DNA of 64,000 nt from Nitrospira sp. BO4 (lineage in GTDB: Bacteria > Nitrospirota > Nitrospiria > Nitrospirales > Nitrospiraceae), in contig JAMPUU010000017.1 of assembly GCA_030144965.1 (NCBI GenBank), positions 62,001-126,000 of the forward strand. The letters are read 5' to 3'. A program made the position numbers and the translations under genes. A model generated the notes under the pieces. The model saw only the letters and a list, made by a program, of their open reading frames with translations, was not told the origin of the DNA and made no database searches. This document shows positions 1-64,000 of this stretch, piece after piece; within the stretch, counting starts at the first letter, position 1, and each line of letters begins with the position of its first letter.

Positions 1-1169
1 GTACCGCCACCAATAGGAGGGTGGCGCAACGGATAGCAGACCATATTCAGTTGTTTGATGAAGTCATGGCCAGCGACGGGAAGCACAATTTGGCCGGCGC
101 CAGAAAAAAGGTTGCTTTGGATCAGGCGTATGGAGAGGGTGGATACATCTATGCGGGGAATTCTGTGGATGACATGCATGTTTGGAGTGGCGCATCAAAA
201 GGCATCGTGGTCAATGCGTCACCAAGCGTTTTAGCCAAAGCGAAACAAGTGACGGAAATTCACGGGCACTTTCCACGCGTTCCAATAACATGGTCAGCGT
301 GGCGTCGAGTATTTCGTGTTCATCAATGGTTGAAAAACTTATTGCTCTTCGTGCCGTTGCTGGCAGCACATCGGTTCACCGAAGTACAGTTGCTGGCGCA
401 GCTTGTTGTGGCGTTTTGTTCTTTCAGTCTCTGTGCTTCGGCAGTCTATATTACGAACGATCTGCTTGATCTTGACAGTGACAGGCGACATCCCAACAAG
501 AAATATCGTCCCTTCGCATCCGGCTTGGTGCCGATACACTATGGAGTCTTATTAGTTCCGGTTTGTAGCGTGCTGAGTCTTGCGTTAGCGATCCAGATTG
601 GTAGGTATTTTACGGCATGGCTTGTAGTGTATTTCGCATTAACATTTGCCTATTCAGTAAAGCTCAAGCGGCTTGTCCTGGTGGATTGTTTGACGTTAGC
701 TGCCTTGTACACTCTGCGAGTTGTCGCAGGTGCAGCAACTATATCGATTCGGCTCTCGTTCTGGCTGCTCGCCTTCTCCGTCTTTATATTTACATCATTG
801 GCGTTCGTGAAACGGTATGCTGAATTACAAAGTTCTTTGCGAGAGGGGAAAACCCACACACATGGGCGCGGCTACTATGTGATCGATGCGCCAATTGTCG
901 AAACGCTGGGTATTGCTGCCGGGTACGCTGCGGTGTTGGTGCTCGCGCTGTACTTGCATGGGGAAAGTGCAACTACACTTTACCGTACTCCTGAATTTAT
1001 TTGGGGAGCCGTACCACTATTGATGCTCTGGATCAGCTGGATATGGTTGAAGGCGCATCGGGGACATATGCACGACGATCCGCTCGTCTTTGCCGTGAGA
1101 GACAAAGTAAGTTGGGCGGTTTTGATTGGTATGGGCATAAGCTTTGCGGCTGCGATGGTTGTCGTGTAA
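1..1169 (+). CDS. HAD-UbiA fusion prenyltransferase, 5' end missing
   Basis: The frame is open from base 3, so the true start lies before the window. The first ~75 residues resemble the end of a HAD-like domain (YAGNSVDDMHVW, then VVNAS). The rest is a polytopic UbiA-type membrane prenyltransferase. It carries the Asp-rich motif NDLLDLDSDRRHP followed by K..RPFASG, which binds Mg-diphosphate, and a second conserved stretch ending in LRVVAGA. Known relatives of this layout join a HAD phosphatase-like domain to a decaprenyl-phosphate phosphoribosyltransferase-like UbiA domain, so the enzyme probably transfers a group to or from a polyprenyl phosphate in envelope glycan synthesis. The exact substrate cannot be read from the sequence. 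Confidence 0.85.
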   Translation, partial: TATNRRVAQRIADHIQLFDEVMASDGKHNLAGARKKVALDQAYGEGGYIYAGNSVDDMHVWSGASKGIVVNASPSVLAKAKQVTEIHGHFPRVPITWSAWRRVFRVHQWLKNLLLFVPLLAAHRFTEVQLLAQLVVAFCSFSLCASAVYITNDLLDLDSDRRHPNKKYRPFASGLVPIHYGVLLVPVCSVLSLALAIQIGRYFTAWLVVYFALTFAYSVKLKRLVLVDCLTLAALYTLRVVAGAATISIRLSFWLLAFSVFIFTSLAFVKRYAELQSSLREGKTHTHGRGYYVIDAPIVETLGIAAGYAAVLVLALYLHGESATTLYRTPEFIWGAVPLLMLWISWIWLKAHRGHMHDDPLVFAVRDKVSWAVLIGMGISFAAAMVVV

Positions 1170-1209
1170 ATGCAACCTGCATCGATTGCGATCGCTTCAC
1201 CGTTCTCGA

Positions 1210-1450
1210 CTGGGCAAGGCGCCGGATATAGCCCGGCAGTTCTCCTACACGCTAGTATCAGATTTCTGCCTCGATACGGTGCAGAAGACCATCGCCCTGT
1301 ATGGCATCCCAACCATCTTCAATGCCGACCAAGGTGCGTCAGTCCACCAGCCATGAGTTTATGGGGCGCTTTAATCACAACGACCTTCAATGAGCATGGG
1401 ATTAAAAAAGGCTGCTGGGTAGCATCTGTTGGTGGAACGCCGCAAGGGAA
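1210..1450 (+). pseudogene. decayed IS3-type transposase fragment
   Basis: Frame-broken reading recovers pieces of an rve/DDE integrase core: TVQKTIALYGIPTIFNADQG, then (after a frameshift) QSTSHEFMGRFN, then an EHGI-like piece followed by VGGT. The order matches IS3/IS150 OrfB, where the N.DQG.QFTS segment contains the second catalytic Asp. Stops and frameshifts separate the pieces, both flanks of the gene are gone, and I see no terminal inverted repeats. It fills the gap between the UbiA gene and the next membrane protein. Confidence 0.7.
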
Positions 1451-1540
1451 CCAAGGTCAGAGGGCCTCTTTGGATCGTGTCTCGTTGATGCAGGGCTCAT
1501 CAATTTCGCAGGGGTATTCTCAGACAGAAATAATCAAACC

Positions 1541-2758
1541 ATGAGCCTTTTTAAATTCTCCCCATCAACGTTCTCAATTGGTGCGTGCTGGTTTCTGACC
1601 TCTGTGGTCTTTTACACACTGAATATTGCGCAACTAGCACCACTATTCTTTAGTGATGAAGCACAGGTCGCACTGGTGGGGAATGATGGCTCGTTTTTTG
1701 GGGCCGATACGGTCGAAATCGCCGACGCTATGCGAGCGTTGACTGTAAATGGAGATATGCGCAAACACCCGTTGTTTTCGATAGTGACCGCGCCGATGGT
1801 TGATGCTGTAGGATGGCTATTTAGGATTGACGAGAATCGGTCAGTTATCGTGACTCTTGGTCTAATATCAGCAGGTAATGTCACTTTCGCATGGTGGATA
1901 CTGAGTCAATTTGCAGTATCAAAGACGCTTGGTCTGGCACTATCTGTGATGTACGGATTAATGTTTAGCAATCTGACATTTTTCAGCATTCCTGAGACAT
2001 ATTCATTATCTGGTTTGGCGGTCGAAGCCTATGTATGCTTGTTGCTTGCGCTTGGAAATAAACGAACTGGTCGTAGTGCTGTGTTGCTTGGGACGGCAGC
2101 AGGGTTTGCTGGGTTACTCAATCCACCTTTGTTATCCCTCTCACTGGTGGGTATTGTTTATGGATGGAACTGGGGAAGAGAGAAGGAAGCCCTCCGTTAC
2201 GGAATTCTGACAATCGTAGTGGCATGCTTAGTGTTTTGCCTGCCATATGCGTTAGTTTACGGGCGTTCAATCCTGGGCTTTTCTCGAGATTACGCAAACC
2301 ATTATGCCTCTCTCAGCAACCTGTTGGAAGTAGAGAAGGTGGCTTCTGTAGCGGTAAGTTTCTTCCTCTTTTCAGTAGTGAGCCCGGTGGTTTCGTTGGC
2401 TGGCAATATTTCTCTTCCTCAGCTACTTGGCTATGTTAATAATCCTATTGCTGCGGCGACCTTGATTTTCTATCTCGTTATTGGCGTTGTCGCAATAGGA
2501 CAAGCCATCCGTTGTTCCGACGCGTTGGTGTTACCGATAGCCATCTGGGTATTGACCATGTTGGCGTTCTACGTGTTCTTTAATCCAAGAGAAGGGTTCT
2601 TATATTCGTCGCAAGTATTATTCCCATTGACTATGTTGGCAGCGAGGGGATTAGCCAAGATACCGTTGGCAGATCACTATAAAGCTGCTTTGGTCGCAAT
2701 CTTGTCGGTACTGTTGGGGCTAAATAACCTTCCCGTGCTCTATGGTCAAGCAATGTAA
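1541..2758 (+). CDS. multi-pass membrane protein, glycosyltransferase-like
   Basis: This 405-residue protein has about ten hydrophobic segments across its whole length. A first membrane span is followed by an acidic loop with DEAQVALVGNDG and then by MRKHPLFSIV. A luminal loop with acidic residues followed by H.P is typical of GT-C membrane glycosyltransferases (PMT/ArnT/DUF2029 type), but I see no decisive motif, so the function is inferred only from topology and from its position next to a UbiA enzyme. Its 3' end overlaps the readthrough frame of the thermonuclease pseudogene on the other strand. Confidence 0.7.
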   Translation: MSLFKFSPSTFSIGACWFLTSVVFYTLNIAQLAPLFFSDEAQVALVGNDGSFFGADTVEIADAMRALTVNGDMRKHPLFSIVTAPMVDAVGWLFRIDENRSVIVTLGLISAGNVTFAWWILSQFAVSKTLGLALSVMYGLMFSNLTFFSIPETYSLSGLAVEAYVCLLLALGNKRTGRSAVLLGTAAGFAGLLNPPLLSLSLVGIVYGWNWGREKEALRYGILTIVVACLVFCLPYALVYGRSILGFSRDYANHYASLSNLLEVEKVASVAVSFFLFSVVSPVVSLAGNISLPQLLGYVNNPIAAATLIFYLVIGVVAIGQAIRCSDALVLPIAIWVLTMLAFYVFFNPREGFLYSSQVLFPLTMLAARGLAKIPLADHYKAALVAILSVLLGLNNLPVLYGQAM

Positions 2759-3219
2759 ATAGATGTTCCACGAAATAGCTGATATCTACTCCATAAACCC
2801 TTTCTCGCTAAGCGTGCATCATTCTCCAATTCTTCAAGGACCATATCACCTGGAGCATATTTCCTATACCATCAACACCAGCCGCCTTTGACTAATTCGT
2901 GGTTCAGGTTGCCACCATTGGGCAAGACCACGTTGGCGAGAGTTCGTCCATACCGATCATTGCCATCACTTTTCACAGTCACATTTTGGCCAAAGCTCAA
3001 TGCAGACGTGGCTTGCTTAGCCCGGTGGCCAAAAGCCTGCTTCTTCTCAGGGCAATCGATACCACTGAGGCGGATACGTTCAGCTTTTCTGTTGTGTAAC
3101 ACTTCGATAGTGTCACCGTCTTTGACGGAGACTACACGTCCTATGAACTCGCTTGCATGGGATGGCGAAGTGAATAGAAAGAGCAGAAAGATAGGAAGAA
3201 TGTAGCGACGAATAGCCAC
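2746..3219 (-). pseudogene. thermonuclease copy 1, broken by an in-frame TGA
   Basis: It starts MAIRRYILPIF with a signal peptide (cleavage near SHA-SE). A staphylococcal-nuclease fold follows with VKDGDTIEVLH, ERIRLSGIDCPE and DRYGRTLA. The intact paralogue at 24,743-25,249 reads GWCWWYRKYAP, but here the second Trp codon is TGA (2,872-2,874). The frame stays open beyond it (WYRKYAP..., ...LARKGLW), so this is a single nonsense change followed by a diverged C-terminus. The ORF without readthrough is 115 residues (2,872-3,219). It would lack the last strand and helix, so it is probably inactive, but it still keeps the Arg/Asp/Glu active-site region. Confidence 0.8.
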
Positions 3220-3466
3220 CCTTTAGATGTACCTGAAAGACAGCTATTACACCACTCCGAGGTTGATCGGCACACCCCCACCCCCGTTTAGCCAGGGACC
3301 CATATTGGGTTTGCAACATCAGGACAAAGGGATGCGAGGGGAATGTGTGAACCGCTTTTTAACTCTGCAGACGTGTCAAGGACCTTTCCCCCCATTTGAC
3401 TAGGAGAACACTTAGCAGTTAAGGTTATCTGTTAGTATCAAATTGTCCAACAAAGGGAGAGGCTTA

Positions 3467-3640
3467 ATGAATACTATCGTAATCGTAGTACTGGCGCTCG
3501 TATTGCTTGCCGTCCTTCCGTTTTGGCCTTACAGTGCGGACTGGAGCTACAAGGCCAGCGGTGGGGTGGGTTTTCTCCTAGCGATTCTCGTTTTGCTGAC
3601 GCTGTCCGGTCGGTCGAAGTCCGCCGCTCAAAAGTCGTAA
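3467..3640 (+). CDS. DUF3309 small membrane protein
   Basis: This is a 57-residue protein starting MNTIVIVVLAL. It has a first membrane span, then the family signature LPFWPYSADWSYKASGGVGF, a second span and a short basic tail. ATG 3467 is chosen over the upstream in-frame TTG because AAAGGGAGAGG lies at the right distance. DUF3309 proteins are small inner-membrane proteins of unknown function. The gene stands alone between two broken thermonuclease copies. Confidence 0.8.
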   Translation: MNTIVIVVLALVLLAVLPFWPYSADWSYKASGGVGFLLAILVLLTLSGRSKSAAQKS

Positions 3641-3680
3641 TACGAGCGGGCTAGAGATCAACGAGACTAGTATGACTAAT

Positions 3681-3703
3681 CCGAAACAACCACTCTGTTT
3701 CGG
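3681..3703. other. perfect 8-bp inverted repeat (hairpin)
   Basis: CCGAAACA and TGTTTCGG are separated by 7 bases, about 40 bases after the DUF3309 stop codon. It could end that transcript, but no T-run follows, so a standard intrinsic terminator is not certain. Confidence 0.45.
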
Positions 3704-3814
3704 CAGACCGTTCTAGGCCGTGTGTGCATAGAGGATCGGCAGGTATTTAACTGCCAGATCATACAAGGTTATGGTGCTGGGGAGACGATTACATCTGCAA
3801 CCTGATTCGCTTCG

Positions 3815-4012
3815 TCAACCAAAGGCTTGTTTCTTCTCAGGGCAATCGATGCCAGTGAGGCGGATACGTTCAGCTCTCTTGTTGTGTAGAACCTCGATGG
3901 TGTCACCGTCCTTTACGGCAATCACCTGACCTATGAACTCGCTTGCATGGGATGGAGAAATGTTTACAAGGAGCAAAAGGATAGGGAGGATGTAGCGAGC
4001 CATGGACATCAT
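3815..4012 (-). pseudogene. thermonuclease copy 2, truncated after one third
   Basis: The start MARYILPILLLL (probable ATG at 4003), the signal peptide and VKDGDTIEVLHN...RLTGIDCPEKKQAFG match the intact thermonuclease. Immediately after KKQAFG the frame meets a stop and the downstream DNA is unrelated. Only the first two strands of the fold remain, so no nuclease can form. The ~100 bases upstream (a pyrimidine-rich stretch with an 8-C run, then GGGTCCTATATGGGGTTTG) resemble the upstream region of copy 1, so promoter and gene were duplicated together. Confidence 0.75.
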
Positions 4013-4133
4013 TTAGATGTAGCTGAATTACCCCATATTTGCATCCACAGCATGAGTGGCTCACCCCCCCCACCGGCCTAGGCAATGGGTCCTATATGGG
4101 GTTTGTAACACCAGGACAAAAGGAGTCCCCCTT

Positions 4134-4742
4134 CTAGGGCGCAATCTGTAATGTGAAGGGAGGCACGTATAATGTACTCAGATCTCCAATGGCTATTGCT
4201 TCAATTGCGTCCACAAGGGTTATGGCGGCTGGTTGGCATTCGGCAAAGATTCTTCCTGTCCCATCGAAACGGGTAGAGGACAGAGGAGATATCGTTGTCG
4301 CATTCGCGGCGATGTTCGGCAAATAGGCGACATTGGAGCTAGGATGAACGCCTAGCGACGGAAACAACCGGGCACCAATATTTATTTTCTGTTGTGAGAA
4401 ATACGCCTGACCTGTGCAATTCGCTCCAGTGAAGTAAAGCTCTATATTGCCGTAAGAGCGGCTTTTGTCCACGGTCACGACAAAGGATTGTCCATTAACC
4501 AGTAATGCAACATCTGCATAAATGAGGGGAAGATCCTCGGTGCCACTTCCTCGACGAAACGTTCCAAGTAATTGTCCGACAGTTTTGCCCGTTGAATCTA
4601 CTATTCTTGTCTCCTCAGCTGTAGGCTTACCTGGTGAACCTTTCGCGGCGGAGAGCATAGAGGTATCTGTGAGCACATACCCAAAGCAAATCATTCCAGC
4701 GATTATTACCAGCCTTAAACTCGTCCCGTTGAAATTCGACAT
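4134..4742 (-). CDS. secreted hypothetical protein
   Basis: This encodes 202 residues starting MSNFNGTSLRLVIIAGM. The start is chosen because GGAGGGCA precedes it. A hydrophobic N-terminus (SLRLVIIAGMICFGYVLT) suggests export. The body (TRIVDSTGKTVGQLLG...VVTVDKSR...IELYFTGANCTG) looks like a beta-rich secreted domain. I do not recognise a family. A 49-base gap separates it from the upstream lipoprotein gene on the same strand, so the two may be co-transcribed. Confidence 0.6.
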   Translation of the reverse strand: MSNFNGTSLRLVIIAGMICFGYVLTDTSMLSAAKGSPGKPTAEETRIVDSTGKTVGQLLGTFRRGSGTEDLPLIYADVALLVNGQSFVVTVDKSRSYGNIELYFTGANCTGQAYFSQQKINIGARLFPSLGVHPSSNVAYLPNIAANATTISPLSSTRFDGTGRIFAECQPAAITLVDAIEAIAIGDLSTLYVPPFTLQIAP

Positions 4743-4791
4743 GGCATTGCCCTCCAAAGTGAGATGTAATGTAGAAAGCAAACAGCTCTAC

Positions 4792-5493
4792 TCACTTGCT
4801 GATACATCCCCATTGTTTCACTGACCCGTCGCTTGCAGCTTCAACCCAAGTTGCGCCTTTCTCAACTAGACATGCTGCACGATGCATTGCGGCCTGAGTG
4901 AGGATTGGGTATGCGATTTCGGGGTCTGTAACGCCTTCGGTCAAAGTCGAGCTGCCACTCCATTTGATCTCTCCCGTCTCGACGCTGACTGCTCTTACCG
5001 ACACCCTTGGGCGGTGGACCATAACAGAAGCGGGCGGGGGAGGAGGGACATATTGCGGATTTGCCGCCGCCATACCTGAAAAGACACGATAAAGGGTCCC
5101 AGGTGATGGTGTAACACTGTCACTTCTTTCTGTTGTCTCAACAAAGAGGATTGAATCCGCACCTGCGATTCTTCCTACCTTTAATAAGTTTGTCTCGTCT
5201 GCACCATGAATCAAGGAAACCTTAAGTTCATCAATAATCTCACGAAGACGCGCTCTCTCGACTACGGAAGTGCCATTGGCCTGAAAGACTTCAATTGCGC
5301 TATTCACCGCTCCTTGATGATCACCCCAAACCACATACCTGCTCCGCGGTCTGTTCTTTGTTTTAACAAGTTCATCGTCCGTCAACTGCAGGTGTGAGCC
5401 TGTTGTAATAGTTCGAACAACTCTTGTCTCCGAACAACTACTTGCCAACGTAGCCATGAAGACCCCAACACAGAACCAGATTACTTTTTTCAT
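4792..5493 (-). CDS. CsgG-like lipoprotein
   Basis: This 233-residue protein starts MKKVIWFCVGVFMATLASSC, a lipoprotein signal with Cys at the lipobox. ATG 5493 is chosen because AGGGAGA lies ~9 bases upstream; upstream in-frame codons are noncoding in character. The middle (SVVERARLREIIDELK, then LLKVGRIAGADSILFVE) matches the CsgG/LpoB-like fold, in which an outer-membrane-linked lipoprotein assembles into a periplasmic complex. A Pro-rich linker (QYVPPPPPAS) precedes the last strands. No curli genes are nearby, so the role is unknown. Confidence 0.7.
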   Translation of the reverse strand: MKKVIWFCVGVFMATLASSCSETRVVRTITTGSHLQLTDDELVKTKNRPRSRYVVWGDHQGAVNSAIEVFQANGTSVVERARLREIIDELKVSLIHGADETNLLKVGRIAGADSILFVETTERSDSVTPSPGTLYRVFSGMAAANPQYVPPPPPASVMVHRPRVSVRAVSVETGEIKWSGSSTLTEGVTDPEIAYPILTQAAMHRAACLVEKGATWVEAASDGSVKQWGCISK

Positions 5494-5639
5494 TGAATGC
5501 ATCTCCCTGAACAACACGAACGCTGTTCTAAAGGCGCTCTGTCCTGTGGGTAAGCACACGCTTTCAGGAGCAGGCCGATCCCCCATGAGAAATGGTGGTG
5601 TATTGTAAGAGTCGGGGCAGGTACACGCAAGGAGGTAGA

Positions 5640-5900
5640 GTAGGCAATTTACCTCCCCCCCTTCTCCCATATTGACCCTGCCTACAAACCCTGTAACCAT
5701 TGGTACATGTCCTATGACGCCAACCGAGTGGACAGGCTAGATATCCAGTTCTATGTGATACCCGCTACGAGCTACAGTCGAATGGATTTTTGAAGAGCTT
5801 GAGCGAATCACTGGTGCCGGACGAATACTAGGATCGATGTTCGAATCTATCCCTTTGGCGGTCTGATTCGGGATCTGGCCGCGTTCCTATACACCTGTTG
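5640..5900 (+). pseudogene. decayed copy of the 21,969-22,337 gene
   Basis: Reading the plus strand gives DPAYKPCNHWYMSYDANRVD, then RLDIQFYVIPATSY, a stop, and (after lost sequence) RIYPFGGLIRDLA. These are the same segments, in the same order, as the intact minus-strand gene near 22 kb (HWFMAYDANRVDRLDIQFYV and IYPFGGLIRDM). The centre is deleted and frame-broken. It overlaps the untranslated leader of the CsgG-like gene on the opposite strand. Confidence 0.75.
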
Positions 5901-6032
5901 AGCCACACCTCATGGAAGACAATCCAATACATAATGTCCTCGGGCAGAGTAACGTATCCCTTCCTAGGCGGTTGTTCCAGTAGCGCGACTTACCGAGATT
6001 AGTGTATTTCTACGCCCCTCAATGGGGCATCC

Positions 6033-6668
6033 ATGACTCCACAAACGGTTCTCCTGGCTGAGACTGATCAGCACACCCTCAATAGTCTTCCTCCGATCCT
6101 GTTTGACCACATTCCACATCTCTCCATCGAGATCTGCACGTCCCCAGACGAACTCGCTCGCAACCTGAGCACTGTCGCGTTTGATGCCATTGCGATATGC
6201 CCTCTGCTGGTCCCGCACTTTCGTTTCTATCGAAACAAAAACCACCCTCGCTTGCTCGCTCCACTGATTATCACCGTTTCGGAGAAGGATCTCACCTTGG
6301 CCCATGCCGTCCTGGAGGGTGATGCCTTTGATCTGATCATCAAACCCATCGTTGCCACCGACGCTGCTCACACGGTTCGACTGGCGCTCTGGCAAAACAA
6401 GTTATTGAAGTTGCTGGCATCGCGAGAAAGAAGAGAATCTCAATTCCGGGAACACATCGAGCAGTTTCCTCCTGATTCGAAGGCGTTCGAAGAATTTCTA
6501 TACCTGCTTGACTCCATCCATGGGGCACTCAATACGAGTTCGTGTCTTCTTGAGAGGATGGAGCAGGAGAGCTCCCTGTTCGATATGGCTTCCACCCTTG
6601 AACGAGTCACGAAGCGGAGGGCGCTGGACCGGCTCATCCATATGTACAAACCAGGTCCGGCGCATTAG
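6033..6668 (+). CDS. receiver-domain-like protein
   Basis: This encodes 211 residues. Residues ~5-110 follow a CheY-like pattern: TVLLAETDQHTL at the start, VAFDAIAICPLL where the phospho-acceptor strand should be, LLAPLIITVSEKD, and FDLIIKPI with the conserved Lys-Pro. The usual phosphorylatable Asp is not at its normal place (AIAICP instead of a D-containing strand), so it may be a pseudo-receiver. A helical C-terminus (SRERRESQFREHIEQF) follows without a recognisable output domain. It is a single gene with no adjacent kinase. Confidence 0.65.
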   Translation: MTPQTVLLAETDQHTLNSLPPILFDHIPHLSIEICTSPDELARNLSTVAFDAIAICPLLVPHFRFYRNKNHPRLLAPLIITVSEKDLTLAHAVLEGDAFDLIIKPIVATDAAHTVRLALWQNKLLKLLASRERRESQFREHIEQFPPDSKAFEEFLYLLDSIHGALNTSSCLLERMEQESSLFDMASTLERVTKRRALDRLIHMYKPGPAH

Positions 6669-6749
6669 CGTTCAACTTCGGAGCTTGGCAAGATCCTCAG
6701 AGGTAAAGGCCCCAACGACCATTCAGGCACTGGTGGAGATGCTATGAAG

Positions 6750-7265
6750 TTAGGATGCTGCCGGCTTCCCCCTCTTCCTCGCTCTATAGTTCGCTTTGGC
6801 GACCGTGAGCGCACATTTCGGGGAGCAGTATTTCTTCTTCCTCTTCGCGAGAAACAACTCCTTACACTTGTCCCTGAGGCACAATCGATAGTGCCGAGCG
6901 AGGCATTCCATGGCAATCGTGAGCACAAACCCGTCATGTGGAGACACATCCTGACGACCATAAGCAAAAGTTATTCGGCCATCCAAGAGTTCCCATGAAC
7001 GTTGTCCCACAAACTTGGTCTGTGTGCGACCCAAGGTTTTCAATTTCGTGAGGGCCTGCTGCAGTTTGTGAACCGAGATACCGTGAGCAGTCGCGAACCG
7101 GGTAGCATCGTCTCGCGACAACCCTTCACCCTCTAAAAACACTGCCCAGTCGGATTCTAGGGCTGTCTTCTGCTCAGGAGACAACTCGGTGATCGGTCGG
7201 GATGTCGTTATTTGGGCCAACAGCCATTGGGCTCTGGCCTTAGAAGGTGTTCCTACCGGTTCCAC
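6750..7265 (-). CDS. protein with C-terminal zinc finger, CGNR-like
   Basis: This encodes 171 residues. The N-terminal ~110 residues are helical (SPEQKTALESDWAVFLEGEGL...). The end holds C-x4-C-x10-C-x3-C (CLRDKC...YCSPKCA) followed by a very basic helix (KANYRARKRGKP). This order resembles CGNR-type zinc fingers of bacterial DNA-binding proteins. A regulator is likely; targets are unknown. It is transcribed away from the AT-rich region that starts the mobile module. Confidence 0.6.
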   Translation of the reverse strand: MEPVGTPSKARAQWLLAQITTSRPITELSPEQKTALESDWAVFLEGEGLSRDDATRFATAHGISVHKLQQALTKLKTLGRTQTKFVGQRSWELLDGRITFAYGRQDVSPHDGFVLTIAMECLARHYRLCLRDKCKELFLAKRKKKYCSPKCALTVAKANYRARKRGKPAAS

Positions 7266-7609
7266 AATTACCCGTCTTCCTATTTCGGAGGCCTAGATTC
7301 CCAATTTGTCCATATATAACTACATTTATCCATACCACATGTTGTTTTGATTCTGCCAGATATATGACTGTAAGTTATTGTAAATACACATGTATAATAA
7401 AACAACCCCGTTTTTGATCTAAAATGCGTATAATACAGGTATAGAAGTTGCTTGCGCAGGCATCGCCTCCAGGTGACCGAGCTTCATAAGTCCCCTGGTT
7501 TCTCTAGTCCCGAATAGACAGCGTCATGCCATGGCAGATAGACCCCGATTTGGGCGCGCCATTGGTGTGTGAATTTCTTAAATCAATTCTTCATCCAAAG
7601 GAGACATAT
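7266..7609. promoter_or_regulatory. AT-rich divergent intergenic region
   Basis: This 344-base stretch between two divergent genes is much richer in A/T than its surroundings. It holds two TATAAT matches on the plus strand (about 7,393 and 7,429) that could serve the ATPase gene, but good -35 boxes are not evident. The ATPase start at 7,610 is preceded by AAAGGAGA. The composition change fits the left edge of a transferred module. Confidence 0.4.
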
Positions 7610-8941
7610 ATGAAAGAGTTTCGTGTAATCAGCCAAACGGGCTCAGCGATTGTGGGCCCCGACATCTCAGAAGTCCGTCGTGTGGTGCAGAAGCATTTCC
7701 CCTCACTGTGGCCAGCTGTAGAAGCGTGCCTCTCGACGTGTGCCACGCTCCTGCTTAAAGACAATGCCAACCCCGTCACCATGATCGTCATGGGGCCTGC
7801 CTCATCGGGAAAGACGACGGTGACCAATATGTTTGCGGGGGCGCAATTCAACGATAAACCGCTCTGTTATCGCTCGGACAGTTTCACGGCTGCCGCCTTT
7901 GTCAGCCACTCGGCCCAGCTCACGAAAGAACAACTGGAGAAAATTGATCTCCTCCCCAAGATCAAAGATAAGGTCTTGGTGACTCCAGAATTGGCCCCGA
8001 TTTTTCGAGGAGATCAAGATGAGTTGGTCAAACGGTTCTCGGTTTTGACCCGCGTACTGGATGGTCAAGGTTTAAAGACAGACAGTGGGGTGCACGGGGA
8101 TCGCGGGTATGAAGGAGACTATGTCTTTGCATGGATCGGAGCGACGACGCCAATTGAGGGGCAAATATGGAAAGTGATGGCCCAATTGGGCAGCCGATTA
8201 TTTTTCCTGCTTTTGGATGCAGGAAGCTTCTCATCCCCTAAAGACATACTCGAAGACCTCGTTGGCTCGCTTCACGGGGAGGTTCCTTATACCGTCAAAT
8301 TACAGGAATGCAAAGGTGTCGTCGGGGATTACCTCACTCACCTTTTTGCACGCTACGGAGGACCCCGCCAAGTGGAGTGGGACTCCTCCCAGAACCCTAT
8401 ACATGTTCTTGAGGGAATAGCCCAATGTGCCATGCTCTTGGCCCACATGCGGACACCTTATGAACCCGATAGCAAGCCGTCACACGAAACGGCTCATCGC
8501 GCGAATACGATCCTCTACAATCTTGCTAGAGGCCGTGCCCTCACGTACGGACGGACTCAGCTGAACACTGACGATGTTCCCATGGTAGCTCAAGTGGCCT
8601 TGTCATCCATGCCACGTGACCGCCGAACGATATGGATGGCTCTGGCTCGGCAGGAAGGGAGGCCCTTAACGGTTCAGCAGGTCGCAACCGTGCTCGAAGT
8701 CAGTCGGCATACCGCAGAGGACCGCATGACAGAAATGGAATGGCTTGGCTGTATGGTCTTTGACAAACCAGGCAACGGTAAAGAGTCAACACTTAGGGTG
8801 CGTCCAGAATGGACGTGGTTTGTAACAGGCCAAGGGGCTGGGCTCCTGCTCGGTACAACCTGGCAAAATTCTGGGGGTGAGTCCGAAGCTGGCACTGAAT
8901 CATCTATTACAAATCCAGAAAATGAGAAAGAGAAACGATAA
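7610..8941 (+). CDS. AAA+-like ATPase with C-terminal winged helix
   Basis: This encodes 443 residues from ATG 7610 (AAAGGAGA upstream); the longer frame from 7,526 lacks a ribosome site. Walker A is GPASSGKTT near residue 70, a probable Walker B strand is KVLVTPE, and a sensor-like strand is VFAWIGATTP. The last ~110 residues (RTIWMALARQEGRPLTVQQV, then TVLEVSRHTAEDRMTEM) form a winged helix. This is the plan of replicative ATPases or helicases of small integrative elements, but I cannot name a family. It heads a plus-strand run with three HTH genes and integrase A. Confidence 0.65.
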   Translation: MKEFRVISQTGSAIVGPDISEVRRVVQKHFPSLWPAVEACLSTCATLLLKDNANPVTMIVMGPASSGKTTVTNMFAGAQFNDKPLCYRSDSFTAAAFVSHSAQLTKEQLEKIDLLPKIKDKVLVTPELAPIFRGDQDELVKRFSVLTRVLDGQGLKTDSGVHGDRGYEGDYVFAWIGATTPIEGQIWKVMAQLGSRLFFLLLDAGSFSSPKDILEDLVGSLHGEVPYTVKLQECKGVVGDYLTHLFARYGGPRQVEWDSSQNPIHVLEGIAQCAMLLAHMRTPYEPDSKPSHETAHRANTILYNLARGRALTYGRTQLNTDDVPMVAQVALSSMPRDRRTIWMALARQEGRPLTVQQVATVLEVSRHTAEDRMTEMEWLGCMVFDKPGNGKESTLRVRPEWTWFVTGQGAGLLLGTTWQNSGGESEAGTESSITNPENEKEKR

Positions 8942-9041
8942 GCACTCAACCCGTAAAAATTGCCAGGTTGAGGTGGGAACGATGGAGAGGCCTCACCTAG
9001 GCTGTCTGGATAACCTTAATAAAGCCATAGGAGACTATGAC

Positions 9042-9239
9042 ATGACACGTTCAGTAACAGAGACCGAGAACATACAGACAGATCGTTACCTGAGTGAGCC
9101 TGATCTAGCCAAGCACCTCGGCTATAGCTCCTCCACGATTCGACGTTTCAGGAAGAAAGGGCTTCCCTGAGTAGGGAAGGACCGCCTGAGGCGGTATCAC
9201 CTGGGATTGGTACTGAAATGGCTCAATGAGCGGAAATAG
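9042..9239 (+). pseudogene. HTH (excisionase-like) gene with in-frame TGA
   Basis: ATG 9042 opens MTRSVTETENIQTDRYLSEP, then LAKHLGYSSSTIRRFRKKGLP, a MerR/excisionase-type helix-turn-helix. A TGA at 9,168-9,170 stops it after 42 residues. The frame continues (VGKDRLRRYHLG...LKWLNERK) to TAG 9,239, which is the expected second half of this domain. The upstream ATPase stop is ~100 bases away. As sequenced, the product would lack the wing. Confidence 0.7.
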
Positions 9240-9404
9240 TGTCTGGGCTTATCTGGCTTGGTCTGGGTCCGCAATTTATAAATCGGCCTGACAGTGATGG
9301 GTTCTACATCCCGCTTGGGAATTTACAAAAAGAGTGGAAATAGCACATTTAGTAATTTCAATACGTTGTGAAGCAGACATCCAACAGATGAAAGGAAGGT
9401 ATGA

Positions 9405-9614
9405 ATGAATAACGGTTCGGACAAAGAACGACGATTGCTCAATATAGAGGAGGCTTCGCAATATACTGGGTTATCTGTCCATACCCTCTATGCCATGACC
9501 AGCCAACGCCGAATACCCCATGTGAAGGTCGGTCGGCTTACTAAGTTTGATCGGGAGATGCTGGATAAGTGGATCAAGCAACAGTCTGTGATGCCGGTAC
9601 CGAAATGGGGTTGA
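9405..9614 (+). CDS. excisionase-type HTH protein (HTH_17)
   Basis: This encodes 69 residues: LLNIEEASQYTGLSVHTLYA, then TSQRRIPHVKVGRLTKFDRE and LDKWIKQQ. This is the complete HTH-plus-wing domain found in recombination directionality factors and small regulators. AAAGGAAGG precedes ATG 9405 (the ATG at 9,401 meets a stop at once). It sits two genes before integrase A, so it probably controls excision of this module. Confidence 0.8.
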   Translation: MNNGSDKERRLLNIEEASQYTGLSVHTLYAMTSQRRIPHVKVGRLTKFDREMLDKWIKQQSVMPVPKWG

Positions 9615-9638
9615 CGCCATAGGTGCTTTTAAGCTAGC

Positions 9639-9860
9639 ATGCAAAGTATGCAAACACGGCTACAGGAGTGGCGAGAACGACAGGGGCTGAGTCAGAGGAA
9701 ATTGAGTGAGCTATCGGGGGTACATCATGTATCCATAGCCAGGCTCGAATCCGGTCAGCTTGACCCTCAACTCTCGACACTTCTGAAGCTCTGTGAGGCA
9801 TTGGGGATCACTCTCAACCAACTCGTAGGCGTGGCCGAGAAGCCACAGAAAGGCAGGTAG
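9639..9860 (+). CDS. XRE-family HTH regulator
   Basis: This encodes 73 residues with a classic Cro/CI domain: RERQGLSQRKLSELSGVHHV, SIARLESGQLDPQLSTLLKL and CEALGITLNQLV. It is a short DNA-binding repressor with no extra domain. Its stop lies 4 bases before the integrase A start, so the two are one transcript and it probably controls integrase expression. Confidence 0.85.
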   Translation: MQSMQTRLQEWRERQGLSQRKLSELSGVHHVSIARLESGQLDPQLSTLLKLCEALGITLNQLVGVAEKPQKGR

Positions 9861-9864
9861 TCCA

Positions 9865-11103
9865 ATGGGACTGACTAAACGGAAGGATAGTTATTATGTT
9901 GAGTTTCGGGTGTTGGATGACGGGAATGCCCTGAAGCTCGCAAGTGGGGGAGGGGGACAACTGAAACGCTGGAAGGTGGGATCTCTCAATAAGACCGTGG
10001 CTAAGCAGCAAGAGGCCGTCCTGCGAACAAGATTATTGACGGGTGCTCTCCCAAGTCCGATAAAAGCACGAGCTGAATCCATCACATTCCGGCAATGGGC
10101 ATCGCAGTACATGGAATTGGAAACCGTTAAACGCCTCAGAGGCTATGCGATTCGCAAATTGTATGTTGAAAATCTCGTGCGGTTCTTTGGAGACAAGGCC
10201 CTGGGCAGCATTACACCCAACGATGTGATGGCCTATCGAGCACAGCGGGTCCAGTACAAGCGGAGTGTTTGTAGCCGATGCCAGACTCTCATGACACAAC
10301 AGACCTGCCAGAATTGTGGTCAGCACCGTGCGGATAAAGCTTTTCCTGTTTCTATACAAACGATTAACCACGACCACATGACGTTGACGCATATGTTCAA
10401 CGTGGCCAAGAGCCCACAGTTTCATCTGATAGCGGACAATCCAGCGGCTCATGTGCCCAAGCCTAACCCAGAAAATGAACGGGACAGGATAGCTACGGCT
10501 GAAGAATGGGCGCGGCTCCAGAATTCGTTAGCTCCTCATGTACGACGGTTGCTAACCATCGCATATGAGGTGGGGCCACGGAAGGGGGAACTACTCAAGC
10601 TCGAATGGTCCGATGTAGACATGAGGCGCAAAGAGTTCATACTACGGCATACCACGAATGGAGAGGCACGTGTGGTGCCTATGACTCCGTGCGTCCATCA
10701 GGTTTTCATGGAACTCTGGAAAGAACGGCGGCTAGACACCAATCGGGTGTTCCTGTATAAAGATAAGCCAATCCTGCGTATTGGAACGGCGTTTAAAGCG
10801 GCCTGTCGGCGGGCAGGTATCGAGGGTTTGAGAATTCACGATTTTCGCCATACGGCAAGCACGAACTTGAGGCGGGCAGGAGTGGACACGGCAACGGCGA
10901 TGATGATTGTGGGACACAAGTCGGATCGGATGCATCGGCGTTATAACACGATCGAGCCGGATGACCTCCACAAGGCAGCCGCCAAGCTTCATGTGTATAA
11001 AACTAACACCGTAATAACACCTGCCTTAGTTGCTGCCGGGGCCGAAAACCTAACCGCAAGTAAAACCAGCGAGAGCGGGCGTAGCTCAGTGGTAGAGTCC
11101 TAG
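9865..11103 (+). CDS. tyrosine recombinase (integrase A)
   Basis: This encodes 412 residues. There is an N-terminal arm/SAM-like region (FRQWASQYMELE). An unusual CxxC..CxxC insert lies near residue 135 (CSRCQTLMTQQTCQNCG), probably a zinc-binding loop. The catalytic domain has the first Arg in EVGPRKGELLKLEW, then HDFRHTAS (H-x-x-R), IVGHKSD and the Tyr nucleophile in HRRYNT. The final 29 bases run into tRNA-Gly, and the stop TAG (11,101-11,103) is made from tRNA sequence. This is what is expected of an integrase gene sitting beside its att site. Confidence 0.9.
   Translation: MGLTKRKDSYYVEFRVLDDGNALKLASGGGGQLKRWKVGSLNKTVAKQQEAVLRTRLLTGALPSPIKARAESITFRQWASQYMELETVKRLRGYAIRKLYVENLVRFFGDKALGSITPNDVMAYRAQRVQYKRSVCSRCQTLMTQQTCQNCGQHRADKAFPVSIQTINHDHMTLTHMFNVAKSPQFHLIADNPAAHVPKPNPENERDRIATAEEWARLQNSLAPHVRRLLTIAYEVGPRKGELLKLEWSDVDMRRKEFILRHTTNGEARVVPMTPCVHQVFMELWKERRLDTNRVFLYKDKPILRIGTAFKAACRRAGIEGLRIHDFRHTASTNLRRAGVDTATAMMIVGHKSDRMHRRYNTIEPDDLHKAAAKLHVYKTNTVITPALVAAGAENLTASKTSESGRSSVVES
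11005..11025 (+). repeat. 21-bp repeat, copy 1, inside integrase A
   Basis: The sequence begins AACACCGTAATAACACC and ends TGCC. It occurs exactly, inverted, at 47,579-47,599 and with 18 of 21 bases at 48,256-48,276. Copy 1 is 78 bases before the 47-bp att repeat; the others are within ~1 kb of the far att copy. Arm-type recombinase binding sites, or leftovers of a related integrase gene end, are both possible. Confidence 0.55.
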
Positions 11104-11149
11104 CTTCCCAAGCTAGTTGTCGTGGGTTCAAATCCCATCGCCCGCTCCA
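11075..11149 (+). tRNA. tRNA-Gly(CCC)
   Basis: The cloverleaf is complete. The acceptor stem GCGGGCG pairs with CGCCCGC. The D arm starts TAGCTCAGTGG. The anticodon stem CTAGC/GCTAG encloses loop TTCCCAA, giving anticodon CCC. The T arm is GTGGG-TTCAAAT-CCCAT(C). CCA is encoded at 11,147-11,149. Integrase A overlaps its 5' 29 bases and integrase B its 3' 22 bases, and the 3' half is the attachment site of an island. Confidence 0.95.
11103..11149 (+). repeat. attL: 47-bp att copy within tRNA-Gly
   Basis: These 47 bases, from just before the anticodon loop to CCA, are repeated without mismatch at 48,589-48,635. A repeat that starts at the anticodon loop and runs to the tRNA 3' end is typical of integrases that cross over in the anticodon stem-loop. 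The intact tRNA lies at this end and integrase B is next to it, so this is attL of the island. Confidence 0.9.
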
Positions 11150-12324
11150 ACATTATCAGTCACTTCTACCTCAGATCCCATCACGGCAGTTTCCGCTATC
11201 ACGGTTCTAGTCACGGTTCCACTTGGAACTGGGGGCTGTTCTGCCTTCGGGGAACCGCTCTCAACGTGAATGACCGATGGCTTACCGAAGCTAGCCACGG
11301 TCTCAATGGCGGCCTTCAGGTGGGTGGGGGAGAGGTGGGCATACCGTCGGACTAGCCCGGTCGTACTGTGGCGCAATAAGGCTGCAATGGTTCCCTCTGC
11401 TTGCCCACTCATGGCCAAACGACTCGCGAAGGTATGCCGCAAGGTGTGCCAGGTCACTCCTTCTAACTTGAGAGCCTGGACGGCTGGGACAAAAACCCGC
11501 GAATAGAAGTTCCGTTGATCCAATCGCGTGGCGGGATTTTCAGAGGGGAAGACCCACGTCGAGCGTTGCCACGATTCAAAGCCTCTCAGGATCACCTTCG
11601 CCTCCTCATTGAGAGGAGCATACTGCACCTGCCCAGCCTTCGTGTATGGAAGCGTCAGAATACCTCGCTCCAAGTCCACATCAGCCCACTTCAGACCAAA
11701 CTGCTCACCCATGCGTAGCCCTGTGAGGATAGCCAGCCGAGCCCAAGAACCATAGATGTCGCCAAGTCGCGTCATCAATGCCGCTTCTTCTTCTGAGGTC
11801 AGGAAGCGAGTCTTCCCCGTAGAGACTTTGGGAAGCGATACAACCGCGAAGGGGTTCTTCTCAACGTTCCCATCCCGAACTGCCTTGTTCAGGATATGGC
11901 GTAAGAACTTCATGTAATGGATGATGGTTTGCGCCGCTAATCCTTCGGTCTGAAGGTCTCGCTGAGCTTCGTCCAATAAAGCAGGGGTGATGGCATTTAG
12001 CCGCTTCCCCTTAAGTCGTGCCTTCCACCACTCACCATAGTGTTTCTCGGCAGCCTGATTCTTCACCCGCGAGACCGTTATATGCGCGGTAATGACCTCC
12101 TCGGCCAGGACATATCCGCCATGCTGATACCGTTCAGGAAAGAACCGACCGTCCTTTTGTTCAAACTTTGCTTTCTCGTAGAACTCTCGGGCCTTCGTCT
12201 TATTGGGAAAACTTCCGAATCTTCGCTCTCGGCCTTCGTGGTAGAGGCGGACATACCACACGAGTTTGCCCGTCGAGTCCGTCTTGCTCACCAACCCTCG
12301 ATCTCGTCTTCCTGCTCGTGCCAT
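11128..12324 (-). CDS. tyrosine recombinase (integrase B) of the island
   Basis: This encodes 398 residues. The N-terminal part is an AP2-like arm-binding region (GRERRFGSFPNKTKAREFYE), followed by a SAM-like core-binding domain. The catalytic domain has Arg in LTGLRMGEQFGLKW, Lys in the beta-hairpin (PYTKAGQVQY), HTLRHTFAS, LLRHSTTG and the Tyr in VRRYAHLSP. The last 22 coding bases lie inside the tRNA. It starts 3 bases after a small ribbon-helix-helix gene on the same strand. Its position just inside attL makes it the integrase of the 11.1-48.6 kb element, or of its most recent layer. Confidence 0.9.
   Translation of the reverse strand: MARAGRRDRGLVSKTDSTGKLVWYVRLYHEGRERRFGSFPNKTKAREFYEKAKFEQKDGRFFPERYQHGGYVLAEEVITAHITVSRVKNQAAEKHYGEWWKARLKGKRLNAITPALLDEAQRDLQTEGLAAQTIIHYMKFLRHILNKAVRDGNVEKNPFAVVSLPKVSTGKTRFLTSEEEAALMTRLGDIYGSWARLAILTGLRMGEQFGLKWADVDLERGILTLPYTKAGQVQYAPLNEEAKVILRGFESWQRSTWVFPSENPATRLDQRNFYSRVFVPAVQALKLEGVTWHTLRHTFASRLAMSGQAEGTIAALLRHSTTGLVRRYAHLSPTHLKAAIETVASFGKPSVIHVESGSPKAEQPPVPSGTVTRTVIAETAVMGSEVEVTDNVGAGDGI
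11181..11218 (+). repeat. TCACGG repeats at attL (arm-site candidates)
   Basis: TCACGGCA at 11,181 and TCACGGTT at 11,199 and 11,211 all point the same way. The last two are 12 bases apart. The same octamer occurs three times near attR (48,431-48,473), also with a 12-base-spaced pair. They lie in the C-terminal coding part of integrase B. Confidence 0.5.
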
Positions 12325-12327
12325 GCG

Positions 12328-12483
12328 TCACCGTCCTTTCCGTTCAGCTTCTGAAGCTTGGTTGAAATGTACTTCCAACAAATGCCTAATGAGTCCCGCC
12401 GCACTGGTGCCGCGTTTCCGTTCGGCGTCGAGCTTGGTTTTGAGTCGTTTGGGAATCTGAATCAATATGCGTTCCATGTTCAT
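12328..12483 (-). CDS. small ribbon-helix-helix protein
   Basis: This encodes 51 residues starting MNMERILIQIPKRLKTKLDA, then ERKRGTSAAGLIRHLLEVHF. This is a beta-strand plus two helices, the minimal Arc/CopG fold. A second ATG at 12,477 is also possible. It is too short for usual ORF cut-offs. It sits 3 bases upstream of integrase B and shares an operator-like palindrome with the divergent gene at 12,580, so it is probably the repressor of the integrase operon. Confidence 0.75.
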   Translation of the reverse strand: MNMERILIQIPKRLKTKLDAERKRGTSAAGLIRHLLEVHFNQASEAERKGR

Positions 12484-12501
12484 AGGTCACCTCACTTGTT
12501 A

Positions 12502-12537
12502 TGACATCATGATATGCTTAGATATCACTATATGTCA
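12502..12537. promoter_or_regulatory. palindromic operator between divergent RHH genes
   Basis: TGACAT at the left and ATGTCA at the right enclose an inner inverted pair (GATAT...ATATC). The AT-rich palindrome spans 36 bases between the starts of two divergent ribbon-helix-helix genes (12,483 minus, 12,580 plus). RHH dimers bind such symmetric sites, so this is the likely autoregulatory operator covering both promoters. Confidence 0.6.
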
Positions 12538-12579
12538 ACTGGCATTCTCTCCTTGAAATCGTGGTATTCTTCCGCCCCT

Positions 12580-12771
12580 ATGCCCAAGAAAAACGAAACC
12601 GAGGATAAGGGCGGAGCCTGGATCTTTCGTGATATCCCGCGTGATCTCATGAAGCGGGCTAAGATCGCTGCCGCCGTGGAGGGCAAAAGCATTAAAGCGT
12701 TGGTACTAGAAGCGCTTGAAGGAAAGATTCAGGAACTCGAAAAGAAGGGGCTCCTGCCGAAAGGGAAATAA
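12580..12771 (+). CDS. Arc-like ribbon-helix-helix protein
   Basis: This encodes 63 residues starting MPKKNETEDKGGAWIFRDIP, then RDLMKRAKIAAAVEGKSIKA. The strand-helix-helix pattern is that of RHH DNA-binding proteins or antitoxins. ATG 12580 is preferred over the in-frame ATG at 12,514, which falls in the operator. No toxin gene follows directly, so a regulatory role is more likely than a toxin-antitoxin pair. Confidence 0.7.
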   Translation: MPKKNETEDKGGAWIFRDIPRDLMKRAKIAAAVEGKSIKALVLEALEGKIQELEKKGLLPKGK

Positions 12772-12810
12772 CACAGAACGCCAGGCAACCCCGCAGGAAG
12801 GGTGTGACCC

Positions 12811-13014
12811 GTGGAGGATGATCTCGTCGGCAACCTCTTTACCTTGGGGAAGGCGTGCTTGTATTTCCTTCCCTCGTTTATCGCACTCGGGCGGGGGCTT
12901 CGCAACTGCATCACGATTGTGGTCGTGAATCTCGCGTTAGGATGGACGGTGATCGGCTGGGGGGTCGCGTTGTTCTGGTCGTTAAAGCGGGGAAAGAGCG
13001 AACGCATAGCCTGA
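12811..13014 (+). CDS. superinfection immunity-type membrane protein
   Basis: This 67-residue protein from GTG 12811 has the pattern YFLPSFIALGRG, then VVNLALGWTVIGWGVALFWS. This matches the small two-span family named after phage T4 Imm (Imm_superinfect). T4 Imm blocks DNA entry of later phages at the inner membrane; most bacterial members are untested. Its position among integrase, primase and terminase-like genes fits a phage-derived or phage-competing element. Confidence 0.75.
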   Translation: MEDDLVGNLFTLGKACLYFLPSFIALGRGLRNCITIVVVNLALGWTVIGWGVALFWSLKRGKSERIA

Positions 13015-13292
13015 CTGAGCAGAGGGTTGCTGCTGAAGGAGAAGTGAACAAAACAATCTGCGTTCTCTGAATGAACGGTTTCTCTAACCCAACTCCATTT
13101 GTTGGCCTTCTGTTCCATTAGTCGAAGAAACAGCCTGGTTTGAAATACCCAGAGAAGCGGCAGGGTTGCTGCGGATACCGTCAAGGATGTCGTGACGGCT
13201 TTCTTCAGATTCTTCAGCAAGTCGCCCCGCATCGGAATGGGAATCTCCACGCCCTTCTTGGTCTTCTGTTCTTCTTTATGGTCTAGTCCTCC

Positions 13293-14093
13293 ATGCCACT
13301 GCCCACTCTCTTCGGAGTCATAGAAAAACGTAACTGGGCCGAACACCACTTGAAACTCATCGAAGAGACAATTTCCACCTTCTTTGACAGTAACCCCTAT
13401 CCCATCGTTACCGAGCGTGATCCTGAAGATGGAGTCTATCATGCTCGCTTGGTCTACCCCCAAAAGCTTCCCTACAGGCAGATTTCCCTCATGATCGGTG
13501 ATTGTGTCCACAACATGAGAGCCGCCCTTGACTACATCGCTTGGGAGTTGGCTGGTGCCAATATGGACGACACCGTCACCATGTTCCCAATCTTCGATAC
13601 CGATACAGAGTTTGCGAAATCCGCCGGTAGGCGGATTAAGAACGTCTCCCCCGAGGATGCCAGGACACTGATCGAGAGGTTGCAACCATATAGCAGACGG
13701 TATGGTGGCCATCTCTTGGCCCTCTCCGCTATTAATAAACTCGATATAAGTGACAAACACAAAGTTCTGACTGTCGCTATCGCAGTAGCCCAACGGCTTA
13801 GTTGCACGCATCATGTCGCTAGGCGGGACAGCGTTACAGCCAAAACCTACCTCCTGCACTATCCCGGTGCACGGCTTGTACATGACGCAATAATTGCCAC
13901 TTTCACCGTGCGTCCTCCAATTCAAGAGATGGAGGTGAATTTCAAGTTCACGCCGGAAGTAGAGTTCGCGAATATCCATGGCTTTCCCGCCCATGCCTTT
14001 GTGGTCCCAAATCTAAAAAAAATGATGAGCTCAGTTGACCAAGTTATTAATAGGTTTAGAAAGTTTTTCCCTGGTTATACAGAGAAGGAATAG
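13293..14093 (+). CDS. mobile-element hypothetical protein
   Basis: This encodes 266 residues. Recognisable features are WAEHHLKLIEETISTFFDS, an extended strand region, and the central VHNMRAALDYIAWELAG helix followed by MFPIF. I know this HN.R.ALD...WEL pattern from unnamed proteins in accessory regions, but no function is established. A long open frame on the opposite strand is only its shadow. It stands alone, 280 bases from the previous gene; no other gene is convincing in that gap. Confidence 0.6.
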   Translation: MPLPTLFGVIEKRNWAEHHLKLIEETISTFFDSNPYPIVTERDPEDGVYHARLVYPQKLPYRQISLMIGDCVHNMRAALDYIAWELAGANMDDTVTMFPIFDTDTEFAKSAGRRIKNVSPEDARTLIERLQPYSRRYGGHLLALSAINKLDISDKHKVLTVAIAVAQRLSCTHHVARRDSVTAKTYLLHYPGARLVHDAIIATFTVRPPIQEMEVNFKFTPEVEFANIHGFPAHAFVVPNLKKMMSSVDQVINRFRKFFPGYTEKE

Positions 14094-14105
14094 TTGCCTA
14101 CACGA

Positions 14106-14513
14106 TTAGGTCCCAAGGAATTCCCTGGTCCCATCATTTATTGCTGGCCTACCATCGATCGGCACCGGCGCACGATCGATGATGACGGTCACCGATTCGT
14201 CCTTGATGCCAAACTCCTGACGTGGACGCCCAAAACCACGATCCAAAATCGCTGATGCCGCCGCCAGCCTCACCTGTTCGCTCTCGCCATGGTCTCTCAG
14301 CTGAATTAAGGTCTCCAAGCAGGCCTCGCCCTCCAAAGCCGCCGCTTCCCGGAGTGGGCGAGTAAGCTTATTAGGACTTCCAGCCGGGCGACCCGCTCCA
14401 GGACGCTTCCCACCTCGGCCTCTGATTTCCCTTGATTGTTTTTCATCGCCGTTTCCCTGTGTTTCTGATGCGTGAGCATCAGCCTGCATTGCTCCATTTT
14501 TGTCTTTAGTCAC
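14106..14513 (-). CDS. terminase small subunit-like or HTH protein
   Basis: This 135-residue protein starts at GTG 14513, which overlaps the TGA of the upstream gene (GTGA). A basic Gly/Pro linker (GGKRPGAGRPAGSPNK) precedes helices LREAAALEGEACLETLIQ and AASAILDRGFGRPRQE. This K-RPGAGRP...AILDRG.GRP pattern is common in small phage or plasmid proteins often labelled small terminase. It is the last gene of a minus-strand operon that begins at 18,571. Confidence 0.55.
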   Translation of the reverse strand: MTKDKNGAMQADAHASETQGNGDEKQSREIRGRGGKRPGAGRPAGSPNKLTRPLREAAALEGEACLETLIQLRDHGESEQVRLAAASAILDRGFGRPRQEFGIKDESVTVIIDRAPVPIDGRPAINDGTREFLGT

Positions 14514-15112
14514 AGCGTAGCCTCCTGCTTTCTCCCGTCGTATCCATGCTCTCTGACCGTCCAAGCCGCGCAGAGTCGTCCTTTCAGGTCCGTTTGCCCC
14601 ACCGCCCGAATGAACGACAGCGGCACCCGTTCACCATCAGCGAGACACACGAGCCAACGCCCTGCATCCCAGAGACACTCCTGCACCGTCCCGTGCTCCC
14701 GATCTTCAGGCCCACCACAAAGGTTCCCTGCCTTGTCCTGATAAGTGACAAGCCAACCAGGTTGAAGAGGAGGCTGAGGAGTGCTCTCACAGGATCCAAC
14801 TCTGTTCGGTAGCGGTGCCCCGCCAGGAATGAACAGGGTTTCCACTCTGGCCTCCGAGGGAAAACATCGTCCGCACTGATAGGCTGACTCCTGGGAGAGG
14901 CGCAGCCAATACCCTCCGCCGCATCGCTGACAGTACGTAATCATCTTCGAGCCAACGATCGGCAGAGGGGACACACTCGACTGTCTTTGAGCCCTGTTCC
15001 CATCCTCAAAATCCTCAGAATCCTCAAAATGGGAGATCGGTGCAGGATTTTGAGGATATTGAGCATATTGAGGATGGAAGGAAGCTTTTAAGATGGACCG
15101 CCAGCTGCTCAT
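14510..15112 (-). CDS. zinc-ribbon protein downstream of the primase
   Basis: This encodes 200 residues from ATG 15112, overlapping the primase stop as ATGA. The N-terminus is low complexity (YAQYPQNPAPI, then FEDSEDFEDG), encoded by a 9-bp repeat array. A zinc ribbon CQRCGGGYW...YQCGRC and a beta-rich C-terminus (LQPGWLVTYQDKAGNL...WLVCLADGERVPL) follow. No family is recognised. Tight coupling to the primase points to a role in element replication. Confidence 0.6.
   Translation of the reverse strand: MSSWRSILKASFHPQYAQYPQNPAPISHFEDSEDFEDGNRAQRQSSVSPLPIVGSKMITYCQRCGGGYWLRLSQESAYQCGRCFPSEARVETLFIPGGAPLPNRVGSCESTPQPPLQPGWLVTYQDKAGNLCGGPEDREHGTVQECLWDAGRWLVCLADGERVPLSFIRAVGQTDLKGRLCAAWTVREHGYDGRKQEATL
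15004..15073. repeat. iteron-like 9-bp repeats, three direct then three inverted
   Basis: CCTCAAAAT, CCTCAGAAT and CCTCAAAAT are contiguous from 15,004. After 16 bases come ATTTTGAGG, ATATTGAGC and ATATTGAGG, which are close reverse complements of the first set. The 9-base period keeps the codon frame of the gene they lie in. Such arrays beside a primase gene resemble iterons of a replication origin; a purely coding repeat is the alternative. Confidence 0.5.
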
Positions 15113-17379
15113 ACCCACTCCTTCGTTATGGTCTGATTTACGGTGAAGCGGCGACTCCGTCTGCCCGGTCCTGACCTGTGATCTTCCTCTGCATGGACAT
15201 AACCGCGTTCGCACAAGATCGAAAGGGACGCATCGAGTTCGGCCATCCGGGAGAATGATCCCTTGAGTGCCTGGAAGCATTGACGTGCCGTGATCTGGTG
15301 ACGATGGCCAAGGCTGATCCACCGCCAGACCTTTCGAGCCCCCTCAAGCGCTGGATCGGCCCCCATTAAGTCAAACGCCGCGATCGCATGTTGTCCGAGC
15401 ACAGCCAGAACATTAACAGCGGCGGTCATCGTCTCCAGTGAGATGGGAACAGCCTGTGGTTGGCGTTGTGCATACTGAACGCAATGGAAAAGGCCTGCTA
15501 CTCGAAGCGCAGCCCCCGGCAGCTTACCGGCCCAATCCTTCAGGTGCTCATACGGCTGTTCGGGACGCATGTTCAGCTCCACTAGTTCAGCAAATTCGCG
15601 CCATTCCTGGTTCGCTTCCGGAGAGAGGCGAATCGTAATGGGCATCGTCTCTCCATGTTCGTTCCATGTGGGCTCAAACGCCAGGAGTGCAGTGACCATA
15701 GTGGTATAGGCCGTTCGAATCCCAGGCGGAACAGGTTCGGTTTTGAGGGTACGGTAGCCTAATCGGGATGCTGGGAGAACGTAGAGAAACCGAGCCAGAA
15801 GTCCGCGATCACGAAAACCCGATTTTCCGGTGAGCCCGCGAAGCACCCCCGGTTGCGGGGATAGGCCCATGGACAATACTGGGCGGTGCATTACGATTGG
15901 GGGACGACTCCCGCGATCAACTCGAACCGGCGCACCCGCATGCGATTGCAGAAACGTGTCCAGGTTGGGGACCCCGTTAGAATATCGACCTGCCAGAATA
16001 TCGAAGATTCCACCCTCGTCAGACAGCAGTGCAAGCCGTTCATTATTGTCAGCCATCAGGGCGCCCATCTTTTCCGGAGTGACATCCTGGGCCCAGAGGC
16101 GAGGGGGTATAGGTACATCCGGCATCTCTGTCAGGAGCCTATCGATCTCCTGTTGTTCCTGCTCAAAATCCCCAATATCCTCAGAATTCGCTATGCGTCC
16201 TCGGAGCGCCTTGACGCGGGCTTCCATGGTGGCGCGTTGTGATTCGGCATGCGCAATAGCTGATTTACTCTGTTCGCACAGCTCACGCTCTTTGACTCGT
16301 AGCGGCTCTGTCATCGTTCGATGAACAGCTGTCTTGCGGTTGCCAGACTCCAACGCGGCGACCGCCCACAGATTCAGGGGTTCGCTATATCCAGAGTCGA
16401 TAGTCACTTCGAAGGCCTGCTGGCAACTTGCAGCCACAGTAGCCAGCCCCATCATGGCCGCCAGCTCCACCGGTGTTTCCGTCGCCTTTGCCACCCCATC
16501 GATCATTGTTCGGAGTGGTTCTGGGAAAGCTTCCAGAGGAAATTCATCGAATGACACATCGTCGAGTGGAACGACCTCAGGCTCCTGAGCCTCTGGGGTG
16601 TCAGCGGACGGCGTGACGAGCTCAGACTGGGTTAAGAGTGCCTTGAACTGCTCCGGCGTCCCTCCGGCTTGGAGCCACTCCACCACGTCCCCTTTCGGCG
16701 GCAGCCCTGGCAGACGGAGGACCTTTACGCATGAAGCCCCTGCCGCAGTTGCCATGTCGCCGGTGTCGCGCACATAACGTTCTCCTGGTTCATCATTATC
16801 CGGGCAGACAATGACCTCACGCCCCTTCACAGCGCTGAAGTCCGTTTTCCTGGCCGCGTTAGCTCCGCCTGCTGTGGTGGTATGCACCCCTGGTAAGACC
16901 GCTGCGACGGCAGCCTCAACGGCTTTCTCGCCTTCATGGAAGATGACGACGGCATTCGTTTCCTGGAGGATATGCGGCAACCGGTACGGTACGCGCCGGA
17001 CGCCTTCGAGAGTCCAGATAAATCCGCCATTCCCATCTGGGCGACGTTGCTTGAAGGTCTTCCTTCCGTCCGGAAGTTCCTCCCGAACCACTTGAAAGAG
17101 CAATTTCCCGTTCTCGCCGTAATAGCCAAAGAGATGTTCTTTCTTGCCGGGGGTATGGCCATTGGTATTGGGAAAGAGATCCTTCATGGGAACCCCCATG
17201 GCATCGGTTATCGAAGTGACTCCGCAGCCCGCATGGCAGTGGAGTAAGATCCTGCCTTCAGCTTCGTGAATAGACAGACTTGGCGATGAGTCAGCATGCG
17301 CTGGGCATCGGGCTGACCATTGGCCTGATCCTCGAGAGCGGACCCCTTCAAGACGATCAAGAAGTGTCTCGATGGTCAT
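15109..17379 (-). CDS. primase/helicase with CHC2 zinc finger and DUF3987
   Basis: This encodes 756 residues. Residues ~20-60 hold the DnaG-type zinc finger (CPAHADSSPSLSI, then LLHCHAGC). Residues ~140-230 are a TOPRIM domain (IFHEGEKAVEAA; CPDNDEPGERYV). From ~270 on is a DUF3987 region (ELAAMMGLATVAASCQQ, LWAVAALESGNRKTAV as the P-loop-like strand, LLSDEGGIFDILAG). The layout is that of element-borne primase-helicases that start replication of plasmids, satellites and integrative elements. It heads the tightly overlapping pair downstream. Confidence 0.85.
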   Translation of the reverse strand: MTIETLLDRLEGVRSRGSGQWSARCPAHADSSPSLSIHEAEGRILLHCHAGCGVTSITDAMGVPMKDLFPNTNGHTPGKKEHLFGYYGENGKLLFQVVREELPDGRKTFKQRRPDGNGGFIWTLEGVRRVPYRLPHILQETNAVVIFHEGEKAVEAAVAAVLPGVHTTTAGGANAARKTDFSAVKGREVIVCPDNDEPGERYVRDTGDMATAAGASCVKVLRLPGLPPKGDVVEWLQAGGTPEQFKALLTQSELVTPSADTPEAQEPEVVPLDDVSFDEFPLEAFPEPLRTMIDGVAKATETPVELAAMMGLATVAASCQQAFEVTIDSGYSEPLNLWAVAALESGNRKTAVHRTMTEPLRVKERELCEQSKSAIAHAESQRATMEARVKALRGRIANSEDIGDFEQEQQEIDRLLTEMPDVPIPPRLWAQDVTPEKMGALMADNNERLALLSDEGGIFDILAGRYSNGVPNLDTFLQSHAGAPVRVDRGSRPPIVMHRPVLSMGLSPQPGVLRGLTGKSGFRDRGLLARFLYVLPASRLGYRTLKTEPVPPGIRTAYTTMVTALLAFEPTWNEHGETMPITIRLSPEANQEWREFAELVELNMRPEQPYEHLKDWAGKLPGAALRVAGLFHCVQYAQRQPQAVPISLETMTAAVNVLAVLGQHAIAAFDLMGADPALEGARKVWRWISLGHRHQITARQCFQALKGSFSRMAELDASLSILCERGYVHAEEDHRSGPGRRSRRFTVNQTITKEWV

Positions 17380-17396
17380 AGCCGCACCCCGCTTTC

Positions 17397-17555
17397 TTAA
17401 GCGACTAAAACAATCTCCTCATTCGTGAGAGGTCTATCCCATTCCGCTTCCAGGCGAGACCGCAACTCGGCACGTTGAGAAATTTCCTTAACTATCCCTG
17501 GGAGAATGGTTCCGATGGGTTCGAAATATTTATGAGGTGACCTTGTAAAAGGCAT
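17397..17555 (-). CDS. 52-residue protein, possibly DciA-like
   Basis: It starts MPFTRSPHKYFEPIGTILPG, then IVKEISQRAELRSRLEAEWD. The start lies 4 bases after the stop of the HTH gene and its stop lies 18 bases before the primase start, so it belongs to the same transcript. The IG.ILP.I...L..RLEAEW pattern recalls the N-terminus of DciA (DUF721) helicase loaders but is much shorter, so that link is tentative. Confidence 0.5.
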   Translation of the reverse strand: MPFTRSPHKYFEPIGTILPGIVKEISQRAELRSRLEAEWDRPLTNEEIVLVA

Positions 17556-17558
17556 TAC

Positions 17559-17765
17559 CTACCTCCGTAACCATGCCAATACTTCGGGCATGTTGAAACG
17601 GAGTCCTCGACCGCGCTTGCCAACTCGGTAAACGGGCAACCCCTCGTGTATCATTCGATAAATGGTGCTTTTGGGGGTTTTAATTGCTGCCGCGCACTGG
17701 GCGGCATCAACTAGTTGTAGCTGATGCTCAGCTGTGAGAGACGGGCTTGATGTGTTGTTCTGCAT
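17559..17765 (-). CDS. excisionase-type HTH protein
   Basis: This encodes 68 residues: LVDAAQCAAAIKTPKSTIYR, MIHEGLPVYRVGKRGRGLRF and NMPEVLAWLRR. It is a complete HTH_17 domain of the AlpA/Xis kind. It precedes the small protein and the primase, the usual place for the regulator or excision factor of a satellite-like element. Confidence 0.8.
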   Translation of the reverse strand: MQNNTSSPSLTAEHQLQLVDAAQCAAAIKTPKSTIYRMIHEGLPVYRVGKRGRGLRFNMPEVLAWLRR

Positions 17766-17830
17766 GCTGTAAGTCCTCCATGATGTTGGCTGAGGACCAC
17801 AGCTTACCGGCGAGTTTTACGTTAACCGGG

Positions 17831-18571
17831 TTAACGTGAATTATTTACTCGAAGAGCAGATACGATATTTTTAAAACGACCCGGACTTATCCTCTTCCGC
17901 TTATCTCTAAAGTTATATTCAATTTTATCCTTTATCCATTCCGGGTCTAATTGACAATCTCTAAGCACATTGGGAAATTTAGCCCAAAGCTCCTTCGTGC
18001 TATCATCGGGGTGCGAGCGAACAATACGTTTGACGAGATCATTCATCCTTATTCTGCCGTCCCCCACTCGACCCCTCGGCTTTCGGGCCTTGTGTGCTTG
18101 CTGAGCGGAATAGTTTTGTCCTTGTTCTACTCGGCCTTGGAGGAAAGCGCCCAATAGCAGTGGCGTTCCTTTTAGTTCTCCCTGTTGAAAGAGATTCCAT
18201 AAACCGGCTAAGGTTTGTAAATCCTCGCGGTCCTTCGGGGGAACGAGAAATGTTCCGCGATTCAATGCTTGCCGGGGATGAGCAATTGCTATCTTGTCCT
18301 CTTCAATCACTCTTGCAATAAGTCTGTAGAGTGCTTCTGGAGTGTAGCCTTTCCCATCAAAGCCACCCTTATCCAGTAGTCGATTCCGAGCTGTGAGAAA
18401 TGCATTCTGTGTATCAGTTGTAAACCAAGGAGGAGGAGGGCCTAGCACTCCGTCATACTTTACCGCTAGACGGGCCCGGCGAGTGCTGCCGACATCTGCA
18501 ACGGCGGTGTCAATCCAATTAAAGCGTTGGTCCTCTGATTTTGTGTGTATTAAGCCTCTCTTTTTGGGCAT
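17831..18571 (-). CDS. hypothetical protein, first gene of the primase operon
   Basis: This encodes 246 residues starting MPKKRGLIHTKSEDQRFNWI. ATG 18571 is chosen because ACAGGAGGGGAC precedes it; the upstream frame is Cys-rich nonsense. It is helical, with YTPEALYRLIARVIEEDKIA, and a basic end (KIEYNFRDKRKRISPGRFKN). I do not recognise a family. A nucleic-acid-binding role is only suggested by charge and by the primase and excisionase genes downstream. Confidence 0.6.
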   Translation of the reverse strand: MPKKRGLIHTKSEDQRFNWIDTAVADVGSTRRARLAVKYDGVLGPPPPWFTTDTQNAFLTARNRLLDKGGFDGKGYTPEALYRLIARVIEEDKIAIAHPRQALNRGTFLVPPKDREDLQTLAGLWNLFQQGELKGTPLLLGAFLQGRVEQGQNYSAQQAHKARKPRGRVGDGRIRMNDLVKRIVRSHPDDSTKELWAKFPNVLRDCQLDPEWIKDKIEYNFRDKRKRISPGRFKNIVSALRVNNSR

Positions 18572-18842
18572 GTCCCCTCCTGTCGGGAAGCCTGGCAAGC
18601 AACAACAATGCACGCAATAACAGGACACACCATACCACTCCAAGACACGAAGAGCAAAAGTGAGAGACGAGCCAAGAGATTCATAGGAGAGCGCAACGCC
18701 AACCTTCACGCTCATCCTATTTTTATGCGAGGGGAGCAAGTCACGCTAGGGCTGATCGATCTTTCGTAGTCATGGGCGCGAATAGGCAGAAGTAAAGATC
18801 AACAAACTGAAGTTCTAGAGAACTCAAAAAGGTCGTCTGGGA

Positions 18843-19961
18843 CTAGGGCAATCGATCGAAATGATCGCGGGCAGCATGCTCACAGAGAAAGCATCCATAG
18901 AGACCGGATAGATGCGGGTCGAAGCCCACTAAATTCATACCGCAGTAGTTACACTGTTCACAACTTTTGTGCCAGCTCCTGCACATAACGCAAAAAAGTC
19001 CGTCACCAAGAGGAATGACGCTTTCATCTGGGTGCGCGCACCCAGCGCAGTACATAAGAGGTGATTCATCCCCATCTCTATGATCATAAGAGGGTGCGTA
19101 CTTTTCCATTACGTCTCGTAACGTGATAGGGCTATCACACGCCTCATTGCTGCATACCGCACTAACGAGGTCATCGACCTCGGTATGCTCGTTACAGTTA
19201 GAGCATGGAAGACGAAGGAAGGAGCGGTGAGCTGCACATACTAAGCAATCTGCCTCAAAAGAGGGTTCAATAATTTGCTTGATCCGACGTGACTGAAACC
19301 CACAGGACATACATCTCTCGAATTCAATGCCCGTAGCCATTGCCTTCGCGATCTCCGGTTTGAGAGCGCCGAATTTAGCTTTCAAAAACACTCGGTAGCG
19401 ATGTAATTTGTCATTTAATTTTTCAATTTGTGCCTGATAGTGATGAAAGTGCTCGCGCCAGGGATGTCTTATGCGACGATGGAGGTAAAACCAAGCCTTA
19501 CATTGTTCTGCTGCTATTTCCTCCAGCAGCTTCTTACTCGCCTTCGTTGCATATGCAGTGTGGAAGAAGTGGACAACCTTGTTCCGATGGTCTCGAATCC
19601 TTTTGAAACATGCAAGCTCTTCGGGTGGAAAGGATTCACCTGTCACATTCTGCAACCGGCGTAGAGCATCTTCCATGGTCACTGAACTAAAATCGCCATT
19701 TTGGAATTGTTTGAAGGACGCGTCCTCTGGTTTCTTGAGGATGAGCGACCAATGTTCTTGAAGCAGACGTGCCTTTAGGAAAAGCTCCAAGCCGGAACAG
19801 AAATGCATAATTGAGTACTTAGGACGAGGCTGAAGATCAAGAACCGAACGGGATAAAAAATCTATAGCGTTCGAAACAAGACTATCAAAGAATGCGTATT
19901 GTTCTTCGGGGCCCTTGCCGCCAAGCCCTTTCTTTCGACGATGCTCTTTTATCCTATCCAT
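18843..19961 (-). CDS. HEPN-like domain fused to many zinc ribbons
   Basis: This encodes 372 residues. Residues ~20-140 are helical, with FCSGLELFLKARLLQEHW and the RNKVVH motif at 126-131, the R-x4-H signature of HEPN ribonucleases and toxins. From ~210 to the end come at least eight Cys pairs (CMSC, CLVC, CSNC, CAGC, CVMC, CEQC, CFLC), so most of the C-terminal half is zinc-ribbon modules. HEPN proteins often act in toxin-antitoxin or antiphage defence by cutting RNA; here the ribbons could sense nucleic acid or protein. No partner antitoxin is adjacent. The fusion itself is seen; the function is inferred. Confidence 0.65.
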   Translation of the reverse strand: MDRIKEHRRKKGLGGKGPEEQYAFFDSLVSNAIDFLSRSVLDLQPRPKYSIMHFCSGLELFLKARLLQEHWSLILKKPEDASFKQFQNGDFSSVTMEDALRRLQNVTGESFPPEELACFKRIRDHRNKVVHFFHTAYATKASKKLLEEIAAEQCKAWFYLHRRIRHPWREHFHHYQAQIEKLNDKLHRYRVFLKAKFGALKPEIAKAMATGIEFERCMSCGFQSRRIKQIIEPSFEADCLVCAAHRSFLRLPCSNCNEHTEVDDLVSAVCSNEACDSPITLRDVMEKYAPSYDHRDGDESPLMYCAGCAHPDESVIPLGDGLFCVMCRSWHKSCEQCNYCGMNLVGFDPHLSGLYGCFLCEHAARDHFDRLP

Positions 19962-20012
19962 TTGTTACGTGACTCTCAGTCACCGTATGAAGGGCAGCAA
20001 ATACGGCTGGGT

Positions 20013-20912
20013 TCACAGGCCGTCCTCTTGCAGGGCGTTCATCAACGCTCGAATCGTCAGCGGCGCATTCCCCTCTGACCGGTTGTTCACGATGACATAG
20101 GCTTTTCGATTCTCTTCCACTGCCTTCTTTACCAACTCAACCGTGTCTCGACGCATCTCCGGCAATTCGCCCACTATCTTGTTGTATGGCTCGGCTCTTT
20201 TCTTAGCTGCCTCGTATGACATTTTCAACGGAGTTAGGAGACGCAACACCGTGAAGGGAGCTGTAAAGCGTTCTTTCATCCGCTTGTGTTGCTCCGCCAA
20301 TGAAGGCATGTAGCACCAATGGTTGTATACGTGCGCCACCCCATGACGCTCCAACACCTGTCGATAGGCTGCATCCAATAGACCGGGGTTGCGGATCTCA
20401 ACGGCATACTTGAAATCCTTCGGAAGCTGACCAAAAAACATATTCAGCCGTGCGTAAAATTCTTCACTCCCCATCCCGTGCCGTTGGAACTCAAAGAGAA
20501 AGGGGCCGGTGTGTGGCGCAAACTTCGCGTCACGAAATGGTGTCAGGACGAGATCGTTGAAGACCTTCGCGTCCAAAAAGTGAGGATTCGGTTGTCCAGC
20601 CTTCAAGCCATAGCGTGGGTGCTTCGCATAGGTGGGAATAGTCAGCTCTTCCCACACCTTAAAACACATCTCAAAGTCTTTGGGGATTTGAGTCAGGTAC
20701 TTGCGAAGCTGGTTAGGGGTTGGTGGACGGTAAAACGTGGAATCGTTGCCGACGGTACGAAAGCACGGTTCGCCGTTGTAGAGATACTGGTACTCACCGA
20801 GGCATTCCCGTGCAAACGTCGTCTTGGAGTATTGCTTGAAGTAGACTTGGCCTTGCCAGCCTTCATAGGTCCATGTTGAGGTTCCGAAGCGAATGAGTGG
20901 GGAGAGCGGCAT
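20013..20912 (-). CDS. DUF72 (YecE-like) TIM-barrel protein
   Basis: This encodes 299 residues with the family pattern FGTSTWTYEGWQGQVY at the start, CFKVWEELTIPTY, FLFEFQR, KYAVEIRNPGLLD, and a C-terminus AYVIVNNRSEGNAPLTIRAL. DUF72 proteins are TIM barrels of unknown activity. A second, broken copy of its C-terminus lies ~500 bases upstream (21,366-21,505), evidence of an older duplication. Confidence 0.85.
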   Translation of the reverse strand: MPLSPLIRFGTSTWTYEGWQGQVYFKQYSKTTFARECLGEYQYLYNGEPCFRTVGNDSTFYRPPTPNQLRKYLTQIPKDFEMCFKVWEELTIPTYAKHPRYGLKAGQPNPHFLDAKVFNDLVLTPFRDAKFAPHTGPFLFEFQRHGMGSEEFYARLNMFFGQLPKDFKYAVEIRNPGLLDAAYRQVLERHGVAHVYNHWCYMPSLAEQHKRMKERFTAPFTVLRLLTPLKMSYEAAKKRAEPYNKIVGELPEMRRDTVELVKKAVEENRKAYVIVNNRSEGNAPLTIRALMNALQEDGL

Positions 20913-20969
20913 GGGGGAGGATTCTACCGCAGCAGGGCCGGGGAGTCAGCATTCGCTGGCGAGGATGGA

Positions 20970-21143
20970 TCAGGTGTGCTGGCGAACTGCACCTCTCCAG
21001 GATGAGAGGCACAGGCCCACCACAACGTATGCGATCGCGATCGTCATTGAGTTGTGCCGCACGTACAGGAAAACAGCTTTATCCACCAAGAGGGCGGGAG
21101 CCAACATCACAAAGCCGAGAACATTGGACCAGCGTAGCCTCAT
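20970..21143 (-). CDS. small two-span membrane protein
   Basis: This encodes 57 residues starting MRLRWSNVLGFVMLAPALLV, followed by a second hydrophobic span (MTIAIAYVVVGLCL). AAAGGAGGCG is well placed before ATG 21143. No family is recognised. It is one of many small membrane proteins in this accessory stretch. Confidence 0.55.
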   Translation of the reverse strand: MRLRWSNVLGFVMLAPALLVDKAVFLYVRHNSMTIAIAYVVVGLCLSSWRGAVRQHT

Positions 21144-21365
21144 GATCGCCTCCTTTCGTTTCTCTTCTGACTTTTGCATCGTGGCTTCTTCAACCTCTGA
21201 TCATGCGACGTTCTAGAGCATTTCTTAGGCCACGTGTCATGACGCGCACAAAGTACCGTATTCATGTCCCTTTCAAGTTTTGATTCGAAGTTCAGACATC
21301 TTGCGTTCGTATCGGAATGGATTCCAACTGTATCGGATACGATATGAATGGGAGAGGGAAGGCGG

Positions 21366-21505
21366 TTATGGTGATGGTGCTATACGCTGGCGATTCGGAA
21401 ACTCACCGAGACTTACCAGAACGCCCGCCCCCTGGTGCAGTGCTTTCATCAAGGCGTGAATCGATAACGGCACATTCCCGTCAGACCGATTAGTCACGAT
21501 CACGT
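21366..21505 (-). pseudogene. C-terminal remnant of a DUF72 gene
   Basis: The minus strand reads HVIVTNRSDGNVPLSIHALM, then KALHQGAG, aligning with VIVNNRSEGNAPLTIRALMN of the intact gene at 20,013. Only ~45 residues remain and there is no start. It overlaps the end of the next small gene by a few bases. Codon-level divergence shows it is not a recent copy. Confidence 0.7.
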
Positions 21506-21748
21506 GTGGTGTCGTGTGTGGGCTGAGGCATCATTCGGCTTGGTGCCAACATTCGGGACCACGGGGAGCGGCTTGAGGGTTAAGGCCTGGCAGCCGGCGC
21601 GTTCCTTGTTAGTATAGAGGATACTGCCGTCTGCTTGAGGACATGCCCATACTGTCTCAGGTTTTTCCGCTGTCTCGGCAGAGGCCGAAGCGAGGGGAAT
21701 AATTGCCAGCATCGCGATTGAGAGAAGAGGAAGACAGGTTCGCGTCAT
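21500..21748 (-). CDS. small secreted protein, DUF4124-like
   Basis: This encodes 82 residues: signal peptide MTRTCLPLLSIAMLAIIPLA with cleavage near ASA-ET, then WACPQADGSILYTNKERAGC, similar to the short DUF4124 motif in which a periplasmic domain reads ..DGS..YTN.....C. GAGGTGA precedes the start. The C-terminal part runs into the DUF72 remnant, so the original end may have been lost. Confidence 0.6.
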   Translation of the reverse strand: MTRTCLPLLSIAMLAIIPLASASAETAEKPETVWACPQADGSILYTNKERAGCQALTLKPLPVVPNVGTKPNDASAHTRHHT

Positions 21749-21968
21749 AGCTCACCTCAAATACAGATGGCTATTCGGTCATTCACTCCTACGATACTGA
21801 AACTTTACGCAAACCGGCTCGTGTGGTCAACGCCCCCTTGCGTGGGAAGCGACACGAGGACGGCTAGGCGCTGACTTCCTATACGGGCTCGGAAGGTACC
21901 TCGATGTTATGGGTGCTTAAGAGACGAAGGGCTTGGTGCTCGTTCCCCCTCCACTGCAAGCGTCGCTA

Positions 21969-22337
21969 CTAGAGCTCGTTGTTATCCGATCGCATCATCC
22001 CGTCGTAGCCTCTCCGTGACCGCCTCTCAATCAATCGCATGTCTCGAATGAGACCGCCGAAGGGATAAATTCTCGCTTCCGCCCACGTTCCAAGCCGAGC
22101 GTAATGGTCCCTTATCGCGCTGATGGCATACGAAACAGCCTGCTCACGTGCATCGGCTTCGTCACGTGCGGGGTAGGAGTAACGGGAACCATATTGATAC
22201 TCAATCACGGTGTGTAATGTTGGATGGATGCCGAGGTAGTTGCTGTCCCTGGCAAAGAGGATCACCTGATAGCCGATAGCAGGTCTGACATAGAATTGGA
22301 TATCTAATCTGTCCACTCGGTTAGCATCATAAGCCAT
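21969..22337 (-). CDS. hypothetical protein with a decayed paralogue near 5.7 kb
   Basis: This encodes 122 residues from ATG 22337 (MAYDANRVDRLDIQFYVRPA), with an alternative start upstream because the preceding codons DPAYKPCNHW are conserved in the paralogue. Strands IGYQVILFARDSNYLGIHP and IYPFGGLIRDMRLI suggest a compact alpha/beta domain. No known family is recognised. It is divergent from the protease-YbgF gene. Confidence 0.5.
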   Translation of the reverse strand: MAYDANRVDRLDIQFYVRPAIGYQVILFARDSNYLGIHPTLHTVIEYQYGSRYSYPARDEADAREQAVSYAISAIRDHYARLGTWAEARIYPFGGLIRDMRLIERRSRRGYDGMMRSDNNEL

Positions 22338-22532
22338 AAACCAATGGTTACAGGGTTTGTAGGCAGGGTCAATATGGGAAAGTGAGGAAGTAATATGCCT
22401 ACCTGATCCTCCTTGCTTCTCAAATACACACAATCTTAGAATACCGCTCCCTTCACACACTGAGGATCGAACATGGTTCATCCACTTCGGCCTCATCACC
22501 GCCTCTCTGAATACAATGCTGTTCCCACTTGT

Positions 22533-24068
22533 ATGTCATCTCTCACAAGCAATGTGATTTTGACAACATTCATACTTTTTGGCAGCCCTGTAGTGGCTAG
22601 TGAGGCTGACGAGACTCCGACCTCTAGCGGTACAGGCATTGCGGTAAGTCACCAGGGACATATTCTCACTAATTATCATGTCATTGCTAACTGTCCCTCG
22701 ATTCGAGTGGTTAATGATGGCAAACAGACAGAGGTAACAGTCATTGCTACAGACACAAAAAACGACCTGGCGCTCGTCAAATTGTCTCAAACGCTGACAC
22801 ACGTGGCTCGCTTTCGTGAAGGGCGTGGCCTCCGCTCAGGAGATAGCATTGTAGTTGTGGGCTTTCCTTTGCATAGTTTATTGGCTGCTGAGGCCAATGT
22901 AACAACGGGCACAGTGAGTGCCCTGGCTGGACTTGGGAATGACACACGCCTTTTTCAGATCACTGCTCCCGTTCAACCAGGGAATAGCGGTGGCCCGCTC
23001 CTAGACAAAAGCGGCCAAGTAGTAGGAGTTGTGGAAAGCAAGCTGAATGCTCTAGCGATGGCCCTACTCACTGGAGACATCCCACAAAACATTAATTTTG
23101 CAATAAAGGATGTTGTCGCGAGATCATTCATGGATTCTCATAATATCCGTTATGAAAAGTCTGCTTCTGCAAGTACGCTAGAACCAGCAGATATTGGCGA
23201 AGCTGCAAAGCGATTCACCTTTCTCCTCAAGTGCTATCCTCAATCACCTAAAGGAGCTCAATTCGCTGCACTAGAGGCAGAACGACACGCATTAGGTGCA
23301 GAACGGCGAGCGTTGGAGACAGAACGGCAGGTTTTGGAAGAGGAACGACGCAAAGGCAAAGAGGCCAATACAGGTTATGTGGAAGTGAATAAACATCGCG
23401 GCATTGACAAATCAACCGGGCCTCGAAGAGAGGAAGTTGAAGCTCAAACCACTATAGAACCAAGTAAAACAGAGCCGCCTGAAAAGGAAAGACAAGCGGA
23501 ACATAAGGAAGCTGATAAACATTCACTTCGTCTTCAACAGGAGAAACAGGCCCGAGAGGCGATAAAGGAAGCGAGGCGGCAAGTCCTGAGTGAGGAGCTA
23601 GTTACTAGGGAAGAGGCACGCCGGAAAATTCAAGAAGCGCGTCTGCTAACCGTACCAATGGAACAGGGGAAAACGTCCGCTAATGTTCCAATCCCATCAC
23701 CAACACCTGCTTTCAATCATGCCTACAACGATTACATGAACGGGAAATATGCCCTTGCTGCCACTGGGTTTCGGAGATTCATACAGGAGTTTGCAGGCAT
23801 GTCACTTATTCCTAGCGCGCACTATTGGTTGGCGGAGTCGTATTACAACCTTAAAGAATATGGGAAAGCTATCCAGGTATACGACCATTTGGTAACTGAA
23901 TATCCAGGGAGTGAAAAGACCTCACCAGCGTTGTACAGACTTGGTATGGCTTTGGCTGAAACGCGGCAGTTGGATGGTTCGCGCAAAACTTTTCTTCGAT
24001 TGATCGAGGAGTTCCCTTCTTCCGCCGAGGCGGCATTGGCAAAGACGAGATTACTCGAAATGCCGTGA
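22533..24068 (+). CDS. trypsin-like protease fused to YbgF-type TPR
   Basis: The 511-residue protein starts at ATG 22533, which begins a clear signal peptide (MSSLTSNVILTTFILFGSPV). Residues ~30-215 form an S1C (DegP-like) protease: His in LTNYHVIAN, Asp in KNDLALVK and Ser in QPGNSGGP. A long charged coiled coil (~245-390; repeated ERRALETERQ, EEARRKIQEAR) follows. The last ~120 residues are a CpoB/YbgF TPR domain (AYNDYMNGKYALAATGFRRF; SAHYWLAESYYNLKEYGKAI). YbgF coordinates Tol-Pal with peptidoglycan synthesis, but no tol genes are here. It replaces the PDZ domains normally found after this protease domain. Confidence 0.85.
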   Translation: MSSLTSNVILTTFILFGSPVVASEADETPTSSGTGIAVSHQGHILTNYHVIANCPSIRVVNDGKQTEVTVIATDTKNDLALVKLSQTLTHVARFREGRGLRSGDSIVVVGFPLHSLLAAEANVTTGTVSALAGLGNDTRLFQITAPVQPGNSGGPLLDKSGQVVGVVESKLNALAMALLTGDIPQNINFAIKDVVARSFMDSHNIRYEKSASASTLEPADIGEAAKRFTFLLKCYPQSPKGAQFAALEAERHALGAERRALETERQVLEEERRKGKEANTGYVEVNKHRGIDKSTGPRREEVEAQTTIEPSKTEPPEKERQAEHKEADKHSLRLQQEKQAREAIKEARRQVLSEELVTREEARRKIQEARLLTVPMEQGKTSANVPIPSPTPAFNHAYNDYMNGKYALAATGFRRFIQEFAGMSLIPSAHYWLAESYYNLKEYGKAIQVYDHLVTEYPGSEKTSPALYRLGMALAETRQLDGSRKTFLRLIEEFPSSAEAALAKTRLLEMP

Positions 24069-24098
24069 CGGAATCTTGTAATTGAAGGAAGCCAAGTA

Positions 24099-24512
24099 AT
24101 GATGAACGATTTAATCAAGGGATTGTACGCGGCAATGTATCGACTTTTTCTAATTCATATCATTATTCTGTGCGGCTGCGTCGCTCAGCAGAGCGACCTC
24201 AAGCAAACCGAAAAGGTTCTCCAGCAGGAGCTCTCACAGACCAGGGCTCGGCAAGGCCAGGAAATTACCACGCTCCGAGAATATGAACTGCCGCAGTTGC
24301 GGGGAGAGGTCGAAAAGGTTCTGCATCAGACTCAGGAGCTACAAGCCAGGCATGAGGAGATTGCACTTCGGCTGGATAGTTTAGAAAAGCAAAAGGAAAC
24401 GCATAAAACTGACCTTATCCAGAGAATGGATTCCTTAGATTTGGTTGTAGGCAAGATTCTGCTCCGCATGGAAGAAGTAGAAAGACGGCTCCAGGGTAAA
24501 GAAAAGCGATAA
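24099..24512 (+). CDS. coiled-coil lipoprotein
   Basis: This encodes 137 residues with lipobox IILCGC near residue 26, followed by ~100 residues of heptad-patterned helix (LKQTEKVLQQELSQTRARQG; LRLDSLEKQKETH; RMDSLDLVVGKILLRMEE). AAGGAAG precedes the ATG. It follows the protease-YbgF gene by 30 bases and looks like the separate N-terminal trimerisation coil of YbgF, so the two products may assemble together. Confidence 0.65.
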   Translation: MMNDLIKGLYAAMYRLFLIHIIILCGCVAQQSDLKQTEKVLQQELSQTRARQGQEITTLREYELPQLRGEVEKVLHQTQELQARHEEIALRLDSLEKQKETHKTDLIQRMDSLDLVVGKILLRMEEVERRLQGKEKR

Positions 24513-24533
24513 TACAAAAGATCATTGGTCCGC

Positions 24534-24743
24534 ATGAATCTCACTCCATTGTTGGTCGGATGGCTATTCGTTCTCGGTGGCAGTGATTTCTCTCCCTGTT
24601 CCGACTCTAGACAAACACAGATCTTCCCAGGAGACACCGAACGGCGTGGTTGCTGTTCTCATCATGGCGGTGTCTGTGGGTGTGAAAAAGGGCGAGCGCT
24701 CTGTTGTGACGGGCGACTCAGCCCTTCGTGTGGATGCGACTGA
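24534..24743 (+). CDS. small secreted Cys-rich protein coupled to thermonuclease
   Basis: This encodes 69 residues: a hydrophobic N-terminus (MNLTPLLVGWLFVLGG), then RRGCCSHHGGVCGC, CCDGRLSPSCGCD. The CCSHHGGVCGC...CCDG..SPSC.C pattern is known from small exported proteins of unknown function, sometimes beside nuclease genes. Its stop overlaps the thermonuclease start as TGATG, so translation is coupled. The paired His/Cys content suggests metal binding. Confidence 0.65.
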   Translation: MNLTPLLVGWLFVLGGSDFSPCSDSRQTQIFPGDTERRGCCSHHGGVCGCEKGRALCCDGRLSPSCGCD

Positions 24744-25249
24744 TGAAGTGGCGATGGTCGTTCCTTCTGTTGATCACGCTGCTCATACCGTTCCCGGTTG
24801 GCGCTACCAGCGAGTTCTACGGCAAAGTGATTGCTATCATAGACGGCGACACCATCGAAGTCCTGCACAACAGAAGGCCTGAACGTATCCGGCTCACAGG
24901 TATCGATTGTCCTGAGAAGAAGCAAGCATTCGGCAATAGAGCGAAGCAGGCCACTTCTAATTTGAGTTTCGGCCAGAACGTCACGATTCAGCCAACCGGC
25001 AAAGATCGGTATGGACGGACGCTTGCGACGGTGATGCTACGAGATGGAAAGAATCTGAACCGTGAACTTGTGAAGGAAGGCTGGTGCTGGTGGTATCGGA
25101 AGTACGCGCCGGACTATGCAGTCCTGCAGACCCTCGAAGCCGAGGCGCATCTGGCCAAGAAAGGGCTGTGGGTGGATGCCAACCCAGTCCCACCATGGAT
25201 ATGGCGGAAGAAAGGTCAGCAAGTGAAATATGGTCCACCGATGAGATAA
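24743..25249 (+). CDS. secreted thermonuclease (SNase-like), intact
   Basis: This encodes 168 residues from ATG 24743 with signal peptide MKWRWSFLLLITLLIPFPVG. SNase domain features: AIIDGDTIEVLHNRRPERIR, LTGIDCPEKKQAFG, a DRYGRTLATV strand (Arg/Glu active-site region), then ELVKEGWCWWYRKYAP and AKKGLW. It should hydrolyse DNA and RNA with Ca2+ outside the cytoplasm. Two broken copies lie at 2.7-4.0 kb. The start overlaps the stop of the Cys-rich gene. Confidence 0.88.
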   Translation: MKWRWSFLLLITLLIPFPVGATSEFYGKVIAIIDGDTIEVLHNRRPERIRLTGIDCPEKKQAFGNRAKQATSNLSFGQNVTIQPTGKDRYGRTLATVMLRDGKNLNRELVKEGWCWWYRKYAPDYAVLQTLEAEAHLAKKGLWVDANPVPPWIWRKKGQQVKYGPPMR

Positions 25250-25509
25250 ACAATGTTGCGGAACTGGATAGACGGTGCAGCTGCCGAGGGGCATGCGCAT
25301 TATCGGCACCTTGCCGACCGATCTAGAAAGACTGTGACCCGGTACTGTCTGCTTTTTCCCCGTATAGCCCCCTGATTCCTTGGTTTTTCACCCTATGTCT
25401 TTTCCCAGTATGGAAATCCCCAAATTTTCGCTAGAAATATAAGCATAAAGGATTTCTTCAGCCGCAAGGGGTGAGGCGAAACCTCCCTTTTTGAAAAGGA
25501 GAGAGAACC

Positions 25510-25818
25510 ATGAGAACCATGTTCAGTGCGTTGATAGTGTCGGCGGTGCTGTGTGCATGGGGCTTGCCCTCTGGTCCGGCGCAGGCGGAGCAGCAGAGGG
25601 GAAAAGCGGGAAGCTCACTCCAACAGGGCACTCCAGAGTCACGGGATGCGAGAGACGAGAAAGAGCCCACTTTCCAAGATAAAAACACCAAACCGTCACG
25701 GGATACGTCCGGCTTAAAGAACACGTCCCAGCAGCAGGGAGCGTCAAAATATCAGACCGGTAAAGATTCCCGCGATGCACGGGATGAAAAGGAAGCGGGT
25801 AGCGGCAGCCACAAGTAA
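25510..25818 (+). CDS. small secreted low-complexity protein
   Basis: This encodes 102 residues: a signal peptide (LIVSAVLCAWGLPSGPAQA), then a Gln/Lys/Asp-rich tail in which SRDARDEKE occurs twice. AAAAGGAGAGAG precedes ATG 25510. It is predicted to be disordered and periplasmic. I do not recognise a family. Confidence 0.6.
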   Translation: MRTMFSALIVSAVLCAWGLPSGPAQAEQQRGKAGSSLQQGTPESRDARDEKEPTFQDKNTKPSRDTSGLKNTSQQQGASKYQTGKDSRDARDEKEAGSGSHK

Positions 25819-25925
25819 CCTCATTCTGTAAACCTAGTCACATGGAGAGGCGAAACACTAGCGGGATCTTTTACCTCTCTCAGACCCGCACTGTCGCGGA
25901 GGCTCTAAGCCCTTTATCGATTCAG

Positions 25926-25971
25926 CCCACTGCCAGGCTCCTGCTTGTTGAATGATGCGGTTGGCAGTGGG
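25926..25971. other. 10-bp perfect inverted repeat
   Basis: CCCACTGCCA and TGGCAGTGGG are separated by 26 bases, ~110 bases after the small secreted gene and ~65 bases from the decayed integrase. It could be a transcription terminator (no T-run seen) or the trace of a mobile-element end. Confidence 0.4.
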
Positions 25972-26034
25972 TCTCCTTGAACGAGGGGCTTCCTTTTTGG
26001 AGCGAATCGTTTTGGGAAGACCTACTCAGGGTGA

Positions 26035-26620
26035 GCGGGAATAGGTTTGCCGAAGCTGGCCACTGTCTCAATCGCGGTCTTCAAGTGGGTGGGGAGTGGT
26101 GAGCATAGCGACGAACCAGACCTGTGCTACTGTGCCGTAGCAATGCGGCGATGGGCCCTCGGAAAGGTATGTCGTAAAGAGTGCCAGGTCACACCTCAAG
26201 CTTGAGAGGGAATAAAGACTCGCGAATAGAGGTTAGGCTGATCCATCCGTGTAGCTGGATTCTCAGAGGGAAAGACCCACTTCCGTTGCTGCCACGGTTG
26301 GAACAATCTCAAGATCGCCATGGCTTCTTCAATAAAATGGGAGTACTGCACCTTGCCGGCCTTTGTCGGTGGCAAAGTCAGTTTACCTCGGTCTAAGTCT
26401 ACGTCGGCCAACTTCGCCCAGGATCCATATGGATGAGCCAGCTTGTCCAGCAAGGCAGATTCTTCCTCGCAAGTCAGAAATCTGGTCTGCTCACTCGATA
26501 CCTCGGGAAGGATTATACCGGCGAAGGGGCTTTTCTCAACATTTCAATTCCGAGCTGCCTTGTTGATGATTTGGCACATAAACTTCATGTAATGCACGAT
26601 GTTGTGAGCAGCGAACCTTC
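26035..26620 (-). pseudogene. decayed integrase related to integrase B
   Basis: The minus strand keeps YGSWAKLADVDLDRGKLTLP, PTKAGKVQYSHF, KWVFPSENPATRMDQPNLYS and further 3' pieces equivalent to the RRY...SPTHLKAAIETV end of integrase B. Several stops and frameshifts are present, and the segment holding the first catalytic Arg (LTGLRMGEQFGLKW) is deleted, so no recombinase can be made. It marks an older integration event now buried in the island. Confidence 0.8.
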
Positions 26621-26632
26621 CTATGATGAATA

Positions 26633-27631
26633 CTACCTGCTCAGAAGTGAGTCGATCATAGCCTGAAAATCAGATAACGGTCTTGCGCCGATTAATGGGC
26701 GCCCGTTAATAAAAAAGGTTGGGGTACTGGTCACTCCGAGTTTCAGCCCTTCTCGAAGGTCCTTTAATACCTCATCGCGATAGCGGTTTTCCTTCATGCA
26801 ACCGTCGAACGATGTCTGATGCAGTCCCAGTTCTTCAGCGAGAGCGGAGAAGTTCCAGCCGACTACCGAGGCCTGTCGAGTGAACAGAGCGTCATGATAT
26901 TCCCAAAACCGCTTCTGCTCGGCGGCACACTGGGCTGCTTGAGCAGCAAGCTGAGCCTGCTGATGATTTGGGCCTGGGAAATCGCGATAGACCAACTTCA
27001 ATTTGTTTGGATACTTGGCTAAGAGTTCTTTGAGGATGGGTACGCTACGTCTGCAATAGGGACACTCAAAGTCAGAAAACTCGATGATCGTTACTGGAGC
27101 TTCGGCGGCACCAATCCAGGGATCGTCATCGGCGCTGACATTCAGCACAGGGAGTTCTGGTTGAGGAAGATTCACATGGATCTTGGTATTTCGTCGTAAT
27201 TGAACCAACAGTGCCTGGCGAATTCTCGATAAATCCTCGGTGGTCTGCTTATTACGTCGGATTGGGCCAGGCAGATCGGCGAGTTTGACGATTGCTGCAG
27301 ATTCGCCTGCTTCCTCAATGAGATCAGGAATGGATATGCCCACTCGGGCGGCTTCGGCCGCAAGTAGCTCCTCTTCGATGAGGTGTTGTACCGACTCATT
27401 CAACAGCTTTGCCCGCTGCACTTCTAACTGGTACATAGGAAGAGCGACAGCCTGTTCAATGTCCGTCAGCGTGATAGAACGTGTTCCGATTGTGGCAACC
27501 ACCTGTGCTCTGTCTTTGGAAACCAAGGGCTTCGGGACGGGTACCGTTGAGCTGAAATGTCCTGTTATGAGCAGAAGTAGAGACAGACCTCCGATGCCGC
27601 CTACTATTCCTGCTAGTGATGAGATTTTCAC
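26633..27631 (-). CDS. DsbA-family thioredoxin with SurA-like N-terminal region
   Basis: This encodes 332 residues. An N-terminal anchor (VGGIGGLSLLLLITGH) is followed by ~100 residues like a SurA/PpiC chaperone arm (ATIGTRSITLTDIEQAV; ESVQHLIEEELLAAEA). From ~165 on is a thioredoxin/DSBA domain with EFSDFECPYCRRSVPIL (CPYC active site), VYRDFPGPNHQQA and a cis-Pro in VTSTPTFFINGRPL. It should oxidise or rearrange disulfides in the periplasm. Pilus secretins and minor pilins downstream are possible clients. Confidence 0.82.
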   Translation of the reverse strand: MKISSLAGIVGGIGGLSLLLLITGHFSSTVPVPKPLVSKDRAQVVATIGTRSITLTDIEQAVALPMYQLEVQRAKLLNESVQHLIEEELLAAEAARVGISIPDLIEEAGESAAIVKLADLPGPIRRNKQTTEDLSRIRQALLVQLRRNTKIHVNLPQPELPVLNVSADDDPWIGAAEAPVTIIEFSDFECPYCRRSVPILKELLAKYPNKLKLVYRDFPGPNHQQAQLAAQAAQCAAEQKRFWEYHDALFTRQASVVGWNFSALAEELGLHQTSFDGCMKENRYRDEVLKDLREGLKLGVTSTPTFFINGRPLIGARPLSDFQAMIDSLLSR

Positions 27632-27718
27632 TATTACCTCGTGGATGATCTTTTCAAGGTAGCAATACAGGATTAGAAATCCAGCAATTCCTGAGAACCA
27701 GAACCGAGTTAATGCGGC

Positions 27719-27877
27719 ATGACTATACTCACCTGGCAGATGGTGGTCGGCGCGCTCTGTGTGGGGGCCACGGGGGTCTTATCACTGTCCGACCAACGGT
27801 GCGATAGGAGCTGGGTTTCAGCACTACGGTCACAGGCTTTGGGAGCGTGGGTTCGTGTTTTCGTAATTCAAGAGTAA
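27719..27877 (+). CDS. possible small membrane peptide
   Basis: This is a 52-residue frame starting MTILTWQMVVGALCVGATGV with one hydrophobic span and a basic tail. No convincing ribosome site is seen, and no homologue is known to me. It is the only coding candidate in the first half of the 27,632-28,121 gap. Confidence 0.3.
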   Translation: MTILTWQMVVGALCVGATGVLSLSDQRCDRSWVSALRSQALGAWVRVFVIQE

Positions 27878-27915
27878 GGTAGGTTTCCCCTTCCAAAGCA
27901 GTACCCTATCCGTAT

Positions 27916-28101
27916 ATGCGGCCCCCTCCCAGCTTGGTATGGGCAGAAGACTGGATCCGTTTTAGCCTCAATCACTTGGGTCGTATTGAACAGACAACCA
28001 AAGAGGTGACGCTCCTAGGGCACCCAAACCTAACTGTGACACTTTTTAATCAAGAACGGATAGAAGAAGTAGCAACACGTGACACTGCCGAAGAGCTCTG
28101 A
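27916..28101 (+). CDS. small ORF upstream of the sigma-54 activator
   Basis: This encodes 61 residues (MRPPPSLVWAEDWIRFSLNH, then GRIEQTTKEVTLLGHPNLTV). It ends 20 bases before the activator gene on the same strand. It has an amphipathic pattern but no known domain. Co-transcription with the activator is the only support. Confidence 0.4.
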   Translation: MRPPPSLVWAEDWIRFSLNHLGRIEQTTKEVTLLGHPNLTVTLFNQERIEEVATRDTAEEL

Positions 28102-28121
28102 CACGAGGAGAGGACCTTAGT

Positions 28122-29123
28122 ATGTTTAAATGGGATGAAACTTTGATCGGGACCAGCAGGTGTTTTGTTCGTGTCAAAAGCATGATTCCGCTCATAAGCC
28201 GGTCCAAGTCGACAGTTTTGATCTCAGGAGAGACAGGGACAGGAAAGGAACTGTTTGCACGGGCGGTTCACTATTCGAGTGAGCGGAGAGGAAAACCATT
28301 CGTACCCGTGAATTGTGCGGCTTTGCCGGATCATCTGGTGGAAAACGAGTTGTTCGGTCACAGCAAGGGCGCGTTCACCGGCGCGCTCGTCGAAAAACAC
28401 GGGCTGTTTTACGAGGCGGATGGAGGGACCTTGTTCCTCGACGAAATCAATAGCCTCAATATGGTGGCTCAGAGCAAACTCTTGCGTGTGCTTCAGGATC
28501 AGGAGTTCAGACCACTGGGCTCCACTAAAAGTCGAGTGGTCGATGTGAAAATCGTGGCCGCGACAAACACGGACTTGCGGTACTTGGTTGAAGCTCACCA
28601 GTTCCGCGAAGACTTGTTCTATCGTTTGAATGTGTTATCCCTGGTGCTTCCTCCGCTGCGTGACAGAAGGGAAGATATCCCGGAGTTGGCCAGACAGTTT
28701 CTGAAGCACGCCGTTGGTGAATTTGCAAAGGGGGATGTTCAACTATCTGCCGATGCCATAAAGAAGCTGATGAACTATGCATGGCCGGGTAACGTAAGAG
28801 AGTTGCAAAGCGTAATACATCGAGCAACAGCGATGGCGAAGGGTGATGCACTTGAAGTTTCGGACCTTGACTTGCCTGATTATGAACCGTCTGGATCAGC
28901 CGCAATGTATGTGCCAGAGCAGATAGCCATCGATAAGTGTGGCTTTCAGGCTATGAAGGCGAAGATGATCGATGAGTTCGAGCGAACATACCTGCGCCAG
29001 CTTCTCACCGCGCATCAGGGGAATATTTCCAAAGCTGCACGAGCTGCACAAAAAGAGCGCCGTGCTTTCCAACGACTGCTCCATAGGCACGGTCTCGATC
29101 GTCGCGCGTTTTCTGCGGCCTAG
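28122..29123 (+). CDS. sigma-54-dependent activator without sensory domain
   Basis: This encodes 333 residues: an AAA+ domain from the very start (ETLIGTSRCFVRVK) with Walker A SGETGTGKELF, the sigma-54-contact loop GAFTGALVEKHG, Walker B DGGTLFLDEIN and the Arg-finger region FREDLFYRLNVL. The C-terminal ~50 residues are a Fis-type HTH (GNISKAARAAQKERRAFQRL). There is no receiver or GAF domain, as in PspF and FlhF-type regulators, so control must come from a partner protein or from expression level. Its place just upstream of the Tad locus suggests it may drive pilus genes, but I find no clear -24/-12 promoter before the pilin gene. Confidence 0.85.
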   Translation: MFKWDETLIGTSRCFVRVKSMIPLISRSKSTVLISGETGTGKELFARAVHYSSERRGKPFVPVNCAALPDHLVENELFGHSKGAFTGALVEKHGLFYEADGGTLFLDEINSLNMVAQSKLLRVLQDQEFRPLGSTKSRVVDVKIVAATNTDLRYLVEAHQFREDLFYRLNVLSLVLPPLRDRREDIPELARQFLKHAVGEFAKGDVQLSADAIKKLMNYAWPGNVRELQSVIHRATAMAKGDALEVSDLDLPDYEPSGSAAMYVPEQIAIDKCGFQAMKAKMIDEFERTYLRQLLTAHQGNISKAARAAQKERRAFQRLLHRHGLDRRAFSAA

Positions 29124-29256
29124 GGCTGATGAGTAACATCACGTTGCCTGAGGAGTGTTCGCCGCAGAAGAAATGATCAGGCCGCGTATCAATAAACATT
29201 TCGCGGTGATCCGTGAGACTTGCGCTAGGCATCGGGTTTGCTGTTGACCAGCGACT

Positions 29257-29574
29257 GTGGAAAGTCCGGATCAGTATCCAACTAGCAACAGTGTGGTGCG
29301 GCTCCTACTCCGGTATCTCCAATCGCATCCAGACGCGAAGGATACGGCTGAGGGGATCGAGCACTGGTGGCTTCGCGCGCACGGCGTTACTGTCGATCGA
29401 ATGGGTGTGAGAAAAGCTCTCAGTGATCTCGTCGCAAGGGGTTGGCTTATCCGGAGAGGAAGCATGTCTAAATGTCAGATCTATGGCTTGAACCCAGCAC
29501 GAAGAAGGGAACTGCAGCAGGTGTTGGAATCAAATATCGAAGACCTGCGATCAAATGGGCGATCAAGGGCATAG
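29257..29574 (+). CDS. winged-helix-like small protein
   Basis: This encodes 105 residues from GTG 29257. NSVVRLLLRYLQSHPDAKDT, VTVDRMGVRKALSDLVARGW and LIRRGSMSKCQIYGL read as a winged-helix DNA-binding domain. There is no upstream in-frame ATG and the ribosome site is weak. It is the last gene before the convergent TPR lipoprotein gene (10 bases apart). Its role is unknown. Confidence 0.55.
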   Translation: MESPDQYPTSNSVVRLLLRYLQSHPDAKDTAEGIEHWWLRAHGVTVDRMGVRKALSDLVARGWLIRRGSMSKCQIYGLNPARRRELQQVLESNIEDLRSNGRSRA

Positions 29575-29583
29575 GATGCCACT

Positions 29584-30588
29584 TTATGGACAGGAGCCCA
29601 CCTCGGACGCATTCGATGTAGCCGTTCCATTAGCGGCGTTAGGGATTGCTTGACGGGCAAGCCGAAGATTCTCCGAAGCCTTCTCATAGTATTGCGGACT
29701 GAGTTCGATGGCCTTCTCGAAGCAGACGACGGCTTTCTTGGTGTGGCCGACCCCGAGGAGGGCGACGCCGAGGTTGTTATAGGCGCGTGGTTCATCCGTC
29801 GCTTTTTTGAAGGTATTGAGTGCATCGACAAACCGGCGCCGATGGGTATAGGCGATCCCCAAGTTATTAAGGAGCTTAGCAGAGTTAGAACCGGCTGCGA
29901 TGGCCTGCTCATAAGCCTCGATGGCGGATTCGTAATTGCCGCTCAGGGCGTAAGCCAGACCAAGATTATTCAACACGCTCGGTTCGCGCGGTCGATAGGT
30001 TAGAGCTGCATGATAGGACGTAATGGCATCGATATGGAGTTTTTTCTGGTCATACAAGAGGCCGAGTAAGTTGTGAGATTGCCAGCTCGATGGATCAAGC
30101 GTGATGGCCTTCGTTAATGCCTTCTCGGATTCTGCCAACTTACCCTGGCGCAAGTAGATCTGCCCGACGCCCTCGTAAACCTGCGCAGAATTGGGCTCAC
30201 GCGTCTGTAGGTCTTGAAACTGCGTCAGGGCTTGATCGAGCAAGCCCTGTTGTAAAAGCATCTGTCCTAGCTTGAGGCGGACTGAGTTACGGGTGGGATC
30301 GGCCTTTAGCGCTTTGTCGTAGTGTAAACTCGCCAGCAGATAATTCCGAGTTTGCGCATCGAGATCTCCCTTGCGTTCATGCTCTTCCGCCGTCAGTTCA
30401 GGAGTCGTGGAAGTTGCCTCAGCCAAGTGTTCTTGTTGCTTCTTCTGCTCATCTACGAGCTTGCGATATTCCGCCATATCAGTAGCTGAAGTGATCTGAT
30501 CTTTGGCCCACCCGCAAGCGGTTAACGCCGAGGTTCCGACCACCAGCCCCATCGAGAGCCATAGTCTTCGAAGTTGTCTAGATATCAT
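29584..30588 (-). CDS. tadD: TPR lipoprotein, TadD-like
   Basis: This encodes 334 residues from ATG 30588 (GAGGAG upstream); the longer frame is noncoding. It has a lipoprotein signal ending LTAC, then a charged helix. From ~75 to 315 come about seven TPR units (NYLLASLHYDKALKADPTRN; VYEGVGQIYLRQGKLAESEK; LNNLGLAYALSGNYESAIEA). TadD-type TPR lipoproteins assist secretin assembly in Tad systems. Here it is divergent from the pilin gene and not inside the operon, so the name rests on family and context. Confidence 0.75.
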   Translation of the reverse strand: MISRQLRRLWLSMGLVVGTSALTACGWAKDQITSATDMAEYRKLVDEQKKQQEHLAEATSTTPELTAEEHERKGDLDAQTRNYLLASLHYDKALKADPTRNSVRLKLGQMLLQQGLLDQALTQFQDLQTREPNSAQVYEGVGQIYLRQGKLAESEKALTKAITLDPSSWQSHNLLGLLYDQKKLHIDAITSYHAALTYRPREPSVLNNLGLAYALSGNYESAIEAYEQAIAAGSNSAKLLNNLGIAYTHRRRFVDALNTFKKATDEPRAYNNLGVALLGVGHTKKAVVCFEKAIELSPQYYEKASENLRLARQAIPNAANGTATSNASEVGSCP

Positions 30589-31025
30589 CACTTTCAGCTC
30601 CTCTGATGTGAGTTGTGAGTGTACAGAGTCAGCATGCCGCGAGCCTGACCATTGGTCAAATAAAACCATTTTTCTGATTACGATCAGGGCAGCGGTCCCA
30701 GCTGAATCCGTGCCCTGCGGCGCCGAAGCCCTAGTTTCAGGCTGTTTGGCAATCTTAGTCTGAGGCGCGCGTGCCGCAGGTGATGTGAAGTCAACGGGTA
30801 TGTGCTGGAAAATCATCAAGTTTGGAGAGACACCAGATCTGGCCAGCCACTTGCTATGTACTGGACCCATGACATGCTGACTTGGCTGTGATCAGACGAG
30901 CAAGAAAAAGGAGGTGAAAACAGTTCTGAGAGACGCCACTGGTCGCACGCGAAGGAGCGGCAAGTCATAAAAACTGTCCTGGCTGCATTAAATTCAATCT
31001 TAAAAATCTAAGAAAGGGATTACCC
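30589..31025. promoter_or_regulatory. divergent control region of the Tad locus
   Basis: This 437-base gap separates the TPR lipoprotein gene and the pilin gene. A perfect ribosome site AAGGAGGTGA near 30,910 is followed only by a 17-codon frame, perhaps a leader peptide. I do not see a convincing sigma-54 or sigma-70 promoter, terminator or riboswitch. Confidence 0.35.
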
Positions 31026-31193
31026 ATGTTGAACGTCATTCGTCAGTTTGTGAAGGAAGAAGAAGGCGCCTCTGCAGCGGAATATGCCATCCTGCTGGGG
31101 TTGATCGCGCTCGGAATGGTTGCTGGTACCACGTTGTTGGGTAACGCCATCGGCACGTCTCTCACCAATGCCGCAGGCATTGTTGCGAGCTAA
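31026..31193 (+). CDS. flp: Flp-type pilin
   Basis: This 55-residue prepilin starts MLNVIRQFVKEEEG, with the prepilin peptidase cut after Gly14. The mature N-terminus is ASAAEYAILLGLIALGMVAG, containing the Flp signature E-Y at mature positions 5-6. It is too short for standard ORF filters. It is the major subunit of the Tad pilus and is followed immediately by its peptidase gene. Confidence 0.92.
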   Translation: MLNVIRQFVKEEEGASAAEYAILLGLIALGMVAGTTLLGNAIGTSLTNAAGIVAS

Positions 31194-31318
31194 GTACACC
31201 TATGCGGCTTCGGGGCGGTTGGCCCATGCGTGGGCCAGCCGGTCTCCGGCAAGACACTTGAGCCGGCGGGACGTGAAGGCATGAAGCGAGTTTGGCAAGT
31301 GAGGACGACCGCGGAGGC

Positions 31319-31849
31319 ATGACCTTGGAACTATCGATCATTATCCTCTTGTTGGCTACAGTGCTCGGCACGGCGATCGTGACGGATCTTCGATCCTGCC
31401 GCATTCCGAACTGGCTCACCTTTCCGGCAATGGGCCTTGGCATTTTCATTCAGGCCTGGATCGGTGGTCTAACCGGTGCCCTATCCAGCTTGGCCGGCCT
31501 TGGCCTGGGAATGGGACTGTTCTTCCTGCTGTATCTCAGTAAGGCGCTTGGAGCAGGAGATGTGAAATTAATGGCGGCTATTGGTGCGATGCTCGGTCCC
31601 TCTGCTGTCCTCTCCATTGTTGCGCTCTCCATGATGGTGGGTAGTGTCTATGCGTTGGGTGCCATGGGCTATCAATGGGGCCTCACCGCAACATCCAGGA
31701 AATTAGCGTGTGCGACCTACGGAACGGTGATGACCGGCGGAGCGACTGGGGTGAGGGAGTTACAGTTGCCGTTTAAATTGCGGTATGGACTGGCGATCGC
31801 CGTTGGTACCCTACTGTTTCTCGGGGGAGTCCGACCGTTTGGGGGGTAG
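31319..31849 (+). CDS. cpaA: prepilin peptidase CpaA/TadV
   Basis: This encodes 176 residues from ATG 31319. It has six hydrophobic segments with the two catalytic Asp motifs: TDLRSCRIPN near the first loop and GAGDVKLMAAIGAMLG. It lacks the methylase domain of type IV PilD, as expected for TadV. It cleaves and matures Flp and the TadE/G pseudopilins. Confidence 0.9.
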   Translation: MTLELSIIILLLATVLGTAIVTDLRSCRIPNWLTFPAMGLGIFIQAWIGGLTGALSSLAGLGLGMGLFFLLYLSKALGAGDVKLMAAIGAMLGPSAVLSIVALSMMVGSVYALGAMGYQWGLTATSRKLACATYGTVMTGGATGVRELQLPFKLRYGLAIAVGTLLFLGGVRPFGG

Positions 31850-31973
31850 GCATAGCGCGGGACTGCGCTATGGTTGACCAAGTAACTACTCGTTGGTCCC
31901 ATGCGCGAGAGTAACCTATGAACAGGGCACAAACCAGAAATCACATGGGTGGGATTGAAGAGGAGGATGGGCA

Positions 31974-32795
31974 ATGAAACGGTATCGGCCTCTGGCGTTT
32001 TTCGGATTGTCGGTCGTCTTTGGCATCATCACGAGTGTTCTCGTATTTTCCTGGCTCCAAAACGAGAAGAACCGGTTGATGGCCGCTCCATTGCCTACGA
32101 GTGCGAATATCCAAGTGGTGATGGCCAATGCCGATATCGCGTGGGGAACTAAGCTCACACCCGAGATGGTCATGCTGCAGGAGGTGCCACCCGGTGTGAT
32201 TCCGGAAGGACACTTTACAACCGTCGAGGCGGTCAAAGACCGGGTGCTCCTGGCGAATGTGAAGCGGAATGAGCTGCTCATGGAATCGAAATTGGCTCCC
32301 GTCGGGACGAGCGGAGGAGTTGCAGCCGTGACCGACGTGAATATGCGGGCCATGTCAGTGAAGGTCGATGATGTGATCGGAGTTGCCGGGTTTATCAAGC
32401 CGGCTGATCGAGTCGATGTCATGGTGACCATTGAACTGGTTCCAGGGAAACCGGAGCAGACTGTGTCCAAGACGATTTTAGAGAATGTGAAGGTATTGGC
32501 CGCTGGCACGCAGATGGAACGGAAGGGGAAAGACGAAGAGCCGGTGCAGGTGCAAGTCATCACGGTCGAAGTGGACGTAGACGACGCGGAGAAGCTGGCA
32601 TTGGCGTCGACCCAGGGGAAATTGCGGCTGGCACTTCGGAATTCCCTCAACAGCGAAAAAGTGATGACCAAAGGGGCAAAGGTCGGATCGTTGTTAAGTT
32701 CATATCGTCCCAAGGCGGCTGTGACTGATAACGGCGAAGGCGGTTTTCGGGTCGAGATCATCAAGGGTGATGTCCGTAAGGAAATAATGTTTTAG
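31974..32795 (+). CDS. cpaB: pilus assembly protein CpaB/RcpC
   Basis: This encodes 273 residues: an N-terminal anchor (LAFFGLSVVFGIITSVLVF), a SAF domain (IQVVMANADIAWGTKLTPEM; VLLANVKRNELLMESKL) and the RcpC domain (MRAMSVKVDDVIGVAGFIKP, DRVDVMVTIE). It is a periplasmic partner of the Tad secretin. GAGGA precedes ATG 31974. Confidence 0.9.
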   Translation: MKRYRPLAFFGLSVVFGIITSVLVFSWLQNEKNRLMAAPLPTSANIQVVMANADIAWGTKLTPEMVMLQEVPPGVIPEGHFTTVEAVKDRVLLANVKRNELLMESKLAPVGTSGGVAAVTDVNMRAMSVKVDDVIGVAGFIKPADRVDVMVTIELVPGKPEQTVSKTILENVKVLAAGTQMERKGKDEEPVQVQVITVEVDVDDAEKLALASTQGKLRLALRNSLNSEKVMTKGAKVGSLLSSYRPKAAVTDNGEGGFRVEIIKGDVRKEIMF

Positions 32796-32814
32796 AGATT
32801 GAGGGAGGCGCGCA

Positions 32815-33447
32815 ATGTTGCTTAGACAGGATCGATCACGCGTTCATGGACGGTGGGTAGTGGCTCTGGTCTGCGGCGGGATGCTGCTGGCAGGGCCATT
32901 GACTGCCATGGCAAAGAGTAGCGACATCCAGCTGGTATCTCTCTCAAAAGATTCTCAGCAGCTCAGCCTGGTGGTGGGCAAGTCGACGGTGGTCACCATG
33001 CCCGTGCCCATCAAGCGGGCGTCCCTGGCGGATCCGCATATTGCCGACGCGATGGTACTGAGCCCAAAGCAGATTTATGTGACCGGCAAGGGATACGGCA
33101 CGACCAATCTAACCCTGTGGGGGAAGGATGACCAAGTGCTTGCTATACTTGACCTAGACGTCGGGGTGGATCTTGTCCGATTCAAACAGCAATTGGCCGA
33201 ATTGCTGCCAGATGAAACCAATATTCGCATGAGGGGTGCGCATGACCATGTGACGCTGTTCGGGACTGTGTCGAGCGAGGCGCGTCTCAGTCAGATTCTG
33301 GCGGTGGCTGAAGCTTATGCCCCAAAGAAAGTCCTGAATTTTCTCAAGATCTATCCCGAGCCGCCTGGAAGCAAGGGGCATCCTGATGTCCAGACGGTTA
33401 CGATTGAAGTGATCAAGGGGACGTCGGTGAATTCGGTGAAGTTCTAA
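32815..33447 (+). CDS. CpaC N-terminal-domain protein without secretin domain
   Basis: This encodes 210 residues: signal peptide, then the pilus-assembly N-terminal domain (VVGKSTVVTMPVPIKRASLA, VLSPKQIYVTGKGYGTTNLT) and a BON-like domain (RMRGAHDHVTLFGTVSSEAR). It ends where the secretin domain should begin. It aligns closely with residues ~35-180 of the full CpaC encoded next, so it is a partial tandem duplication kept as a separate gene. It could form an extra periplasmic ring below the secretin. Confidence 0.85.
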   Translation: MLLRQDRSRVHGRWVVALVCGGMLLAGPLTAMAKSSDIQLVSLSKDSQQLSLVVGKSTVVTMPVPIKRASLADPHIADAMVLSPKQIYVTGKGYGTTNLTLWGKDDQVLAILDLDVGVDLVRFKQQLAELLPDETNIRMRGAHDHVTLFGTVSSEARLSQILAVAEAYAPKKVLNFLKIYPEPPGSKGHPDVQTVTIEVIKGTSVNSVKF

Positions 33448-33481
33448 CGTGTCGGGCAGTTGGCAAGAAGGCGGGAGGAAT

Positions 33482-34936
33482 ATGACGATGAGATTACGAA
33501 ATGCGATCACGATTCTGAGCTGTGCCGTCACGATCTTGGCCGGGTCCCAGGCGTTTGGGGAAGCTACGGTTCAGGGCGCCGGAGAGAATCGCGACGTCCA
33601 AAAACTTGAATTGACCGTGGGCAAGTCAAAGGTGTTGGACCTGCCCGTAGCGATCAAACGAGCCTCATTGGCCAATCCCGAGGTGGCGGATACGGTGGTC
33701 CTCTCGCCCACCCAGATCTATGTGACGGGAAAGACCACAGGGGTGACGAACGTGACGCTCTGGAACGAGAGCGGCAAGATGATGGGCATGTATGACGTGG
33801 TGATCGCCCCGGATGTGACGCGCCTCAAAGAGAATCTGCATAAGACCTTGCCGGATGAACACGGCATTCTGGTTACGTCTGATCACGACCACATTACGCT
33901 CTTGGGCACGGCCTCCAATACCAACAACTTGAACCTGGCCTTGAGCATGGCGGAGGCCTATGCTCCGAAGAAGGTCGTGAATGCCATGCAAGTGGGCGGC
34001 GTGCAGCAAGTCATGTTGGAAGTCCGCGTGGCCGAGATGAGCCGAGAGTTGATCAAACGGCTCGGGTTGAATTTTACCGGCTTCGGGAACGACTACTTTG
34101 GCCTCTCCATTTTGGGCAACCTGACAAGGCTTGCCACTCTGTCTCATCCCATCGGTCAGACAGCTACCGCGACCCTCGAGGCGACGCAATTGATCCAGGG
34201 CGCGTTTGGATTCAACGCCGCGAGTACCTCGTGGACGGGATTTGTGGATGCGCTCAAAGAAGAAAATGCGCTGAAAGTGTTGGCCAAACCGACGTTGGTG
34301 GCGTTGAGCGGACAGGAAGCCGCGTTTCTGGCCGGGGGAGAATTCCCAATTCCGGTGCCGCAAGCCTTCGGTTTGATCACCGTCCAGTTTAAGAAATTCG
34401 GTGTCGGATTGGTCTTTACGCCGAATGTCTTGAACAGCAAGCACATCAGCCTCAACGTGGCGCCTGAGGTGTCAGAGCTGGACTTCTCCAACGCCCTCCG
34501 GCTGCAAGGCTTTATTGTCCCCGCTATTACCACGAGGCGGGCGACGACCACGATCGAATTGGCCGATGGACAGAGCTTTGCCATCGGGGGGTTGTTGCGC
34601 GACAACGTCAGGGAGTCGATGAAAAAGGTTCCGTTCCTAGGCGAACTGCCAATTCTCGGTGCCCTGTTCCGCAGCAGTTCGTTCCAGAAGAATGAGACAG
34701 AATTGGTGATCATTGTGACTCCCCATTTGGTCAAGCCGCTCGATATGAATGCACAGACGCTGCCCACTGACTACTATGTGGAACCGAACGACTTCGAGTA
34801 CTACTTGATGGGATTTCCCGAAAAGAGCGGCCATGGCGGCAAGGCAGGTCAGCGGTCGCCTGCGGCTGAAATGCTATCCAACCGCATCAGCATGGGCACT
34901 GCGATGGAGGGTCGCGTCGGGCATCTGATGCCGTAA
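33482..34936 (+). CDS. cpaC: secretin CpaC/RcpA
   Basis: This encodes 484 residues from ATG 33482 (GCGGGAGGAA upstream). It has a signal peptide, the pilus-assembly N-domain (VGKSKVLDLPVAIKRASLAN), a BON-like domain, then the type II/III secretin domain (VMLEVRVAEMSRELIKRLGL; LKVLAKPTLVALSGQEAAFL; VPFLGELPILGALFRS; ELVIIVTPHLVKP). It forms the outer-membrane channel of the Tad pilus. Confidence 0.93.
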   Translation: MTMRLRNAITILSCAVTILAGSQAFGEATVQGAGENRDVQKLELTVGKSKVLDLPVAIKRASLANPEVADTVVLSPTQIYVTGKTTGVTNVTLWNESGKMMGMYDVVIAPDVTRLKENLHKTLPDEHGILVTSDHDHITLLGTASNTNNLNLALSMAEAYAPKKVVNAMQVGGVQQVMLEVRVAEMSRELIKRLGLNFTGFGNDYFGLSILGNLTRLATLSHPIGQTATATLEATQLIQGAFGFNAASTSWTGFVDALKEENALKVLAKPTLVALSGQEAAFLAGGEFPIPVPQAFGLITVQFKKFGVGLVFTPNVLNSKHISLNVAPEVSELDFSNALRLQGFIVPAITTRRATTTIELADGQSFAIGGLLRDNVRESMKKVPFLGELPILGALFRSSSFQKNETELVIIVTPHLVKPLDMNAQTLPTDYYVEPNDFEYYLMGFPEKSGHGGKAGQRSPAAEMLSNRISMGTAMEGRVGHLMP

Positions 34937-34981
34937 TGATAGGCCTCATCACGATAGATTGAAATGAAGAAGGAGAGAACC

Positions 34982-35254
34982 ATGACACGACTCGTGACAA
35001 TGTTGACGATGACCGCCAGTGTGATGATCGGGGCCTGTGCGCCGACGACGATCAGTCCGAATTGGGGCACGGCCTATCAACAGATGCGCGCCGGCCAGAT
35101 CATGAACCCAACGGCGGGTGAAGATCTCGCGCCCGTTGAGGGGCTGGATGGAAAGGCCAATGCCACCGCCATGGGAGCCTATCGAAAGTCATTTGAAAAA
35201 CCCGATATCGATTTGGGCCGTTCGGTTGTAACAAGCGGTATCCAGACCCGTTAA
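34982..35254 (+). CDS. small lipoprotein of the Tad locus
   Basis: This encodes 90 residues from ATG 34982 (an in-frame ATG at 34,964 is possible; GAAGGAGAG favours 34,982). The lipobox is MIGACAP near residue 18. The rest (YQQMRAGQIMNPTAGEDLAP...) is soluble. Its position between CpaC and TadE is that of CpaD/RcpB-type outer-membrane lipoproteins, but it is much shorter, so it is only a positional counterpart. Confidence 0.65.
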   Translation: MTRLVTMLTMTASVMIGACAPTTISPNWGTAYQQMRAGQIMNPTAGEDLAPVEGLDGKANATAMGAYRKSFEKPDIDLGRSVVTSGIQTR

Positions 35255-35272
35255 TAGGATCATGGTCGTCGT

Positions 35273-35698
35273 ATGACAACCACCAAGCGAATATTGAGTG
35301 AGCGGGGGATCGTCGCAGTGGAATTTGCGCTGCTGCTGCCAGTGTTCCTCATGATTCTGTTCGGCATTATCGAATTCGGCAGGATGATGTACGGCCGCGA
35401 GATCGTCACGAATGCGGCACGGGAAGGGGCGAGGGCCGGCATTGTGGCGAGAGCGCCAGCGACCACCAAGCCTAGCGGTGCGACGATTACGGCAATTGCA
35501 AACAACTATCTGACGGGGACCGGAATCAGCCCGGCCAGTGTGACCTTTACTCCAGTCGGTGCACAATTGGCCTATCCGGCCGCCCTCACCGTGAGCGTGG
35601 TGTATCAATATAATTTTTTAGTTCCTTATCTTCCAGCGGTCATTGGAATTCCCAATCCCCTCATCATTAATACACAGGTGGTGATGACCCATGAGTAA
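35273..35698 (+). CDS. tadE: TadE-family pseudopilin
   Basis: This encodes 141 residues: a basic N-terminus, then GIVAVEFALLLPVFLMILFG, the TadE signature with Glu5-like residue and a long hydrophobic segment, then FGRMMYGREIVTNAAREGAR. It is a minor pilin-like protein processed by CpaA. Its last 8 bases overlap the next gene. Confidence 0.9.
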   Translation: MTTTKRILSERGIVAVEFALLLPVFLMILFGIIEFGRMMYGREIVTNAAREGARAGIVARAPATTKPSGATITAIANNYLTGTGISPASVTFTPVGAQLAYPAALTVSVVYQYNFLVPYLPAVIGIPNPLIINTQVVMTHE

Positions 35699-36767
35699 GC
35701 ACTGCCACAAACAGCCCAGGGCCTCACTCAAGAACGAACAGGGGGCGGTGGCTGCGATGACCGCGATTTTACTCCTGGTCTTGTTGGCTTCTGCGGCGGC
35801 CGCGATCGATATCGGCCATGCGCTTGTGGCAAGAAATGAGTTGCAGAACGCGGCGGATGCCGGCGCCTTGGCTGGAACTCGGAGGCTGGGCGCCCTATAT
35901 CAAGGCATGACTACCGCCGCACAGCAGACCTACACATTAACCGGTGGGGACCAGGCGGCAATCGTGGCTGCGGTGCAATCTGTTGGAGCGGCAAACAAAG
36001 CGGCCGGTGTATCCCTTTCCATTAGCGCAGGGGATATTGCCATTGGAAAATGGAACTCCACAACGTTGACTTTTGCTCCTACGGGGGCTCAACCGCACTC
36101 CGTCCGTGTCACGGCGAGACGTGATGGAGCAGCGAACGGTCCCATCAGCACATTTCTCGCACATGTCGTCGGATTGAACAGTGTCAACGTCAGCGCGTCC
36201 GCGACAGCCGATCTCTCGCCTGTCGGTGCAGTGGCGCCGGGGCAGCTGGATGCGCCGTTCGGGATTTCCACGTTTTATTTCAACACATATGGGTGTGGCG
36301 ATGTGATTAAGTTCTATCCTAATGACGGAACCCCGCAAGCTTGCGCTGCATGGACCACCTTCAACGAAAGTCCATCGAACGCGAACACGCTGAAGAATAT
36401 CGTCGACGGCTTGCGTCTTGACACCTACCAGGCTCCAGGAGTGTCTCCGGGAGACACGTTAAATTTTACCAACGGCAATCTGGCCTCCGTGTTTCCGAAA
36501 TTGCAACAGCTCTACAACGCAAAGAAAGATTCCAACGGTAATTGGGACGTGTTCGTTCCCGTCTATAACTCTCCGAACTGCGCGTCAAATCAAAATTCGG
36601 GCGCCCTTCCTGTTGTGGGATTTGCCGAGGCCAGAGTCACAAGTGTCCAGGGCGCGCCAAACTTTTCGATCAATGCGACGGTGCTGTGCAACATCTTCGA
36701 AGGGAATACGACCGGAGGCGGTCCTGCCTACGGAGTGAGTGCAACGATTCCCGGTCTCGTCCAGTAA
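35691..36767 (+). CDS. tadG: TadG-like protein
   Basis: This encodes 358 residues: GAVAAMTAILLLVLLASAAA (TadG-type anchor), AIDIGHALVARNELQNAADA and GALAGTRRL at the start. These are the conserved Tad-domain motifs. A large extracytoplasmic part follows, with four Cys (YGCGDV, QACAAW, SPNCAS, VLCN) that may form disulfides; a DsbA-like protein is encoded upstream. It lacks the von Willebrand domain of long TadG proteins. Confidence 0.87.
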   Translation: MSKHCHKQPRASLKNEQGAVAAMTAILLLVLLASAAAAIDIGHALVARNELQNAADAGALAGTRRLGALYQGMTTAAQQTYTLTGGDQAAIVAAVQSVGAANKAAGVSLSISAGDIAIGKWNSTTLTFAPTGAQPHSVRVTARRDGAANGPISTFLAHVVGLNSVNVSASATADLSPVGAVAPGQLDAPFGISTFYFNTYGCGDVIKFYPNDGTPQACAAWTTFNESPSNANTLKNIVDGLRLDTYQAPGVSPGDTLNFTNGNLASVFPKLQQLYNAKKDSNGNWDVFVPVYNSPNCASNQNSGALPVVGFAEARVTSVQGAPNFSINATVLCNIFEGNTTGGGPAYGVSATIPGLVQ

Positions 36768-36803
36768 TCGTCAGCTGGCATTCAACCCAGGAGTGCATCG
36801 CAC

Positions 36804-38024
36804 ATGGCCCGACTGATTGCAGTCTCGATCGATTGTCGGAACGAAGAGGTCCGGCGGACGTTTGAAGACATCGCCTCGCGCCGGCGCCACTACTTGATTA
36901 CCAAGGGGCAGGGCACCGGTGTCGCCGATATGTTGTTGCTTGAGCTGGACGAATTTCGCCCCCAGCACACATTCGATCGTGTTCGCCAACTTCTCAGTAT
37001 GACCCCGGATCTTGAGATCTTTTTGACTGCCTCGCACATGGATCCGCAGTTGTTGCTGGAAGCCTTCCGCGTCGGGGTCAAAGAGTTCCTGCCGCAGCCG
37101 CTTACAACACAGGATGTCGAACCAGCTCTGGTGCGGTTCGAGGAGCGATTCGCCTCTAAGACATCAGGTATGGAGATGGAGGCCGGCAAAGTCGTGGCCG
37201 TCTTCGGCGTCAGAGGCGGGGTGGGGGTAAGTACTGTGGCCACCAATTTAGCCGTCTCGGTCCAACAGGTCCAACGACATGAACCAGTCGCCTTGGTGGA
37301 TCTGGACGTGCAGGGTGGAGAGCTGGGTCTGTTTCTGGACCTGCCTGCTGCTCAAGGTGTGGCGCATCTGACGAGAGACATTTCACGCCTGGATGAAACC
37401 ATCATCCGGAGCACGTTGGTGCGGCACTCATCCGGGGTGTACTTTCTCGCCTCAGGCTGTGATGCCTATGAGGAGTGGAAGTCAGCTCCTGGAAACATGA
37501 TGCGGGTCCTGGCGCTTCTCCGATCCTTCCACCGGCATGTATTCGTGGACTGCGGGCACATCCTCGACCCATCGATTCGAGAGGTGCTGGATAGTGCCGA
37601 TCAAGTCCTCGTGGTGACAACATTGACGCTCCCGGCAATCCGACGGACCAAGCGGTTATTGGACGTTCTGGCTGAAGCACGGCATCCCGCCGGCAAGGTT
37701 GCCCTCGTCATGAACCGCTATGAAAATGACCAGAAGGATCTTCTCGAGGAAACAGAGGCCATGTTGAAGTTCCCGATCACCGGACTCATCCCGAATGACT
37801 ATGGATCGGCCAGTGAGGCACTTCAGCATGGGAAACCGCTGACGGTGGTGGCCTCAAAGACCCTCATTGGACAATGGTATCTACGCGAGGTCGGACGACT
37901 AATCGGCAGTCACGAGGATGCTGCGGGATCCTCCCCAAAGGGACAGGCGAAGAGCCAGTCGTTGTTGGGGCGTTACTTTCCAAGCCTCAGTCTGGATATG
38001 AGGCGTAAACCGTCTGCCGTATAA
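36804..38024 (+). CDS. cpaE: ATPase CpaE/TadZ
   Basis: This encodes 406 residues. The N-terminal ~120 residues are a receiver-like domain (LEIFLTASHMDPQLLLEAFR) without a clear phospho-Asp. A MinD/ParA ATPase follows with deviant Walker A GVRGGVGVSTVA, ALVDLDVQGGELGLF and LIPNDYGSASEAL. TadZ places the Tad machinery at a cell pole. AGGAG lies upstream of ATG 36804. Confidence 0.9.
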   Translation: MARLIAVSIDCRNEEVRRTFEDIASRRRHYLITKGQGTGVADMLLLELDEFRPQHTFDRVRQLLSMTPDLEIFLTASHMDPQLLLEAFRVGVKEFLPQPLTTQDVEPALVRFEERFASKTSGMEMEAGKVVAVFGVRGGVGVSTVATNLAVSVQQVQRHEPVALVDLDVQGGELGLFLDLPAAQGVAHLTRDISRLDETIIRSTLVRHSSGVYFLASGCDAYEEWKSAPGNMMRVLALLRSFHRHVFVDCGHILDPSIREVLDSADQVLVVTTLTLPAIRRTKRLLDVLAEARHPAGKVALVMNRYENDQKDLLEETEAMLKFPITGLIPNDYGSASEALQHGKPLTVVASKTLIGQWYLREVGRLIGSHEDAAGSSPKGQAKSQSLLGRYFPSLSLDMRRKPSAV

Positions 38025-38073
38025 GTCGTGAAGCCTTGATGTAGGTGAACGCGAAAGAGGATCAGGAGGCACC

Positions 38074-39387
38074 ATGTTATCTGCAAGATTGGTGAATGGA
38101 GCTGAACAGGGTACTCACTATCAGGAACTGAAGGATCGCCTTCATCAACGTGTGATCGAACTGCTCGACATGAACGCGATCGGCACGATGTCACAGCATG
38201 TGGTGACCGAACAGTTGACCAAATTGATCGAGCAACTGCTGCAACAAGAATCCGTTCCGTTGAATCAGAGAGAACGAGCTCAAGTTACGCAGGACGTATT
38301 GCATGAGGTGCTTGGCTTGGGGCCGTTAGAGCCGCTCTTGTCGGATCCCACGATCAACGACATCCTTGTCAATGGAAGTAAACAGGTGTTTGTCGAACGG
38401 TCCGGGCGTCTCGAGCTGACGCCGGTTCGGTTTAAAGACGATGCGCATCTGAGGAAGATCATCGAGAAAATTGTCTCCCGAATCGGGCGTCGAATCGATG
38501 AGTCCGTGCCGATGGTGGATGCACGATTGGCCGATGGGTCTCGCGTGAATGCGATCATTCCTCCATTGGCCATCGACGGGCCGTCGCTCTCGATCAGGAA
38601 GTTCAGCAAGGATCCGTTACAGTTGCACCATTTGACTGAGAAGCGGTCGCTGACCCCTGAAATCGGCGAGTTATTGAAGGGGATCGTTCAGGCGCGCCTG
38701 AACGTACTCATCTCCGGTGGTACGGGCACAGGCAAGACGACGATGCTGAACATCTTGTCCGGATTCATCCCGAATACCGAGCGGATTGTGACGATTGAAG
38801 ATGCGGCCGAGCTGCAGTTGCGGCAGGAGCATGTCGTGCGATTGGAAACGCGTCCGGCAAACATTGAAGGAAAGGGTGAAATTGCGCAGCGTGAGCTTGT
38901 GAAGAACGCCCTCCGGATGCGTCCTGACCGCATCATCGTGGGCGAGGTTCGTGGTGCCGAGAGTTTGGACATGTTGCAGGCCATGAATACAGGTCATGAC
39001 GGATCGTTGACGACTGTCCATGCCAACTCCTGCCGAGATGCCCTCACAAGACTCGAAACGTTGGTGTCCATGGCTGGGTTCAACCTGGCGCCAAAGGCAA
39101 TGCGGCATTATATCTCATCGGCACTGGACGTGATTATTCAGATTGCCCGTTTGTCAGATGGGACAAGGAAGGTGGTCAGCATCCAGGAAATTGTCGGGAT
39201 GGAGGGCGACCTCATCACGCTCCAGGAATTGTTTGTCTTTCAGCAGACCGGTCTTGACGAAAACCGGAAGGTCAAGGGTCGATTTAAGGCGACAGGTGTG
39301 CGACCGAAGTTTGCGGAACGATTGGCCGCCAAGGGCATTGTGCTTCCGGCCACGATCTTTGATCCAATGAAGGTGTACGAATGTTAA
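38074..39387 (+). CDS. cpaF: secretion ATPase CpaF/TadA
   Basis: This encodes 437 residues: an N-terminal helical domain, then [20 protein letters not shown], Walker [13 protein letters not shown], the Asp box [10 protein letters not shown], Walker [13 protein letters not shown] and the His box [13 protein letters not shown]. It powers both extension and retraction of the Flp pilus. GAGGAGGCACC precedes the start. It overlaps tadB by 7 bases. Confidence 0.95.
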
Positions 39388-40346
39388 CTGCACTGATTGG
39401 ACTCGGTATCTTTGGCACGATCCTCCTCTTCATGTACGCCTGCAGGCTGACCTACCGGGTGGTCGCGCCACGGGGAGCCGACCGCGCAATTGAGCGGATG
39501 CAGGACTGGTCTGCCCCGATCGAGGCGGGCTCTTCCGACATTGTGCGCAAAGACACAATGAGCGAGATCCCCTGGTTGAACGATCTGCTCAAACGGGTCA
39601 AAAAGCTGCAAGTCCTGAAAGTGCTTCACCAACAGGCGGATTGCCAGACGCCACTCGGGGTGTTCATCCTCACAGCGGGGGTCCTTGCGCTGGGTGGATT
39701 CGTCGTGGTGATGTCGATGGTGCAAAAGTTCATCCTTGCCGTCATGACCGCAGCCCTATTGGGTGCGATTCCCTATTTCTATCTGGTTTGGCAGAAAAGC
39801 CAGCGACTTGCCCGGTTCGAACGCCAGCTCCCTGAGGCCCTCGAACTTGTCTCACGGGCCTTGCGGGCGGGTCATGCGTTTTCGGTGGGACTCAAAATGG
39901 TGGGAGAAGAGGCGGCAAATCCCATTGGGAAAGAGTTTAGGCGAGTATTCGATGAGGTGTCGATGGGGGTGGCGCTGCCTCAAGCCCTTGAGAACATGAC
40001 CCATCGGCTAGACAGCGTCGATCTCCGGTTTTTCATCACCTCTGTCCTGGTTCAGCGAGAGACTGGTGGAAATCTGGCTGAGATCATTGATTCGTTGGCT
40101 TCTTTGATCAGGCAGCGGTTTGAGTTGCAGCTGCGTGTCAAAGCTCTTTCTGCCGAGGGGCGCATGTCTGCCGCGATTCTCTTGGGACTGCCTATTGTCA
40201 TTGGGATCGCGCTTTTCAAGATAAATCCCGAGTATATGAAGGTGTTGTTTGCCGATCCCATGGGTCAAAACCTTGCGACTTTCGGAAGTATCATGATGAT
40301 TCTTGGCGCAGTGGTCATGAAACGCATGGTTGATATCAAGGTCTAA
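39381..40346 (+). CDS. tadB: inner-membrane platform protein TadB
   Basis: This encodes 321 residues: an N-terminal span, two central spans ([40 protein letters not shown]), a T2SF domain ([40 protein letters not shown]) and a last pair of spans. This is the standard TadB plan. ATG 39381 overlaps the end of cpaF. Confidence 0.93.
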
Positions 40347-40356
40347 GGAGTTACAC

Positions 40357-41313
40357 ATGGAACTTCCGCTTGTCGCAGCGTTCTGTGCATTTCTCGCGAT
40401 TATGCTGTTGGGATCGGCTCTGTATGTGTTCATAGAACGACGAGAGACCGTCGAGGTCTGGCGCCGACGCACGGAGGGCCAGACGCATGGTCTTGACGAA
40501 GGGAATCCTTCAGCGACTCTTCTCGAGACGATGCAGGCGCAACTTCAAGCATTACTCGAATGGTTTGCGAAATGGAATCAGCCATCGGATGTGGAAGAGG
40601 TCAAAGCGACCCGCCAGCTGTTGGTCACGGCCGGATATCGGGGGAGAAAAGCCCCGATCTTCTTTGTCGGGGCGAAACTACTGTTAGCCGTTGTACTTGT
40701 TACCTTGTTCACGATGGTTCCCGTGAAGCTCCTCGGCTTTCCCACTACCACCACCATGCTGTTTTATTATGTCTCCTTGGCTGCGTGCGGGTACTATGCT
40801 CCATCGTTCTGGCTGAAGCGTGTGATCGCCGAACGGCAGGATACTCTCCAACGGGCTATCCCTGATGCCTTGGATTTGATGGTTGTGTGCGTGGAGGCTG
40901 GCCTGGGATTGGATCAAGCGATCGCCCGTGTGGGGCAAGAGGTGAGTCAGGCCCATCCGGTCCTCGCGGATGAATTGAATGTGCTCTCGCAGGAATTGAG
41001 AACCGGGGTGCAACGCCAGGTTGCACTGCGCAATCTCGCCAAGCGGACGGACATTGAGGAGGTTAGAAATCTCGTTGCGATGCTTGTGCAGACGGATCGG
41101 TTTGGGACCAGCATCGGCCAGGCGCTTCGTGTCCATGCCGATTCGATGCGGACGACGCGCCGGCTTAAGGCTGAGGAAATGGCGGCGAAGTTGCCCGTCA
41201 AGCTCCTGTTCCCCCTCGTGTGCTTCATTTTCCCCAGCATGTTTATCGTCACGATCGGGCCTGCTGCTATTCGGATGATCAAAGAGCTGTTTCCTCTCTT
41301 GCTCGGCAAGTAG
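40357..41313 (+). CDS. tadC: inner-membrane platform protein TadC
   Basis: This encodes 318 residues from ATG 40357 (AAGGAG 9 bases upstream). It has the GspF-like domain AIPDALDLMVVCVEAGLGLD and LRNLAKRTDIEEVRNLVAML, with hydrophobic pairs before and after. It follows tadB by 10 bases. With TadB it forms the membrane base that CpaF drives. Confidence 0.93.
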   Translation: MELPLVAAFCAFLAIMLLGSALYVFIERRETVEVWRRRTEGQTHGLDEGNPSATLLETMQAQLQALLEWFAKWNQPSDVEEVKATRQLLVTAGYRGRKAPIFFVGAKLLLAVVLVTLFTMVPVKLLGFPTTTTMLFYYVSLAACGYYAPSFWLKRVIAERQDTLQRAIPDALDLMVVCVEAGLGLDQAIARVGQEVSQAHPVLADELNVLSQELRTGVQRQVALRNLAKRTDIEEVRNLVAMLVQTDRFGTSIGQALRVHADSMRTTRRLKAEEMAAKLPVKLLFPLVCFIFPSMFIVTIGPAAIRMIKELFPLLLGK

Positions 41314-41343
41314 ATGTCCTGCGAGGTTGGAGCGTTATAACTG

Positions 41344-42264
41344 GTGGATTCGCCCTTACGAGCGGACGGTCAAGCAGCCCTGTTAGGTCGTGTGCTGGCC
41401 GACGGGGGATTTCCTGGGAAGCCTGGGGGGATCTATCAGGTTGACTCCACCGCATGGGGTATCCTCGCCCTCTCTGCATGTGACGGACCGACTCAGCTTC
41501 TCGATCAGGCACGGGATCTCTTGATGCGAGATCAGCTTCCAGACGGCCGGCTCTGTGTCGATACGACTCATCCCACTTCATTTTGGCCAACCTCTTTGGC
41601 GATCATGGCCTGGGAACATACAGAGTCGTGCCGTGATGCACAACAGCGAGCCGTCCGCTTTATGTTGGAGACGACAGGCCGCCACTTTCCAAGAACCCCG
41701 GATCTGCCGTCAGCACACGATCCCATGCTCAAGGGGTGGCCATGGGTTGGTGACACCCATTCATGGATCGAACCAACGGCGATGGGGGTGATGGCGTTGC
41801 GAGCGGTGGGACTCGGGCAGCATGATCGTGTCAAGGAAGCCGTTCGCATGGTGCTCGATCGCCAATTGCCCCATGGAGGCTGGAATTATGGAAATGCTCT
41901 CGTCTTGGGGACGGAACTGCGCCCCATGCCGGAAAGCACCGGTGCAGCACTGGCCGGCTTGGCCGGCCTTGTCGAACGTGATGCTGTTCGTGCCAGCCTG
42001 GCCTATCTCCAACATGAAGTGACACGATTACAAACGCCGATTTCGCTCGGTTGGAGCTTGCTTGGACTGGCTGCTTGGCAATACGCACCACCCAATGCTG
42101 CGGTTCTGATCGAACGGTGTTTGGCGAATCAGGAGCGGTACGGGGAGTACGAAACCTCGGCCCTCTGCCTGCTGGTTCTCGGAGGGTTGGCTGTGGAAAC
42201 CGGTGGCCGGAGTCCGCTCATTTCAACTCCGAAGAACAAGGGCCTTGCTGTCGCTCTCAACTAA
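41344..42264 (+). CDS. alpha/alpha-toroid (prenyltransferase/cyclase repeat) protein
   Basis: This encodes 306 residues from GTG 41344, the only start before the first repeat; the ribosome site is weak. Repeats read VDSTAWGILALSACDG, SFWPTSLAIMAWEH, WIEPTAMGVMALRAVGLG and HGGWNYGNAL, as in squalene-hopene cyclase/prenyltransferase toroids. The DxDD or zinc residues needed for known enzymes are not evident, so this may be a binding fold. It is 30 bases after tadC and before a DUF362 gene. Confidence 0.75.
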   Translation: MDSPLRADGQAALLGRVLADGGFPGKPGGIYQVDSTAWGILALSACDGPTQLLDQARDLLMRDQLPDGRLCVDTTHPTSFWPTSLAIMAWEHTESCRDAQQRAVRFMLETTGRHFPRTPDLPSAHDPMLKGWPWVGDTHSWIEPTAMGVMALRAVGLGQHDRVKEAVRMVLDRQLPHGGWNYGNALVLGTELRPMPESTGAALAGLAGLVERDAVRASLAYLQHEVTRLQTPISLGWSLLGLAAWQYAPPNAAVLIERCLANQERYGEYETSALCLLVLGGLAVETGGRSPLISTPKNKGLAVALN

Positions 42265-42275
42265 ATAGGAGTTTT

Positions 42276-43301
42276 GTGGATCTTCCCGCGGATTATCGAG
42301 CACCCAAGGGTCTTACACGCCGCGATGTCTTGCAGGCTCTAGCGGGTGGTTTAGTCATTGGAGCTGGGATCCTGGTTGTTCCAAAACGGTATTTTCGCTT
42401 GCCCCAAGAGGCGGCAACCTTTGTGGCTAAAGCAGCCCATTATCAGCTCGATATCGCCGGCATTCTTTCTCTTGGGATGGTGGAGTTGGGAATTCGTAAA
42501 ACAGAAATCCAAGGAAAGCGGATTCTGCTCAAGCCCAACCTGGTCGAAACGGCTTCAGAGGCTCCTCATATCAATACACATCCGCTGGTCCTGCGTGGGG
42601 CGATCGAGGCATTTCTTAGTTTAGGCGCTGCCGCCGTGATGGTGGCAGAGGGGCCAGGACACCGGCGAGACACGTTGGCCGTGTACGAAGAGTCCGGCCT
42701 TGCTGATGTGTTAACCGAAGACCGAATTAAGTTTCATGACCTCAACTACATCACCGGGTATGCATTACCGAATGCCGGTAGACAGACCACCATGAAAACC
42801 CTGACTTTTCCTGCATTGTTCCAAGAGGTCGATTGGATCGTATCCGTGGCGAAGATGAAGACCCATCATTGGACCGGCGCTACGCTGTCGATGAAAAATC
42901 TCTTTGGGGTGATGCCGGGGAGATACTATGGGTGGCCCAAGAACGTTTTGCATCACGAAGGGATACAGAATTCGATTCTCGACATCAACGCAACGTTGAA
43001 GCCGCACTTTGCAATTGTCGATGGAGTGATAGGAATGGAAGGCGACGGGCCTATTATGGGAGATCCTAAGCATGCTGGTGTCCTTGTGATGGGGCGCAAT
43101 CTTCCTGCCGTCGATGCGACCTGTTGCCGCATCATGGGCATCGATCCCTATAAAGTGACCTACTTGGAACAGGCTGACAATTGGTTGGGGCCCATCGGTG
43201 AGAGATCAATTGAGCAGCGTGGAGAAACCATTGTCTCCACGCAGACAGACTTTAAACTGATCGATACAATACCGGCTCAACATGGTATTCGACTTTCCTG
43301 A
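42276..43301 (+). CDS. DUF362 protein with Tat signal
   Basis: This encodes 341 residues from GTG 42276 (TAGGAG upstream). The N-terminus has a twin-arginine signal (LTRRDVLQALAGG), then the DUF362 domain: GKRILLKPNLVE, VMVAEGPGHRRDT, VDWIVSVAKMKTHHWTGATL, SMKNLFGVMPG, VDGVIGMEGDGPIMGDPKHA, and DATCCRIMGIDP. Family members are often Fe-S linked, but no ferredoxin Cys cluster is visible here. It directly follows the toroid gene, so the two probably act together. Its stop overlaps the next ATG (TGATG). Confidence 0.82.
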   Translation: MDLPADYRAPKGLTRRDVLQALAGGLVIGAGILVVPKRYFRLPQEAATFVAKAAHYQLDIAGILSLGMVELGIRKTEIQGKRILLKPNLVETASEAPHINTHPLVLRGAIEAFLSLGAAAVMVAEGPGHRRDTLAVYEESGLADVLTEDRIKFHDLNYITGYALPNAGRQTTMKTLTFPALFQEVDWIVSVAKMKTHHWTGATLSMKNLFGVMPGRYYGWPKNVLHHEGIQNSILDINATLKPHFAIVDGVIGMEGDGPIMGDPKHAGVLVMGRNLPAVDATCCRIMGIDPYKVTYLEQADNWLGPIGERSIEQRGETIVSTQTDFKLIDTIPAQHGIRLS

Positions 43302-43639
43302 TGAGGACTATCATGCATAGACTCGTTGTACTGTTATTCTTGCTGTGCCCAGTCATTCTGTATGCGGCCGAGGCTGATATGCCACCTGTACAGAAGGAAC
43401 CTCTACTCTACGATCACTATATTGCGTTAAAGCGTATGCAGGAAAGCATGGCCGGTCGTTCGTTGGAAGAGCAGGCTCGATTACAGCCCCAGATCAATCG
43501 AGCGGAACGTCGCGCGTGCGAACAGGTTCAGCGGGAACGGCAGGAGGGGGTGCCGAAAGAAGACTATCGCCGACAGGGAGGAGATCAATTTCTCGTGTTC
43601 GCTCAGCAGTTGGAGCAATACTGCCTCTCCATTCGTTAA
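43301..43639 (+). CDS. small periplasmic protein
   Basis: This encodes 112 residues: a signal peptide (LVVLLFLLCPVILYAAEA), then a charged helical body (LQPQINRAERRACEQVQRER) with two Cys. Its start overlaps the DUF362 stop as TGATG, so the two are translationally coupled. No family is recognised. Confidence 0.6.
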   Translation: MRTIMHRLVVLLFLLCPVILYAAEADMPPVQKEPLLYDHYIALKRMQESMAGRSLEEQARLQPQINRAERRACEQVQRERQEGVPKEDYRRQGGDQFLVFAQQLEQYCLSIR

Positions 43640-43646
43640 AACAATA

Positions 43647-44846
43647 GTGGAACATCTCAGATCAGATCCAGAGCCAATGTGCGATGCCGGAGCCGTTGCC
43701 TACTTGCCTACGCTTGATGGGCTGCGCGGTGTCGCGATCCTCCTGGTTCTCTGGTATCACACTCCCTTTCTGTTTCAGCACTTTCAGGAATTTGAAGGGG
43801 CACAATCCGCATGGTCCATGCTCGGCTTTGTTGGCATGATGAGTCTTGGCGGTTGGATAGGCGTGGATCTTTTTTTTGTCATTAGCGGGTTCCTTATCAC
43901 AACTATTCTGATTCGAGTAAGGGATCGGAATTCTTCATCATTCGTCTTTTGGGGAAGGCGCGCATTACGGATTTTCCCCCTCGCTGGCATGTACTTGTTG
44001 ATTCTGTTTTGCCTGACACTACTTGATGATCCGTTGCGGATGATGCCTGGCTTTGACGGGTGGTCATGGTACGTATTCTACCTCGGAAACATCCACATCA
44101 CGATATATGGGTGGCAACCGATGGCGTTTATGATCTTGTGGAGTTTAGCCATCGAGGAACAGTTCTACTTGGTTTGGCCACTGCTCGTGCGGATGGTAAC
44201 CGCTACTCGGCTGATATGGTGGATCATCGGCTTGATATTGTTCGTGCCGCTCGTGAGGGCAGTAATGGCCTCGACCACTGATTACCCCGCCACCTATGTT
44301 TTTACACTTTGCCGAATAGATGCGCTGGCCGCAGGTGCCCTTATGTCGGTGTTACTCAACTCCCACGAATGGAGGCGGAAGACTTTTCGAGTATGTGAGC
44401 GGCTTGTGATTCCGGCATTGGGGTTGATCGCGCTCACGTTACTGGTACCATTTAGTCCCTCATTACCACAAACAAGACCATGGTTTTTCAGTGTATTCGG
44501 ATATTCTTTGCTAGCGGCTAGTTTTGCCATTTGTCTTGTAGCTAGTCTGAAGACTAGGACGCTATGGTATGGTGCATTAACTTCGCCATTCCTGAGATTT
44601 GTGGGAAGACGTTGTTACGGGCTCTATGTGTGGCATGTGCTCGTCGCCAGTATGATCACGGCGGCGTTGCAGCCATTTCAAATCGGCTTTTATGGCCACG
44701 TGATGCTTTGGTTGATTACTCTTCTGGTCGTTGCGTGTGGGTCGTGGGTGTTACTGGAGGAACCAATGCTTAGGCTAAAATACTTGATACCATATGAAAA
44801 GAAGCTGAAAGCGAAGTTTGAATTTAAACTGGCCCAAGTACAGTAA
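43647..44846 (+). CDS. acyltransferase-3 family membrane protein
   Basis: This 399-residue protein from GTG 43647 starts with the family motif LPTLDGLRGVAILLVLWYHT and has about ten membrane spans, including VDLFFVISGFLITTIL and LWSLAIEEQFYLVWPLLVRM. OafA/NodX-type enzymes move acyl groups from the cytoplasm onto surface polysaccharides. It is the last plus-strand gene after the Tad locus, so it could modify envelope or pilus-associated sugars. Confidence 0.87.
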   Translation: MEHLRSDPEPMCDAGAVAYLPTLDGLRGVAILLVLWYHTPFLFQHFQEFEGAQSAWSMLGFVGMMSLGGWIGVDLFFVISGFLITTILIRVRDRNSSSFVFWGRRALRIFPLAGMYLLILFCLTLLDDPLRMMPGFDGWSWYVFYLGNIHITIYGWQPMAFMILWSLAIEEQFYLVWPLLVRMVTATRLIWWIIGLILFVPLVRAVMASTTDYPATYVFTLCRIDALAAGALMSVLLNSHEWRRKTFRVCERLVIPALGLIALTLLVPFSPSLPQTRPWFFSVFGYSLLAASFAICLVASLKTRTLWYGALTSPFLRFVGRRCYGLYVWHVLVASMITAALQPFQIGFYGHVMLWLITLLVVACGSWVLLEEPMLRLKYLIPYEKKLKAKFEFKLAQVQ

Positions 44847-44997
44847 GGATGTATCGTTATAAGAAAACAACCGCGGTAATTGCGTGGGTGACAAACCCAC
44901 CTCAGGCGATTGACCTTGGTTTTTAGTACTGCAGAAACTTCTGCTAGCCTCTTCATGGGAGTTCCGCTGCAACTGCGGATTGGTGCTGTGTGGATTT

Positions 44998-45384
44998 TTA
45001 TTGTTTGTGAGAACAGGTGTCTTGCTCTTCTTCCATTACGTTCGTCGCCTGAGTCACCTCAATCTCGACAAAGGTCCCGCATCGGTTGATCCAAAATTTC
45101 GGCCGGGCCTGACGAGAGGGAGGCGGTATGGGGGAAGGAGGGCCCACTGCGGGAAGGTTGATCTGGACGTTGACAACTGTGAGGGAAGGAGCTGGAAGGT
45201 AGGATATATACGGCCAGAACGACAGTCCCAGTAATGGTGGGATGCGCTGAAGCGGTGAGTTCATCATGCGGCTGTCATGCCCTTGCATCGCGTCACCGCT
45301 GAAATCGCGCACTATCGTACCGCCCTGACTATCACCACTATATAAGAAAACGGCTGTAGCCAGGACACACATGCAGAGTTTCAT
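44998..45384 (-). CDS. secreted hypothetical protein
   Basis: This encodes 128 residues with a signal peptide (MKLCMCVLATAVFLYSGDSQ) and a Pro-rich middle (INLPAVGPPSPIPPPSRQ). No family is recognised and no partner is adjacent. A weak hairpin (GTGGGT...ACCCAC, ~44,885) lies between its end and the acyltransferase. Confidence 0.45.
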   Translation of the reverse strand: MKLCMCVLATAVFLYSGDSQGGTIVRDFSGDAMQGHDSRMMNSPLQRIPPLLGLSFWPYISYLPAPSLTVVNVQINLPAVGPPSPIPPPSRQARPKFWINRCGTFVEIEVTQATNVMEEEQDTCSHKQ

Positions 45385-45694
45385 ACGAATATCATACTTA
45401 TTCCATGTAGGTTTGGTTACCTGGGAATATTCCTAGTATGAAGGGCTTCCGTTCCACAGGTTCCTAGTCAGGACCGGCCATGGCATTCCGTCGATGACCC
45501 GCGTTCTTTTGGCACGTGGCCCCAATATGGTATGAATCTCATTAGACATAATGGCGAATAAGCAATCCGCTCTATTGCTATTTGCCAGGCTCGCTATTAC
45601 CCCCCCCTTCGACGTACCTCATTCGAATCTGGCCCTAATCGCTATACCTGATACGGTTAACCCAAGGATGATGCGACCACTAACAGGAGGGGCG
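45385..45694. other. intergenic region, 310 bases
   Basis: No gene is supported here. An open frame from 45,551 continues into the next gene, but the well-placed AACAGGAGGGGCG lies only before ATG 45695. The region holds an 8-C run (45,600-45,607), one of several such runs in intergenic DNA of this window. Confidence 0.5.
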
Positions 45695-45943
45695 ATGATG
45701 AGCTGTATACGGTGTCAGGGGTTGATGATGGAAGAGCACATGATCGATATGGCAGCCGGCTATGGCGAGATGTGGGGCCGCAGCTGGCGCTGTTTCAATT
45801 GCGGACACCGACATGATGCCGTCATACAGCAGCACCGCAAAACTCATGCACGACCAGGAATTGCAAGGCCTGAGGCCGGACGAATTGAAGAGACTGTCGA
45901 GCTGCCGTGGGACGCAGAACTGAATGAAAACCTGGCCGCCTGA
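45695..45943 (+). CDS. small zinc-ribbon protein
   Basis: This encodes 82 residues starting MMSCIRCQGLMMEEHMID, with a second pair CFNCGHRHD. The C-x2-C...C-x2-C pattern forms one zinc ribbon. GGAGGGGCG precedes the ATG. A response regulator follows after ~50 bases. The function is unknown. Confidence 0.65.
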   Translation: MMSCIRCQGLMMEEHMIDMAAGYGEMWGRSWRCFNCGHRHDAVIQQHRKTHARPGIARPEAGRIEETVELPWDAELNENLAA

Positions 45944-45994
45944 GGAGACTGGTAGTTCTCAGGGGGGCTCCAACATGGAAACGGGGGCAAGCTC

Positions 45995-46357
45995 ATGAAA
46001 CGGGCCACCATCCTTATCATTGATGATCACACGTCACTTCGTACCGTGCTGGCGCTCAATCTTGAGGATGCCGGCTATCAGGTCTGTGAAGCCGTCGATG
46101 GCCGGCAGGGACTCGAACGGTTTCGGGCACATCCCGTGGATTTGGTCATCACGGATCTGGAGATGCCAGAAATGAATGGCCTCGAGCTGATCTTGGAATT
46201 GACGCGCGCATTCCTGGACGTGAAGGTCATTGCCATGAGCGGCCATTCGGCAGACGAACTCCAGAAGGCTCGGCTCATCGGGGCTCGGCAGACCTTTTCG
46301 AAGCCCCTGGATCTCGATGCATTGCTGCACGCGGTTCAATACGAGCTGCGACACTAG
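45995..46357 (+). CDS. single-domain response regulator
   Basis: This encodes 120 residues with a complete CheY-like receiver: acidic pair in ILIIDDHTS, phospho-acceptor Asp in VDLVITDLEMPEMNG, Ser in VIAMSGHSAD and Lys in QTFSKPLDLD. No output domain and no kinase gene are adjacent, so it must act through another protein. Confidence 0.9.
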   Translation: MKRATILIIDDHTSLRTVLALNLEDAGYQVCEAVDGRQGLERFRAHPVDLVITDLEMPEMNGLELILELTRAFLDVKVIAMSGHSADELQKARLIGARQTFSKPLDLDALLHAVQYELRH

Positions 46358-46636
46358 CTCCTAGATACTCGCTATCTGATATTTACATTAACCACCTAAG
46401 CAATGAATGAATTCAAGGGCTTTTGTCACCTCTGAACCCAGAAGGTAACCCCCCCCGACAAATTCTGTCACTTAGTGAGGCAATTTGTTTATGCAGTACT
46501 TCATTAGACAGTTGTTATGGCTTATTTCGCCGACACTCATGACATTAGACACGGCCCAGTGCCTGCATCTCACTTAGACCTAAGGAGCTACGGTTAACCA
46601 AGGGTGCGAGGTGTCCCCCCGAGGGAGGAGTCCTTC

Positions 46637-46894
46637 ATGCTTGATGCGGATGTGAAGGAGGAATACCGAAGCGCACTAACCCAGTACGCCCAAGCGAAGG
46701 AGATCTTGGAGCTAGCACGGTGTCATAGAAGCAGGGCCCTCTGTGCCCTTATCGAGTCTGATTCCACGTTGACTGGAGCCGTGGAGCTAGCGATCAAGGA
46801 TGAGGGATTTTATGAAATGCTGGAGGCTATGGTGCTCGAATACCTCGGAGGAAAGGTGAATGTCGCAGCATTACATAGGAAGACCTGGGCCTAG
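46637..46894 (+). CDS. small helical hypothetical protein
   Basis: This encodes 85 residues from ATG 46637 (GAGGGAGGAG upstream). It is mostly helical (EEYRSALTQYAQAKEILELA; EGFYEMLEAMVLEYLG). No domain is recognised. The ~280 bases before it contain an 8-C run and no gene I can support. Confidence 0.55.
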   Translation: MLDADVKEEYRSALTQYAQAKEILELARCHRSRALCALIESDSTLTGAVELAIKDEGFYEMLEAMVLEYLGGKVNVAALHRKTWA

Positions 46895-46949
46895 CATTTC
46901 GTGCCCAGACTTTGTGGTAAGCAAGTCTCACCGTCACGGTCTGCATTTT

Positions 46950-47153
46950 CTATACAGTTTGCGTGACCCAATCGGGAACCAGATAACTCGTCACACTAGT
47001 CTCCCGCGCACAACTATCACATGTTCCCTGGCGAGTGATCGAACCATGCCTTCGGAGTTTTGCCCAGTAATACATTCGTTCGTCTTCATTCCTGGGGATG
47101 TCGAAGGACAACCTATTACTACATGTTGGACAGTACTTAACCGTCATAGACAT
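46950..47153 (-). CDS. small zinc-ribbon protein
   Basis: This encodes 67 residues starting MSMTVKYCPTCSNRLSFDIP, with a second pair CDSCARE. GAGAGGAGGTCGC precedes ATG 47153. It looks like a stand-alone zinc ribbon. No partner is known. Confidence 0.6.
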   Translation of the reverse strand: MSMTVKYCPTCSNRLSFDIPRNEDERMYYWAKLRRHGSITRQGTCDSCARETSVTSYLVPDWVTQTV

Positions 47154-47510
47154 ATTGCGACCTCCTCTCGTAGGCCAATACGTTTATGTGCAGGAGGCTC
47201 AGTCTATCCAGGCATAATGGGAAGGAGGCACTGGGATATATCCTAGGGTACTAGCGTAAACGGGAGTGGATGGGAGTCACCGCCCCGTTTAATTGTGGAC
47301 AGCATTCCCCCGCCACCTCCATGACACACCGTGATCCAACTTGATCTGAGTCATTATCGAGCAGCTTCTTTGGGTGAGGATTCCTTTTGCTGGGTGTCGT
47401 AAGATGGAACCTCCGCGGGACTCTTCAGCAGGGTTCACGTTAAAGTGAGCATGGTCACTTCTTGCTATCACGCTACTATGGACACCGCCTTCCGCTTTTG
47501 CCCAGGTGTT

Positions 47511-47627
47511 GCAAAACCAATATGGTACCTGAACCGATGACGGTTGGAGGGTGCCCGTTCGAGGGTGGGGGGTCAGGAGGCAGGTGTTATTACGGTGTTA
47601 ATTAGAGCGACAAAACGGACTCAAATG
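47511..47627. repeat. ~110-bp imperfect direct repeat, copy 1
   Basis: It aligns with 48,198-48,303: both run from CAAACC.AATATGG through CGGTTGG, CC.TTCGAG, GGCAGGTG, GGTGTTAA and end AACGGACT. It includes the 21-bp element (47,579-47,599) that also occurs in integrase A. The two copies flank the RiPP precursor gene. The 47,154-47,783 stretch contains no gene I can support. Confidence 0.6.
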
Positions 47628-47685
47628 AAGTGAATGGGTACGAGGCCAGGCTATGGCTTAAACCGTGTATTCCCTTGGTAAGAGA

Positions 47686-47720
47686 GGGGATTGCCCAGGT
47701 CTTGGAATTGAGCAATCCCC
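47686..47720 (-). terminator. 9-bp-stem hairpin after the RiPP precursor gene
   Basis: GGGGATTGC and GCAATCCCC are perfect complements with a 17-base loop, ~65 bases past the stop of the minus-strand precursor gene. No T-run follows, so termination is plausible but not shown. Confidence 0.45.
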
Positions 47721-47783
47721 GTCTGGGTTCTTGGATTCCTACTGAACATCTGATCAGCTCACGAACCAGCGCTGCCAAGTTGA

Positions 47784-47948
47784 TCAACGGTTGATGTCCG
47801 GACAATTCGAATTCCCCGGCACGCCATCGTAACCGCCATTACCAAAACCGCAATTGCCTTTACCAGATCGCGTCGCAGTGATGTCTCGCAACAACTCGTG
47901 TTTCGCGAGCACTGGCGTGGCATATGTTTCTTTTTGTTCTGCTTTCAT
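47784..47948 (-). CDS. orphan lasso-type RiPP precursor peptide
   Basis: This encodes 54 residues from ATG 47948, behind an almost ideal ribosome site (AAGGAGGTGA, 7 bases). The leader MKAEQKETYATPVLAKHELL followed by RDITA has the Y-x-x-P-x-L recognition motif and the Thr two before the expected cleavage, as in lasso peptide leaders. The core is Gly/Asn-rich with two Cys (GKGNCGFGNGGYDG; NSNCPD). It has no Asp/Glu at core positions 7-9, so a classic lasso ring is doubtful. No B/C maturation genes lie in this window. It is too short and Gly-rich for routine annotation. Confidence 0.65.
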   Translation of the reverse strand: MKAEQKETYATPVLAKHELLRDITATRSGKGNCGFGNGGYDGVPGNSNCPDINR

Positions 47949-48197
47949 ATGCTTCACCTCCTTTCTTGTTGGAGTGAGGCTTGGTTGCATCAATTGGGAA
48001 TCCCTAGCCTCTTCAGGGTAAGTGCTGCCCCAAAACTACTTCTATTGAGACCATCGAAATAATCCCTCATTCAGAGGGGCAGGTAGTACGAACAGGCTGT
48101 CCATTCTTGGACAGCGCCATCCTTTCGAGTTGGCTTTAGGAAGACTGGGATCAGAATGGGGATTAGACACCGTGAATTTCGTTTTGTCGTGGCGGCG

Positions 48198-48303
48198 CAA
48201 ACCTAATATGGGTCACTTTTCCTTAAGCCGGTTGGGGCCGCCCATTCGAGAGCATGGCAGGTGGTAATAAGGTGTTAAGGTGAGCAACGGAACGGACTAA
48301 TGA
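48198..48303. repeat. ~110-bp imperfect direct repeat, copy 2
   Basis: This is the counterpart of 47,511-47,627, less complete by a short gap. It carries a diverged copy of the 21-bp element at 48,256-48,276. No open frame is convincing between here and the att copy at 48,589. Confidence 0.55.
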
Positions 48304-48430
48304 GCATATCGTTTTAGGAAGACCCAGGGCGGCTCTTCTGTTGACAGAAATGCCGGTGAATAAATGGCTAGTCGTAGAGGACCCCAAAAGGCACCCCCGC
48401 CAACGACAAACATGCCGGAGGGGTCTTCCG

Positions 48431-48473
48431 TCACGGTTTCTGTCACGGTTGGAATCCGAAAAGAGTCACGGTT
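48431..48473 (+). repeat. three TCACGGTT repeats near attR
   Basis: TCACGGTT occurs at 48,431, 48,443 and 48,466 in one orientation. The first two are 12 bases apart, as are two of the copies beside attL. They are candidate arm-type binding sites of integrase B. Confidence 0.5.
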
Positions 48474-48588
48474 AGGGGATACCACGGGATGCCACAAGAA
48501 ACAACGGCAGCACATAAACCCCTTGATAGGCTTGCGTCTGCCGTGATACTGAGTGTTATGGAATATGCTGGTGTTTTACCCATGATCC

Positions 48589-48635
48589 GCTTCCCAAGCT
48601 AGTTGTCGTGGGTTCAAATCCCATCGCCCGCTCCA
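48589..48635 (+). repeat. attR: 47-bp copy of the tRNA-Gly 3' half
   Basis: This is identical to 11,103-11,149 over all 47 bases, including the encoded CCA. The 5' tRNA half is absent upstream (only ATGATCC), so no functional tRNA is made here. It marks the distal boundary of the ~37.5-kb island. Confidence 0.9.
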
Positions 48636-48753
48636 TACCTCGCTTGACCCGACCGCGAGCTCTTTTTCGTTTTTTGTATCTGTCGCGAGCGGATAAACAC
48701 CTTCAGTGTTATTGGAGCCGGGAAGCAGGGTTCAGAGCTGAACCGGCGACGGA

Positions 48754-48782
48754 GTGCGGTTCAAATCCCATTGCCCGTTCCA
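48754..48782 (+). repeat. degenerate second att copy
   Basis: The T-arm-to-CCA segment reappears with a few changes (GTGCGGTTCAAATCCCATTG). Following bases also resemble those after attR (CATACC.. GCTTG). This 150-bp-offset tandem trace suggests an earlier integration or excision at the same site. The rest of 48,783-49,030 holds nothing I can identify. Confidence 0.65.
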
Positions 48783-49030
48783 TACCGAGCTTGCTCGTGC
48801 CGACGGCTCTTCTGCTTCTCTCACGGCAAGCCTAGTGACCTTCTTATTACCGTTCATTCCGCCACGATTTCGTTGGGAGCGGGCCATCCCGTCCAATTTT
48901 GAACCAACTAGTTAGAGTTCAATTCTGCTAGCCCCATCTTGAGAGGGATTGGAGTCTTCCTACACAGGCTGTTAGGAACACTCCGCTACTTTTTGAGACT
49001 CGGGCCAAGCTTCATGTAGGGAGAACACAC

Positions 49031-49792
49031 ATGCATTTGAAATGGATTCAGAGTGGCGTTCTTAGCTTATTGCTTCTCGTCAGTCTTTCCGCCTGCAGTG
49101 GCAACGGTGATACGCCGCAGCCATCTCCTGCACCTCTCCCGGCAGCCTCTGCCGAGGGGTTTTGGACCGGCACTACGGACACGAATCGGACCATTGCCGG
49201 GCTTGTACTCGACGACGGTGTGTACTGGGTCCTTTATTCCGCAGTTGGCGATCCATCGGTTGTCGCTGGGCTCATACAAGGCGATAGCAGTTCGCAAAAT
49301 GGTGTCTTCACGTCTTCAAACGCCAGGGATTTCAATTTGGAGGGACAGCCAATACGTAACGCCACAATCAATGGGAACTATGCGATAAAGCAAAATCTGA
49401 ATGGCACACTTGTCTATCAGACCGGTGGACAGAGTACTTTTACGACGACATACAATAGCGCGTATGAGTTGACGCCGGATATGAATGCCGTTGCGGGAAC
49501 CTATACCGGTGAGGTCGCTGCGAATGAAACCGCGACGGTGGTCTTGACTTCCAATGGAGGAATATCAGGCAGTTCCAGTACTGGGTGCACCTTCACCGGC
49601 TCATTTTCACCTCGGACTCATGGGAACGTGTTTAACATTACGGTGACCTTCGGTGGACAAGCCGCATGCAGCAACGGGGCAGATACGCTGACCGGGATTG
49701 GAACGTATGACGCCGGGACCAAGACGCTTACCAGTGCGGCGTTGAATAGCACGAGAACGAACGGATTTATTTTTATCGGCACTAAGCCGTAG
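49031..49792 (+). CDS. lipoprotein, beta-rich
   Basis: This encodes 253 residues. The lipoprotein signal ends LVSLSACSG, followed by a Pro/Ala linker (PQPSPAPLPAASAEGFW). Two similar beta-rich halves follow (GFWTGTTDTNRTIAGLVLDD and GTYTGEVAANETATVVLTSN), ending GFIFIGTKP. This is a common pattern in surface lipoproteins of unknown role. It is the first gene outside the island. Confidence 0.65.
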   Translation: MHLKWIQSGVLSLLLLVSLSACSGNGDTPQPSPAPLPAASAEGFWTGTTDTNRTIAGLVLDDGVYWVLYSAVGDPSVVAGLIQGDSSSQNGVFTSSNARDFNLEGQPIRNATINGNYAIKQNLNGTLVYQTGGQSTFTTTYNSAYELTPDMNAVAGTYTGEVAANETATVVLTSNGGISGSSSTGCTFTGSFSPRTHGNVFNITVTFGGQAACSNGADTLTGIGTYDAGTKTLTSAALNSTRTNGFIFIGTKP

Positions 49793-50014
49793 ATGGGTAC
49801 ACAGGTTGATCCAATTCCCACGGTAATACTTTTGGACCACCTCAACGTGAATCTGAGGGATGCAAACGGCGAGTCGGACTCGTACTCAGGAGCAAGGACG
49901 GTAATCGTACCTTGACCCTTTCTCCTAACGAGCCTTCCGCCATGAAGTTGGTGGAGAAGGGAGGTCGGACAATCTGGGGAGCGCCGTAACTTCCGTGGGA
50001 AGGGATGAAAGCCG

Positions 50015-50206
50015 TCAGACTGCTTTACGAACCAACCCTGAACGCAGGCAGCGGGTGCAGACCCGAATACGCCGATGGCTTTTGCCGACCACAGCGCGAA
50101 CGGTCTGGATATTGGGGTTAAACACGCGCCTGGTCTTATTGTTGGCGTGACTGACATTGTTGCCCGATACGGGCTTCTTTAGGCAAATCTCGCATTGTAA
50201 TGCCAC
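50015..50206 (-). CDS. rpmB: 50S ribosomal protein L28
   Basis: This encodes 63 residues with L28 features: [20 protein letters not shown] at the start, [14 protein letters not shown] and [12 protein letters not shown]. The four Cys make this the zinc-binding (C+) form. It is a core housekeeping gene, which places this side of the window in the chromosome proper. Confidence 0.95.
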
Positions 50207-50359
50207 GGTCGTACTCCCTTTCCGCTGAGTGAACTCGAAGTTAGCGTGCGGATACTACCATAGCCTGCCGAACACTCACAAGCGTCCGACTGTTTCATGA
50301 TGCATGAAGGCCCGGCATGATCGAACTTGACAAGATTTGGCGGTCTCTCCTATTGTGCT

Positions 50360-50590
50360 GGGCGCGAGAACTCCTGAGTAAGGGAAGAGGGTGAAACGCC
50401 CTCGCGGTCCCGCCGCTGTAAATGGGGACGAAACCCGTCGACGCCACTGGCGTGGCCGTGAAACGTCGTTCGTGAATCGTGAAACGTCTCGGTCTTGATG
50501 CGAGATACGATCCACGAGATACGCTTCACGTGCATGTTGGGAAGGCGCGGGGAGTAGGATGAACCATGAGCCAGAAGACCTGCTCAGAGA
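50360..50590 (+). promoter_or_regulatory. cobalamin riboswitch 1 (upstream of btuF)
   Basis: Conserved elements occur in order: GGGAAGAGGGTGAAACGCC, CGGTCCCGCCGCTGTAA (B12 core), GCCACTGG, GGGAAGGCG and AGCCAGAAGACCTGC. Between CCACTGG and GGGAAGGC lies ~85 bases instead of the ~15 in riboswitch 2. This extra part (about 50,455-50,535) has GTGAAACGTC and GAGATACG, each twice. It should bind adenosylcobalamin and switch off btuFCD. Confidence 0.9.
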
Positions 50591-50649
50591 GGGTGACCAT
50601 TGTTCCCTCGAGGCTGGGGAACAGGTGAGGATGAAGGAGCGGGTGCAAT

Positions 50650-50687
50650 CCTCAGGGTCTATCCAGGCCTTGGGGATTTTTTCTTTT
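50650..50687 (+). terminator. intrinsic terminator of riboswitch 1
   Basis: ATCCTCAGGG pairs with CCTTGGGGAT (9 of 10 positions, one wobble), followed by TTTTTTCTTTT. It lies directly before the TTG start of btuF and includes the GGGGA that could act as its ribosome site. Ligand binding would therefore stop transcription and hide the ribosome site. Confidence 0.75.
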
Positions 50688-51693
50688 GACTCGATGGCGA
50701 AGATATCATTCTGTTATTGCTGCGTGTCTCCTGACTGTGCTGTCCCTGCCTCTTGTGCAGGCGGCCGAATGCGAGCGAGGAGATTGCACTGAGATGAAAC
50801 GGCGGCAACAGGGGATCCTCACTGGGATGCCCTTTATGACGCATGTGTCGTCGCGGGCTTTTGTGGATGATGCCGGGCGCAGGATCTACCTTGCCAAGCC
50901 GCCTGCCCGCGTCGTATCGCTCGCTCCGAGCATTACCGAAATGCTGTTTGCGATCGGGCTGGATGAACAGATCGTCGGCGTGACCGAGTTTTGTGACTTT
51001 CCGGCGGCGGCGAAATCAAAAGCCAAGGTGGGATATTCGAACCCCAGCGCGGAAGCCTTGATTGCCCTCCGTCCGGAATTAGTCCTGGCCCCCCGAGATT
51101 TTCTCCGTCCTGATCTGCAGACGAAGCTCGAGCAGCTGAAGATCCCCCTTTTCTTTCTTGAAGCTCAAACAGTGGAAGATATCCTGTTGCAAATTCATAC
51201 GTTGGGAAAAATGTTTGAGAAAGTGCCGGCCGCCAATGAGGTGACTCAGAGCATGCGTCAACGCATCGCCGAGATTCGACGCAAAGTCGAAACGCCGCCG
51301 GCGCGGCGGGTGCTGTATGTCCTGAACAGTCAGCCGTTGATTACCGTAGGGCCGGGAAGTTTCATCCACCAGATGATCGGCCTCGCGGGAGGGGTGAACA
51401 TCGCTGCGCAGGCCGGCATGGCCTATCCGAAGCTGAGTATGGAAGCGGTGCTCAAGGACGATCCGGAAGTGTTGATCTTTCCCAGCGGTGAAGTGGAGAC
51501 GGTGCCGCGCAGCGAGCAGCAGCAATGGCGGCGCTGGGACTCACTTTCGGCCGTCAAGCAGCAGCGCTTTCACGAAGTCTCCTCGAATCTGTTGAATCGT
51601 CCAGGTCCTCGAGTGGTCGAGGCCTTGGAACAACTCGCCCGTGCGATCCATCCGGAAGTGTTCGGTTCCGGTGAAAGTACCGGTCACCCATGA
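50686..51693 (+). CDS. btuF: B12 ABC transporter substrate-binding protein
   Basis: This encodes 335 residues from TTG 50686; the downstream ATG 50694 is in another frame. The signal peptide is VIAACLLTVLSLPLVQA. The fold is periplasmic binding protein type III: ARVVSLAPSITEMLFAIGLD, VGVTEFCDFP, VGYSNPSAEALIALRPELVL and DPEVLIFPSGE. It should bind corrinoids and deliver them to BtuCD. Its end overlaps the permease gene. Confidence 0.87.
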   Translation: MTRWRRYHSVIAACLLTVLSLPLVQAAECERGDCTEMKRRQQGILTGMPFMTHVSSRAFVDDAGRRIYLAKPPARVVSLAPSITEMLFAIGLDEQIVGVTEFCDFPAAAKSKAKVGYSNPSAEALIALRPELVLAPRDFLRPDLQTKLEQLKIPLFFLEAQTVEDILLQIHTLGKMFEKVPAANEVTQSMRQRIAEIRRKVETPPARRVLYVLNSQPLITVGPGSFIHQMIGLAGGVNIAAQAGMAYPKLSMEAVLKDDPEVLIFPSGEVETVPRSEQQQWRRWDSLSAVKQQRFHEVSSNLLNRPGPRVVEALEQLARAIHPEVFGSGESTGHP

Positions 51694-52843
51694 GGATCTT
51701 TTGAAGCAGACGCCTGCCACAGTTCAGTCCGGTTCATGTGCCGGACTCTTGCCCAGCGAATCGTCTCGTGTGAACCCAGCTAGAGGCATTGTGGCTCAAG
51801 GGGCCATTCTCACGAATTCACGGTGGATGACGACCTTGGGAATTCTTGCTCTCACGGCCATCGCGGTCAGTTTCGTCTGTCTTCACTTCGGCGCGCAGCC
51901 GATTGCGTATGGCGAGATTCTGCGAGTGTTTGTCGACGCCATGAGCCGCAAGGAAATCGGCGGTGAGACATTGGATGTCACGACAACCATTCTGCTACAC
52001 GTCCGATTGCCCAGAATGCTGCTGGGGTTCTTGGTCGGATGTTCCCTGGCAACAGTGGGAGTGGCCTTGCAGGCGTTGTTACGAAACCCGTTGGCGGATC
52101 CCTATGTGCTTGGCGTCTCCAGCGGAGCCGCGCTTGGAGCCGCAGTAGGAGTCTTGCTTGGAGCGGGCACCACATTTTTGGCAGAAACCGCGTTGCCGGC
52201 TTATGGGTTTGCCGGAGGCCTCTTGGCGTTAGTGGTCGTCTATCGAATGGCTGCCAGCTATGAGCAGTTGCCGATCCACAGCCTGCTGCTGACCGGGGTG
52301 ATTCTGAACGCCATCTTTTCAGCCTTGATCATGTTTATCACTTCGATCCTGGAGCCGAATCGTTCGTACGGGATGATGGCCTGGTTGATGGGCACGCTGA
52401 CCGCCCCCACCTACGGTGGTCTGGCTGGGCTCGCCGTCTATCTTTCGATCGGCCTATTCCTTCTGTTCAGCCAAATGCGGGTCCTCAACATCTTAGCGTT
52501 GGGAGAAGATTCCGCTCGCACCCTCGGAATCGATACGGAAAAGGCGAAGCGGTTCATCTTTGTGTTAACGGCGTTGGTGACCGGCGCGGTCGTGTCCGTC
52601 AGCGGCATGATCGGATTTATCGGTATGGTCGTTCCCCATGCCGTGCGCTTGGTCACAGGTGCGGACCATCGCTTGCTTCTTCCTGCATCGGCTCTGGTGG
52701 GTGGCACCTTTCTTATGGGTGCCGATACGATTGCGCGGACCTTGATATCGCCCGCGGAAATTCCGGTGGGCATTATTACAGCCCTGGCCGGTGGACCATT
52801 CTTTGTGTATCTCTTGCTCTGGCGAAAGGATCGCTTGGCGTGA
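51671..52843 (+). CDS. btuC: B12 ABC transporter permease
   Basis: This is a FecCD-type permease with about ten membrane spans: LRNPLADPYVLGVSSGAALG, GMMAWLMGTLTAPTYGGLAG, FIGMVVPHAVRLVTGADHR and GADTIARTLISPAEIPVGI. The start is uncertain: GTG 51671 gives 390 residues; ATG 51827 gives 338, closer to the family. The gene overlaps both btuF and btuD. Confidence 0.88.
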   Translation: MKVPVTHEDLLKQTPATVQSGSCAGLLPSESSRVNPARGIVAQGAILTNSRWMTTLGILALTAIAVSFVCLHFGAQPIAYGEILRVFVDAMSRKEIGGETLDVTTTILLHVRLPRMLLGFLVGCSLATVGVALQALLRNPLADPYVLGVSSGAALGAAVGVLLGAGTTFLAETALPAYGFAGGLLALVVVYRMAASYEQLPIHSLLLTGVILNAIFSALIMFITSILEPNRSYGMMAWLMGTLTAPTYGGLAGLAVYLSIGLFLLFSQMRVLNILALGEDSARTLGIDTEKAKRFIFVLTALVTGAVVSVSGMIGFIGMVVPHAVRLVTGADHRLLLPASALVGGTFLMGADTIARTLISPAEIPVGIITALAGGPFFVYLLLWRKDRLA

Positions 52844-53742
52844 GTGAGTTGTCCGACAGCCGGTCGAAGCAAGAGGCAGTTGCCGGCTCGGTCGGCGTCA
52901 TCGAGCCACATCCGGCGTATGACGTGCAGGGCGTTCGGTTCCGCTACCAGTCCAAGGGATCGGATCCCATCAGGTGGATCCTTGAGGATGTCTCCTTTTC
53001 CGCTCAAGCAGGTGAAGTGTTGGGAGTCGTCGGTCCCAATGGATCGGGGAAAACCTCCTTGCTGAAAGTGCTGGCGCGGCTGCTGCGTCCGGTGCAAGGC
53101 CGCATCGATTTGTTCGGACAAGAATTAGCCTCTATGGCTCAACAAGAGGTCGCTTGTGCCGTTGGCGTGGTACCACAAGATAGCCAACAGCTCTTTCCGT
53201 TTACCGTTGCAGAAACCGTCCTCATGGGGCGCTTTCCTCATCGGCCTCGTGGGCGATGGACCAGCGGATTCGGATGGGAAAGTCGAGAAGACGTGGCCAT
53301 TGCCGAAGAGGCGATGATGACGGTGGATATCGTCCACCTGGCTCATCGTGCCGTCACGGATCTCTCCGGTGGCGAGCGTCAGCGCGCCATGATTGCGCGG
53401 GCGCTTGCGCAGACGCCGAAAGTCTTGTTGCTCGATGAGCCGACCGCATTCCTCGATCTGCAGCATCAGGTTGAAATCTGTTCGGTGTTGGTCCGGCTCA
53501 AAGAGGAAAGCCGCTTAACCGTCGTTCTCGTGTCGCATGATTTGAATCTCGTCAGCCAGTATTGCGACCGGATTTTGTTATTGGATCACGGTCAGGTCAT
53601 ACGGCTGGGCCGCCCAGAAGAAGTGATTGAACCGGAGGTCTTGGAGTCGGTGTATCGGTGCCGGGTATTGGTAGATCGGCATCCGGGAACCGGGTTGCCT
53701 CGGGTGACGCTTCCAGGCCGCTCCTTGTCCGGAGGAATATGA
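52840..53742 (+). CDS. btuD: B12 ABC transporter ATPase
   Basis: This encodes 300 residues from GTG 52840 (GTGA overlap with btuC stop). Walker A is VGPNGSGKTSLLK, Q-loop GVVPQDSQQLFPF, signature TDLSGGERQRAMIARAL, Walker B VLLLDEPTAFLD and switch His in VLVSHDLN. It powers corrinoid import. Confidence 0.92.
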   Translation: MSELSDSRSKQEAVAGSVGVIEPHPAYDVQGVRFRYQSKGSDPIRWILEDVSFSAQAGEVLGVVGPNGSGKTSLLKVLARLLRPVQGRIDLFGQELASMAQQEVACAVGVVPQDSQQLFPFTVAETVLMGRFPHRPRGRWTSGFGWESREDVAIAEEAMMTVDIVHLAHRAVTDLSGGERQRAMIARALAQTPKVLLLDEPTAFLDLQHQVEICSVLVRLKEESRLTVVLVSHDLNLVSQYCDRILLLDHGQVIRLGRPEEVIEPEVLESVYRCRVLVDRHPGTGLPRVTLPGRSLSGGI

Positions 53743-53743
53743 T

Positions 53744-54511
53744 ATGAGGCCGGGCAAGATCGCGCTGCTTCATTTAGCGACGGTTCCTGGGGCCATCGAG
53801 CGGAACCGGTACGTGATTGTCGAAGCCATCAAACACGCCGCCGCAACCGGCGCCGAGTGGATCGTGACGCCGGAGCTTGCAGTGTGCGGACTTCAGTTTG
53901 CCCACGTCGTTGGCTCGGATTGGATTCAACCGCAACCCGATCCATGGATGCAACAGGTCTGCAAGCTGGTCAGGACTTTGAAGCGAACCGTATTTCTCGG
54001 CTGCCCGGAGCGGGAGGGCGGTCGGTGCTATAACTCGGTGTTTGTCATCGGCCCGACTGGCGAGATTTTGGGCAAACATCGCAAGATCAATGTGGTGAGC
54101 GATTCACTGGGATGGTCGAGCCCCGGCGACAGTGTCGCTCCGATCGAATGCGATGGGATCAAGGTCGGTGTGCTTATCTGTAGTGACGTCTATACGTCGA
54201 ATATCGCCAGGGCGCTGAGATTCGAAGGGGCGCAGATGTTAGTGTCGCCGGCGTCATGGGGACCTGGAATTCATGGTCCGAACGGGGAGTGGGAGCAGCG
54301 GACTCATGAAACAGGACTTCCATTGATCGTCTGTAATCGAACCGGCGCAGAGAAGACGCTGGATTTTTGGAAGGCTCCAAGTCTCGTCGTGCAGGACGGC
54401 ACGCGTCTGCTCGCACACACGTCCAAGAAATCCGCCGTGCTGACATTCAACTGGGATTTCGACGCCATGAGCCTGCGTTCTTCAAAGTATTCCATCGACT
54501 ACATCAGGTAG
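53744..54511 (+). CDS. carbon-nitrogen hydrolase (nitrilase superfamily)
   Basis: This encodes 255 residues with the catalytic triad Glu in IVTPELAVCG, Lys in GKHRKINVV and Cys in GVLICSDVYTS. The C-terminal part is SPASWGPGIHGPNGEW. These enzymes cleave amides or nitriles in the cytoplasm. It starts one base after btuD and sits under riboswitch 1, so its substrate may be a corrinoid amide or a side product of B12 salvage. That link is inferred from context; the family itself is clear. Confidence 0.87.
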   Translation: MRPGKIALLHLATVPGAIERNRYVIVEAIKHAAATGAEWIVTPELAVCGLQFAHVVGSDWIQPQPDPWMQQVCKLVRTLKRTVFLGCPEREGGRCYNSVFVIGPTGEILGKHRKINVVSDSLGWSSPGDSVAPIECDGIKVGVLICSDVYTSNIARALRFEGAQMLVSPASWGPGIHGPNGEWEQRTHETGLPLIVCNRTGAEKTLDFWKAPSLVVQDGTRLLAHTSKKSAVLTFNWDFDAMSLRSSKYSIDYIR

Positions 54512-54649
54512 TCATACGACCTGTGATCAGAGTCAGTTTAGCGAGTCAGCAATGTTCGGTTGATCGATACAAACCGGTGTAGACAGGAAGAGAGGCACCC
54601 CTCTCCTGCATAGGAATCAGGGTGCGTAACAATTATTCTGGGGGGATTC

Positions 54650-54807
54650 TTTAAGACCATACCGTCAGCGACGGGGAAGATGGTGAAAATCCATCACGGT
54701 GCCGCCACTGTAAGCGGGGAGTGACTCTGCACGATGCCACTGTGTGCTTCGGCGCATGGGAAGGCGCAGAGTTAACGACGAGCCGCAAGTCAGGAGACCC
54801 AACTGCC
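54650..54807 (+). promoter_or_regulatory. cobalamin riboswitch 2 (upstream of btuB)
   Basis: In order: GGGGAAGATGGTGAAAATCC, ACGGTGCCGCCACTGTAAGC, GCCACTGTGTGC-TTCG-GCGCA, GGGAAGGCGC and AGCCGCAAGTCAGGAGACC. The compact peripheral stem contrasts with riboswitch 1. The btuB ribosome site (GGGAGG) follows within 35 bases, so control is probably at translation; no T-run terminator is seen. Confidence 0.92.
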
Positions 54808-54845
54808 GGGATTATCGATGCCCTTCGAGTCAAAGGGAGGTTTCC

Positions 54846-56873
54846 ATGAGTCGGGTTCGTCCGTGTTTGTTGTGCAGTTTTCTCGTTTTTCTATTCGGCC
54901 TCTTTTCTCCTCTAGCCTCTGCATTTGCGCAGGATATCGCGATGGCCGATCAGCAAGAGGTCATCGAGGTCCCCGATGTGGTGGTCAGCGCGACCAAGAC
55001 AGCAATTCCAGCCAAGCAAGTCACCAGCGCCGTAGAGGTGATCACCGGCGAAGACATGCAACAACGAAAAGTCAGAACCGTTGTGGAGGCCCTGCGCTGG
55101 GCTCAAGGACTTTCCATCAATCAAAGTGGTGGCCTCGGCACGGTCGTGGACGTGCGGATGCGGGGCGGAACGCCGGAGCAAACGCTCGTGCTCATCGATG
55201 GAGCGATCGTCAACAGCGCCACGATCGGGAATTATGACTTTGCCAACCTCACATCCGATAACATCGAGCGGATTGAGATTCTGAGAGGTAGCCAGAGCAT
55301 GTTGTGGGGTTCGGATGCGATGGGCGGTGTGATCAATATCACGACGAAGCGAGGGCGGGACAAGCCCAACATCTCCGCGTTTACCGAGTACGGATCATTC
55401 AATACCATTCGAGGGGGAGGCAGCCTAGCCGGGAAGAAGGGGCCCATTGATTTTTCCGGTTCGCTCACCCGTTTGGATTCGGCCGGATTTTCGGCCATCA
55501 ATTATCGACGCGGTGCTGCTGAGCGCGATGGATACCACAATTGGCAGGGATCGGTTCGGGTCGGGGCCGATCTTCCCAGGGATGGACGACTCGAGTTTAG
55601 TTTTCGATGGATGCAGAGCGTCGTCAATTTCGATGGGTTTGCGTTTAATCCAGTCACCTTTGCATCCGATCCAGCGGATGTTCTCGGGGCGAAATCAAAT
55701 GATACCCAATACATTTTTGCAGGAAACTATTCGCAGCCGATCACCTCATGGTGGTCGCAACGATTGACATTGTCGCGAGCGACGGACAATCTCGTGAGTA
55801 ACGGGGGAACTTTCGAACGGAACGTTGTGACCGATATAACGGCGCCGATTGGGTTCCCATTCAAGTCACAGATTGAGACGACGAGCAACCGGATTGAATG
55901 GCAGCATAACATTCAAGTCGGTAAACCCTTGTTGCTGACAGGTGGATATCAATTTCGTGAGCAGAAGGGCAGCAATCGAGACCTGCTTACAAATATAAAC
56001 ACGTTTGAGAATAAAGTTCTCAGCAGTCATGCGGGATTCGGGGAGGCACAGCTCAACCTTTGGGATCGTGTGTTTGGAACAGCGGGGATTCGGCAGGACG
56101 AGTATAACGTGTTTGGAAGCGCCACAACGTATCGTGTGACTGGGGGATATCTGCACCAAGAAACGGGGACAAAACTGCGCGGAAGTTATGCAACAGGGTT
56201 TCGAGCTCCGACGATCAACCAATTGTTTTTCCCTGGGTTCGGGAATCCGAATTTGCAGCCCGAGAAGAGCCAAGCTTTGGATGCAGCCATTGAACAAACA
56301 TTACCAAATGATTGGGGTTCGATCAGCGTAGGATACTTTTGGACTCGTTATCGCAATCTCATCCTGTCTGTGTTTGATCCGCTTGTTTGTACGGCGCCTG
56401 GTTCGTTCGGGTTCTGTGCGCAGAATGCGGGGTTGGCTAGAGCGCAGGGCGTGGAGGTCAGCACAAAGTTGAAGCTCCTCCGTGATAGAGCATGGGCTAA
56501 GAGCCTGGATCTGATGATCAATTATACGTACTCAGCCACGCGCGATAGTAGTGATGGTTCGGAGACACGCCTGCCAAGGTGGCCGCTCCATCAAATAACG
56601 ACCATCATCAGCTATCAACCTCTTGAGGGTCTTCGGGGTAACCTGGAGGGGCGGTACGTGGGTGAGCGGTTTAACAACGTTGGCAACAACGGACCGATCC
56701 CATCATTCGTGGTCTGGAATCTCTCCGCCAGTTATGACATCACAAAGCAGGTCCAGGCCTATTTGCGTTTCGACAACATCTTCAATGAGAAGTATGAAGA
56801 GGTCCTGTTCTTCGGCACGCCGATCCGCTCGATTTTCGGCGGCGTGCGCATCAATTATGATCTTCCGATCTAG
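54846..56873 (+). CDS. btuB: TonB-dependent B12 receptor
   Basis: This encodes 675 residues from ATG 54846 (AAGGGAGG upstream); the earlier in-frame codons lie in the riboswitch. It has a signal peptide ending AFAQ, a TonB box-like EVPDVVVSATKT, a plug domain (GTVVDVRMRGGTPEQTLVLI; IERIEILRGSQSMLWGSDAM), then a 22-strand barrel with GFRAPTINQLFFPGFGNPNL and a C-terminal strand ending in a hydrophobic residue. It imports corrinoids across the outer membrane. Confidence 0.92.
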   Translation: MSRVRPCLLCSFLVFLFGLFSPLASAFAQDIAMADQQEVIEVPDVVVSATKTAIPAKQVTSAVEVITGEDMQQRKVRTVVEALRWAQGLSINQSGGLGTVVDVRMRGGTPEQTLVLIDGAIVNSATIGNYDFANLTSDNIERIEILRGSQSMLWGSDAMGGVINITTKRGRDKPNISAFTEYGSFNTIRGGGSLAGKKGPIDFSGSLTRLDSAGFSAINYRRGAAERDGYHNWQGSVRVGADLPRDGRLEFSFRWMQSVVNFDGFAFNPVTFASDPADVLGAKSNDTQYIFAGNYSQPITSWWSQRLTLSRATDNLVSNGGTFERNVVTDITAPIGFPFKSQIETTSNRIEWQHNIQVGKPLLLTGGYQFREQKGSNRDLLTNINTFENKVLSSHAGFGEAQLNLWDRVFGTAGIRQDEYNVFGSATTYRVTGGYLHQETGTKLRGSYATGFRAPTINQLFFPGFGNPNLQPEKSQALDAAIEQTLPNDWGSISVGYFWTRYRNLILSVFDPLVCTAPGSFGFCAQNAGLARAQGVEVSTKLKLLRDRAWAKSLDLMINYTYSATRDSSDGSETRLPRWPLHQITTIISYQPLEGLRGNLEGRYVGERFNNVGNNGPIPSFVVWNLSASYDITKQVQAYLRFDNIFNEKYEEVLFFGTPIRSIFGGVRINYDLPI

Positions 56874-58280
56874 ATGAGCATGGTGGATTATCCACGGTTG
56901 GTCATTGCCGGGACGTCAAGCGGCGTCGGGAAGACGACCGCCACGTTGGGGATTTTGGCGGCCTTGCGTGAGCGAGGCCGCCGGGTTCAGCCGTTCAAGG
57001 TCGGGCCCGACTTTATCGATCCGAGCCATCACCGGGCGGCTACCGGCTGCTCGTCTCGAAATCTTGACGGGTGGATGCTTGGGGGGGACCTGAATCGTTC
57101 GATCTTTGCCCGCGCCGCGGCCGACGCGGAGATCTCGATTATCGAAGGCATGATGGGGCTGTTCGACGGCAGTTCGCCGCTGAACGAGGTCGGCAGCACG
57201 GCTGAATTGGCGAAGCAAGTGAATGCGCCGGTGCTGCTCGTAGTCGATGGGAGCGCGATGGCCCGATCCGCGGCGGCGATGGTAGGCGGTTACGCGCGCT
57301 TTGATCCCGAGCTGCGTGTTGCGGGAGTTTTGTTCAATCGTGTCGGGAGTGAAGGACATTATCAACTCCTGAAGGCGGCTGTTGAGCAATCTACCGACGT
57401 GGTGTCCGTCGGATATTTGCGTTCGGATCCCGCGATGACCATTTCGGATCGGCATCTCGGACTGGTCATGGCCATGGAGCAAGGTGGCGATCAGCTTTAT
57501 CATCGCTTGGCAATGGCAGCGCTGGAGACGGTTAATCTCGATCGGATCGAGGCACTCGCCCATTCGTGTGGCACGCTGCCGGGATCAGTCTCTCAGCCGG
57601 CGATAAAGAGTCATGGCCGTACCGTTCGAATCGGTGTGGCACAAGATCGGGCGTTTTGCTTTTACTACCCGGACAATCTTGAATTGCTGGAAGCGGCCGG
57701 CGCCGAACTCGTGAGATTTTCTCCGTTGAACGACGACGTATTGCCGGATGTCGAGATGCTGTATCTTGGCGGTGGATATCCGGAATTGTATGGCGAGGAG
57801 TTGGCCAAAAATGCCTCGATGCGCGCGGCCATCAAGCGGTTTGCCGAGCGCGGCGGGGTAATCTATGGGGAATGCGGTGGGTTGATGTATCTGACGGAAT
57901 CGATCCGCGATTTCGATGGCCGTTCACATGCAATGGTCGGAGTCTTTCCGGTCGAAACGGCCATGCGGAAACACGGCCTTACTTTGGGGTATCGAACGGT
58001 GGAATGTTCACGACGCAGCATTCTCGGAGAGGCCGGCGTTACAGCGCGAGGCCACGAGTTCCACTATTCAACGTTGGTTGCAAGAGAGCCGCTGCAGTAT
58101 GCCTGTACACTGAGCGATGCAGAAGGCAGTTCGAAGGGGAAGGACGGATTGACAAGACACAATGTCCTCGCGCTCTATACTCATCTGCACTTTGCGAGTC
58201 AGCCGCAGATCGGGACGGCGCTGGTGAATGCTGCCCGTCATTCCGCCGGTCGCACGTCGGTAAGCGCGGGCCGGGCGTGA
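56874..58280 (+). CDS. cbiA: cobyrinate a,c-diamide synthase
   Basis: This encodes 468 residues. The ATP domain starts RLVIAGTSSGVGKTTATLGI, with FKVGPDFIDPSHH and IIEGMMGLFDGSSP. The glutaminase domain has the catalytic Cys in VIYGECGGLMYLTE and a His in GHEFHYS. It amidates cobyrinate using Gln and ATP. It directly follows the btuB stop (TAGATG). Confidence 0.93.
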   Translation: MSMVDYPRLVIAGTSSGVGKTTATLGILAALRERGRRVQPFKVGPDFIDPSHHRAATGCSSRNLDGWMLGGDLNRSIFARAAADAEISIIEGMMGLFDGSSPLNEVGSTAELAKQVNAPVLLVVDGSAMARSAAAMVGGYARFDPELRVAGVLFNRVGSEGHYQLLKAAVEQSTDVVSVGYLRSDPAMTISDRHLGLVMAMEQGGDQLYHRLAMAALETVNLDRIEALAHSCGTLPGSVSQPAIKSHGRTVRIGVAQDRAFCFYYPDNLELLEAAGAELVRFSPLNDDVLPDVEMLYLGGGYPELYGEELAKNASMRAAIKRFAERGGVIYGECGGLMYLTESIRDFDGRSHAMVGVFPVETAMRKHGLTLGYRTVECSRRSILGEAGVTARGHEFHYSTLVAREPLQYACTLSDAEGSSKGKDGLTRHNVLALYTHLHFASQPQIGTALVNAARHSAGRTSVSAGRA

Positions 58281-58879
58281 TGATGGATCACGACGAGCAT
58301 AAAGCGAAAATGGAGCGTCTGAAGGCCTCCGTTGATCGACACATCGAGGAGGCGCAACAGGAAAAGGGCCTGTTAATCGTCTATACCGGCGCAGGCAAGG
58401 GGAAGACGACTGCTGCGCTGGGGATGGTGCTGCGCTGCATCGGGCACGGGCAGAAGGTCGCGGTGGTGCAGTTTATCAAGGGCGCGATCGATACTGCGGA
58501 AGAGCGCGCTCTGAAGTCTCTGGGCGAACGAGTCATCTTCCTGCGGATGGGAGAGGGCTACACCTGGGAAACTCAAGACCGGGCACGCGACACGCAGTTT
58601 ACGCAACAGGCCTGGAAGACGGCTTGTGAATTCCTGCGCGATGCGTCCTATGCCATGATCGTCCTCGACGAGTTCAATATCGCGCTGCAGCACGACTATG
58701 TCGGTCTTCAAGAGGTCCTGCCGGTGCTTCGCGATCGGCCGCCGATGCAGCATGTGGTGATTACCGGTAGAGGGGCGCCGGCGAAACTCATTGACGAGGC
58801 CGATTTGGTGACGGAGATGAAACAAGTGAAACATCCTTTCCGCCGGGGCATCAAAGCACAGCCCGGAGTCGAATTTTGA
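58280..58879 (+). CDS. cobO: corrinoid adenosyltransferase, CobO/BtuR type
   Basis: This encodes 199 residues. P-loop IVYTGAGKGKTTAALGM, then VVQFIKGAIDTAEERAL, VLDEFNIALQHDYV, VITGRGAP and the end FRRGIKAQPGVEF, all diagnostic of CobA/CobO/BtuR. It adenosylates Co(I) corrinoids. Start overlaps cbiA stop (TGATG). Confidence 0.95.
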   Translation: MMDHDEHKAKMERLKASVDRHIEEAQQEKGLLIVYTGAGKGKTTAALGMVLRCIGHGQKVAVVQFIKGAIDTAEERALKSLGERVIFLRMGEGYTWETQDRARDTQFTQQAWKTACEFLRDASYAMIVLDEFNIALQHDYVGLQEVLPVLRDRPPMQHVVITGRGAPAKLIDEADLVTEMKQVKHPFRRGIKAQPGVEF

Positions 58880-59094
58880 AAGGGCCGGTACAGAAGACCT
58901 GCGGGGCATGCGGGAACTCGTTTGAGTGCGGCGGCTATCAATGTTGGTGCGGGACGGTCGGGATTACCGAACAGCAAATGGATTGGATTGCCGCACGATT
59001 TGAGGACTGCCTTTGTCCAGGCTGTTTGAGAAAAATCGCCACCGGAGAATTGGGGCCGCAGGCGACAGAGACTATCGGACCCAGTGCTTCATAA
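58876..59094 (+). CDS. small Cys-rich CWC protein
   Basis: This encodes 72 residues from TTG 58876, overlapping the cobO stop. Pattern CGACGNSFECG, YQCWCG and CLCPGCL matches the Cys-rich CWC family, a probable zinc-binding protein of unknown function. Recurrent presence between cobalamin genes would suggest a role there. Confidence 0.75.
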   Translation: MKGPVQKTCGACGNSFECGGYQCWCGTVGITEQQMDWIAARFEDCLCPGCLRKIATGELGPQATETIGPSAS

Positions 59095-59287
59095 TGGACG
59101 TGCAGCGGATATTGAACGATGGTGTGTGACGCGGGTTCACCTGTGCCATTCATTCGCTATTTAGCGTGACCGGTGTCTTGACGGCGCAGAGCAACCGATT
59201 GAGGACATTGGCTGATGGAGCGGCTTCCTCCACCCAGCTCAATACGGACAGGTTGCCAATCGCATGGATACTGGGATAAGGAAGGGT

Positions 59288-60055
59288 ATGCCCGGTAAAA
59301 CCCGTATCATCAAAGGAATACGGTCCCATAGCAATGGGGCGGTTTCCAAGCCAGATGCCTCCCGACATCATAACGGTGCGGATCACGCGTTCACCGTGAA
59401 CGAGCGCAAGGCCGTCTATCGCGCCATTTTTGAGCGCCGCGATGTCCGTCGCAATTTTCTGCCGACACCGATTCCCAACAAAGTGCTGACCCGGTTGCTG
59501 ACGGCGGCTCATCACGCCGGTTCAGTCGGGTTCATGCAGCCATGGGACTTTGTGGTCATCCGCGATCGTTCGACAAAACGTGCAGTGAAGAGCTTATTCA
59601 ATGAAGTGAATGCTAAGGCTGCGGCACGGTATACCGGCAGCAGGGCGGCTCTCTATCGAAGCTTGAAACTGGAGGGCATCGAGGAAGCGCCGGTCAATCT
59701 TTGTGTGACGTGCAGCCGGCGGCGTGGCGGTCCGCATGTCCTGGGCCGTGCGACGGTGCGCGAGACGGATTTGTACAGCACGTGCTGTGCCGTTCAGAAT
59801 CTCTGGCTGGCCGCTCGTGCAGAAGGTATCGGTGTCGGCTGGGTCAGTATTCTGGACCACGAGGCGCTGAAGCGGGTGGTCGGCGTCCCCAAGTCGGTGA
59901 CGGTGCTGGCCTATCTTTGCCTTGGATATGTGGCCGGCTTTGAAGCGCGGCCCGATCTTGAAACCGTGGGGTGGCGGAAGCGGATTCCGGTTGGCCGGTT
60001 GATCCATTATGAGTCATGGGGCAACCGAGCCCGTGATAAGAGGGGGGAAAGGTGA
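59288..60055 (+). CDS. bluB: 5,6-dimethylbenzimidazole synthase
   Basis: This encodes 255 residues from ATG 59288 (AAGGAAGG just upstream; the precise start is uncertain). The flavin-binding domain shows RRDVRRNFLPTPIP, AAHHAGSVGFMQPWDFVVIR, TVRETDLYSTCCAVQNLWLA and GIGVGWVSIL, as in BluB. It splits reduced FMN with O2 to give the lower ligand DMB, which implies aerobic growth. The 59,095-59,287 gap holds no gene. Confidence 0.92.
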   Translation: MPGKTRIIKGIRSHSNGAVSKPDASRHHNGADHAFTVNERKAVYRAIFERRDVRRNFLPTPIPNKVLTRLLTAAHHAGSVGFMQPWDFVVIRDRSTKRAVKSLFNEVNAKAAARYTGSRAALYRSLKLEGIEEAPVNLCVTCSRRRGGPHVLGRATVRETDLYSTCCAVQNLWLAARAEGIGVGWVSILDHEALKRVVGVPKSVTVLAYLCLGYVAGFEARPDLETVGWRKRIPVGRLIHYESWGNRARDKRGER

Positions 60056-60660
60056 TGCGCATCACCAAGGTTTACACGAGAACAGGGGACGCGGGAAAAA
60101 CCAGGCTGGCGGGAGGGCAGCAGGTCTGGAAAGATAGTTTGCGCGTCGAAGCCTACGGGACGGTGGATGAGCTCAACGCGTCGGTCGGCGTGGTTCGCGT
60201 GATGAACGCCGACATGACAGATGAGCACGAGGCTGCCCAGCGGCTTGAAGAGGAGCTGCGTTGGGTGCAAAACAAGCTATTTGATGTGGGGAGCATTCTT
60301 GCGACGGCGCCCGGGCAGACGTTCAAGAATATGCCGCAGGTGGCGGTGCAGGATGTCACGCGCCTGGAAAAACTGATCGATCGCTGTCAAAAAGATCTGG
60401 AGCCCCTTAAAGAATTCATCCTGCCGGGAGGGGGGAAAGTGTCCGGCTTTCTGCATCAGGCCAGGACGATCTGCCGCCGGGCAGAGCGGTTGTGCGTCGC
60501 ACTATCGAAAACGGAACCGGTAGAGCCTGCGATCATCAAGTTCGTCAATCGGCTCAGCGACGCCCTATTTGTATTGGCTCGTTGGGTGGCCAAGACTCAG
60601 GGTGAGTCGGAGTTCCTATGGGAGCGGGATGTCCAGCCCAAGAAGAACCAAGAAGCGTGA
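60055..60660 (+). CDS. pduO: PduO-type corrinoid adenosyltransferase
   Basis: This encodes 201 residues with PduO features: TKVYTRTGDAGKTRLAGGQ, VEAYGTVDELNASVGVVR, WVQNKLFDVGSILAT, FILPGGGKVSGFLHQARTIC and CRRAERLCVAL. It uses the same substrate class as CobO but a different fold. Start ATG 60055 overlaps the bluB stop; GTG 60052 is also possible. Confidence 0.93.
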   Translation: MRITKVYTRTGDAGKTRLAGGQQVWKDSLRVEAYGTVDELNASVGVVRVMNADMTDEHEAAQRLEEELRWVQNKLFDVGSILATAPGQTFKNMPQVAVQDVTRLEKLIDRCQKDLEPLKEFILPGGGKVSGFLHQARTICRRAERLCVALSKTEPVEPAIIKFVNRLSDALFVLARWVAKTQGESEFLWERDVQPKKNQEA

Positions 60661-61186
60661 TCGAGCCCAGCCTGCGGGGAAACTGATATTTGTTCTCGGT
60701 GGGGCGGCGTCAGGCAAAAGCGAGGTGGCGCTTCGCCTGGGACAAGGGGACCGGCCGAAGGCCTTTGTCGCAACCGGCCAGGCGCTGGATGATGAGATGA
60801 TGGCTCGGATTACTCGGCATCAATCGACCCGCCCTTCCGACTGGGTGACGTTTGAGGTTCCAGCGAAGCTCGTGAATTGGCTTGATAGAAAAGGGAAGCA
60901 ATATCAATCTATTGTTATAGATTGTCTCATGTTATGGTTGAATAATTTAGGCGGGAAGATTACTGAAAAAATGCTCGTTGAAGAGATCGCGAGATTGCTC
61001 CAAGCCATTCGAAAGGTACGGGCGAAGGTGGTGCTTGTCAGTAATGAACTCGGGATGAGTCTGGTCCCGGTTGGACCGGACGTCCGGCGCTTTCGCGATC
61101 TGGCCGGAAAGATGAACCAGTTGGTGGCGGATGAAGCGGATGAAGTCCACTTTGTCGTGAGCGGACAGACCTTAAGACTGAAGTAA
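60629..61186 (+). CDS. cobU: adenosylcobinamide kinase/guanylyltransferase
   Basis: This encodes 185 residues from ATG 60629, overlapping pduO by 32 bases. P-loop VLGGAASGKSEVALRL, RITRHQSTRPSDWVTFEVP, IVIDCLMLWLNNLG, VLVSNELGMSLVP and FRDLAGKMNQLVA are standard CobU/CobP motifs. It makes GDP-cobinamide. Confidence 0.93.
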   Translation: MSSPRRTKKRDRAQPAGKLIFVLGGAASGKSEVALRLGQGDRPKAFVATGQALDDEMMARITRHQSTRPSDWVTFEVPAKLVNWLDRKGKQYQSIVIDCLMLWLNNLGGKITEKMLVEEIARLLQAIRKVRAKVVLVSNELGMSLVPVGPDVRRFRDLAGKMNQLVADEADEVHFVVSGQTLRLK

Positions 61187-61194
61187 AGGATGTC

Positions 61195-62250
61195 ATGAAA
61201 CTAGCTGATGTAGTGGACAAAATTGAAGTGCCTGACGAGCAGGTGGCACGACAGGCTCAGGCTCGGCTCGATCGTTTGACCAAGCCGATAGGAAGCCTCG
61301 GCCGTCTGGAGGAACTGGCCGTGCGGTATGCCATGATTGTCGGCGAAGTAAAGCCAAGCGTGCCGAAAGGTGTCGTCTTCACGTTTGCCGCGGACCATGG
61401 GATCGCCCGTGAAGGTGTCAGCGCCTATCCTCAAGAGGTCACACCGCAGATGGTGCTGAATTTCCTGCGCGGCGGCGCAGGGGTCAATGTGCTGGCGCGG
61501 CATGCCGGGATTGAAGTCCGTGTGGTCGATATCGGTGTCGCCTACGAATTCGGCTCGATATCCGGGCTGATCCACAAAAAGATCATGCCGGGAACCAATA
61601 GCTTTCTTACCGGACCGGCGATGAGCCGAGAGCAGGCGGAACAGGCAATTACGACCGGCATTCAACTCGCGATGGACGCAGCCAATCAGGGAATCGGGAT
61701 GATCGGAACCGGTGAAATGGGAATCGGCAACACCACGGCCAGCACTGCGATCACGGCTATCATGACCGGGCGGCCGGTGGAGGAGGTGGCCGGGCGCGGC
61801 ACGGGAATCGACGATGTGGGCTACCGGCATAAGGTGTCGGTCATCAAGGAGGCGCTGTCATTTCACCATCTTGATTCGAGCGACGCATTTGAAGTCCTGT
61901 CGAAAGTAGGCGGACTCGAAATCGCCGGACTCGTGGGCCTCATTCTTGGGTCGGCTTCGGTGAGAGTGCCGGTGGTACTGGATGGATTCATTGCCGGAGC
62001 CGCCGCGCTGATCGCGGCTCGTCTGCAGCCCAAGTGTCTTGGTTACATGATTGCCTCCCATCGATCTGCGGAGTGCGGGCATCAGGTATTGCTCGACCAT
62101 CTCGGATTGAAGCCGCTGCTAGATCTGAATCTACGGCTGGGTGAGGGGACTGGCGCTTGTTTGGCCATGAATCTGATGTGTGCCGCCATCAAGATCATGA
62201 CCGAAATGGCCACGTTCGGCGAGGCCGGTGTGTCGGAGCGTCGAGCATGA
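61195..62250 (+). CDS. cobT: DMB phosphoribosyltransferase
   Basis: This encodes 351 residues: DRLTKPIGSLGRLEELAVRY, FAADHGIAREGVSAYPQEVT, GEMGIGNTTASTAITAIMTG and LDGFIAGAAALIAARLQP, typical of CobT. It activates DMB with nicotinate mononucleotide to alpha-ribazole phosphate. Confidence 0.95.
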   Translation: MKLADVVDKIEVPDEQVARQAQARLDRLTKPIGSLGRLEELAVRYAMIVGEVKPSVPKGVVFTFAADHGIAREGVSAYPQEVTPQMVLNFLRGGAGVNVLARHAGIEVRVVDIGVAYEFGSISGLIHKKIMPGTNSFLTGPAMSREQAEQAITTGIQLAMDAANQGIGMIGTGEMGIGNTTASTAITAIMTGRPVEEVAGRGTGIDDVGYRHKVSVIKEALSFHHLDSSDAFEVLSKVGGLEIAGLVGLILGSASVRVPVVLDGFIAGAAALIAARLQPKCLGYMIASHRSAECGHQVLLDHLGLKPLLDLNLRLGEGTGACLAMNLMCAAIKIMTEMATFGEAGVSERRA

Positions 62251-63011
62251 CAACGTTCGTTCGGCCTTTTCTATTCGCTTGGCATTTCTTGACCGCGGTT
62301 CCGCTGAGCCGTCGTCATCATGAGCCGACCGCAACGGAGCTGGCTGCGTCAATGGCGTGGTATTCCACCGTGGGTCTCATGATCGGTGGCGCGCTGGCGT
62401 TGGCGGACGCGGTACTGGCCAAACTGTTTGCCATGGAGGTCGTGAACGTATTGGTGATCGTGCTGCTCGTCGCGATAACTCGTGGATTACATCAAGACGG
62501 ATTGGCGGATACGCTTGACGGTCTTGCCGGCGGCCGAACGCCGGCCGATCGTTTATCTATCATGCGTGATCCGAGGATCGGTGCGATTGGCGCGACTGGT
62601 CTTTTCTTGTCGTTGATTCTCCGTTATGCGGCCTTGGCGGGGCTTCCGTCGTCACTCCGTATTCCAGCTCTCGTTTGCATGCCGGCCTTGGGCCGTTGGG
62701 CCATGGTCACCTTAGCATGGCTCTCTCCCTACGCAAGAACAGAAGGCGGATTGGCCGCTCCATTCCTCGTGCATTTGTCCTGGTTTCACGTGTTGGGATC
62801 GACCGTCGTCCTGGCCGTCGCGCTTGTTCTAGGCCTAGGCGCCCCTGCAACGATGATGGCGTTAATCGGATGCTGTGTCGTCATCGTTGCCATTCAGGCC
62901 AGCTGTCGGGCTTTGTTCGGTGGCATCACGGGCGATACTCTGGGCGCCACGAATGAAGTCGTCGAGATCCTCTTCTTGCTCTTTCTCCCACTGTTGCTTG
63001 TCCTATCATGA
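62247..63011 (+). CDS. cobS: cobalamin-5'-phosphate synthase
   Basis: This encodes 254 residues, polytopic. RGLHQDGLADTLDGLAGG and RLSIMRDPRIGAIGATGLFL carry the Mg-binding Asp residues of CobS. It joins GDP-cobinamide and alpha-ribazole (phosphate) in the membrane. Start overlaps cobT stop (ATGA). Confidence 0.94.
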   Translation: MTTFVRPFLFAWHFLTAVPLSRRHHEPTATELAASMAWYSTVGLMIGGALALADAVLAKLFAMEVVNVLVIVLLVAITRGLHQDGLADTLDGLAGGRTPADRLSIMRDPRIGAIGATGLFLSLILRYAALAGLPSSLRIPALVCMPALGRWAMVTLAWLSPYARTEGGLAAPFLVHLSWFHVLGSTVVLAVALVLGLGAPATMMALIGCCVVIVAIQASCRALFGGITGDTLGATNEVVEILFLLFLPLLLVLS

Positions 63012-63964
63012 CCGGCGGCGAATTGCTGCTCGCAGCGAGCATCGATGCCGTGGCAGGAGATCCTCGGTGGTTTCCACATCCCGTTCGTGGCATGGGGGCA
63101 GTGATTGCGTGGTACGACAGGTCTGTCAGAAAGATCTGTCGGAATCCGTATGCACTCCGCACAGGCGGTCTGCTGTTGGCGCTCGGGTTGCCGGCGTCTG
63201 TATTTTTCTTCACCCGCGAACTCATTGCGCTGACCGACCAGGTGACCTGGTGGCTGGGAAGCCTGGTGTCGGTCGGGCTTGCCTGGACGACGCTGGCGGG
63301 GCGCGATCTGTGGAATCATGTGTCGGCGGTAAGGGGACAACTGGAGCAGGGCAATCTCACCGAGGCTCGTCGAGCTGTCAGCCAAATCGTTGGTCGGGAT
63401 ACTGACCAACTCTCAGAGGAGGAGATTGTTCGCGCGTCGATTGAAACCGTGGCGGAAAGCACGAGCGATGGAATTATCGCACCGTTGTTCTATCTGATGA
63501 TGGGAGGCGCTCCGCTGGCTCTTGCGTACAAGGCCGTGAATACATTGGATTCGATGATCGGCCACAAAGACGAACGGTACGTCGATTTTGGCTGGGCCTC
63601 CGCCCGGCTCGATGACATTGCCAACTGGATTCCAGCCCGCCTGTCCGCCGTCCTTCTTCTCCTTGCGGCTGGTTTAGTCACGGGTCAGGGTGATCGCGTG
63701 AGCGCCGGGTGGCGTGCGCTTTGCCGTGACGGCGGCAAGCACCCAAGTCCGAACAGCGGACAACCGGAGGCGGCGATGGCCGGGTCCTTGGGAGTTCAAC
63801 TGGGAGGAGTCAATTACTACGGGGGAGTACCAGATGAACGACCTGTCATCGGAATACCTGGACGTCGGCCTCTGGTGAAGGACCTCGTGATCGCATCTCG
63901 TATCATGATCGTCGCGTGTCTCTTGGGCGTGATTCTGACGGTAGGAACGGTATGGCTCGTCTGA
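63008..63964 (+). CDS. cbiB: adenosylcobinamide-phosphate synthase
   Basis: This encodes 318 residues, polytopic: DAVAGDPRWFPHPVRGMGAV, IVRASIETVAESTSDGIIAP, FYLMMGGAPLALAYKAVNTL and DSMIGHKDERYVDFGWASAR are diagnostic of CbiB/CobD. It attaches the aminopropanol arm. Start overlaps cobS stop (ATGA). Confidence 0.94.
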   Translation: MTGGELLLAASIDAVAGDPRWFPHPVRGMGAVIAWYDRSVRKICRNPYALRTGGLLLALGLPASVFFFTRELIALTDQVTWWLGSLVSVGLAWTTLAGRDLWNHVSAVRGQLEQGNLTEARRAVSQIVGRDTDQLSEEEIVRASIETVAESTSDGIIAPLFYLMMGGAPLALAYKAVNTLDSMIGHKDERYVDFGWASARLDDIANWIPARLSAVLLLLAAGLVTGQGDRVSAGWRALCRDGGKHPSPNSGQPEAAMAGSLGVQLGGVNYYGGVPDERPVIGIPGRRPLVKDLVIASRIMIVACLLGVILTVGTVWLV

Positions 63965-64000
63965 AAAGTCCAATCCATGGCGGCAATGTTTACGCGGCGT
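63952..64000 (+). CDS. cobD: start of threonine-phosphate decarboxylase (partial)
   Basis: Only 16 codons are in the window: MARLKSPIHGGNVYAA. HGGN near the N-terminus is typical of CobD/CobC, the PLP enzyme that makes aminopropanol phosphate for CbiB. It overlaps cbiB by 13 bases and continues the B12 operon beyond the window. Confidence 0.75.
   Translation, partial: MARLKSPIHGGNVYAA

Follow-up and report, generated by a model that had tools for sequence, protein, structure and literature searches.

The closest described counterparts of the system analysed here are the linear polyphosphorylated peptides (LPPs; Popov et al. 2026, PMC13381572), which have been called restricted to Bacillota. 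Their clusters combine a stand-alone RRE, an HprK-like kinase, an NTP transferase, and an MsbA-like exporter, with no macrolactam cyclase. The kinase phosphorylates Ser3 of the core and the peptide stays linear; LppK rejected Tyr as a substitute for Ser3. LPP precursors have a YxxP motif in the leader (H at +8 and T at +15, counted from its Tyr) and a Ser early in the core. Within the RRE LppB, residues N33 and D70 hydrogen-bond the Pro kink and the Tyr of the leader (structure 9x8z, an entry that we take to be LppB from its residue numbering).

Phosphorylated lasso peptides of the paeninodin/pseudomycoidin group (PMC9266682) likewise employ B1, B2, an HprK-like kinase, a nucleotidyltransferase-like protein, and an exporter; the phospho-Ser of pseudomycoidin acquires a hexose by way of this nucleotidyltransferase-like protein. 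They differ from the present system in possessing a macrolactam cyclase and an acceptor acid and in being phosphorylated on a C-terminal Ser, and their leaders are mostly WxxP, unlike the YxxP found here. Canonical YxxP lasso peptides, whose RREs are represented in the PDB by TbiB1 and TfuB1, share the RRE fold, the leader motif, the −2 Thr, and the B2 protease; they differ in having a cyclase gene, which the clusters described below lack, and an acceptor at core positions 7–9, absent from the subfamily of the gene under study.

RiPP clusters in Nitrospira have already been counted by antiSMASH (PMC9765116), and a literature search found no paper describing the Nitrospiraceae precursor family considered here. 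We propose that an orphan gene of this family is a detached precursor and that, if expressed, it is likely to be matured in trans by enzymes encoded on another contig (C16) into a linear peptide phosphorylated on Ser3.

The orphan precursor gene

The window (the whole 64-kb stretch of DNA analysed) is part of contig C17 of a 4.7-Mb genome. The gene and its parts, the first of these recognised by homologue comparison and profile search, are as follows.

47784..47948, minus strand: orphan RiPP precursor gene, 54 aa plus stop
47874..47948, minus strand: predicted leader region, residues 1–25 (Y-x-x-P-x-L ... H-E-L-L-R-D-I-T-A)
47787..47873, minus strand: predicted core region, 29 aa, of a subfamily formed by cores in clusters of related species
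47955..47962, minus strand: ribosome-binding site AGGAGGTG, 7 nt upstream of the orphan ATG

The ORF, MKAEQKETYATPVLAKHELLRDITATRSGKGNCGFGNGGYDGVPGNSNCPDINR, runs on the minus strand from an ATG at 47948 to a stop at 47784–47786. An earlier note on this DNA had described a YxxPxL leader with a Thr at −2, a ribosome site, and a core with two Cys and no acceptor at positions 7–9, and each of these features is present. The motif is formed by Y9, P12, and L14, and the orphan carries both hallmarks of a lasso leader, [Y/W]xxPx[L/V/I/A/F/Y] and a penultimate Thr. By the lasso −2 Thr rule, cleavage is predicted after A25 (DITA), which puts T24 at −2. The resulting predicted core, TRSGKGNCGFGNGGYDGVPGNSNCPDINR, has Ser at position 3 and its first acid at position 16. 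The orphan shares its ribosome-binding sequence with the C16 precursor, in front of which the sequence overlaps the end of B1.

Probable origin and setting in a tRNA-Gly island

DNA homology to cluster loci spans window positions 47998–47720, extending beyond the gene at both ends, with the best match (72% over 279 bp, gene included) in genome G066. The features around the gene, and those that bound the island in which it lies, are listed below.

47949..47998, minus strand: decayed 3′ end of a B1 (PqqD/RRE) gene, last ~15 codons (...QQERR-stop), with an in-frame stop upstream
47720..47786, minus strand: orphan 3′ flank, alignable to the G066 cluster
11075..11149, plus strand: tRNA-Gly(CCC), whose 3′ 47 nt (11103–11149) are the left attachment site
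48589..48635, plus strand: right attachment site, an exact 47-nt copy of the tRNA-Gly(CCC) 3′ end
11128..12324, minus strand: island tyrosine integrase, 398 aa, on the island side of the left attachment site, at which it starts
47495..47720, minus strand: dispersed repeat, copy 1, whose minus strand carries NTVITPA
48183..48303, minus strand: dispersed repeat, copy 2

Judged from these alignments, the orphan is a broken-out cluster fragment comprising a B1 tail, the precursor, and its 3′ flank, and the copy probably moved from an ancestral cluster into the tRNA-Gly island, near whose right end it lies. A further tyrosine integrase gene (9865–11103) ends at the left attachment site. Comparison with G117, another genome of this species, reveals a sharp step at the right boundary, with ~5% divergence left of 48635 and 0.27% to its right. 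Since the 11–26 kb segment is largely exchanged against G117 and 31–45 kb is nearly identical, the island is composite.

Several other features of the region were observed. The island (11075–48635) carries Tad-pilus-like genes, and an extra partial copy of the tRNA-Gly 3′ end at 48758–48793 hints at an older, smaller insertion. Between the two strains, 45000–48600 diverges by 5–8%, with 31–45 kb and 49–50 kb nearly identical, and G117 has ~2 kb extra immediately left of the orphan (C1:285962–288003). Two cobalamin riboswitches, at 50343–50601 and 54627–54820, precede BtuF/ABC-like and BtuB-like genes.

The ~110-bp repeats that the earlier note saw on either side of the gene do exist, but they are longer and more numerous than it described and are not part of the peptide system. 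They belong to a dispersed family of ~150–230 bp with 23 matches in the genome (e.g. L020–L032), the best-conserved block of which encodes, on the minus strand, NTVITPA, a C-terminal motif of tyrosine integrases. On this sequence evidence, the repeats are taken as integrative-element debris unrelated to the peptide, and the repeat family may show where integrative elements once sat. The genome-wide dispersal and the NTVITPA block argue against the repeats being part of a RiPP locus or an integron attC. A further idea, that all copies lie at tRNA fragments, was dropped: a pattern check gave a clear fragment at just 1 of 13.

Relic or living gene

A fragment swept into an island could be a non-functional relic, drifting with its ORF still open by chance, and this reading is a serious one that falls only somewhat short of probable. 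The B1 gene ahead of the orphan is truncated with an in-frame stop, no sigma-70-like promoter was found in a search near the gene, and, of 104 family precursors, the strain orthologue alone lies off-cluster without a contig end to explain it. Between the two strains, 7 of 162 sites differ (five non-synonymous and two synonymous; dN/dS ~0.74), and this 4.3% equals the divergence of the surrounding scars (4.1%–9.1% in non-coding neighbours); at the C16 locus, the two strains are 0.33% apart. Set against decay are the retention of frame, start codon, and Shine–Dalgarno sequence in both strains at ~5% local divergence, the retention in both of all invariant leader residues and of the family core pattern, and the lack of any indel inside the gene with several in the flanks, albeit in counts too small to decide. 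The G117 orthologue has L14F in its leader, a change that the published RRE motif tolerates.

Enzymes elsewhere in the genome

The earlier note had reported no B1, B2, or C gene in the window and had suggested maturation in trans. The absence holds—the nearest asparagine synthase to the orphan is more than 150 kb distant—and trans is the only route possible. The genome does encode three PqqD/RRE genes and two B2-like genes, all outside the window, with PqqD and Transglut_core3 matches on contigs C14, C16, and C18; the genome-wide RRE search thus did not refute the peptide reading. The cluster on C16 (coordinates of locus L014) consists of the following.

7509–7850: B1 (RRE)
7857–8024: precursor
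8095–9162: HPr-kinase-like protein
9159–10394: NTP_transf_5 protein
10407–10880: B2 protease
10903–12720: MsbA-like ABC exporter

The genes lie in the order B1–precursor–kinase–NTP_transf_5–B2–exporter, and no macrolactam cyclase accompanies them. The lasso pairing of RRE and B2 is therefore available to the orphan on C16, outside the window, and the gene set typical of LPPs (RRE, kinase, NTP transferase, exporter, no cyclase) is found in this cluster, not in the surroundings of the orphan. The C16 precursor, MKAQQKESYAQPVLAKHELLRDITATRSGNGHKNKFGNWGNFGNFGNFGHRGGRH, has a core without any acid. Its leader and that of the orphan are identical at 26 of the first 29 residues, as near to the orphan as the strain orthologue and nearer than all other leaders compared; the genome holds no further member of the family. 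By sequence comparison, the orphan leader is thus of the host's own lineage, while its core type is absent from the host's C16 cluster.

The modelled C16 B1 has an RRE fold, with TbiB1 bound to its leader as the nearest structure (TM 0.92). Across the B1 family, N57 is conserved in 30 of 30 and D94 in 29 of 30 sequences, and these align with LppB N33 and D70, the residue pair of LPP RREs; many lasso and PQQ RREs have the same pair, which is therefore not specific to LPPs. The kinase has an invariant P-loop, a profile matching HPr kinases, and a PEPCK/HprK-type fold. Cys73 and His107 are invariant in B2, and the C16 protein scores above the lasso_biosyn_B2 cut-off.

Further RRE-associated loci were noted in the genome. 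On C18 (L015, C18:93000–109000, at 5921–10224) lies a second B1/B2/HPrK/NTP-transferase cluster, which includes a radical SAM enzyme but lacks a cyclase; between its B2 and kinase is a candidate precursor, ...KKPFVRPILTRHATLPAVTAAFFGTFSPHTRPR, at the end of a minus-strand ORF (9494–9853), in which the F/Y-P-L-H-T spacing is that of the C16 leaders. The third PqqD, on C14 (L016, C14:170000–183000, at 6635–12212), is accompanied by three radical SAM genes and an HprK-related kinase in a cassette resembling the SynChlorMet type.

The family in Nitrospiraceae

The precursor profile matched 61 of 175 Nitrospiraceae genomes; in a phylum-wide sample it matched 47 of 395, only one of the 47 falling outside Nitrospiraceae. 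Named relatives (from the profile search of GTDB genomes) were all Nitrospira or Nitrospiraceae/Nitrospirae MAGs, which makes it almost certain that the window comes from Nitrospira; no relatives were found on the viral contigs searched. Across 60 fetched loci, the C16-type gene set recurs in varying order: family clusters comprise a stand-alone RRE (B1), at least one precursor, an HPr-kinase-like kinase, an NTP_transf_5 protein, B2, and an MsbA-like exporter, without a lasso cyclase. Lasso-like apart from this missing enzyme, such clusters probably yield linear, phosphorylated peptides.

No cyclase of the asparagine-synthase type was found in these 60 loci. Neighbours that phmmer had marked as asparagine-synthase-like proved to be PurF by profile at both loci tested, and a presumed link between a cyclase at the locus and D/E at core positions 8–9 was dropped, the supposed cyclase being PurF. 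A purF-like gene often directly adjoins the RiPP cluster in related genera (L088, L102–L126, and others); in L071 and L087, it is PurF by profile. In a Pfam search of 15 genomes, asparagine synthases were separated from the clusters by at least tens of kb, except for one EPS-sized gene, which lies 4 kb from the cluster in G116.

Leaders are strongly conserved among homologues—a finding that left the earlier reading of the leader unrefuted—with K6, E7, Y9, P12, H17, L19, L20, D22, I23, T24, and A25 invariant in 27 of them. Compared with the LPP consensus YxxPxVLxHQxIxFETxxS, the Y, P, H, and T of the family leader keep the LPP spacing, the other residues differ, and the T-to-S spacing is 4 rather than 3. 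In the 103 distinct precursors, this highly conserved leader is joined to cores of 8 to ~38 residues, some just 8–13 long. Ser occupies core position 3 in 66 and S/T position 3 or 4 in 89; Tyr is at position 3 in 15, and in some lineages this position is Tyr or Leu. D/E occurs at positions 7–9 in 40, and so some relatives could form rings, which might be closed by a cyclase encoded elsewhere.

The orphan core is of the type NxGFGNGGYDGVPGxSxxxDxxR, which in related clusters usually belongs to the first precursor; the subfamily pattern, NxG[FWY]GNGGxDGVPGxSxFxDxxR, recurs in the precursor that comes first after B1 in G130, G066, G057, G113, G080, G085, G058, and G077. No member has D/E at positions 7–9. 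The two Cys of the orphan occupy Asn and Phe positions of its homologues. Cys-based or disulfide cyclisation was rejected as a family trait, both Cys being confined to the orphan and its strain orthologue.

Product class

The earlier note's "orphan lasso-type RiPP precursor" stands as regards a RiPP precursor with a lasso-type leader. Lasso as the product class is unsupported because related clusters lack an adjacent macrolactam cyclase and the orphan subfamily lacks D/E at positions 7–9. For a genuine lasso precursor that an asparagine-synthase-like protein of the host cyclises in trans, one may point to the leader motif, −2 Thr, B1, and B2, all lasso-type, and to the seven full-length asparagine synthase homologues in the genome. 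These seven, however, are fitted best by models of asparagine synthase or EPS amidotransferase, and none attains a lasso-cyclase cut-off; with the acid-free C16 core and the several very short family cores also telling against it, a lasso product is very improbable. Two defining features, cyclase and acceptor, being absent, we do not place the system in the lasso class.

Nor do we place it among the LPPs in the strict sense. The leader peptidase of LPPs is an archaeal-type signal peptidase (SpI), which was not found among the adjacent ORFs examined at the cluster loci; the Nitrospiraceae clusters have instead a lasso-type, transglutaminase-like B2 protein. The Nitrospiraceae family also lies in another phylum, Nitrospirota.

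Family membership of the orphan is itself secure. An HMM built from 25 homologous precursors, with the orphan and its strain orthologue left out, had the orphan ORF as its sole match (E = 2.1e-21) in a six-frame, stop-to-stop search of the window, and its core scored up to 99 against cluster cores, compared with a maximum of 50 for 500 shuffles. The ORF had zero Pfam matches and only sub-threshold NCBIfam matches, of which KIS RaS-RiPP and lasso_cyano were rejected as identities with scores far under cut-off. Sequence comparison thus confirmed a genuine RiPP precursor with a YxxPxL leader and −2 Thr. A chance ORF with a coincidental leader-like motif, for which one might cite the missing database matches, the shortness of the ORF, and its gene-poor, decayed surroundings (144 ORFs of at least 40 aa are listed over 40–56 kb), can be set aside as practically excluded by the independent HMM, the flanking DNA homology, the core scores, and the near-identical leader of the host's own cluster precursor.

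Proposed maturation in trans

Maturation of the detached precursor by the C16 enzymes would begin with binding of the YxxPxL leader of the expressed orphan by B1. The HPr-kinase-like kinase would then phosphorylate core Ser3, the predicted phosphoacceptor because the LPP HprK-like kinase acts on Ser3 and Ser3 is common in the family; a further group could be added to the phosphate by the NTP_transf_5 protein. Cleavage by B2 would follow ...DIT-A, and the MsbA-like exporter would release the linear peptide. We infer expression, processing in trans, phosphorylation, cleavage site, and linear product alike.

On a wider and more tentative view, which we consider possible but doubtful, these clusters represent an undescribed, Nitrospiraceae-wide class of linear peptides that are made without a cyclase, processed by B2, and modified by a kinase, the leader being invariant and the cores highly varied, and stray precursors on integrative elements feed extra cores into the resident machinery. 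The stray gene carries a lesson, in that enzymes missing within 64 kb are not thereby missing from the genome, and the system poses the question of whether a lasso B2 is productive without a cyclase. If the wider view is true, lasso machinery can serve as a linear-peptide pathway, and the nitrifiers—in Nitrospira, nitrite oxidisers and complete ammonia oxidisers—would gain a widespread peptide.
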